Assembly: GCA_003154775.1 (NCBI GenBank)
Contig: PMES01000066.1
Coordinates: 1 to 32,140 of the forward strand
Direction of reading: 5' to 3'
Origin: Acidobacteriota bacterium
GTDB lineage: Bacteria; Acidobacteriota; Terriglobia; Acidiferrales; UBA7541
DNA: 32,140 bases
Below, one piece after another: positions 1-32,140 of the stretch. The position numbers were made by a program, and so were the translations under genes. Each line of letters begins with the position of its first letter. Within the stretch, counting starts at the first letter, position 1. The notes beneath the pieces are model-generated. The model had not been told where the DNA came from. It was given only the letters and a program-made list of their open reading frames with translations, and did no database searches.

Positions 1-1
1 C

Positions 2-415
2 CACACCGCTGGAAAACTGCTTTCTGGCCTTGCCATAGTTGAGCAGCAGCGCGCGGTGAGCGCGCAACGTCCGGGCGATTTTCTTCATCGGCTCGCTGCG
101 GGAGCGCATCGTTTGCTGGCACCGGAAATCCAGGAACATGCCGGCCCAGGTGGGCGAGTTGTATTCCCAGAACTGCTGAAAATCTTCTTTGCGGAGATCG
201 GCACGGACGGTCCGGAGGTTGTAGCGGAGCAGATCTGGCAGACGGAGCCTCTGTTGAGAGGTGAGATTCTCTTTGCCGCCACGCTCTTGTGCGCGCGGAA
301 ACTGACCGAGACGATAGAGTCCGACAAGCCGAATCTGGCGAAGCAGTATTTTGTGGACGGGGCGATTCAGGAGGCGGAGTTCGTCCTCGAACGCATTGAC
401 AAGAAGTGGCCGTAA
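2..415 (+). CDS. Hypothetical protein, 5'-truncated by the window edge
   Basis: The reading frame is open from the first bases of the window to a TAA at 413-415, so the gene probably begins outside the window. A GTG at 56 is the first possible start inside it, but nothing resembling a ribosome binding site precedes it. I do not recognise the family. The visible part is a soluble, mostly helical-looking protein with a hydrophobic stretch FPELLKIFFAEIG and an acidic and basic C-terminus ending DKKWP. There are no membrane segments and no metal-binding motifs. The next gene starts 15 nt after the stop, so the two may be co-transcribed. Base composition looks less GC-rich than the operons further right, which fits an accessory segment. 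No function can be assigned. Confidence 0.45.
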   Translation, partial: HTAGKLLSGLAIVEQQRAVSAQRPGDFLHRLAAGAHRLLAPEIQEHAGPGGRVVFPELLKIFFAEIGTDGPEVVAEQIWQTEPLLRGEILFAATLLCARKLTETIESDKPNLAKQYFVDGAIQEAEFVLERIDKKWP

Positions 416-430
416 ACCTATGCTCTCGCC

Positions 431-730
431 ATGAACGTCATCTATATCGAGAAGAAGTGGCTGGACATGATCGGCGACATCAAGGACATTCTCTTGATTG
501 GTTCCGAGGACGGCGACTATATCTCTGTTCTCGCAATGGAAAAGAGGCTGGAAATTACCTTTCCGTTCGTTGAAGCGAACTTAATTCGCAAGCTAGACAC
601 GGACGACGAGGAGTACTTTCTGCCAGCGAAAATTCCTGTTTTACATATCTCTGGTATCTTTGACTTGACGAGGAGAGAAGCGGAAAACAAGTATGGCTTC
701 GTTCGCCATCACAGGAAAAAGAAGACCTAG
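431..730 (+). CDS. Small acidic hypothetical protein
   Basis: This 99-residue ORF starts at an ATG 15 nt after the preceding stop, which suggests a two-gene unit. The family is not recognised. The protein opens with MNVIYIEKKWLDM, has an alternating hydrophobic middle typical of beta strands (DYISVLAM, LEITFPF, IPVLHISGIF), and a very acidic patch LDTDDEEY near residue 57. It ends in a basic tail HHRKKKT. No signal peptide or membrane segment is visible. Its small size, acidity and pairing with another orphan gene would suit an accessory function such as an immunity or antitoxin partner, but that is only a guess. No strong Shine-Dalgarno sequence is seen before the ATG. Confidence 0.5.
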   Translation: MNVIYIEKKWLDMIGDIKDILLIGSEDGDYISVLAMEKRLEITFPFVEANLIRKLDTDDEEYFLPAKIPVLHISGIFDLTRREAENKYGFVRHHRKKKT

Positions 731-814
731 CCTCTCCTTCCGTGTTCTCACTGGTTTTGAAGTGAACTGCCGTTGCTCCATCACCGGCACGTGTAGAAGT
801 GGTATGCTCCGGCT

Positions 815-1114
815 ATGACAGCCTCCACCGCCGAGAGAAATAAAAAGCACAACGACGCAGGATTGATTCCGCCCGACTGGAAAAGCTACGTCGGAAAGAC
901 GTTGGTCACCATGGCATTGACCGGCCTCGGCTCGCTTATGTTCCTTAGCGCTAGGTTTCTACTCAACGAGGTGCCAAGGGAACAGGAAATGGTTACAAGG
1001 TGGACAGTCACCATCAATCAGGAAAGCGCACAGGCTAAGCGGTTACGAGAACTGTCGATCTCCGTCAAGGAGACTACGCAACGGAAATTGGAACGGTCCG
1101 CGCGAATCAATTAG
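815..1114 (+). CDS. N-terminal half of an interrupted two-TM membrane protein
   Basis: This 99-residue ORF ends at a TAG at 1112-1114. It has a hydrophilic N-terminus, one membrane segment around residues 28-49 (TLVTMALTGLGSLMFLSARF) and a charged helical region after it. The same frame continues without another stop from 1115 to 1624, and that continuation has a second membrane segment at its far end. The natural reading is one roughly 269-codon gene for a protein with TM1, an extracytoplasmic helical domain and TM2, cut by a single nonsense codon. The intact family is not recognised. If the stop is real, this fragment would be a short single-pass peptide. No clear ribosome binding site precedes the ATG at 815. 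Confidence 0.5.
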   Translation: MTASTAERNKKHNDAGLIPPDWKSYVGKTLVTMALTGLGSLMFLSARFLLNEVPREQEMVTRWTVTINQESAQAKRLRELSISVKETTQRKLERSARIN

Positions 1115-1207
1115 TATTTCGAGTCACACAAAAGCCGCCCTAACCTTGAGGAACTGAGTGAACTGGCGCACAAAAATTCCGACGAAGCCGCCCGGGACGC
1201 CGGTCTC

Positions 1208-1624
1208 TTGTCTGGATACATGCCAGAGGCGACAGGCCTGCCCTCTGGCTTTCACGATAGCTTGCGCGCGTCCTCGCAATCGGAACTCGATTTCTGGCGA
1301 ATCTTTAATGAAGTTCTCGAAGCGGCTCGAAAGAATCCGAAGATTGCGAAGGAAAAACTCTTGGAACTTCAAAACCGCCTTAGCAACACTATCTACACAA
1401 CGTCGCAGCTTGTTTCCTCAACGCAGGATGTGACCGAGCTGTTGGAAGCCCGCACGCAGAAGCTCACCGAATTCGTGCAAGCCGCAAAAGTCCAAGCGGA
1501 GTACGAGGATTTCTTGGTGTCGAGAGCGTGGCGCTTCTTCCTCCTCTCCGCGCTCTCGTTTCTCCTCCTCGCCTGTTTTCTGCTACTGAATTGGCTTCGA
1601 GGGAAAGTAATCAGGAAAACATAG
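1208..1624 (+). CDS. C-terminal half of the interrupted two-TM membrane protein
   Basis: This is the in-frame continuation of the ORF that stops at 1112-1114; codons 1115-1207 are also open and encode a hydrophilic stretch. Within this piece the first possible starts are TTG at 1208 and ATG at 1220, neither with a good Shine-Dalgarno sequence, so independent translation is doubtful. The protein is helical with coiled-coil character (IAKEKLLELQNRLSN, VTELLEARTQKLTEFVQAAK). It ends in a strong membrane segment, FFLLSALSFLLLACFLLLNW, followed by a basic tail RGKVIRKT. Together with the upstream half it would form TM, long helical loop, TM. The function is unknown. It is best treated as part of a pseudogene unless the TAG is read through or is a sequence error. 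Confidence 0.5.
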   Translation: MSGYMPEATGLPSGFHDSLRASSQSELDFWRIFNEVLEAARKNPKIAKEKLLELQNRLSNTIYTTSQLVSSTQDVTELLEARTQKLTEFVQAAKVQAEYEDFLVSRAWRFFLLSALSFLLLACFLLLNWLRGKVIRKT

Positions 1625-1700
1625 CGCCGTAAACCCTGCAGCAGACGCGCTCTCTGCGCGGCGGCAACGCGCGCGATAGCCCTGCCCCGAAACAGTGCAG

Positions 1701-1722
1701 ATTGTCCCCGAATTGTCCCCGA
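1701..1722. repeat. Perfect 11-bp tandem repeat, two copies
   Basis: The unit ATTGTCCCCGA occurs twice head to tail with no mismatch. It lies between the interrupted gene and the tRNA fragment. Short direct repeats next to a tRNA-borne junction can be arm-type integrase sites or remnants of an integrated element, but no integrase gene is visible in the window. Confidence 0.7.
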
Positions 1723-1836
1723 ACGAAACGAAAGCAGGCTGAAAGAGGCTCACGGAAGCGAACGGAGATAAACGCAAACTGATTGAAAAATAAGGCGCTT
1801 GCTGATTTGAGTAGACTTACGGGTTCTTTGGTTTTA

Positions 1837-1875
1837 GATTAAAAGGCCGCTGTTCTACCACTGAGCTACGCCCCT
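1837..1875 (-). tRNA. 5' half of a tRNA gene (Lys UUU-like), truncated
   Basis: Read on the minus strand from 1875, the sequence has the order of a tRNA 5' half: a 7-nt acceptor-like AGGGGCG, then TA, a D-arm GCTC-AGTGGTA-GAAC, a spacer A, GCGGC as the 5' side of the anticodon stem, and the loop CTTTTAA with a TTT (Lys) anticodon. The following bases (TCTAAAACC...) do not pair with GCGGC, and no T-arm of the GGTTCGAATCC type follows, so the 3' half is missing. One D-stem pair is also mismatched. It is therefore a remnant, probably left by recombination or integration at the anticodon loop, and not a functional tRNA. Confidence 0.55.
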
Positions 1876-2121
1876 AAATTCGCGCAATTTCAAACGTTGG
1901 CAAAGTTCAGCGTCTCTGCACGCGGCCCATTGACGGCGGGTAATGGCACGTGCGTTTCGTATGATGCGCTCCATTCAGTTTACCATGACCATCCCACGAG
2001 ACGAGCGCCAGCAGCCCCCTTCCGCATGGCCCGGCAGAAGGCACAGGCCACCTCGCAAAAACTGGCGGGACTTAGCGCACTATCTCCCAATCGATCTATT
2101 CCCGGAAATTGTTCGGAATTG

Positions 2122-2460
2122 CTAGGTGCGTTTGCGGCGCTTGCGCTTCCATTCATGCTCGCGCCGCAGCAGCGCCTGGTGTCTCTTGATCTGCGATTCA
2201 ATGTCGCTGAAGGCATTCTTGCAGCCCGCCAGCACATTTTTGCCACTGCCGGTGGCGTGTAGCGTGCCTGATGGAAGCGAAAGCGTCAGGGAACAGGACT
2301 GCTCTTCCGTTCTCTGATTCCTGGTGAATACCCCGTGCAATTGGATGAGATCCGGCTCGTAGCTTTTCAGGAGCCTTCCCAACTTGTCCAGACGGCGCAT
2401 AAGTTCAGTCGCAACAGCTTGCTGCGCATCGACGTGCTTGTAGCTTATCGAAACGTTCAT
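2122..2460 (-). CDS. HPF/RaiA-type ribosome hibernation protein
   Basis: The product is a 112-residue protein starting MNVSISYKHVDAQQAVATEL. It has the beta-alpha-beta-beta-beta-alpha look of the S30AE (sigma54 modulation / ribosome hibernation promoting factor) domain: an N-terminal strand, a helix with MRRLDKLGRLL, strands LIQLHGVFTR, SCSLTLSLPSGTLHATGSG, then a C-terminal helix DIESQIKRHQALLRREHEWKR and a basic tail. Family members bind the 30S subunit and stop translation in starved cells. The short length matches the short HPF/YfiA forms without the dimerising C-terminal domain. The frame is open further upstream, but the ATG at 2460 is chosen because family homology begins exactly there. 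It is transcribed away from the DUF72 gene, sharing a roughly 200-bp upstream region. Confidence 0.75.
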   Translation of the reverse strand: MNVSISYKHVDAQQAVATELMRRLDKLGRLLKSYEPDLIQLHGVFTRNQRTEEQSCSLTLSLPSGTLHATGSGKNVLAGCKNAFSDIESQIKRHQALLRREHEWKRKRRKRT

Positions 2461-2665
2461 GGTTGCACCCGTAAGAAACAACGCGGAATCTGGCAGGCTA
2501 GCGACGCAGTCAAGATTCTGCACCGCATGATGGCTTGAGCATAGCAGGCGGTCTCGTACCGCGCAATCCTGCCGTGAAACATGCGCGTTGACAGTTACCC
2601 CGGGAATTTCTAGGCTAACGAAGCCTGCACCAAGAGTTCCATTCATTAGGATGCGGACAAGGCTC

Positions 2666-3628
2666 ATGAAAGAGACAGATAAACCTGAGGCACAAGTACC
2701 AAGGCAAATCCGCGTCGGACCGGCAGGCTGGTCCTATGCCGACTGGTCGGGCTACGTGTATCCCGCGCGGCGCACCAAAGGTTTTCATGAGGCCGCGTAT
2801 CTTTCCGAATATTTCGACACCATCGAGATCAATACTTCGTTCTACCAGCCCTTGCGCCCGGATCACGCCGCGCTCTGGGTCGAGCGCGTCGCCGCGAATC
2901 CGGCGTTTCTGTTCACCGCGAAATTGTGGCAGAAATTCACCCACGATCCTTCCGCAACACTCGAAGACGAACGTGCGGTACGCGCGGGTTTCGACGTTCT
3001 GCGCCAAGCGGAAAAGTTGGGCGCGGTGCTGCTTCAGTTCCCTTTTTCCTTTCACCGTACAAAGGAAACCGTCGGCTATCTAACCGCCGTGCTAAAGAGG
3101 TTTGCCGATTACCCTCTGGTCGTGGAATTGCGCCATGCCTCCTGGCAGACCGAGGAAACTCTCGCGCTCCTGCGAGAACTCAACGCCGGCTTCTGCAATA
3201 TCGACCAGCCCATTATCGGCCGGTCCCTGGAGCCTTCCGCCTCCAGCACTTCGCCCATCGGCTACGTCCGCCTGCACGGGCGGCGTTACGACACCTGGTT
3301 CAACGACAATCCCGCCACGCCGGCTCACGAACGCTACAACTACCTCTATTCCGAGGAAGAGCTTGATCCTTGGGTCGCGCGCATCCGCACCGTGAATCAA
3401 CACACCCGCAATACCTTCGTGGTCACCAACAATCACTACCAGGGCAAAGCCGTGGTGAACGCCCTACAGCTCATCAGTATTTTGAAAGGCAGCAAGGTGA
3501 AGGTGCCGGAGCCGTTGCGGCAGCACTATCCGGAGCTGGAAAAAATTGCCAGCGAGATGCCCGCTGAGCCGACACTATTTTCTCTGGGCGCGCCAGCAGC
3601 AAAGAAAGCGAAACGCTCTATTTCTTGA
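2666..3628 (+). CDS. DUF72 (YecE-like) protein
   Basis: This 320-residue protein belongs to the DUF72/YecE family, a TIM-barrel family without an agreed biochemical role. The signature is plain: IRVGPAGWSYADWSGYVYP near the N-terminus, then EYFDTIEINTSFYQPL, FLFTAKLWQKFTHD, GAVLLQFPFSF, PLVVELRHASW, GYVRLHGRR and the late NNHYQGKAVVNALQL motif. The length is slightly greater than the usual 240-300 residues because of a short hydrophilic N-terminus and a C-terminal tail ending KKAKRSIS. The ATG at 2666 is chosen over earlier in-frame starts because of the nearby ACAAGG and because homology starts soon after it. Its last 11 nt overlap the end of the convergent zinc-ribbon gene. Confidence 0.85.
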   Translation: MKETDKPEAQVPRQIRVGPAGWSYADWSGYVYPARRTKGFHEAAYLSEYFDTIEINTSFYQPLRPDHAALWVERVAANPAFLFTAKLWQKFTHDPSATLEDERAVRAGFDVLRQAEKLGAVLLQFPFSFHRTKETVGYLTAVLKRFADYPLVVELRHASWQTEETLALLRELNAGFCNIDQPIIGRSLEPSASSTSPIGYVRLHGRRYDTWFNDNPATPAHERYNYLYSEEELDPWVARIRTVNQHTRNTFVVTNNHYQGKAVVNALQLISILKGSKVKVPEPLRQHYPELEKIASEMPAEPTLFSLGAPAAKKAKRSIS

Positions 3629-4106
3629 AGAGGTTCTCGAACGCCTGCCGTGCATCGAGCGGACGTCCGGGGGAAGAAGCTTCGGTGGGCACTTGAGCAG
3701 GTTGCGCGTAAGACGTGGGCGCAGTGTCCTTCTCCACGGTCATGCGGAATTCGTAGAGCGCGCACTCGTTCTTGGCATCCTTAGGGGAAATGCGGGCCGG
3801 AATGATCTGTGTGCATTCAAACTGCGCGCCCGAATCGAAGAAGCGGCACTGCTTGCAACAATGCAGCTCGGAATTGCATTTGGGGCATTGGCCCTTGGCG
3901 TCGAAGCCAGCGACCAACACAGCGCCGCAATTGGAACAGCGCGCCCGCGTAACCGTCCCCACCATCCGGGGCGTCCGGGGGCCCAGATGATCGGTAGCGC
4001 CGCGTGGGCCGCCCTGCGGCGGCTTGCGGTCATGCCGGTCCTTCTTCTCGTGCTTCTCCTGCTTTTCCGCTTCGTGATATCCGCGATGGCCATACTTGCG
4101 ATCCAC
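3618..4106 (-). CDS. Zinc-ribbon protein of unknown function
   Basis: The protein has about 162 residues. Its N-terminus is highly charged and rich in His, Lys and Glu (HEAEKQEKHEKKDRHDRK), followed by a Gly/Pro/Arg linker. A cysteine-rich core comes next: CSNC at 57-60, CPKC at 74-77, then C83, C84, C87, C98 and C115. The first two CxxC pairs form a classic zinc ribbon, and the later cysteines (HCCKQCRFFDS...FECTQ) could bind a second metal. The C-terminus is Pro/Ala/Ser-rich and ends ENLFKK. No enzyme domain is seen, and a nucleic-acid or protein-binding adaptor is possible. The start is set at GTG 4106 because GGAGG lies 5 nt upstream; another GTG sits two codons earlier, directly against that motif. 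Confidence 0.7.
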   Translation of the reverse strand: MDRKYGHRGYHEAEKQEKHEKKDRHDRKPPQGGPRGATDHLGPRTPRMVGTVTRARCSNCGAVLVAGFDAKGQCPKCNSELHCCKQCRFFDSGAQFECTQIIPARISPKDAKNECALYEFRMTVEKDTAPTSYAQPAQVPTEASSPGRPLDARQAFENLFKK

Positions 4107-4284
4107 AAACACCTCCGTCCGTCAGCCTCAACGGACTGCCACTTCCATTTTTTACACCACTAGACTAAAACGGTGCTGATACCGACATGTATCCAATCGG
4201 ATTGCTACCTAGCCCTGCACACCAGTCTTCCCCGTTGAAGTTATCCTGGGATGCCACAAAGCGAGGGCAGAAGATGGGACCTCT

Positions 4285-4605
4285 ATGTTTGTAATCCTAT
4301 GGGAGTTTGAAGTCAAGCCGGGAAGCGAGTTTGCGTTTGAAAGAGTCTATGGCCCCCAGGGTGACTGGGTCCGTCTCTTTCGCAGCGACCCTCACTACCG
4401 GATGACTCACCTCCTACGGGATACCTCCCGCCCGGGAATTTACTGCACCATGGATTTCTGGGACTCCGCGGTGGCCTACAAAAAATTCAAGAGCGCTCAG
4501 CACGAGACCTACAAGGCACTCGATCAAGCAACACAGGGCCTCACCCTCCGCGAGCGCCACCTAGGCTCGTTCCTGCAGAGCGAACCTGCAACTCCTTCGC
4601 CCTAG
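4285..4605 (+). CDS. ABM-like dimeric alpha/beta-barrel protein
   Basis: The 106-residue protein begins MFVILWEFEVKPGSEFAFERVYG. This resembles the antibiotic biosynthesis monooxygenase (ABM) / dimeric alpha-beta barrel family: a first strand with xxWEFEVKPG, a helix containing FERVYGPQGDWVRLF, a strand GIYCTMDFWDS and the helix AYKKFKSAQHETYKALDQAT. Members include small cofactor-poor monooxygenases and heme-degrading enzymes, but many are uncharacterised, so the substrate cannot be named. The gene stands alone on the plus strand, divergent from the zinc-ribbon gene. Its stop overlaps the last 4 nt of the convergent hpnE gene. No strong ribosome binding site precedes the ATG. Confidence 0.65.
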   Translation: MFVILWEFEVKPGSEFAFERVYGPQGDWVRLFRSDPHYRMTHLLRDTSRPGIYCTMDFWDSAVAYKKFKSAQHETYKALDQATQGLTLRERHLGSFLQSEPATPSP

Positions 4606-6014
4606 CAGAACATCCTCACCAATCCATCGGGCGGCAAGTCTGGCTGGAGGAACTTCCTCGGCTTACCTGCAACACGCAGAACCGCTTCCGCAGCCAGATA
4701 CCCGCTGCGCACCGCGCCTTCCATCGTTGCGGGCCAACCGGTCGCGGTCCAATCCCCCGCCAGAAACATTCCGCAAATCGAGGTCTCTTGCATTGGACGC
4801 CAGCGGTCCACGCCAGGTTGCGGCGAAAATGTGGCCGCGGCTTCCTTGATCACCGTCGCTTTGGTCAGGACGGCCTTGCGCGCGGCGGGCAGCGCATGTC
4901 GCACCTCCGCCAGACACAGATCAATGATTTCCTGCCGGGGCTTCTGCAGTAGATCGTAGGACGCGCTGATGACCAACTGTAGATACTGCCCTTTTTCTCC
5001 AGCAGCCCCGTTTGCGGTTCCATGCAGCGCGGTTTTGTTGAAGATCCATTGCGTCGTGGTTTCCAGAAGGGTCACGAACGGCTCTCGCATGACTTCGCGA
5101 TCGAACCAGAAATGGACCCCGGTGATGGGCGCAACGCGGATGTTGCCCAGATTGGCAAGCGATGGCTCGAGCCGCTTGATTTCCTCAGTCAAAAGATCGG
5201 CAAGCGCTTCATGCGGCAGCGCAAATACATAGCCATCGGCGCTTTCCCGGCGCCCGCCATCAAATTCCACATTGTTCACAGCCCCGCCAGCCAGATGGAT
5301 CGCGCGCAGCGGAGCGCGCAGATTCACTTCCCCGCCCCGCCGCTCGATTTCCGCTTTGCAGCCGTCATATAGTTGCGCCAGCGGAACCCCGGGAACTCCC
5401 ATCCGATAGCCGGTGCGGTTAGAGAGGAATCCCTTCCAGAATACGTCCACGCCATAGCGCGCATCAGTGCGGTCAAGCTCCTCGTCCAGCGCGCTCACCA
5501 ACACCACTCTCCAGAAGCGCTCCATTGCGCCGGGCGTCTGTTTGCGCCGCCGCAGCCATTCCAGCATCGAAATGCCGCCCGCTTCCTCAAGATCCTTTGG
5601 CTTCCCTTTGCTGCGCAGAATATCCATCATCGCGCGGCCGATGGAATATTTGTCCGCCAACGTCAGCGGCGCGAAAGTCGCAAACGACCCGAGCATGTGG
5701 AACGGTGCGGGAAGCAACCCGGCCTGCATTTCACCGGTGCGCCCTTGAGGATCCTGGAACAACAGTCGATCGAAGAATTTGATCTTGTCCGCGGAACCCA
5801 CGCGCCGAAAGAAATCTTCCAGATTCGTGCAGCACCCCAGCGTCACGTGCTGGCAATTGTCCACATGCTCGCCGTCGGGCAACACGTAGGACGTTGCCCG
5901 GCCGCCCAGAAATGGCCGCTGCTCGAACAGTCTCACGCGCCAGCCCGCTTCAGCCAGCGCGACGCCCGCCGACAGCCCCGCCAGTCCCCCGCCGATCACG
6001 ATCACGCTTTGCAA
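4602..6014 (-). CDS. hpnE: HpnE, FAD-dependent hydroxysqualene reductase (squalene-associated desaturase family)
   Basis: HpnE converts hydroxysqualene to squalene, the last step of the HpnC/D/E route. The protein has about 470 residues. Its FAD-binding dinucleotide fold lies at the very start (VIVIGGGLAGLSAG, then the Glu of LFEQRPFLGGRATSY), and it ends with the amine-oxidase-type FAD motif MFLAGDWTATGWPATMEGAVRSGYLAA. There is no ATG. TTG at 6014 is chosen because GGAAGAG lies 7 nt upstream and leaves the Rossmann strand at residues 3-8; TTG at 6056 and GTG at 6005 are alternatives. The gene overlaps the end of hpnCD by 65 nt in another frame and is the last gene of the hopanoid operon. 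Its 3' end meets the convergent ABM-like gene with a 4-nt overlap. Confidence 0.9.
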   Translation of the reverse strand: MQSVIVIGGGLAGLSAGVALAEAGWRVRLFEQRPFLGGRATSYVLPDGEHVDNCQHVTLGCCTNLEDFFRRVGSADKIKFFDRLLFQDPQGRTGEMQAGLLPAPFHMLGSFATFAPLTLADKYSIGRAMMDILRSKGKPKDLEEAGGISMLEWLRRRKQTPGAMERFWRVVLVSALDEELDRTDARYGVDVFWKGFLSNRTGYRMGVPGVPLAQLYDGCKAEIERRGGEVNLRAPLRAIHLAGGAVNNVEFDGGRRESADGYVFALPHEALADLLTEEIKRLEPSLANLGNIRVAPITGVHFWFDREVMREPFVTLLETTTQWIFNKTALHGTANGAAGEKGQYLQLVISASYDLLQKPRQEIIDLCLAEVRHALPAARKAVLTKATVIKEAAATFSPQPGVDRWRPMQETSICGMFLAGDWTATGWPATMEGAVRSGYLAAEAVLRVAGKPRKFLQPDLPPDGLVRMFC

Positions 6015-7899
6015 GTATGTTCTCTTCCGTGTGGCGCCCGAAACGCGCCTTGGCAACCAACTTCAGCTTTTCCGCTTTGGAGAGCCGCACGCGCTCCCCG
6101 AAAACGGCAAAATCCTTCGATTCAATCCGCGCCAGCAGCGCGCTGTAGGTACGCACCAGTAGCCACAACGTGCCCCGGCTGTCCGCGTCAATCAAGCTGA
6201 GCAGCTTTGCGCCTTCCTCGTACAGCTTCCAGGCGCGTTCCGCCTCAAACCGCAGCAATTCATGCACGCCTAGCGTGGCTTCGCTTCTGCCAAAATCCGC
6301 ATTCGCCACGCCGTAGCGTGCCAAATCCTCCTCCGGCAGGTACACACGGCCAATCGCGCAATCTTCCCGAACATCCCGGATGATATTCGTCAGTTGAAAC
6401 GCCAGCCCAAGTTTTTCCGCAAGATCCAGCGCCTTCGCATCGCGAAATCCAAAAATGTGCGTGCAAGTCAGGCCAACGGTCCCTGCCACACGGTAGCAAT
6501 ACTCCTCCAGTCGCTCGAATGAGGGATACGCCTGGATCGTTAAATCCATTTCCGCGCCGGAAATCAGGTCATGCAGATAACGCGCCGGCATGTTGAAGCG
6601 GCCGATCGTGTCCACCAGGGCCGGCAACACCTCTTCTGCGCCCGGCAGCGTGGCCACGGGTGACTCCATCGCGGCGTTTCCGTCGAACACCTGCAACTGC
6701 CCGGTAATCGCCTGATCCAGAGCGGCCCGCCACCTCGCCAGCCCGCGCTGCTTTTCCGCCAGGTTGGCGCCTTCATCGGAAACATCGTCAATCAAGCGCA
6801 TGAACGCATAGAGGGCCACAATCCCGTCGCGCTTCGCTTTCGGCAGCAGGAAAAACGCCGGATAAAAGTTGCTGTGGGCCGCCCGGGCCACGCGGTGGCA
6901 TTCCGCATACGACGCCGCAATTTCCCGCGAAGTTCCATCCGCAACCGAAAATCGTGAGCCTTCGCGTGGAAACCCTCCATTGCGATGCTCGTCGCCGCGG
7001 TCGAACACTTGCGCCACAATCGCGCGCCCCAGCAGCCGCACCTGCTTTCCCTTGCTCACCTTTGGCCGCCGGTTCAGCGTGTCATACCCCATCGCTTCAA
7101 TCGCATGCAGCACCGCCAGCCCGCCCCGGCTGAACATTTCCAGGTCCACGCTCAATTTGCCGCGCACCTTTCTCGATAGCGGCCGCCCTTCTTCAAACAA
7201 TTCCCTCGTCCGGACAATCAACTCTTTCATCAGCGCAACATACCGCTCGCTGAACCTTTTTCCTACAATGTCTTCTTCGCTGATGCCATGCGCCGCGGCC
7301 CGCTCCAGCGGTATATAAATTCGTCCCTTTTCCAGATCCCGCGAAACATCCTGCCAGAAATTGGCAAGCTGCAGCGCCGTGCAAGTCGCATCGGAAAGCC
7401 GTTGCCGGTGGTCATCCCGGTAACCGCATAGGTACAGCACCAGCCGCCCAACGGGATTTGCCGAGTACACACAATAATCAAGGACGGCTTCCCAGGTCCC
7501 ATAGCGCTTGACGACCTGGTCCTGACGAAACGCCTTCAGTAAATCCGCAAACGGCTGCTTCGGAATATCCTTGGCCACCACCGTCTCGCGCAGCGCCACA
7601 AATACCGGATGCGCAGGTCTCCCCTCGTAGCAAGCGTCTAACTCCCGCTCCCACCAGTCCAGCAACTCCAGCGCTCGCTCTTTCGATGGGATCTCGTCTC
7701 CGAGATCATCCGCCCACCGGCAATACGCGTACACGTTATAGAAATGCTGGTGCAGTTCTTTCGGCAGCAGCCAGGAGACTACATTGAAATTTTCGTAGTG
7801 GTGCGTTGCCAGCCACCGCGTGTAGGCCTGCGCTACATCCACCGCGCACCCGTTGGCGGGCAGTTTGGCAGCGATCTCAAGTTCGCCGGGACGCAGCAT
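5950..7899 (-). CDS. hpnCD: HpnC-HpnD fusion: bifunctional squalene-pathway synthase
   Basis: A single 649-residue ORF carries two complete squalene/phytoene-synthase domains. Residues about 20-290 are HpnC-like, with ADDLGDE at 63-69 and NFWQDVSRD at 180-188 followed by GRIYIP. Residues about 325-615 are HpnD-like, with DDVSDE at 371-376 and NIIRDVRED at 505-513 followed by GRVYLP. In the known pathway HpnD joins two farnesyl diphosphates to presqualene diphosphate and HpnC turns this into hydroxysqualene. These enzymes are normally separate proteins of about 280-300 residues. All Asp-rich motifs are intact in both halves, so both should be active. A linker of about 30 residues (300-325) joins them. 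The last 20 or so residues (RDRDRRGTGG...) are an out-of-frame reading of the hpnE start and look like a late extension. The gene is in the hopanoid operon, 88 nt after the second MDR gene. Confidence 0.92.
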   Translation of the reverse strand: MLRPGELEIAAKLPANGCAVDVAQAYTRWLATHHYENFNVVSWLLPKELHQHFYNVYAYCRWADDLGDEIPSKERALELLDWWERELDACYEGRPAHPVFVALRETVVAKDIPKQPFADLLKAFRQDQVVKRYGTWEAVLDYCVYSANPVGRLVLYLCGYRDDHRQRLSDATCTALQLANFWQDVSRDLEKGRIYIPLERAAAHGISEEDIVGKRFSERYVALMKELIVRTRELFEEGRPLSRKVRGKLSVDLEMFSRGGLAVLHAIEAMGYDTLNRRPKVSKGKQVRLLGRAIVAQVFDRGDEHRNGGFPREGSRFSVADGTSREIAASYAECHRVARAAHSNFYPAFFLLPKAKRDGIVALYAFMRLIDDVSDEGANLAEKQRGLARWRAALDQAITGQLQVFDGNAAMESPVATLPGAEEVLPALVDTIGRFNMPARYLHDLISGAEMDLTIQAYPSFERLEEYCYRVAGTVGLTCTHIFGFRDAKALDLAEKLGLAFQLTNIIRDVREDCAIGRVYLPEEDLARYGVANADFGRSEATLGVHELLRFEAERAWKLYEEGAKLLSLIDADSRGTLWLLVRTYSALLARIESKDFAVFGERVRLSKAEKLKLVAKARFGRHTEENILAKRDRDRRGTGGAVGGRRAG

Positions 7900-7987
7900 C
7901 AGGAATCCATCGGCTCAAGGCACTTTCTGAATTGGGCTGGAACACTCGTGGATCTGCTTCTCACCCGTCACCCGTCACCAGCGCGGT

Positions 7988-9073
7988 TTACGGCCTCACG
8001 GCCAGCTTGATTTCGCCGCTGCGCGCCTTCATGCGCTCAAACGCCTGTGGCAGATCTACCAGGCCAATCTCTTCGGTGACAAAATCCTGCGCCGATATAT
8101 CGCCACGGCGGATTGCTTCCATCGCTTCACGGATAAAGCGCGGTGTGTGATGGAACGGTGAAATGATCTTGATTTCCGAATAATGGATGGCTGCCGGCGC
8201 GATTTCCACCCGCGTGTCTTTGGGGAGTCCGCTGAAGAAATTCACCACCCCGCCGCGCCGCACCATCGCCAGCGCCTGCTGCCAGGTTGCGGGATTGCCG
8301 GCGGCTTCCACAACGCAGTCCGGCCCGCGCTGCTCGTCGGTCAGCGCCTTCACGGCAGCGGCAACGTCGGCAACCTCGGTGACATTGATGGTCGCCACGG
8401 CACCCAACTTGCGTGCAACCTCCAACGGAGCTTCCCGCCGGGCCAGCGCAATCACGCGCACGCCGCGGCGCGACAACATGCGCACAAATTTCAGGCCGAT
8501 GGGACCGCAACCAATCACCGCGGCCGTGTCGCCCGTGCGCACTTCCATCTCATGAATCCCGCGCAGCACGCATGCCAGGGGTTCCACCAGCGCGGCGCTG
8601 TGGTCGTCTATTGAGTGCGGCACTTCCAGCATGTTCTCCCGGACGATGCGTCCAGGAATGCGCATGTATTCCGCGTACGCCCCGTTGTTAAAAAGCAGAT
8701 CCTCGCAAAGATTTTCCTGGCCGCGGCGGCATTGGTAGCAACGGAAGCACGGGGCGGAGTTGGCGGCAATCACACGAACGCCCAGCCGCCATTTCGCGTC
8801 CACGCGCTTCCCCATGGCCACAATCTCGCCGACAACTTCGTGGCCAAACACAGCCGGAGGCCGGATCATTTTCGCGTGGTAGCCGCGTTTCCAGACCTTC
8901 AGGTCGGTGCCATCGGTCAGCGCCAGGCGCACGCGCAGAAGCACCTCTTCGGCCGACAATGCGGGCACATCGATTTGCTCGATGCGCAGATCTTCGCTGC
9001 CGTAGAGCACCGCCGCCGTCATTCTTGACGGCACAAGGATCTTCGTCGGGGCCAGCACTTCTTCCACCCCCAT
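7988..9073 (-). CDS. Zinc-type MDR dehydrogenase, catalytic Cys replaced (hopanoid operon)
   Basis: The product is a medium-chain dehydrogenase of about 361 residues in the polyol/threonine dehydrogenase group: GroES-like N-terminal domain, Rossmann NAD(P) motif GCGPIG near 188-193, and a structural-zinc lobe with four cysteines (C109, C112, C115, C123). GHE is present (H78, E79), as is E164 in LVEPLACV. At the usual CGTD motif the sequence reads DGTD, so the catalytic-zinc Cys is Asp54. Zinc binding through Asp or a changed activity are both possible. The start is set at ATG 9073 because AAAGGA lies 5 nt upstream; ATG 9103 is also in frame and would overlap the upstream gene in an ATGA arrangement, but has no ribosome binding site. 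Its place between hpnG and hpnCD suggests a step in hopanoid side-chain metabolism. The substrate is unknown. Confidence 0.85.
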   Translation of the reverse strand: MGVEEVLAPTKILVPSRMTAAVLYGSEDLRIEQIDVPALSAEEVLLRVRLALTDGTDLKVWKRGYHAKMIRPPAVFGHEVVGEIVAMGKRVDAKWRLGVRVIAANSAPCFRCYQCRRGQENLCEDLLFNNGAYAEYMRIPGRIVRENMLEVPHSIDDHSAALVEPLACVLRGIHEMEVRTGDTAAVIGCGPIGLKFVRMLSRRGVRVIALARREAPLEVARKLGAVATINVTEVADVAAAVKALTDEQRGPDCVVEAAGNPATWQQALAMVRRGGVVNFFSGLPKDTRVEIAPAAIHYSEIKIISPFHHTPRFIREAMEAIRRGDISAQDFVTEEIGLVDLPQAFERMKARSGEIKLAVRP

Positions 9074-9099
9074 CTCAGTCCTTTTTGTAAATGCTGCTC

Positions 9100-10206
9100 T
9101 CATTGGTGCGTGATCAGGACCTTAAGCGATGTTTCCGTGGGCCTTGCCGCCAGTTCCAGGCCCTCTTGGATTCTACCTAGCGGAAACCGGTGCGTCACAA
9201 TCTCCATCACCGGCAGTTTCTTCTCCAACACCAGCGCCGCCGCACTCTCTTGGATGTCCACGGCCGCGCTGTAGCTGCCCAAAATTTCTTTCTCGTCAAT
9301 CCCTATCGCCGCGGCAGGAAACTCAATTTTCGTGACAGGGTCGTTTGCGGCAAACAGAAGCACCCTGCCACCTGGCCGCGCCGCTGCCAAAGCATCTACG
9401 ACCACGGCCGGGTGCGCTACAGCCACCAGGACCGCGTCTGCCCCCCGTCCTTCGGTACGGGCGTGCAACTCTTCCACAAGCTTATCATTTATGGGGTCAA
9501 AAGACTCCACCGCTCCCAACCTCAAGCTTTTCTCGCGCCGCGTGGCCATGGGGTCACTCGTATAGATGCGCGCGCCCTCATATTTGGCAACCATCAGAAG
9601 TTGCAGCCCGATGGGGCCGCACCCGGCGATGAGCACCGTCTCGCCAGCCGTGATGCGCGCCTTCTGCACGGCCTTCACGATGGTATTGATGGGCTCGATG
9701 AACGTGGCCTCCTCAAACGTCACATTGGCCGGCAGCGCCACGATCCCGCGCGCCGCCACCCAGGGCATCGCTTTCACGTATTCCCCAAAGCCCCCGCCAT
9801 TCGGCGTGAACCCCCCGGTCAACCCGGTCGTTTTGTACTGCTTGCACTGCGAAAAGAGCCGGTTCTTGCAGTAAAAGCACGCGCCGCAGGGAACGTGGTG
9901 GAAACTCATCACGCGGTCGCCTAATTTCCATTTGGTCACGCCACGCCCCAGCGCAACGACGGTTCCGGCCAGCTCATGGCCCAGGATCTGCGGCGGTTCC
10001 ACATAGCGCTGAAATATCTTCTTGATGTCCGTGCCGCAGATGCCGCAGGCCGCCACCTTAATAAGCACTTCGCCGTCCCGCACCTCCGGCACAGGCACTT
10101 CCTCGACGCGCACCACGCCCTTCTCCCGGAACACCCCCGCCCGCATCGTCCTCGGTATCGGCCCCAGCGTCCTCACCTGTTCCACCACCGTCGCCGCCCC
10201 GCTCAT
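9100..10206 (-). CDS. Zinc-dependent MDR alcohol/polyol dehydrogenase (hopanoid operon)
   Basis: This 368-residue medium-chain dehydrogenase has a full set of zinc ligands. Catalytic site: C57 in CGICGTD, H77/E78 in GHE and E171 in FIEPINT. Structural site: C107, C110, C113 and C121. The NAD(P) fold has GCGPIG at 195-200, with an acidic residue (D217 in YTSDPMA) after the second strand. It is closest in pattern to sorbitol/threonine dehydrogenase-like enzymes that interconvert sugars or ketones and polyols. The ATG overlaps the hpnG stop in an ATGA arrangement, so translation is probably coupled to hpnG. That coupling makes a reaction on the HpnG product (ribosylhopane) or a derivative plausible, but this is inference. 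A shared ancestor with the next MDR gene is likely, although the two proteins are clearly diverged. Confidence 0.88.
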   Translation of the reverse strand: MSGAATVVEQVRTLGPIPRTMRAGVFREKGVVRVEEVPVPEVRDGEVLIKVAACGICGTDIKKIFQRYVEPPQILGHELAGTVVALGRGVTKWKLGDRVMSFHHVPCGACFYCKNRLFSQCKQYKTTGLTGGFTPNGGGFGEYVKAMPWVAARGIVALPANVTFEEATFIEPINTIVKAVQKARITAGETVLIAGCGPIGLQLLMVAKYEGARIYTSDPMATRREKSLRLGAVESFDPINDKLVEELHARTEGRGADAVLVAVAHPAVVVDALAAARPGGRVLLFAANDPVTKIEFPAAAIGIDEKEILGSYSAAVDIQESAAALVLEKKLPVMEIVTHRFPLGRIQEGLELAARPTETSLKVLITHQ

Positions 10207-10973
10207 CGCGCCGCCACCTCTTCTAAGCCCTCACCATCCGGAAACCATCCGTGGGTAAAGAGAGATAGTTTTTTGATGTAGGCTTCCAAAAAGTTCGCTA
10301 GTGACAACGCCGCAATGCGGCTGTCTCGCCCCAAGCGAAACAGCGCTGGTAGCTGCATCGGATGCCTTCCCAAATAAAGCAGAACTCCGCCGAGACGTAT
10401 CTTCCCCTTCTCATTAACAGTCATATCCAGATCCATAGGAAGCTCTTTGTCATCGCTGTCAGAAATGACCCGGATCGCCACAGCCGGTCGGCCACATTTC
10501 TGTGCTGCGCTCAATACACCAAAGCTTTCCATGTCCACGAACTCGGCAAAAGGAGCCAATTGCGCCTTTTCTTCGACCGTTCTGACAATGTGATCGGAAG
10601 TAAGCAGCAACCTGGCTCGAACTGCCTTTTGTTCCCACGCGTTCAGCGTCAATCCTCGGCCACAGGTCAATGTCTCGGATTTGCCCAATAGTTGAACCGC
10701 TTCCGAAACCATTACTGTTCCGGGCTTTAGTTGCGGTCGCAAAGCTCCTGCAAATCCTGCCGCAATACAAAAATCATGCGATTTTGTCAGAACCGCCGTG
10801 GTCGCGCTTTGAGCATTCTCAAGCCCCATTCCGCTCACTACAAAATCTACTGCCGCTCGTCCGATCATTGCTTCATGAACGGTGATTCCGTTGATCTCCC
10901 GTGACGACAGATTCCGCAACTTGCGCCACGGCGCAAACTCCGCTTCCACCGCAAATGTAACCAGCACCCTCAT
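10203..10973 (-). CDS. hpnG: HpnG, hopanoid-associated nucleoside phosphorylase
   Basis: HpnG is thought to release adenine from adenosylhopane, giving (phospho)ribosylhopane. The protein has 256 residues and the fold of the MTA/SAH nucleosidase and purine phosphorylase superfamily. It begins MRVLVTFAVEAEFAPWRKL and has the Gly-rich strand VSGMGLENAQSAT, CIAAGFAGALRP, PGTVMVSEAV, the substrate-binding VDMESFGV (M148, E149) and VISDSDDKEL with the general-acid Asp region. The frame is open far upstream, but homology and a ribosome binding site (AAGGAAG, 5 nt before ATG) fix the start at 10973. It is fourth in the operon: 38 nt after hpnA, and its stop overlaps the start of the first MDR gene by 4 nt. 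Confidence 0.88.
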   Translation of the reverse strand: MRVLVTFAVEAEFAPWRKLRNLSSREINGITVHEAMIGRAAVDFVVSGMGLENAQSATTAVLTKSHDFCIAAGFAGALRPQLKPGTVMVSEAVQLLGKSETLTCGRGLTLNAWEQKAVRARLLLTSDHIVRTVEEKAQLAPFAEFVDMESFGVLSAAQKCGRPAVAIRVISDSDDKELPMDLDMTVNEKGKIRLGGVLLYLGRHPMQLPALFRLGRDSRIAALSLANFLEAYIKKLSLFTHGWFPDGEGLEEVAAR

Positions 10974-10983
10974 CTGAACTTCC

Positions 10984-11007
10984 TTGCTTCTTTGCTTCTT
11001 TGCTTCC
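10984..11007. repeat. 8-bp tandem repeat, three copies, between hpnA and hpnG
   Basis: The unit TTGCTTC(T/C) is repeated three times (one end mismatch). Read in the gene direction it is a purine-rich tract, GAAGCAA repeated, just upstream of the hpnG ribosome binding site. Copy-number change would alter only the 38-nt spacer and not a reading frame. Confidence 0.6.
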
Positions 11008-11011
11008 TCCC

Positions 11012-12031
11012 TCACCCCTCCGCCAACTTCATCTTCTTCGCCCGCCCCGCCCTCACATATCCATTCGCCTGATACCACCGCACCGCGCGTTCCAGCGCCG
11101 CCGCCACCGGCCCCGGCTGAAATCCCAATTCCCGCCGCGCGCGCGAAGCATCCACAAACATCTTGTGCCGCGCAATCTTCACGCCTTCCACGGGAATCCC
11201 CGGCTCTTTCCCAATCAATCGCGAAAACGCACTTTCCACGTAGGCTACACCCAACGCCACCCCGTGCGGGATTTTCATCCCCGGCGCCGGCAAACCCGTG
11301 ATCTTCGCCAGCGTGTCCAGCAATTCCTTCAGCGTCAGATTCTCCGCACCCAGCAAATACCGCTCGCCAATCTTGCCCTTCTCCGAAACCAGCAAATGCC
11401 CCGCCGCGCACTCCTCCACGCCCACGAAGTTCAATCCCGTCTCGACGTAACCCGGCATCTTCCCATTCAGAAAATCCAAAATAATCTTTCCCGTTGGCGT
11501 GGGCTTCCAATCCCAGGGCCCCACCGGCGTGGTGGGCATCGCCACCATCACCGGCAACCCTTCCTTCGCCGCGTTCAACACTTCCTGTTCGGCCATCCAT
11601 TTCGAGCGCTTGTAGTGCCCGATCATCTCCTCGAGATTTGCCTCCGTGAATTCGTTGGGGAGTTCGGGCCGGTCCACCGCGATCGTCGCCACGGTGCTGG
11701 TGTAAATCAATTGGCCGACGCCGGCGTGCTTCGCGGCTGCCAACAAATTCTTCGTCCCGCCCACGTTCGAATCGTAAATGTCCTGCGGATGCTTCGCCCA
11801 CAGCCGATAATCCGCCGCCACGTGAAACACGCGCTGCACGCCGTTCATCGCGCGTTCCAGCGAGGCCGCGTCGCGCAGATCCCCCGTCACGTACTCCAGC
11901 GGCAAATCGCTGATCGCGCGATTGCTGCTCGAAGCACGCACTAGCACGCGCACATCATCGCCGCGCGCCACCAATTGCCGCGCCACATGGCTGCCCAGAA
12001 ATCCCGCCGCGCCCGTCACGAGTGTCGTCAT
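11012..12031 (-). CDS. hpnA: HpnA, hopanoid-associated SDR sugar epimerase
   Basis: This is a 339-residue extended short-chain dehydrogenase. The NAD(P) motif TGAAGFLG is at residues 6-13. A downstream VTGDLRD motif, the active-site Ser/Thr region IYTSTVAT and the catalytic YKRSK (Y-x3-K) are all present. HpnA proteins are encoded in hopanoid clusters and are annotated as sugar epimerases or dihydroflavonol-reductase-like proteins. Their exact reaction is not firmly established; work on the sugar-derived side chain is the usual proposal. The start is ATG 12031, where the Rossmann fold begins. This ATG overlaps the hpnH stop (TCAT on the plus strand), a 4-nt coupling overlap. The frame is open another 17 codons upstream inside hpnH, but those residues are unlike the family. 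Confidence 0.88.
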   Translation of the reverse strand: MTTLVTGAAGFLGSHVARQLVARGDDVRVLVRASSSNRAISDLPLEYVTGDLRDAASLERAMNGVQRVFHVAADYRLWAKHPQDIYDSNVGGTKNLLAAAKHAGVGQLIYTSTVATIAVDRPELPNEFTEANLEEMIGHYKRSKWMAEQEVLNAAKEGLPVMVAMPTTPVGPWDWKPTPTGKIILDFLNGKMPGYVETGLNFVGVEECAAGHLLVSEKGKIGERYLLGAENLTLKELLDTLAKITGLPAPGMKIPHGVALGVAYVESAFSRLIGKEPGIPVEGVKIARHKMFVDASRARRELGFQPGPVAAALERAVRWYQANGYVRAGRAKKMKLAEG

Positions 12032-13071
12032 GGCTTCCGCACGCTTTCCCGCTTCTCGCCCAGCCCGCCGCCGAATTGCCACGCCAGCATCTTCCAGGCG
12101 TCGCCCGCTTTGCGATTCACTCCCAGCAGGGCCGCCGTCTCAAAGCCGGAGTGACACGAGCACGTCTCGCACCGCGGGTTCATTCCCCGCCCAAAATTCT
12201 CCCAGAGCGTATCCTCCAGCAGCGCTTTATAGCTTTTCTCCAGGCTATAATTCAGCAGATAGCAGGGACCCGACCAGCCACCCGGCCCGTACACTGGGCT
12301 CCCCCCCACGCTGCAATCGAGTTCGCGTTCGCCGCGCAAATATTCCAGGTAAACCGGCGACACCAGCAAATTATAATCACTCAGGGAATCGCTGATTTCC
12401 GCGAACCGGTGGTGCATCTCAGCGTGGAATTTGGCGCTAGCGTCCCGGCAGACTTTTCCGGGCAGGTACACCGGCGCAAGCATGTAGCCATCCACGTGCA
12501 TCCCATGGAGTTTCGCATACAGCGCCTCCAGATCCCGCACATCGCTGTCCGGATATACCGTCGATGTCACCACCACAAAAAAGCCCGCATTCTTCGCGGC
12601 CTTCACGCCATCCAGCGCCTCCGCAAATTGTCCCGGCTTGCCCGCGCGGGAGTCGTGGACGGCTTCCGTGCCGTCAAGCTTCACGTTCCAAAACAAATTG
12701 GTCTCCGGCGGGATCATGTGCAAACACTGCCGAATCAGCGTGCCATTCGTACATAGGAAAAGATGCTTGCCGCGGTCCAGGATCGCGCGCGTCAACTCCG
12801 CGATTCCCTCATACTCCAGCGGTTCGCCGCCGCAGATAGCCACCACGGGCACGTCGCACTCCTCCATCGCCGCCAGGCATTGCTCCACGCTGAGCGGCGT
12901 CCGGCGCTGCGATGGCGCTTGCCCATTACCGCCATTCGATCCGCCGCACGCGCCCGCACGGCCGCCCAGAGGGTCCAGCGTGAGCATGACCGCGAATTTC
13001 GGCTCGCCGCGCAGTTTCTGCGTCGCGAGATGCTTGGCGGAATCGAAAATCAGCCGGAGGGGATACCGCAT
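12028..13071 (-). CDS. hpnH: HpnH-like adenosylhopane synthase lacking the CxxxCxxC motif
   Basis: HpnH enzymes are radical-SAM proteins that add the 5'-deoxyadenosyl group to hopene (diploptene). This 347-residue protein follows the family along its length: MRYPLRLIFDSAKHLATQKLRG at the start, KFAVMLTLDPL, LSVEQCLAAMEECDVPVVAICGGEPL (radical-SAM GGEP at 81-84), CTNGTL, NVKLDGTE and a C-terminal cysteine cluster (C301, C304, C306) before HSGFE. Between DPL (33-35) and LSVEQC (60-65), where the family has the cluster-binding CxxxCxxC, there is a Gly/Ser/Asn-rich stretch of similar length with a single cysteine (C42). The three [4Fe-4S] ligands are therefore absent. Other reading frames of this stretch do not restore them. 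The gene overlaps the shc end by 22 nt and the hpnA start by 4 nt. Confidence 0.82.
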   Translation of the reverse strand: MRYPLRLIFDSAKHLATQKLRGEPKFAVMLTLDPLGGRAGACGGSNGGNGQAPSQRRTPLSVEQCLAAMEECDVPVVAICGGEPLEYEGIAELTRAILDRGKHLFLCTNGTLIRQCLHMIPPETNLFWNVKLDGTEAVHDSRAGKPGQFAEALDGVKAAKNAGFFVVVTSTVYPDSDVRDLEALYAKLHGMHVDGYMLAPVYLPGKVCRDASAKFHAEMHHRFAEISDSLSDYNLLVSPVYLEYLRGERELDCSVGGSPVYGPGGWSGPCYLLNYSLEKSYKALLEDTLWENFGRGMNPRCETCSCHSGFETAALLGVNRKAGDAWKMLAWQFGGGLGEKRESVRKP

Positions 13072-15122
13072 TGTTTTGCTTCGGAAGCGCTGCGCTCGCG
13101 TGCCGTATACAGGCCGCGGCGCACACGGAATTCGCCCGGCCGGAACTTAACGGCGCAATATTCCTGCGCCCGGCTGGCTTGATTGCGATAACGCGCCAGC
13201 GCATACACCGGGAACGAATTCTTGTAGAGGTGATACTTCAAATAAAAAACGCCGGGGAAGCCCGTGCCGGTGAAATCCTCTTCGCTCCAGGAACCATTGG
13301 CATTCTGTTGCTGCACCAGGTACGCGGCGGCGCGCGCGATCGCCGGATCGTCGGGATCCGCGCCCGCGAGCAATCCAATCAATCCCCAGGCGGTCTGCGA
13401 TGGCGTGCTATTGCCCTGCGCCTTGGTGGAGACCGCCTCATAGCTGCGCAGCGACTCGCCAAAGCTCCCATCGGCTTTCTGCACCTGCCGCAGCCAGGCG
13501 ACGGCGCGCACGCAATAATTCTGCGCCGTCAGCGACACGGTCTCCAGCGCTCGCAAAACGCCGCTTGTGCCGTACACGTAATTCACGCCCCAGCGCCCAA
13601 ACCACGATCCATCCTTGCTCTGATCTTTCATCAGGAACTGCACGGCCTTCTGAACCACCGGGTGATCGCCGGGCCACCCGAACCGCCCCAGGCATTCCAC
13701 TACCCGCGCGGTGACGTCTGCCGTAGAAGGATCGATCATCGCGTTATGGTCCGCGAAGGGTATATTGCAAAGGATCTGCCGGTTGTTGTCGCGGTCAAAA
13801 GCGCCCCATCCGCCATCGCGGTTCTGCATGCTGAGCAACCACTGAATTCCCCGGCGCATTGCTGATTCCATGCGCTTCTCGTCCGGGAATTTCACCCGCT
13901 GCAACGCCATCAAGACGAACGCGGTGTCATCCACGTCGGGATAAAAGTCATTGCGGAACTCAAACGCCCAGCCGCCCGGCTCGGCGTCCTTGTTCTTGAT
14001 CTGCCAATCGCCCTTGCCCAGGACCTGCTTCGTCAGAATCCACTCCGCCGCCTTCACCAACGCCGGATGATCCGCAGGCAATCCCGCTTCCTCAAGAGCT
14101 ACCATGGCGATACACGTATCCCATACGGGGGAAACGCAAGGCTGCAGGCGAATAGTGTCGCCTTCCTCAATCTCAAACCGCGAAAACTCCTTGATCTCCC
14201 GCCACGTAATCGGATCTTCCGGCCCATGCCCCAGCGCCATCAGCGCAAAAATCGAGTTCATCATCGAAGGATAGATGGCCGCGAGCCCCTCGGTCCGCTC
14301 CATGTGCTGCAGCATCCATTCCTTGGCTTCCTTGATGGCCTTTTGCCGCAACGGTTTCCACGGCAGCTTCTCGTACAGCTTCAACCCGCGGTCCACCGCG
14401 AGAAACAGGTTTTTCCAGGAGAGGATCTGCTTGCTCCAGTTGAATGCCGCCGTTTTCTGCGTGGGATCCTTGAACAGTTCGTCCACCCGCGCGTGTTCCG
14501 GCAGGCGAAACTCCGGCCGCACCGACGACAATATCGCCATCGGAATCACGATCCCGCGCGTCCAAGAAGACATCTCGTAAATATTGAAATAGAACCAGTT
14601 CGGCAGCAGCACCAATTCCGGCGGAATCGCCGGCACCAACTCCCAGCCCACGGCTCCCACCAGCGCCAGATAAAAACGCACGTAGGAATTCGTGTGTTCC
14701 AGTCCGCCCAGGCGGTGAACGGCCTCGCGCGCCTTGATCATATGCGGCGCGTCAGGAGAATCCCCCGCCAGCTTTAGCGCGAAATAGGCCTTCGAGGTGG
14801 CATTGAGTTCCGAGGCGCCGCCAGGATAAATCGGCCAGCCGCCATCGCCCATCTGCTTCCGCCGGACATAGTTGGCCAGCTTGGCGATGCGCGCCGGATC
14901 GGCCTTGTCAAGTACGTGCAGGTAGTAGATGTAATCGGATTCGAGGGTGGTATCGGCCTCGAGTTCGCCGTGCCAATACCCTTCCTCAGCTTGAATGGAT
15001 AGGAGATACTCGGTGCCGTTCTCGACGGCCTTTTCCACCTGCTCCGCCCAAGTCTCCTGACGCCATGGTGATGGCGCGGGCGCGACCGGCAACTCCTCCC
15101 CAATACGTATGTACGAGCCCAT
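13050..15122 (-). CDS. shc: Squalene-hopene cyclase
   Basis: Shc (HpnF) cyclises squalene to hopene and hopanol at the inner face of the cytoplasmic membrane. The 690-residue protein has the catalytic DVDD at 396-399 (in FYPDVDDTAF). It also has repeated QW motifs, for example QAEEGYWHGEL (44-54), KQMGDGGWP (89-97), MQNRDGGWGAF (432-442), DQSKDGSWFGRWG (500-512), QKADGSFGES (548-557) and QQNANGSWSEEDF (605-617). The membrane-insertion region around WFYFNIYEMSSWTRGIVIPMAIL is also recognisable. Length is normal up to about residue 648; a basic tail of some 40 residues follows and runs 22 nt into hpnH. A ribosome binding site, GGGGGAG, precedes the ATG. It is the first gene of the operon, about 130 nt downstream of a predicted transcription start. 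Confidence 0.97.
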   Translation of the reverse strand: MGSYIRIGEELPVAPAPSPWRQETWAEQVEKAVENGTEYLLSIQAEEGYWHGELEADTTLESDYIYYLHVLDKADPARIAKLANYVRRKQMGDGGWPIYPGGASELNATSKAYFALKLAGDSPDAPHMIKAREAVHRLGGLEHTNSYVRFYLALVGAVGWELVPAIPPELVLLPNWFYFNIYEMSSWTRGIVIPMAILSSVRPEFRLPEHARVDELFKDPTQKTAAFNWSKQILSWKNLFLAVDRGLKLYEKLPWKPLRQKAIKEAKEWMLQHMERTEGLAAIYPSMMNSIFALMALGHGPEDPITWREIKEFSRFEIEEGDTIRLQPCVSPVWDTCIAMVALEEAGLPADHPALVKAAEWILTKQVLGKGDWQIKNKDAEPGGWAFEFRNDFYPDVDDTAFVLMALQRVKFPDEKRMESAMRRGIQWLLSMQNRDGGWGAFDRDNNRQILCNIPFADHNAMIDPSTADVTARVVECLGRFGWPGDHPVVQKAVQFLMKDQSKDGSWFGRWGVNYVYGTSGVLRALETVSLTAQNYCVRAVAWLRQVQKADGSFGESLRSYEAVSTKAQGNSTPSQTAWGLIGLLAGADPDDPAIARAAAYLVQQQNANGSWSEEDFTGTGFPGVFYLKYHLYKNSFPVYALARYRNQASRAQEYCAVKFRPGEFRVRRGLYTARERSASEAKQCGIPSG

Positions 15123-15237
15123 CTCGGCTCCCCCTCAGGCGAAATGCAGTACTCCCCCAAATATCCTAAGCTGCTTTCAACAGCTCAGCTAACTACCCTA
15201 TTGCCTTACACTTCCAAAAGACCACCATAGAAAATCA

Positions 15238-15249
15238 ATACTCGAGTAT
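15238..15249. promoter_or_regulatory. 12-bp perfect palindrome at the predicted shc transcription start
   Basis: ATACTCGAGTAT is its own reverse complement. It lies 12-23 nt beyond the -10 box, so it would cover about +5 to +16 of the hopanoid operon transcript, a normal place for a repressor operator. Palindromes of this length also occur by chance several times in a window of this size, so position is the main argument. Confidence 0.4.
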
Positions 15250-15260
15250 GTGCAGTACCC

Positions 15261-15289
15261 ATTATCCCTGTCCCCGGAAAATCGGTCAA
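15261..15289 (-). promoter_or_regulatory. Sigma70-type promoter of the hopanoid operon
   Basis: On the minus strand TTGACC (15289-15284; 5 of 6 consensus bases) is followed after exactly 17 nt by GATAAT (15266-15261; 5 of 6). The predicted start near 15254 leaves a leader of about 130 nt before the shc ATG. No comparable promoter was noticed inside the operon, which fits one long transcript for eight genes. Confidence 0.65.
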
Positions 15290-15528
15290 CGAATAAGATG
15301 CCGCCGCTAAGACCCCGAGTTGTCGCAAAATGTCACATTTGCACCCTGGGAGTCCCTTCCAGAATTTGATGTACCAGCGCCTCTAAAGGTTCCGCCAGAC
15401 TGTCGCCCTGCCTTTGCGACACCGATGGCTTTTCCGGCAGCAACTTGGCAGGCAGCCGCATCCAGAGCCGTGCCGGAGAAGGAAGCCTTCCCGGTATTTT
15501 CAGCATCCTTCTCTCTCTAACTCAATTC

Positions 15529-16545
15529 CTAATCTCTCCGCTTCGCCTCTAACTTTTTGACACGCTCCGCCAACTCCGGCAGCCGCGCGAACCACCCATA
15601 TTGCTCCTTGAATTTATCTAGCGGTCGCGCTGGAGTTCCCCAAACCGTCTCCCCACTTCGAATAGTCTTGCCATTGAGAATACCCGACTGCCCGCCTGCG
15701 GTCGCTCGATCTTCCAGCGTGCAATGTTCCCCCATCCCTACCTGTCCTCCGCAGACCACGTGATGCCCCAGCTTGCAGGAACCTGAGATGCCCGTCTGCG
15801 CCGCAACTACGGTGTGCTCGCCGATCTGGACGTTGTGGCCCACGTGCACCAGATTGTCCAGCTTCACGCCCGCGCCGAGCCGCGTGTCGTCCAGCGAACC
15901 GCGGTCCACCGTCGTATTCGCTCCAATCTCCACATCCTCGCCAATCTCCACGATCCCTGCCTGCGGAAATTTCCAGTATCGCTCTCCATCAAACGCATAC
16001 CCGAATCCATCGGCGCCGATGACTGCCCCCGCGTGAATCTCCGCGCGGCTTCCCAAGCGCACTCCGGCATACAGCGTCACATGCGGGTGCAGGCGGCAAT
16101 CCTCGCCAATCCAGCATCCTGCGCCAATCACGCAGTGCGCGCCGATTTGCGTGCCCTCTCCCACGCGTACGTCCTCGCCGATCACCGCATACGGCCCGAT
16201 GCTCACGTTCGCTGCGACTCGAGCAAGCGGCGCTACAATCGCCGTCGGGTGGATCCCGCTGGCAATCGGTCGCCGCTCCAAAAGAATCGCCGCCGCCTTT
16301 GCAAAGGCCACCTTGGGCTGCGCACTGCGCAGGACCGTCTTCCCCGGCAGGTCAATTCCTTCCCCCGCCACCACGCAAGCCGCTGCCGAAGCCACCGCGC
16401 GCTCCGCATGCTTTGCCGTCTCGACGTAAATCAAGTCATGCGATCCCGCGCGCTCCGGCGCGGCCACACCGGTCAATTCCAACCGGCCGTCACCTTCCAC
16501 CTTCGCCCCAACGGCTTGCGCCACATCCTTCGCTGTGCTTTTCAT
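15529..16545 (-). CDS. lpxD: UDP-3-O-acyl-glucosamine N-acyltransferase
   Basis: LpxD adds the N-linked hydroxyacyl chain to UDP-3-O-acyl-glucosamine in lipid A synthesis, using acyl-ACP in the cytoplasm. The 338-residue protein has the LpxD N-terminal uridine-binding domain (about 1-95). It is followed by a left-handed beta-helix of hexapeptide repeats ([20 protein letters not shown] and others), the conserved [11 protein letters not shown] (178-187), [12 protein letters not shown] and the active-site region [12 protein letters not shown] with catalytic His237. A C-terminal helix follows ([14 protein letters not shown]). Length is normal. AGGAG lies 9 nt before the ATG. The gene follows the LpxL-like gene by 48 nt on the same strand, so the two lipid A genes probably form a unit. 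Confidence 0.96.
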
Positions 16546-16593
16546 CGCCCGCTTCTCCTCTGCTTCTGCTTCACCCTCGCGGTTCTCTTCTCT

Positions 16594-17502
16594 TCACAAA
16601 AAATCATACAAAGGCGGTTCACCCTGCGGCCGGTTTTTCCACCTCGCGTGGACCCACACCCACTGCTCGGGATGCTTGCGGATAATCTCCTCGATCACTT
16701 TGGTAAAGCGCCTGGTGTTTTCCAGGACGTCGCGCTCGGCATCTCCCGTGCGCACCAGTTCCACCGGCGGCTCGAAGCGCAAGCGGTACTTGCGAAGATT
16801 TTCATCCCAATAGGCGTAGCCGGGCACCACCGCGGCATCCGTATGCAGGGCCACGCGCGCAATTCCGGTCGTCGTGCATGCCGGCGTGCCAAAAAAATCC
16901 ACGTACGCCCCTTCCTCCGGCATGGTGTTCTGGTCCGCAAGGATTCCGATCGTTCCCGCCTCTTTCAGCACCCTTAGCATCACGCGCGCCGATTCGTTCT
17001 TGAAGATCGGCCGGTTCCCCGAAAGTCCGCGATACTGATTCACCAGGCGGTCCAGCGGCTCGTTGTCCAGTGGCCGCGCCATGTAATGCAGCGGGAATCC
17101 GTACAGCCCATGCGCAAACGAGGAAAGCTCCCAGGCGCCGATGTGGCCGGTGAGGTAGAGCACCCCCTTGCCGCGGCTCTGCCCCGCAAGAAAATTCTCG
17201 TGCCCATCAAGAATTACGATCTGTTCGATATTTTCACGCGTGTACTTCGGAAACCGCGCGAACTCGGCGGCCATCCACCCCAGATTGCGCGTCATCTTGC
17301 GCATAACGCCGCAGCGCTGCGCGTCTGTCCAATCGGGAAACGCCAGCCTCAGGTTAAACTCCGCTGTCTTGCGCAGTTTGGACCTCGACAGAAACAGCAG
17401 GCGTGTTCCCGCTGCCGCGACGCTTCGCGCCATCGGTCGCGGCAGGATGCCCAGCATCTTTACCGCGCTCCATGCCACCGCATATTGCAGCCATTCCTTC
17501 AT
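16594..17502 (-). CDS. LpxL/HtrB-type lipid A acyltransferase
   Basis: This 302-residue protein belongs to the HtrB/MsbB (LpxL/LpxM) lysophospholipid acyltransferase family, which adds secondary acyl chains to Kdo-lipid A at the inner membrane. The catalytic HxxxxE motif is TGHIGAWE (H120, E125). Other family blocks are visible: AEFNLRLAFPDWT, GKGVLYLTGHIG, the RPLDN/LDRLVNQYR region, GILADQNTMPEEGAYVDFFGTPACTTTG, and a late EEIIRKHPEQWVWVHARWKNRP. A weak hydrophobic N-terminal helix (residues 5-25) may serve as the membrane anchor. It lies upstream of lpxD in the same direction and diverges from the GT39 gene with an 89-bp shared region. Which position of lipid A is acylated cannot be read from sequence. 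Confidence 0.9.
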   Translation of the reverse strand: MKEWLQYAVAWSAVKMLGILPRPMARSVAAAGTRLLFLSRSKLRKTAEFNLRLAFPDWTDAQRCGVMRKMTRNLGWMAAEFARFPKYTRENIEQIVILDGHENFLAGQSRGKGVLYLTGHIGAWELSSFAHGLYGFPLHYMARPLDNEPLDRLVNQYRGLSGNRPIFKNESARVMLRVLKEAGTIGILADQNTMPEEGAYVDFFGTPACTTTGIARVALHTDAAVVPGYAYWDENLRKYRLRFEPPVELVRTGDAERDVLENTRRFTKVIEEIIRKHPEQWVWVHARWKNRPQGEPPLYDFL

Positions 17503-17591
17503 CAGGGCTGAGTGTCTTCCCGTCCTTTCGCGTCAGTATGACGGACTTCCGCCATTCCAAGATACACTTAGAATCTTAGAGCCGGCGATCC

Positions 17592-19379
17592 GTGAACCTA
17601 ACTGACAACTCCAGCCGTGATGGCGATTCCCTCTCGATGGCCGCGCGCCTCCTCTGGCTTGTCCTAATTATCGCCACGCTCTATCTCTGCTATTTCCACA
17701 ATTTAGGCGCCATCGGCCTGGTGGGGCCGGACGAGCCGCGCTACGCCTGGATTGCCCGTGAAATGCACGAATCCGGCGACTGGATCACGCCCCGCCTCTA
17801 TGGCAAGCCCTGGTTTGAAAAGCCGGTCCTTTATTATTGGGGCGCGGCGCTCAGCTTCAAATTCTTCGGTGTGAGCGAGGCCGCGGCGCGTTTCCCCAGC
17901 GCCTTAGCTGCGCTGCTGGCGACCCTGGCCATGGCCTGGCTGGCCTGGCGGGTCTATGGTCCGTGGACCGCGCGCTGGTTGCTGCTTCTTCTGCCCACCA
18001 CCGTGGGCATGATTGGTTTTTCGCACGCCGCGGCCACAGACATGCCCTTCGCCGGAACGCTCACAATCGCAATGGTTTTTGCCGCCGGCATCCTTGGGCT
18101 CGTTCCACCCGCTGGTCTCTCGCTTCATGCACCGAAGCTGAGCTTGTACACAAACACGCGTCCCAGGCGTCTAGTCAGTCTGCTCTTCTTTGGCTTTTTC
18201 CTCGGACTCGCCACGCTCGCAAAGGGACCTGCCGCCATCGTTCTTTCCGGCGGCGGCGTATTGTTGTGGGCGGCATTCACCAGACGCTGGCGTGACGCCT
18301 TCCGCTGCCTTCATCCGTTGGCCATCGCCAGCTTCTGTCTCACGGCCCTCCCCTGGTACATCATCTGTTCCCGGCGCAATCCCGACTTCTTCCGCGTGTT
18401 CATCATCGAGCACAATTTCAAGCGCTACCTCACCCCCGAATTCCAGCACATCCAGCCCTTCTGGTATTACGTTCCTGTACTTCTCATCGCCTTTGCTCCA
18501 TGGACTCTGGCGCTTCTCTGGTCCACCCTCTTCGGAGCATTGCGCGCCTGGCCGCAACGCCGCCCCTCCGACGCCACGCTCCTGGCCTTGTGCTGGGTCC
18601 TCTTCTGCCTCGTATTTTTCTCCATCTCCAAATCGAAGCTGCCCGGCTACATCCTCCCCGCCGTCCCACCCATCGGCCTGCTTCTTTCGAGAGCATACGC
18701 GCGCCTCGTTCCGCAAGAAGGGTGGACGTTTCGTTTGCTCTTACTCGGTGGCGCCATCCCGATGGTCCTCGTGACGCCAGTGCTCTGGTCCTTCTACTTC
18801 GGCCGTTCTGGACCCACTGCGAAGGCGGCCACGGGAGCGGGCTGGGTTTTGCTGCTCTTGGGTCTCGCAAACTTGCTCTTGGCCGCCAGGAAAAGGGCAA
18901 AGCAAAGCGCATTCGCTCTAACCTCGCTCTGCGTAGTACCGATACTCGCCCTTCTTCTGTTCTTCAACCACATGGCGCCGCTGTTTCTGCCTTGGGATCC
19001 CTCTGGGAAAACACTCGCCGAAAACTTGCGTGCCGCGAACATTCCACCTGAACAGACTTACGTAGCGGCCATGCGACGCGGGCAGCAATTCAGCCTCAGT
19101 TTTTACCTGCACCAGGAAATTCAGACGTGGGATCAAAACCAGCCCAAAGAAGGCTACCTGCTTCGGAATTCCAGGGATTGCCAACACTTTGTGAAACCGC
19201 CATGGGTGTGCGCAACCGACCCGGTCGAGCTCCAGACAAGTGGCTGGTTCGTTTACAAAGTCCAGCGCAGCGACTCAGTGAGCAGTCGGCACGATGGCAG
19301 TGGACTTGGCGGGAGCGGCCTTGGGGGCAGCGGGCTTCACTGGGACGGGCTCGAAGTTCGTAATCGGCAGCCGCGCTAG
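17592..19379 (+). CDS. GT39/ArnT-like membrane glycosyltransferase
   Basis: The 595-residue protein has many membrane segments and the GT-C (PMT/ArnT) signature. An acidic pair in the first periplasmic loop (VGPDEPRYAWIAREM, D47/E48) is followed by GDWITPRLYGKPWFEKPVLYYWG. Later come LATLAKGPAAIVL, LPWYIICSRRNPDFFRVFIIEHNFKRY and SKSKLPGYILPAVPPIGLL. Such enzymes use polyprenyl-phosphate sugars; ArnT itself modifies lipid A. The neighbouring lipid A genes on the other strand make a lipid A or envelope substrate plausible but unproven. The start is GTG at 17592; ATG at 17637 is an alternative, and neither has a good ribosome binding site. The last 35 codons, a Gly/Ser-rich tail, overlap the convergent hydrolase-fold gene by 105 nt and may be a 3' extension without function. 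Confidence 0.88.
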   Translation: MNLTDNSSRDGDSLSMAARLLWLVLIIATLYLCYFHNLGAIGLVGPDEPRYAWIAREMHESGDWITPRLYGKPWFEKPVLYYWGAALSFKFFGVSEAAARFPSALAALLATLAMAWLAWRVYGPWTARWLLLLLPTTVGMIGFSHAAATDMPFAGTLTIAMVFAAGILGLVPPAGLSLHAPKLSLYTNTRPRRLVSLLFFGFFLGLATLAKGPAAIVLSGGGVLLWAAFTRRWRDAFRCLHPLAIASFCLTALPWYIICSRRNPDFFRVFIIEHNFKRYLTPEFQHIQPFWYYVPVLLIAFAPWTLALLWSTLFGALRAWPQRRPSDATLLALCWVLFCLVFFSISKSKLPGYILPAVPPIGLLLSRAYARLVPQEGWTFRLLLLGGAIPMVLVTPVLWSFYFGRSGPTAKAATGAGWVLLLLGLANLLLAARKRAKQSAFALTSLCVVPILALLLFFNHMAPLFLPWDPSGKTLAENLRAANIPPEQTYVAAMRRGQQFSLSFYLHQEIQTWDQNQPKEGYLLRNSRDCQHFVKPPWVCATDPVELQTSGWFVYKVQRSDSVSSRHDGSGLGGSGLGGSGLHWDGLEVRNRQPR

Positions 19380-20285
19380 GAAAAACGTCACTACCCGATT
19401 CTCGTACGTACGCTTCTCGTCATCCGGCAGGTTCACGAAATTCCCGTGCGCGACGATGGCCATTTCCCGAGGCTCGCCCGCCTTCAAAAACATCTCACGC
19501 GTGATCGCGGCGAGTTCCGGATCATCCGCTGCGCCAATGAACAAGACCGGCACGCCGGACGCGGACAGGCGCTTCAGTTTCGCGGAGAGTGGCGGATCAT
19601 TCTTGTAAGCGTAGTTCAGCCATTCAAAACTCGTCTGCGCGGACTTCACCATCATCGGGAATCCACCCACGCCGGTCTTATCCACGCCGATCTTCACCAT
19701 CTGTTTCGGGTTGTCGTACACGGAGTCGAGCACCAGCGCGCGCACGCGAGGATCCCTCTCCGCCTCGCGCAGCGCGGCATAAGCGCCCAGATTGTAGCCC
19801 CACAAACCAAAGCGCGCGGCATCCACGTCATTTCGTGTAGCCAGCGTATCGATGGCGGCGCGCACCTCGTCCGACTCGCGATAGCCGAATGTGGTCAAGC
19901 CGTCATTCCCGCCGTGAGCCGCAAAATCAAACACGAACGAGTTGTACTGATGGTCCTGCAGCGAGGAAACCAACGTGAGCAATTCGCCCCGGCTGGATTG
20001 ATAACCGTGGCAAAGAATGATTGTCGGCGCTCCCCGCAACCCGGGGAAGAACCAGCCTTTGCGGGTGCCCAGGCCCGCCACCGTAAAGTCCACTTCATCG
20101 GGGCGGCCCGGGAAAGTCTCCATATTGATCTCTGAACTCGTGCGCTGCGGCTTCACAATCCAGTAGATCAGCACCCCGGAAATGACCGCCGTGGCGACCA
20201 GGGCAAAAAACACCAGTGCCAGAATCACGGTCACAAGTTTCATGTACCAACGTGTTGGATACCGCAATTCGTACAGGATCGACAT
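19275..20285 (-). CDS. Membrane-anchored alpha/beta-hydrolase-fold protein lacking the nucleophile Ser
   Basis: The 336-residue protein has an N-terminal membrane segment (residues about 15-44) and an alpha/beta-hydrolase fold of the kind usually labelled prolyl-oligopeptidase-like or Yju3-like. The oxyanion-hole region is ILCHGYQSSRG (91-100), then FDFAAHGGNDG (120-129). The acid-loop region is LFIGAADDPE (248-257) and the His is in VAHGNFVNL (H280). The nucleophile elbow reads GLWGYNLGAYA: the GxSxG serine is Asn165 (codon AAT). The protein may be a non-catalytic relative or carry a single-base change. A Pro/Ala/Lys-rich C-terminal tail overlaps the GT39 gene by 105 nt. It is transcribed divergently from the GNAT gene. 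The ATG at 20285 is kept although ATG 20243 would still include the whole membrane segment. Confidence 0.82.
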   Translation of the reverse strand: MSILYELRYPTRWYMKLVTVILALVFFALVATAVISGVLIYWIVKPQRTSSEINMETFPGRPDEVDFTVAGLGTRKGWFFPGLRGAPTIILCHGYQSSRGELLTLVSSLQDHQYNSFVFDFAAHGGNDGLTTFGYRESDEVRAAIDTLATRNDVDAARFGLWGYNLGAYAALREAERDPRVRALVLDSVYDNPKQMVKIGVDKTGVGGFPMMVKSAQTSFEWLNYAYKNDPPLSAKLKRLSASGVPVLFIGAADDPELAAITREMFLKAGEPREMAIVAHGNFVNLPDDEKRTYENRVVTFFLARLPITNFEPVPVKPAAPKAAPAKSTAIVPTAH

Positions 20286-20443
20286 GGGCTTTGGGCTTCA
20301 GGGCCGGTCCGCTGGACGGCCGCCTCACTTTTCTTTCTCAGCCGTTGCTCAGGCTACAGCCGCATCCTATCATGCGTTTTCGCGCCCCTCCCTTTTCATC
20401 TCTCCCCCCTGTGCCCGATTCGTATCGCCCCGCAGTTTCGCAT

Positions 20444-20472
20444 TTGGCGGTCCACGCACCGAATCGGATATT
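20444..20472 (+). promoter_or_regulatory. Possible sigma70-type promoter of the GNAT gene
   Basis: TTGGCG (20444-20449) and GATATT (20467-20472) are 17 nt apart, each matching 4 of 6 consensus bases. The predicted start is about 30 nt before the GNAT ATG. The match is modest. Confidence 0.35.
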
Positions 20473-20510
20473 ATGGCTACTGGGCTGGGGGACGCCCTGC
20501 CACCCTATCC

Positions 20511-21443
20511 ATGAACATCGTTGACCTGCGCCAGACGACTGTCCGCCAAATCGAGCCTCTGCTGCTCGAAGAAGCTCGCCATTGGCGCGAAGAACTTCAC
20601 TGGGACTACCGCAGCGCGACAGACCTCATCAAGCGCTTCCTGGAGGCGCGCGCTCTTTCGGGCTGCGTGGCTTTTGACCACGGCATCGCGGTGGGCTATG
20701 CCTTTTACGTGCTGGAGGATCACAAAGGGCTGATTGGCGACTTGTTTGTCTCGCCGAGTTACGACCAGGAACCCATCGGCCGGCGCCTTCTGGATGAAAT
20801 GCTATTCTCCATGCGCGCGCTGCCCCAATTGCAGCGCATCGAAGCCCAGCTCATGCCTTTCGGCGGACCCGTGGAAGACGCGCTGCGCGACCAGGGTTTC
20901 CGGCTGCACACGCGGCAATTCATGCTCTTCGACCTGCTGAAGAAGGCCGAAGGTGCGCCCAGCATCAACTCCGGCATGCGCCTGGATCGCTGGAATGACC
21001 GCTACATGGAGTCGTGCGCCAAGCTGATCTACCTGGCCTATGCGAATCACGTTGATGGCGATATCAATGATCAGTACCGCTCGCGGCACGGCGCGCTGAA
21101 ATTCCTGAAGAACATTATTCTGCTTCCCGGCTGCGGTCAGTTTGTGCCCAACGCCTCATTCGTCCTGCGCCATCCCGGAAGCGAAGATCTGGTCGGCGCT
21201 GTCCTCACCAGCGAAGTCTCCCCCGGCGTCGGCCACACCACGCAGATTTGCGTCATGCCGGGGTTTCAGGGGCACGGCCTGGGGCGGCTTCTTATGCTCA
21301 CAGCGGCGGAAGCCCTGCGCGCCCTGAAGTTCACGGAACTCACGCTCACCGTCACCTCGGAAAATCGCACCGCCGTCCATCTTTACGAACGCCTTGGCTT
21401 CTCCACCGTCAAATCCTTCACCGCCGGCGTCTGGCCGCGTTGA
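20511..21443 (+). CDS. Double-domain GNAT N-acetyltransferase
   Basis: The 310-residue protein is built from two GNAT-like halves. The N-terminal half (about 1-145) has strands AVGYAFYVLED and GLIGDLFVSPSY followed by IGRRLLDEML, a degenerate acetyl-CoA loop. The C-terminal half (about 155-310) is canonical: VGAVLTSEVSPGVGHTTQICVMPGFQGHGLGRLLM with the Q-x2-GxG loop at 253-258, and ENRTAVHLYERLGFSTVKSF with the usual Asn and Tyr (N285, Y292). Members acetylate small amines or protein N-termini; the substrate here cannot be told. The arrangement recalls two-domain acetyltransferases in which only one half binds acetyl-CoA well. The gene is alone on the plus strand and ends 26 nt from the convergent M28 peptidase gene. 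Confidence 0.85.
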   Translation: MNIVDLRQTTVRQIEPLLLEEARHWREELHWDYRSATDLIKRFLEARALSGCVAFDHGIAVGYAFYVLEDHKGLIGDLFVSPSYDQEPIGRRLLDEMLFSMRALPQLQRIEAQLMPFGGPVEDALRDQGFRLHTRQFMLFDLLKKAEGAPSINSGMRLDRWNDRYMESCAKLIYLAYANHVDGDINDQYRSRHGALKFLKNIILLPGCGQFVPNASFVLRHPGSEDLVGAVLTSEVSPGVGHTTQICVMPGFQGHGLGRLLMLTAAEALRALKFTELTLTVTSENRTAVHLYERLGFSTVKSFTAGVWPR

Positions 21444-21447
21444 AGTT

Positions 21448-21474
21448 GTCAGTAGTCCGTTTTCAGTAATCAGT
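21448..21474. repeat. TCAGT-type microrepeat between convergent genes
   Basis: Between the GNAT and M28 stop codons, TCAGT occurs in three near-regular copies (GTCAGTAGTC, TTCAGTAATCAGTT). It is a short degenerate direct repeat with no hairpin strong enough to be called a terminator. Confidence 0.35.
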
Positions 21475-23470
21475 TCACGATGGTGTTGAGAGTCGGCGAA
21501 TTGGAGACGACGCGCAGGTGAAGCGGTCCCGCTACGAAGGTGTCCCTCCAGTGCGATGCGAGCGGTTCGTCAGCCAGAACAAAATCGCATGTGATATCAA
21601 ATGTGCGATCGACTCCCGGCGCAAATGTCCACCTTTTGATTGAATCTTCCACGGCCCCCACCAGCAACGGATGGCCCTTGGTAGCCTTTGCCTCACCAAC
21701 GCTGCCATCAGAGGCCACGGAAACGTGGACGATCACAGTTCCGCTGATTCGAGTTTGCCGGGCAAGAGGCGGATACAGGATGCCCTCAAAGTGAACAATC
21801 CTGAAATCTGGATGGCCCGCGAATAACGCATCAAGATCAACCGCACCCGATCGGTACTTCTGCCATGCTTTGTCAAACTCATCCCCAGGCAACCAACGAA
21901 TATCCTCGCCTTGTGCCGCCGCCTGCCCCAACGCGTACCCAAAACTCGCCATCTTTGCCAGCCCCGCAAAGTTCCATTCCTCGCGGAACACATCGGCGGG
22001 CTTATGATAATGGTTGTCCACATAATCCTTGGCTTGCGCCTCGCCCCACGCCAAATCGTGGCCCGCGAACTTCAGGCCTTGTCCGATGGAAAACGACGGA
22101 ACGCCCACGCGCGAAAGGCTGAAATGGTCGGAGCGGTAGTAATGCCCCGCTTCCGGATGCGCGTCCGGACGAATGGCTAGCCCAAATTCCCCAGCGATTT
22201 TCTCGACGGTCGGGTAGAACGTCGTGCGCTCGGCGCCGCTGACTTCCACTTCCTCGGGAATCCCGATAGGTTCAAGCGCGTCGTAATTCAGATCCAGGAC
22301 GGGATCTACGGGCAATTCTAGTGAATGTTTGCCAAGATACTCGGAGCCCAACAGCCCCTGCTCCTCCGCCGTGACCGCAGCAAGGAGAATCGAGCGTGTC
22401 GGTGTGGGCTTCGTGGCGCCCCAAGCGCGAGCAATTTCCAGCAAGATGCCGCAGCCGGTGCCATTGTCAACCGCGCCGTGATAGACGTTGTCGCTGCTCT
22501 TCGTCCTATCAATGCCGAAATGATCGTAATGCGCCGTGTAGAGGACCGCTTCTCCTCCTTTGTCGTAATCGGCTCCCTCAACCATTCCCAGGACGTTCCG
22601 CGAACTGAACGGCCGCAGCGCGCTCACCACATGCGCCTTCAGGTGTACCGGCAACTCGATCGGCTTGAACTCCCGCGATTGCGCCTGCTGGAACAGCTTG
22701 TCCAGGTCGAGTCCCGCCATGCTGACAAGCTTCCGCGCCACCTCTTCCTGAATCCACGAAGCCGCCTCCAGCTTTGGCGTGCCATCCAACTTCAAGTAGG
22801 ACCGCTCTCCGCCCCACGAATTGCGCACCACGTCCCACCCGTAACTCGCCAGGTCCGTGCGGTGAATGATCAGTGTAGCCACAGCCCCGCGCCGCGCCGT
22901 TTCCTCATATTTATAAGTCCAGCGCCCGTTGTACGTTAGCGCCTTCCCCTTGAAAAAGCTGGGGTCATCGGAAATGGGCTCGTTCACAAAGAGCAGCGCG
23001 ACCTTGCCTTTCAGGTCGTAGCCCTTGTAGTCGTCCCATTTTTCTTCCGGCGCCGTGATGCCGTAACCCACAAAAACAATCGGCGCATCGATATTCGCGA
23101 CCTCCGTCTGCGTTTCGTTGCTGGTCACAAAGTCGTCAAGATTCCGAAGCACCAGCGGCTCCCCGCTCGACGGCACCAGCGCAAAGCTCGTCTCCGGCAA
23201 AGTTTTAACGCCAACCATGGGCACGCTCTGGAAGTACGTGCCGTTCTCCCCGCCAGGCTTCAACCCATAGCTCTTGAATTGCGCCGCGATGTAGTCGGCG
23301 GCAGCATCGCCTCCCTTCTGGCCGGTGCCGCGGCCTTCCAGCGCGTCGCTCGCCAGATATTTCACATGTTGGCGTATTTTCTCAGCCGCAATTTTCGGCG
23401 CGTGCGATTTCGCCGCCAGCAGGACGCCGCCAAGAACCGCTGCCGCCGCAAAAATGACCAGCTTTCTCAT
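21470..23470 (-). CDS. Secreted M28-family aminopeptidase with a C-terminal TonB domain
   Basis: The protein of about 666 residues starts with a signal peptide (MRKLVIFAAAAVLGGVLLAAKSHA). A protease-associated (PA) insert follows (about 108-283, with IVFVGYGITAPE and LKGKVALLFVNEP), then an M28 zinc peptidase domain. Its metal and catalytic residues are all visible: H314/D316 in TAHYDHFG, D335 in GAVDNGTGCG, E369/E370 in TAEEQGLLG, D397 in LNYDALEP and H449 in RSDHFSL. Residues about 565-633 match the TonB C-terminal domain (YPPLARQTRISGTVIVHVSV, then DGSVGEAKATKGHPLL and RWTFAP), an unusual partner. The product is expected in the periplasm, where it would cleave N-terminal residues from peptides. 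The start at 23470 is chosen for the signal peptide; the frame is open 27 codons more. It is divergent from the sigma54-activator gene. Confidence 0.9.
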   Translation of the reverse strand: MRKLVIFAAAAVLGGVLLAAKSHAPKIAAEKIRQHVKYLASDALEGRGTGQKGGDAAADYIAAQFKSYGLKPGGENGTYFQSVPMVGVKTLPETSFALVPSSGEPLVLRNLDDFVTSNETQTEVANIDAPIVFVGYGITAPEEKWDDYKGYDLKGKVALLFVNEPISDDPSFFKGKALTYNGRWTYKYEETARRGAVATLIIHRTDLASYGWDVVRNSWGGERSYLKLDGTPKLEAASWIQEEVARKLVSMAGLDLDKLFQQAQSREFKPIELPVHLKAHVVSALRPFSSRNVLGMVEGADYDKGGEAVLYTAHYDHFGIDRTKSSDNVYHGAVDNGTGCGILLEIARAWGATKPTPTRSILLAAVTAEEQGLLGSEYLGKHSLELPVDPVLDLNYDALEPIGIPEEVEVSGAERTTFYPTVEKIAGEFGLAIRPDAHPEAGHYYRSDHFSLSRVGVPSFSIGQGLKFAGHDLAWGEAQAKDYVDNHYHKPADVFREEWNFAGLAKMASFGYALGQAAAQGEDIRWLPGDEFDKAWQKYRSGAVDLDALFAGHPDFRIVHFEGILYPPLARQTRISGTVIVHVSVASDGSVGEAKATKGHPLLVGAVEDSIKRWTFAPGVDRTFDITCDFVLADEPLASHWRDTFVAGPLHLRVVSNSPTLNTIVN

Positions 23471-23612
23471 TCCCTGCCCCCGACTCGGAAATTGTGCGAA
23501 AGAAAACTCTAACAAATAAACTGCCGCTGTGTCGGAAAAAAAATCATGCAAATAAGGCGCCTCCCGTTCTCGTGTTTGGAACCGGGGCCAGGGAGGGTGT
23601 TAACCTAAGCGC

Positions 23613-25709
23613 ATGGCAGAAGACAGTCGAACCTCGATTGCGGCGGAGCACGGCAGGTACCGCGCCCTCATGGAAATCTCAAGCGCCATCGCCAGCCAGC
23701 CGAACTTGCAGGCTGCCCTTCAGAGTTTGAGGAACCTCCTGTCAAAAGTGGTTGCGTTTGATTCGGTTGCACTCCTGTTGTTGGACGACAGCGGACATTC
23801 CCTGCGGTTACTTGCACTCGGCCACGGTCCGGACAGCCCAACGGTGGACATCGGGACCGAAGTTCCTTACGTCAAGGGGACCGCCATAGATCAGGCACTG
23901 AGTGAGCGAAAGCCCGTCTTTATCCAGAACATACAAGTGGAATTGCGGAAGATGCCCGAGGTCGTGGCGCGGATCCCGGTGGACATTCCGCACAGCGCGT
24001 ACGTCTTTCCCGTATTGACGTCGCGAAAGGCGTTGGGCGTATTGGTGTTTGCCATTTCGAAAGCAGGCGAATTCGGCTCCGACGACCTGGAGTTGATGAG
24101 CTCCGTATCATCGCATGTGGCCGTTGCCCTGGAGAGCGCGCTCGCCTTCGATGCGGCCGAGGAATACCAACGCGAACTGGCACGCGAGCGGGATCAGCTG
24201 AAGCTTCTGCTGGAGATCAATAACCATATTGTGGCGAAGCTGGATATCCACGAACTGTTTCACTCCGCGGCGGTTTCGATTCGCAAGTACTTCGGCAACG
24301 ATTTCGCCAGTTTTTTCCTGCTTGACCGGCAGGCCAAACAGATGGAGTGTGCGGTCCTCGATTTCCCTGGAAGCTGGGGATTCATGACGGACAGCACTGT
24401 GACGAAGATGACGCAAGAAGACATAGAGAAAATGAGAACGCGAACGACCGAGATCTGGTCAAGGCTTGAACTCGACCGCCTGCCGGAGGTGGTTACCGAA
24501 CCCTTGAGGGCCGAGTCGATCATGTCTATGGCCGCCGTGCCTCTTGTCATTTCGCAAGGGCCCATTGGCGCGTTGGCGCTTGGGAGCAGGCGGCTGAACC
24601 ATTTCAAGCAAACGGATGCCGATCTCCTGACCCAAATCGGCTATCAGATTTCCTTGGCGTTGGAGAGCGCAGTGGCCTATGGGCGGTTGACCGCATGGAA
24701 GGACCGCCTGGAGGATGAGCGGCTCTATCTCGAATCTGAAATCCGCTCGGAATCCAACTTTGACGACATCGTGGGCAACAGCCCCGCGCTCAAAAAGGTG
24801 CTTGACCAGGTTTCAGTCGTCGCCACCACGGAATCCTCCGTTTTGCTTTACGGCGAGACCGGCACGGGAAAGGAATTGATTGCGCGAGCCATACACAACC
24901 TCAGTCCACGGCGCGAACGGACGTTCGTGCGGCTGAATTGCGCAGCGATTCCATCGGGGCTTATCGAGAGTGAGCTGTTTGGACATGAAAAGGGGGCCTT
25001 CACGGGCGCGCTGATGCAGAAGCGCGGCCGATTTGAACTGGCGGACAGAGGCACGCTGTTCTTGGACGAAATCGGCGACATCAGCCTGGAACTGCAACCA
25101 AAGCTCCTGCGCGCTTTGCAGGAGCGGGAGTTTGAGAGGTTGGGTAGCACGAAGACGATCCGGGTCAACGTTCGCCTTATCGCCGCAACCCATAGAGACT
25201 TGTCAACAATGATCCGCAATGGCCAATTCCGAGAGGATCTCTTCTACCGCTTGAGTGTCTTCCCGTTGGAGATACCGCCGCTTCGAGAGAGGCGGGAGGA
25301 TATTCCTCTGCTTGTTCACTACTTCGTTTCCAGGCTATCTCGCCGCATGAGAAAGCAGATCAAAACCGTGCCGAAGCAGGCCATGGACGCACTGGTGAAT
25401 TGCGATTGGCCCGGCAATATACGAGAACTTCAGAATTTCCTGGAGCGCGCGGTCATCCTCACGCCCGGGGAAGAACTAAAAGTGCCTATTTCAGAGCTCC
25501 AAAAGGCAAGATCGCAGAGCAGGACGGCTAAGGTTTCCTCATTTCAGGCCGCAGAGCGCGAAGTGATTATCAGTGCGCTAAGGATGTCGAGAGGCCGGCT
25601 CTCCGGTCCCGGCGGTGCAGCGGAAAGTCTCGGGCTGAAGCGTACGACGCTGCAGAACAAGATGCGCCGCCTGAATATCACCAAGAAAGACTTCCAGCAA
25701 CTCCCCTAA
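23613..25709 (+). CDS. GAF-GAF sigma54-dependent activator, Fis-type HTH
   Basis: This 698-residue enhancer-binding protein has two GAF sensor domains (about 20-180 and 205-358) and a helical linker. Its AAA+ domain (384-620) has Walker A GETGTGKE (414-421), the sigma54-contact loop GAFTGA (461-466), Walker B DEIGD (485-489) and RLSVFPLEIPPLRER with the arginine finger region. A Fis-type helix-turn-helix ends the protein (about 645-690, SRGRLSGPGGAAESLGLKRTTLQNKM). The layout is like FhlA and related regulators: a small-molecule signal on the GAF domains frees the ATPase to open sigma54 promoters. The gene is followed by tandem dyads and a -24/-12-type promoter in front of the STAS gene, its likely target. 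ATG 23613 is taken as start; a GGGAGGG lies upstream but rather far (about 17 nt). Confidence 0.95.
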   Translation: MAEDSRTSIAAEHGRYRALMEISSAIASQPNLQAALQSLRNLLSKVVAFDSVALLLLDDSGHSLRLLALGHGPDSPTVDIGTEVPYVKGTAIDQALSERKPVFIQNIQVELRKMPEVVARIPVDIPHSAYVFPVLTSRKALGVLVFAISKAGEFGSDDLELMSSVSSHVAVALESALAFDAAEEYQRELARERDQLKLLLEINNHIVAKLDIHELFHSAAVSIRKYFGNDFASFFLLDRQAKQMECAVLDFPGSWGFMTDSTVTKMTQEDIEKMRTRTTEIWSRLELDRLPEVVTEPLRAESIMSMAAVPLVISQGPIGALALGSRRLNHFKQTDADLLTQIGYQISLALESAVAYGRLTAWKDRLEDERLYLESEIRSESNFDDIVGNSPALKKVLDQVSVVATTESSVLLYGETGTGKELIARAIHNLSPRRERTFVRLNCAAIPSGLIESELFGHEKGAFTGALMQKRGRFELADRGTLFLDEIGDISLELQPKLLRALQEREFERLGSTKTIRVNVRLIAATHRDLSTMIRNGQFREDLFYRLSVFPLEIPPLRERREDIPLLVHYFVSRLSRRMRKQIKTVPKQAMDALVNCDWPGNIRELQNFLERAVILTPGEELKVPISELQKARSQSRTAKVSSFQAAEREVIISALRMSRGRLSGPGGAAESLGLKRTTLQNKMRRLNITKKDFQQLP

Positions 25710-25721
25710 GCAGACCTGCCT

Positions 25722-25752
25722 GCCCGGATTAGGGCGTTGCCCGGATTGGGGC
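25722..25752. promoter_or_regulatory. Tandem dyads, possible upstream activator sites
   Basis: Two near-identical 15-mers (TGCCCGGATT(A/G)GGGC, one mismatch) are repeated with a 17-bp period. Each contains a GCCC-N6-GGGC dyad (25722-25735 and 25739-25752). They lie about 100-116 bp upstream of the start predicted from the -24/-12 element, a usual distance for enhancer sites of sigma54 activators. A GCCCC just downstream could also pair with the second copy, so a terminator-like hairpin after the activator gene is an alternative reading. Confidence 0.45.
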
Positions 25753-25818
25753 AGCGCCGCCCCACGGGCACTTCAAACCTTCTCATTCATTTTCATCGCT
25801 TTAGCAGCACCGAGACAC

Positions 25819-25834
25819 TGGCGCCTTACATGCA
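25819..25834 (+). promoter_or_regulatory. Candidate sigma54 (-24/-12) promoter of the STAS operon
   Basis: The sequence TGGCGCCTTACATGCA matches the TGGCAC-N5-TTGCA pattern with two mismatches. It keeps the invariant GG and GC with exactly 10 nt between them. It lies about 57 nt before the STAS ATG, directly downstream of a gene for a sigma54 activator. Confidence 0.5.
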
Positions 25835-25890
25835 TACTTGTGAGTGCATAGCCACAGAGCCTCAGATCAAAGAGCCTCCGGAGGTCATTG

Positions 25891-26307
25891 ATGCAAAGGG
25901 CTGAACTTCAGGACTTCACGAACGCCACCATGCTACGCCTCGAAGGCCGCTTGGTCGGGTCGTGGGCAAACAGTGTCCTGGCTATGGCGAGGACGTGCCC
26001 GTTTACCACGAGGCTGCTGGTGGACTTGACGGACGTCTCCTACGTGGATGCTTCTGGAGAAGAAGTCCTGAAGTCGCTTGCTGCCATCGGCGCTGAGTTC
26101 GCTGCAGAAAGTTGCTACTCCCGTGATATCCGTGAACGCCTGGTCTTACCGCAAGAGCAAAAAATCGTGGTGCCCCGTAGCCCCGCGGTAGGAAACAGTG
26201 GTTCGCACTGTCCGCCTCGGCCGGACCCGGGCGAATCCACGGTTCGCCCGGGTGTCCGCCGTTCCAGTGAGGTGCACGATCATGCTCGGTTTGCGCAAAA
26301 GAGATAG
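25891..26307 (+). CDS. STAS-domain protein (anti-sigma antagonist-like)
   Basis: The 138-residue protein has a STAS-like N-terminal domain (about 1-85): strand TMLRLEGRLVGSWANSVL, strand RLLVDLTDVSYVDASGEEVLKSLAAIGAEF with the conserved acidic residue and Ser55 at the usual phospho-acceptor loop (DASG), then CYSRDIRERL. STAS proteins of this size act as anti-sigma antagonists or in partner-switching complexes. The C-terminal 50 residues are low-complexity (Pro, Arg, Gly) and partly encode a strong hairpin, so they may be a loose extension. A clear ribosome binding site, GGAGG, lies 6 nt before ATG 25891. The last 26 nt overlap the next gene. The likely promoter is the -24/-12 element upstream. 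Confidence 0.72.
   Translation: MQRAELQDFTNATMLRLEGRLVGSWANSVLAMARTCPFTTRLLVDLTDVSYVDASGEEVLKSLAAIGAEFAAESCYSRDIRERLVLPQEQKIVVPRSPAVGNSGSHCPPRPDPGESTVRPGVRRSSEVHDHARFAQKR
26223..26257 (+). promoter_or_regulatory. Strong hairpin at the STAS gene end, before the sigma-like start
   Basis: CCCGGGCGAA (26226-26235), a 7-nt loop and TTCGCCCGGG (26243-26252) pair perfectly, with one more A-T pair outside and GGAC/GTCC able to extend the stem past a bulge. It sits inside the STAS coding end, about 25-30 nt before the sigma-like ATG at 26282. There is no T-run, so it is more likely an attenuating or mRNA-stabilising element than an intrinsic terminator. Confidence 0.5.
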
Positions 26308-26866
26308 CTGGGGGAACTATCGAGAAGTACGCAGGTATGCCACACCATCGGAAATCAACTCCTATTTCTGTGACCATCATGAGCTTCTCTTGTGGATGGC
26401 TCTTGTAATCACCGGCACGGAAGAAGCAGCCGAATCCTCCATCGCGGAGGCGTGCGAGGACACCACTCGCCGGGAATCCGTATTTCTTGATTGGCTGGGC
26501 AAATGGGTGCAATTCGCCGTGGTTCGCAGCGCGATTGCTGCGATTAAAGAGGGTATTGCGAACTCAACCATGTTGTACGAGGGCCAGTCCTGTGGACACG
26601 GTGAACACGCGGGACTCTCCGAAGCGGAAATTCTTGTTCTGAGGACGATCGAGCCGAGGGTAATCTTCACCGATCTCGATCCCCTGGTTCGTTCCGTCCT
26701 GATTTTGCACACCCTTCGAAACACCACAATTTACGACTGCGTCGTTACGCTGCATGTGCCGGGTGCAACTGTGAAGGCCGCCTATTGTCGCGCACTGAGA
26801 TGGCTACGCGCGCGGCAGAGTTCCTACGCCGCTCCGGCTGCGGACTTACGCTTGCAGGCCGGGTGA
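26282..26866 (+). CDS. Divergent sigma-factor-like protein (ECF region-4-like)
   Basis: This is a 194-residue protein. Its C-terminal part (about 133-178) has the pattern of sigma region 4: LDPLVRSVLILHTLRNTTIYDCVVTLHVPGATVKAAYCRALRWLR, that is, a helix, a turn, then VPxATVK and a recognition helix ending in ALRxLR. The N-terminal half is helical (EINSYFCDHHELLLWMALVITGTEEAAESSI) and could be a degenerate region 2, but the usual promoter-melting motifs are not obvious. It may be a true ECF sigma factor, a sigma-derived regulator or a non-functional relative. GAGGTG lies 7 nt before the ATG at 26282. It overlaps the STAS gene by 26 nt and precedes the exporter gene, so a STAS/sigma-like pairing is plausible. 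Confidence 0.6.
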   Translation: MLGLRKRDSWGNYREVRRYATPSEINSYFCDHHELLLWMALVITGTEEAAESSIAEACEDTTRRESVFLDWLGKWVQFAVVRSAIAAIKEGIANSTMLYEGQSCGHGEHAGLSEAEILVLRTIEPRVIFTDLDPLVRSVLILHTLRNTTIYDCVVTLHVPGATVKAAYCRALRWLRARQSSYAAPAADLRLQAG

Positions 26867-26950
26867 GGTCGCGGTGCGTCCCGGAGAGGCCTTTTGCCTG
26901 TCGAAACTGCTTCGACGCCGATTCATGCGACCCAGTCCAAGGTGCAGCCA

Positions 26951-28549
26951 ATGAGCACAATGACGCAAGTTGAGCAGGCTAATGCGCCGCTGGTAGCCAG
27001 TGGCACTGTGAGTCTTGCCGAGGGCCGGTGGCTCATCACCGCGGCTGTAATGCTCGCTACCTTCATGGAAGTGCTGGACACCACCGTCGTCAGCGTCTCC
27101 TTGACGCACATCGCAGGAAGCCTCTCGGCGACGCCTAACGAAGCTACTTGGGCGCTCACCTCTTACTTGGTGGCCAACGGTATTGTCATTCCGATTTCAG
27201 GATGGCTGGCAAATCGCATCGGACGGAAGAACCTGCTCCTGCTCTCCACCGCCGGTTTCACAATCGCCTCCTTGCTCTGTGGCATTGCACCCAGCATGGG
27301 CCTGCTGGTAACCTTCCGCGCCATTCAAGGTGCTTGTGGTGGTTCACTGCAACCTATGTCGCAAGCTGTGATGTTGGAAGCCTTCCCTCCCAAAGAACAC
27401 GGAAAAGCGATGGCCATCTGGGCGATGGGGGCCATTGTGGCGCCCGTGCTGGGACCCGTTCTGGGCGGCTGGCTAACCGACAACTTCTCCTGGCGTTGGG
27501 TCTTTTACATCAACCTGCCGGTAGGCTTGCTTTCTATTTTCATGATCAAAGGCTTCCTAAAAGACCCGCCATATATCCGACGTTCATCAGCGGCAGTCGA
27601 TTCCTGGGGGTTGGCGACCTTGGTCGTTTGGGTGGCTGCGCTCCAGATCATGCTGGACAAAGGGCAGGAAGAGGATTGGTTTGATTCGAGATTCATCGTG
27701 GCTCTGGCTGTGGCGTTTGTGGTGGGGCTCCTGGCCTGGATAGCGCGCGAGTTGAATACTCAGCACCCAGTAGCGGATCTTCGCATGTTTCGAAATGTGC
27801 CATTTGCTGCAGGTACTGTTGCGATGGCAGTCGTCGGCTTCGTGATGTACGGCGGCCAGATCAGCATTTCACTCTGGCTGCAGACGCTTCTAGGTTATCC
27901 CTCAATGCAAGCGGGTATTGCCATGATGGCCATGGGAATTGGAGCGGCTCTCGCTATGCCGATAGCCTCCCTCTTAATGCATAGGTTTGATCCTCGCAAG
28001 GTCTTTGCGTGCGGAGTGCTGGGGATCGCGTTTTCGTTCTATCAGTTGATGAGGTTCAACCTGCAGGTGGGTTACTGGGATATCTTTTGGCCGCAGTTCA
28101 TCCAAGGTGTTTCGATAGGCTTAGTTGCTGTGCCGCTCATGGTTCTGACCATGGCTTTCATTTCCAAGGAGAAGATGGGGAACGCCACAAGCTTGTTCAA
28201 CATGATGCGGAACATCGGCGGGGGAATTGGCATTTCCTTGGTGGGCACCATGCTGACCCGCCTGGGGCAGCAACACACCAACCTGTTGGTCGCCAAGATA
28301 ACGCCGTTCTCCCCCTCAGCGATGAGACTCCTAAGCGGTCTCAGGGGTTTGTTTGCGGGTTCCGGCCCGGTTTTGGCCGACCATCAAGCATATGCCATCC
28401 TTTTTAGATTGGTGCAGCGCGAAGCCAGCATGGTGGCGCTGGTGCGCGTCTTCCAGTATCTCGGAATCCTGGTTCTCATTCTGATTCCGCTCATCGCCTT
28501 GACAAAGCGGCCTCCCAAAGGTCAGCCTTCGCAGCCCATCGCACACTGA
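26951..28549 (+). CDS. DHA2/EmrB-QacA-type MFS drug exporter
   Basis: This is a proton-coupled exporter of about 532 residues with 14 predicted membrane segments. Motifs of the EmrB/QacA group are clear: MLATFMEVLDTTVVSVSLTHIAGSL in TM1, WALTSYLVANGIVIPISGWLANRIGRKNLLL (motif A), the TM5 motif GPVLGGWLTDNFSWRWVFYINLPVG, and late NATSLFNMMRNIGGGIGISLVGTML. Substrates of such pumps are lipophilic drugs or cell-made toxins; the actual one is unknown. No EmrA/HlyD-type membrane fusion protein is encoded next to it. ATG 26951 (AAGGTG 6 nt upstream) is chosen; a TTG at 26894 with GGAGAGG 4 nt upstream would add 19 residues. It follows the STAS and sigma-like genes and probably shares their promoter. 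Confidence 0.92.
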   Translation: MSTMTQVEQANAPLVASGTVSLAEGRWLITAAVMLATFMEVLDTTVVSVSLTHIAGSLSATPNEATWALTSYLVANGIVIPISGWLANRIGRKNLLLLSTAGFTIASLLCGIAPSMGLLVTFRAIQGACGGSLQPMSQAVMLEAFPPKEHGKAMAIWAMGAIVAPVLGPVLGGWLTDNFSWRWVFYINLPVGLLSIFMIKGFLKDPPYIRRSSAAVDSWGLATLVVWVAALQIMLDKGQEEDWFDSRFIVALAVAFVVGLLAWIARELNTQHPVADLRMFRNVPFAAGTVAMAVVGFVMYGGQISISLWLQTLLGYPSMQAGIAMMAMGIGAALAMPIASLLMHRFDPRKVFACGVLGIAFSFYQLMRFNLQVGYWDIFWPQFIQGVSIGLVAVPLMVLTMAFISKEKMGNATSLFNMMRNIGGGIGISLVGTMLTRLGQQHTNLLVAKITPFSPSAMRLLSGLRGLFAGSGPVLADHQAYAILFRLVQREASMVALVRVFQYLGILVLILIPLIALTKRPPKGQPSQPIAH

Positions 28550-28569
28550 AGGAAATTAGCTGCGTTTTG

Positions 28570-28589
28570 CATCGCGCAGACACGCGATG
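28570..28589 (+). terminator. Hairpin after the exporter gene, possible weak terminator
   Basis: CATCGCG and CGCGATG pair perfectly around a 6-nt loop, 21 nt after the exporter stop codon. Only a short TTC follows instead of a T-run. A second hairpin (CTGCGA...TCGCAG, 28617-28637) lies a little further on and is followed by a T-rich stretch. Confidence 0.35.
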
Positions 28590-28744
28590 TTCATGTGGAA
28601 CCCCTCTGCTTCCTCTCTGCGACTCTCCGCATCGCAGTCATGTCTTTCTCTCACTCTGGACCTCCAAGAGGAGGCGGGTAACCTTAGCAAAGAGCGAAAG
28701 CACCTCAAATGTCTCAGCGCTTAGAGTGAGTGATGCTCGCCGCA

Positions 28745-28760
28745 TGTTCAATAGTGAACA
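28745..28760 (+). promoter_or_regulatory. FNR/CRP-like dyad upstream of the cytochrome c gene
   Basis: TGTTCA-ATAG-TGAACA is a perfect 6-bp dyad with a 4-nt spacer. A -10-like TATACT lies at 28783-28788 without a good -35 box. The dyad centre is then about 42 bp before the predicted start, the classical position for an FNR/CRP-family activator, though the half-sites do not match the E. coli FNR or CRP consensus. Confidence 0.4.
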
Positions 28761-28846
28761 CCCTTGGCTGCTTCCAGAGAACTATACTTAGTTGCACGGG
28801 GCCCGTTGCGCCGTTGATCCAAACAGTCGAACAGGGAGATCAGGCC

Positions 28847-29266
28847 ATGAATCGAATCCTAACGTGCGCTTTTCTGCTGCTGCCCCTGTGTGCCTCGGCT
28901 CAGGAACCCATTAACCCCGTCGATAAAAAATCAGCGCCTGATTCCAAGGCTCCTTCGGCAGCCCCGAAGCTGGTAAATCCGGTCAAGCCTACGCCCAACT
29001 CCTTGGCCATAGGCAAAAAGGCCTATACTTCGGACTGCGCCATGTGTCACGGCAAAGATGGCGCCGGCGCTGGCGAGCTGGCCGTGACCATGAACCTGAA
29101 GGTTCGTGATTACCGCGACCCCGCTTCCCTAAAAGATCTGACCGACGGCGAAATCTATTCCATCATCGCCAACGGCAAAGGCCAGATGACCGGCGAAGCG
29201 GGTCGCATGAAAGCCGGCCAGATCTGGGACGTGGTGAACTACATCCGCTCTCTCTCCAAAAAGTAA
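28847..29266 (+). CDS. Small secreted c-type cytochrome
   Basis: The 139-residue precursor has a signal peptide (MNRILTCAFLLLPLCASAQ), a Pro/Ala/Lys-rich linker (about 20-52) and one class-I cytochrome c domain. The heme-binding motif is CAMCH at 64-68. Candidate axial methionines are M114 (KGQMTG) and M121. The C-terminal helix QIWDVVNYIRSLSKK is typical of the family. It should be exported and given heme c in the periplasm, where it would carry electrons; its partners are not encoded nearby. The ATG at 28847 is chosen because the signal peptide begins there and GGGAG lies 8 nt upstream; the frame is open further upstream without family features. A dyad plus -10-like element precede it. Confidence 0.9.
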   Translation: MNRILTCAFLLLPLCASAQEPINPVDKKSAPDSKAPSAAPKLVNPVKPTPNSLAIGKKAYTSDCAMCHGKDGAGAGELAVTMNLKVRDYRDPASLKDLTDGEIYSIIANGKGQMTGEAGRMKAGQIWDVVNYIRSLSKK

Positions 29267-29752
29267 TTCCCGCAAAAAGCACCAGCCCCTCAGCCAGGCC
29301 CCTGCCCATCTCTTGGTTAGTTGATGAGCGCACATGGTGCAGCTTTCGCGCGCCTGCCTTTCCTTCCCTCTGTCATCCCGACCGGAGCAGCGGCGCTTTC
29401 TGCCGTTGCGCAGTGGAGGGATCGCGGCAACATCGCCCCCTCCCACAAAAACCCGTCCTCCCGATCCCGCCAAGTGTATGCCATCACCCTGCAAGCACCC
29501 GCCGCTCTGGCCTTGCTCTTGCTCCTCACCCCTTCCGTTGCTTGCCGATTCCCGGTCCTGGAAGGGGCTGTTCCCCAGAACTGCTGCCGCTTATCCACTT
29601 AACGTATTGACTCGCCTAACGTTACGCGGGTCACACCGGCGGTGCTGGCTGGCACGTCCCCAATGGTTTGGGTTCACCTCCCACGCCGGACCGGGCGAAT
29701 CCCCACAACCGCTGAGTCTTCTCGCTCAGTGTTGGCCGAAGGAGTTCCTCCC
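29267..29752. other. Intergenic region between cytochrome c and transketolase genes
   Basis: In this 486-bp stretch I see no gene with a ribosome binding site or a recognisable product, although open frames exist because of the high GC content. It contains a segment resembling a dispersed repeat (29371-29426), direct copies of TAACGT around 29600-29625, and a small CTGAG/CTCAG hairpin at about 29712-29729, just before the transketolase ribosome binding site. No convincing sigma70 promoter was found. Confidence 0.45.
29371..29426. repeat. Possible degenerate dispersed intergenic repeat
   Basis: The stretch beginning TGTCATCCCGACCGGAGC and ending GCAGTGGAGGGATCGCGG resembles the short GTCATCC...GGGATC-type repeats found between genes in many GC-rich genomes. 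Only one copy is visible in the window, so this rests on resemblance. Confidence 0.3.
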
Positions 29753-32011
29753 ATGAATCCCACCACAAACCGCCGCGGCCCCCAGTTGACCATCCCGGAA
29801 TTGCAGGCCGCCGCCGCTGAAATGCGCGCCATGGACATCGTCAGTATCTACGCCGCAGGCTCCGGTCATCCCGGCGGCACTCTTTCCGTAATGGACATCG
29901 CCGCCGCTCTTTATCTGAACGTCCTCAATCATGATCCCGCGAATCCCGCATGGCCCGAGCGCGATCGCGTTTTCTGGTCCGCCGGCCACAAAGCACCTGC
30001 GCTCTACGTCGCGCTCGGCAGAGCGGGTTATTTCCCGCTCGACGATGTGGTTCTGCTGCGGCAGCTCGGCTCAGGATTCGAAGGTCATCCCAATTGGTTG
30101 AAAGTTCCCGGCATCGAAATTTCCAGCGGCTCCCTGGGACAAGGACTCGGCGCCGCCGTGGGCAGCGCCCTTGCCGCAAAACTCCGCGGCGCCGCCCACC
30201 GCGTTTACGTGATCATGGGCGACGGCGAACAACAGGAAGGCAGCGTCTGGGAAGCCGCCATGGCCGCCGCGCACCACAACCTCGATAACCTCTGCGCCAT
30301 TATTGATGTCAACCGCTTGCAGATTGATGGTTGGGTCAAGGATGTGATGAATGTTGAGCCGCTTGCGGAAAAATATGCCGCGTTCGGCTGGAACATCATT
30401 TCGATTGATGGCCACGACTTCGCGCAGATTCTCGATGCCTTCTCGCGTGCCGGCCAAACCACCGGGCGTCCGACGGTCATCCTCGCCCGCACCATCAAGG
30501 GCAAAGGCGTTTCCTTCATGGAGAATGAAGCCAGTTGGCACGGCACACCGCCGAAAAAAGAACAATTTGAAAAGGCTCTGCCCGAACTGCTCACTCCTGA
30601 TTTTCCGCGCGCCCGCGTCGATGCCCTGCTCCAGCGCGCTGCCGCAAACGCCGCCGAGGTCGCACGCAAGGCGAAAGCTGGCATTCCCAAGTTCGTGCTC
30701 GAATATTGGTGGAACGCCCGCGATTCCATGAAGGTCGAGATGGACCCCACACGCATGGGCTTCGGCCGCGGCCTGGAACGCGCCGGCGAAGATCCCCGCG
30801 TGGTCACCCTGCACGCGGACATATCCGGTTCCATCCGCATCACCGATTTTGAGAGCAAGCATCCGGAACGCAACAATCGCGTCTTCAGCGTCGGCATCGC
30901 GGAGCAGAACATGATGAGCGTCGCCGCCGGCCTGGCCCGCGAAGGCTTCATCCCCGTCACTGGCACCTATGGTGTCTTCGCTTCCGGCCGCGCCTGGGAT
31001 CAGATCCGCACCACCATTTGCTACTCCAATCTGAACGTGAAAATCGCCGGCGCTCACGGCGGCATTTCCGTCGGTGCTGATGGCGCAACGCACCAGGCTC
31101 TGGAAGAAATCGCGCTGACCAGTATTTTGCCGAACATGCACGTGGTCGTGCCGTGCGATTCCGTGGAGACGCAAAAGGCCACCGAGTATTCGCTTCTCAA
31201 GCTGCAAGGGCCCTGCTACCTGCGCTTCGCCCGCGAAGCCACGCCCATCGTCACCAAACCGGATACGCCCTATGAATTCGGCGTTGCCAACGTGATTCGC
31301 TACCGCGGCGTACAGCCTAAATTCCTCGATGCCTTTGAGACCTTCCTGGGTCCTGCCTACAAGAACGAACACGAAAATGTCGCCATCATTGCCTGCGGCC
31401 CCATGGTTCCCGAAGCGATGCGCGCCGCCTGGCTTCTGAAAGAGGAGTACGCCATCGAAACGCGCGTCGTCAACGTTCATACCGTCAAGCCGCTGGATAT
31501 CCCCACCCTGGTGCGCGCAGCGGAAGATACCCGCGTCGTGGTCACCGCGGAAGAACATCAGGTCGGCGGCTTCGGCAATATCGTGGCCGGAGCCATTCTC
31601 CAGCAGCGCAAGGATTTTCGACTCCCGTTGCAACTCGCCATGGTCGGTATTGCCGATCGCTTCGGCATTTCCGGCAATCCCTGGGAACTGGTGCAACACT
31701 TTGGTCTGACTGCGGAACATCTCGCCAAGCGTGTTCTGGATCTTCTCGATAAAAAACTGGCCGCCTCGCCCGCTGCCTCCGCCTCCGTTGCCTCCACCGA
31801 GGTCCCGGCAGTTCACTGTGCCCGCTGCGGCGCCAATATCTCACCCGCTGAATATGCCAAGGAGTTGCCCTTGCCTTCCGACGAGATCTGCGCCGAGTGC
31901 GAATACCAATCCCTCGAGCTTTGCGCCGTCTGCCGCATCGAGTGGGCCAAGGTCAGCCACAACTCCACCTACATCTGCCCGGCCTGCCGCGCCAACCCCG
32001 TGCTCCGCTGA
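29753..32011 (+). CDS. tkt: Transketolase with a C-terminal zinc-ribbon-like tail
   Basis: Transketolase moves two-carbon ketol units between sugar phosphates in the pentose phosphate pathway, using thiamine diphosphate. The 752-residue protein has the TPP-binding domain (GSGHPGG with H39, WSAGHKAPALY, and MGDGEQQEGSVWEA...IIDVN at 155-187), the pyrimidine-binding domain with the catalytic Glu (VGIAEQNM, E384) and a C-terminal transketolase domain (VVVTAEEHQVGGFGN). Normal transketolases have about 620-680 residues. Here about 66 extra residues form a cysteine-rich tail with four CxxC pairs (C689/692, C713/716, C724/727, C742/745), likely two zinc sites, joined by an Ala/Ser/Pro linker. ATG 29753 is chosen for AAGGAG 8 nt upstream. 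A split-type (N plus C fused) transketolase origin is possible. The tail's role is unknown. Confidence 0.92.
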   Translation: MNPTTNRRGPQLTIPELQAAAAEMRAMDIVSIYAAGSGHPGGTLSVMDIAAALYLNVLNHDPANPAWPERDRVFWSAGHKAPALYVALGRAGYFPLDDVVLLRQLGSGFEGHPNWLKVPGIEISSGSLGQGLGAAVGSALAAKLRGAAHRVYVIMGDGEQQEGSVWEAAMAAAHHNLDNLCAIIDVNRLQIDGWVKDVMNVEPLAEKYAAFGWNIISIDGHDFAQILDAFSRAGQTTGRPTVILARTIKGKGVSFMENEASWHGTPPKKEQFEKALPELLTPDFPRARVDALLQRAAANAAEVARKAKAGIPKFVLEYWWNARDSMKVEMDPTRMGFGRGLERAGEDPRVVTLHADISGSIRITDFESKHPERNNRVFSVGIAEQNMMSVAAGLAREGFIPVTGTYGVFASGRAWDQIRTTICYSNLNVKIAGAHGGISVGADGATHQALEEIALTSILPNMHVVVPCDSVETQKATEYSLLKLQGPCYLRFAREATPIVTKPDTPYEFGVANVIRYRGVQPKFLDAFETFLGPAYKNEHENVAIIACGPMVPEAMRAAWLLKEEYAIETRVVNVHTVKPLDIPTLVRAAEDTRVVVTAEEHQVGGFGNIVAGAILQQRKDFRLPLQLAMVGIADRFGISGNPWELVQHFGLTAEHLAKRVLDLLDKKLAASPAASASVASTEVPAVHCARCGANISPAEYAKELPLPSDEICAECEYQSLELCAVCRIEWAKVSHNSTYICPACRANPVLR

Positions 32012-32036
32012 CACTCGCTCCCGCGCGCGCTCTCAC

Positions 32037-32140
32037 TTACCATTTTGCGCTGCTAACCTGTGCAAGCACCCTTGCCTTCATCGCCGCCCTTGTGAAATCC
32101 ACTTCTCCGGTTACCGCGTTATAGACCTCTGCATAAATAA
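32037..32140 (-). CDS. C-terminal end of an unidentified gene, cut by the window edge
   Basis: On the minus strand the frame is open from the window edge to a TAA at 32037-32039, giving 33 residues that end MKARVLAQVSSAKW. The piece reads like an ordinary soluble protein end (VYNAVTGEVDFTRAAM), but it is too short to assign. It is convergent with the transketolase gene, with only 25 nt between the stops. Confidence 0.35.
   Translation of the reverse strand, partial: IYAEVYNAVTGEVDFTRAAMKARVLAQVSSAKW

Follow-up and report, generated by a model that had tools for sequence, protein, structure and literature searches.

A clusterless HpnH-like protein, apparently maintained as a pseudoenzyme, in the hopanoid operon of uncultured soil acidobacteria

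HpnH, the adenosylhopane synthase of hopanoid lipid biosynthesis, uses radical chemistry and has three loop cysteines (CxxxCxxC) for the radical-SAM [4Fe-4S] cluster; in radical SAM proteins the usual motif for the SAM amino group is GGEPL. The passages of PMC12583986 on the Zymomonas enzyme give Cys106 as its catalytic cysteine. Clusters of shc with hpnH and of hpnA with hpnG are described in Acidobacteria in the passages of PMC5462960 on acidobacterial hopanoid clusters, and a clusterless form of HpnH is absent from those passages. Among the matches listed from open-licence papers there were none on a pseudo-HpnH.

The stretch of DNA analysed here, called the window, is 32,140 nucleotides long (contig PMES01000066.1, assembly GCA_003154775.1) and comes from a genus of uncultured soil acidobacteria. 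It carries a hopanoid-lipid operon in which the slot between shc and hpnA holds an HpnH-like gene without the cluster motif.

4602..7899, minus strand: hpnCD fusion and hpnE (profile match)
7988..10206, minus strand: tandem pair of zinc-dependent medium-chain dehydrogenases, a conserved part of the operon
10203..10973, minus strand: hpnG-like nucleoside phosphorylase (profile match, 127 bits, below the cut-off of 187)
11012..12031, minus strand: hpnA (profile match, TIGR03466, 444 bits)
12028..13071, minus strand: clusterless HpnH-like gene, 347 aa, between shc and hpnA (open reading frame, TIGR03470, Pfam, orthologues)
12091..12426, minus strand: DUF3463 C-terminal domain with C253, C270, C301 and C304 (Pfam, alignment)
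12751..12753, minus strand: C107 in LCTNG (alignment)
12817..12831, minus strand: residues 81-85, GGEPL, kept (alignment)
12892..12966, minus strand: residues 36-60, Gly/Ser/Asn-rich loop in place of the CxxxCxxC loop, only C42 left (alignment, dN/dS)
13050..15122, minus strand: shc, squalene-hopene cyclase (TIGR01507, 780 bits), the only copy found in the genome

The slot gene is an intact ORF of 347 aa, and TIGR03470 (HpnH, NCBIfam) matches residues 1-315 of its product with 253 bits against a cut-off of 225.05, in agreement with an earlier note, made from the DNA sequence, that had described a full-length, in-frame, HpnH-like protein. The window protein is HpnH by curated score and not by its CxxxCxxC ligands. 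In Pfam it matches DUF3463 (94.1 bits) and Radical_SAM (PF04055, 47.1 bits, cut-off 29.5), the latter only over profile positions 23-164 with the best stretch beginning at residue 55, beyond the cluster loop. The partial barrel fold of PF04055 is present and its three-cysteine cluster motif is absent. When the protein was aligned with 11 canonical-motif HpnH-like proteins, the canonical loop CNLTCTGCGRI or CNLACAGCGKI was found to be replaced by GGRAGACGGSNGGNG, and the sole loop cysteine, C42, fell in the column of the second ligand. This bears out the earlier note, which had reported a replaced ligand loop with one cysteine. The window protein lacks the set of three loop cysteines that would bind the radical-SAM [4Fe-4S] cluster, and radical HpnH chemistry is therefore not expected of it. 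The motif is absent from all six frames of 12850-13010, as the note had also said of the alternative frames, which rules out a motif concealed in another frame.

AlphaFold models of the window protein and a canonical relative were made with only five sequences and are weak overall (mean pLDDT 60.5 and 60.7, the window protein having 60.7). The loop is not modelled, and residues 61-200 of the window model reach block means of 72-95 pLDDT. Among PDB structures this model matches best to BlsE, a radical SAM enzyme (Foldseek E 2.8e-11, TM 0.49). A solved HpnH was not found by sequence, none of the five PDB matches at E <= 0.01 being named HpnH.

The earlier note had allowed for an error in a GC-rich stretch, and an error of sequencing or assembly has nothing in its favour except the GC-rich loop itself. 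Three full-length slot orthologues from the same genus, in G035, G021 and G020 (90%, 68% and 66% identity), lack the motif at the same place, with loops that read GGCMGNCGG, GGWASSCGG and GGCVSPCNG, respectively. The three metagenome-assembled genomes (Candidatus Acidiferrum typicum UBA7541, Centralia_MAG_27 and Inc-BW-C-12-M_MAG69) have different isolate names and accession prefixes. The same loss in three other assemblies excludes error or chance, and the dN/dS pattern described below contradicts an error as well, which leaves this explanation a negligible probability. With a profile of the clusterless form only the window protein and these three orthologues scored above 700 bits among 399 genomes drawn from the class, the next best having 413 bits. 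A match at E <= 0.001 was obtained in 60 of the 61 genomes searched (its own and 60 relatives). A scan of a named genome collection, built on two short peptide patterns and thus able to miss members, gave four loci, namely the three orthologues and one relative at 44%. A phage home for the slot gene was also considered and rejected, as viral contigs held 0 confirmed relatives.

The stretch between shc and hpnA was read in 36 genomes of the genus, all of which have SHC and HpnA, some in pieces. A canonical HpnH occupies the slot in three (G007, G009, G010), a full-length clusterless HpnH in four (the window genome, G000, with G035, G021 and G020), and a shortened clusterless HpnH-like gene in 25. 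Three genomes (G034, G022, G005) have an empty slot, and that of G015 is unassembled. Of the short genes, 23 are intact ORFs of 232-289 aa; the exceptions are G011, which has a frame break (L088), and G030, which has a run of N. With G011 and G030 left out, CxxxCxxC is found in none of the four full-length clusterless proteins, none of the 23 readable short forms and all three canonical slot proteins. The loss of the motif is thus genus-wide, and most relatives carry a further reduced form. In G005 (L113), where the slot is gone, the shc match is in two pieces and the hpnA match starts late; the position of G005 close to the canonical group in the tree has weak support.

The short forms have lost the cluster loop as well as the DUF3463 domain that carries the four cysteines, and no DUF3463 match was present in the three short proteins scanned. 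They keep 17 invariant alignment columns (n=23), which lie mostly in the barrel core. A profile built from 20 short forms, with six candidates scored per genome, picked out 25 genomes with at least 236 bits, each of them from this genus; the next best score among the 399 class genomes, 178 bits, was in a full-length canonical-type gene.

Two proteins of the window genome exceed the HpnH cut-off, the slot protein and a second one encoded at G000:C145:92301-93248 (541.5 bits to TIGR03470). The earlier note had raised the possibility of a second hpnH, and this copy is intact, with the canonical motif CNLACAGCGKI. There are no hopanoid genes around it in the stretch read, where the neighbours, judged from their translations, include lipA-like and argJ-like genes. 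Of the 33 genomes in which no canonical slot copy is known (G015, with its unassembled slot, among them), 32 have an intact-looking HpnH elsewhere, and it carries CNLACAGC in all 32 genomes where it was read. A second HpnH was not found in any of the three genomes with a canonical slot copy, and G016 (86% complete) yielded neither a canonical slot copy nor a second HpnH. Few independent events underlie this mutually exclusive pattern of the two HpnH copies.

The main rival to a maintained protein is slow decay, in which a redundant hpnH is being eroded and the constraint is either left over or that of an open frame needed for translational coupling from shc to hpnA. The shrinkage of the gene fits decay, as do the three empty slots in 36 genomes and the frame break in G011, which indicate that the gene is dispensable in some lineages. 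In G034 and G022 hpnA follows directly after shc. Coupling is suggested by the ATGA overlap with hpnA, which occurs in 25 of 30 slots. The rates of change bear on this question. By simple pairwise counting (NG86), in which many pairs have dS above 1, dN/dS is 0.12-0.17 in four full-length clusterless pairs, 0.07 and 0.13 in two canonical slot pairs, and 0.13-0.33 in the 16 measurable of 17 short pairs (the closest 14 plus three; G001/G003 is saturated). In the same short pairs SHC, HpnA and HpnH2 have only 0.02-0.08, and this faster evolution of the short forms than of their neighbours also fits weakened constraint. Decay is harder to reconcile with the amino-acid constraint itself, which a spacer does not need. 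Residues 61-347 have a dN/dS of 0.08-0.10 between G000 and G035, the measurable short pairs all stay below 0.34, and 23 of the 25 short genes can still be read as intact ORFs, with identities down to 30%. We therefore consider slow decay unlikely, and the earlier note's suggestion of a dead enzyme, taken as a decaying gene, is disfavoured by the values for the full-length pairs.

Between G000 and G035 the constraint is unevenly distributed. The dN/dS is 0.41 for residues 1-35, 1.76 for residues 36-60, 0.098 for residues 61-200 and 0.076 for residues 201-347, compared with 0.071 for SHC, 0.107 for HpnA and 0.093 for HpnH2 in the same pair of genomes. In the loop 10.5 nonsynonymous changes fall on 53.8 sites, and in the rest of the gene 26.5 fall on 735.8, an excess for the loop (Fisher p 5e-5) whose limits were set post hoc from the alignment. 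By these regional values the body of the protein is mostly constrained and the cluster loop alone has been fully released. Substitutions at the three codon positions number 19, 17 and 69, and the third-position excess in the HpnH frame rules out an antisense gene as the source of the constraint. By pairwise counts the slot protein thus combines a lost catalytic motif with a dN/dS well below 1, as is expected of a pseudoenzyme of HpnH, and selection still seems to act on it in many species.

In the window the slot gene shares 22 bases with shc, and the ATG of hpnA overlaps its TGA as ATGA at 12028-12031. The order shc, slot, hpnA, hpnG, two zinc dehydrogenases, hpnCD and hpnE was seen in the 15 loci checked, canonical outgroups included, except that the G034 slot is empty and some loci are cut inside hpnE. 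G032 does have a short gene, seen when the slot is read, although the operon search did not pick it up. The zinc-dependent dehydrogenase pair sits between hpnG and hpnCD in 15 of 15 operons checked, and the two enzymes are candidates for the unassigned reduction of ribosylhopane to bacteriohopanetetrol. In the window hpnC and hpnD are fused into a gene of 649 aa (5950-7899, minus strand), and in the outgroup loci L123 and L127 they are two separate matches; a fused hpnCD is mentioned for other acidobacteria in passages of PMC5462960. The hpnG genes of the window (10203-10973, minus strand) and G035 (L116:9912-10628) differ strongly for such close relatives. Their products are 37% identical, the flanking genes being 96-97% identical, and at the DNA level a match of 84% extends over the first ~85 bases and then ends. 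The window HpnG is nearer to that of G036, from another genus (49%), and the difference is likely to reflect a gene replacement.

The history of the slot was examined with two trees. In the slot-gene tree, calculated from 140 columns (residues 61-200), all 27 clusterless proteins fall into a single clade (support 92/90, not starred) that splits into full-length (100/99) and short (100/100) groups. In the tree of SHC and HpnA the full-length group is nested in the short group. The two are in conflict, the SHC and HpnA tree pointing to several independent truncations and the slot-gene tree placing the short forms in one clade, and AU tests, with groups named post hoc, reject the picture of each tree on the other data (p 3e-6; 0.007, 0.003). 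Parallel truncation combined with long-branch effects could explain the conflict, as could recombination within the operon, which the hpnG breakpoint between the window and G035 makes plausible. A single loss of the cluster is favoured.

Our preferred reading, to which we give somewhat better than even chances, is that the original hpnH of the operon turned in place into a maintained clusterless pseudoenzyme. A second HpnH, acquired or duplicated, would have taken over adenosylhopane synthesis, and the old operon copy would then have been retained for a non-catalytic task. The slot protein now probably does a non-radical job, and the earlier note's option of a non-radical relative in an intact operon gains support. 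The likeliest task would be the binding of hopene or of a partner enzyme, through which SHC and the active HpnH would be coordinated. Such a binding role is a guess, and a rather doubtful one, proposed because the gene lies between those of the cyclase and HpnA, overlaps both neighbours and keeps the barrel core (GGxEPL, TDG, HxxxP). Equally tentative is the idea that the operon-borne synthase has become a dedicated non-radical subunit, which would serve as an activator or as a hopene-handling adaptor standing between SHC and the second HpnH, in a genus whose living species show canonical, full-length clusterless and shortened states at one locus. A regulator role is a further possible reading.

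In the column of C107, which we take to be the position of Zymomonas Cys106, there is Cys in the window protein and G035, Ser in G021, Tyr in G020 and Glu in 19 of 23 short forms. A different enzyme might be envisaged, one that binds SAM, another nucleotide or hopene and carries out a non-radical hopanoid step, for example an unassigned one after adenosylhopane; both the Glu at the presumed catalytic position and the kept GGEPL and barrel core would suit it. The full-length forms, however, lack that Glu, the loop is gone, the short forms have lost the C-terminal domain too, and G034, whose slot is empty, retains hpnA and hpnG, all of which make a new enzyme quite improbable.

The cysteines C253, C270, C301 and C304 are kept in all four full-length clusterless forms and are candidate ligands of an auxiliary cluster. 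They are invariant in canonical proteins too and are thus not replacements for the lost ligands; C306 was seen only in the window protein and G035, so that the possibility, raised in the earlier note, of ligands at C301, C304 and C306 holds poorly. The DUF3463 cysteines of the full-length forms might hold a putative auxiliary cluster that passes electrons to the active HpnH, much as passages of PMC10470005 describe intermolecular electron transfer in PapB, likely via an auxiliary cluster. The 23 short forms lack the domain, however, so this cannot be the shared function, and we regard it as highly improbable. A further cysteine, C208 (12448-12450), in the context (V/M/L)CR(D/N), occurs in every one of the four full-length clusterless proteins and in none of the 11 aligned proteins with the canonical motif.

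One practical consequence is that the curated family TIGR03470 names the motif-less slot protein adenosylhopane synthase, so that hopanoid pathways predicted from metagenomes can be credited to a gene that is not the right one. Should the selected function be real, the genus would offer a radical SAM relative able to work with no cluster, together with numerous natural intermediates to study, and would hint at an unrecognised component passing diploptene from the cyclase to HpnH.

Among known systems, the prozyme of trypanosome AdoMetDC (PMC6221367), a catalytically dead paralogue that acts as an activator, is similar in being an inactive paralogue kept alongside an active one, but a heterodimer or activation would be speculative for the slot protein. 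With HpnH itself (TIGR03470) the slot protein shares the full-length alignment, DUF3463, GGEPL and an operon with shc, hpnA and hpnG; unlike HpnH, it is without CxxxCxxC and scores 253 bits against 420-536 in the three canonical-motif members scanned, and three short forms scanned of the 25 have only 48-99 bits. The pseudo-SAM/SPASM family TIGR04347 (pseudo_SAM_Halo, NCBIfam) is likewise a radical SAM relative named pseudo-SAM, but it is a different subfamily to which the window protein has a weak match (44.9 bits, cut-off 525), and since three canonical HpnH proteins match it equally well or better (46.8-58.6 bits), there is no special kinship. QueE carries its cluster motif and, unlike the slot protein, is also an active radical SAM enzyme. 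The likeness to QueE lies in its moonlighting in division, where, according to passages of PMC11142719, a radical SAM protein has a role that is independent of catalysis.
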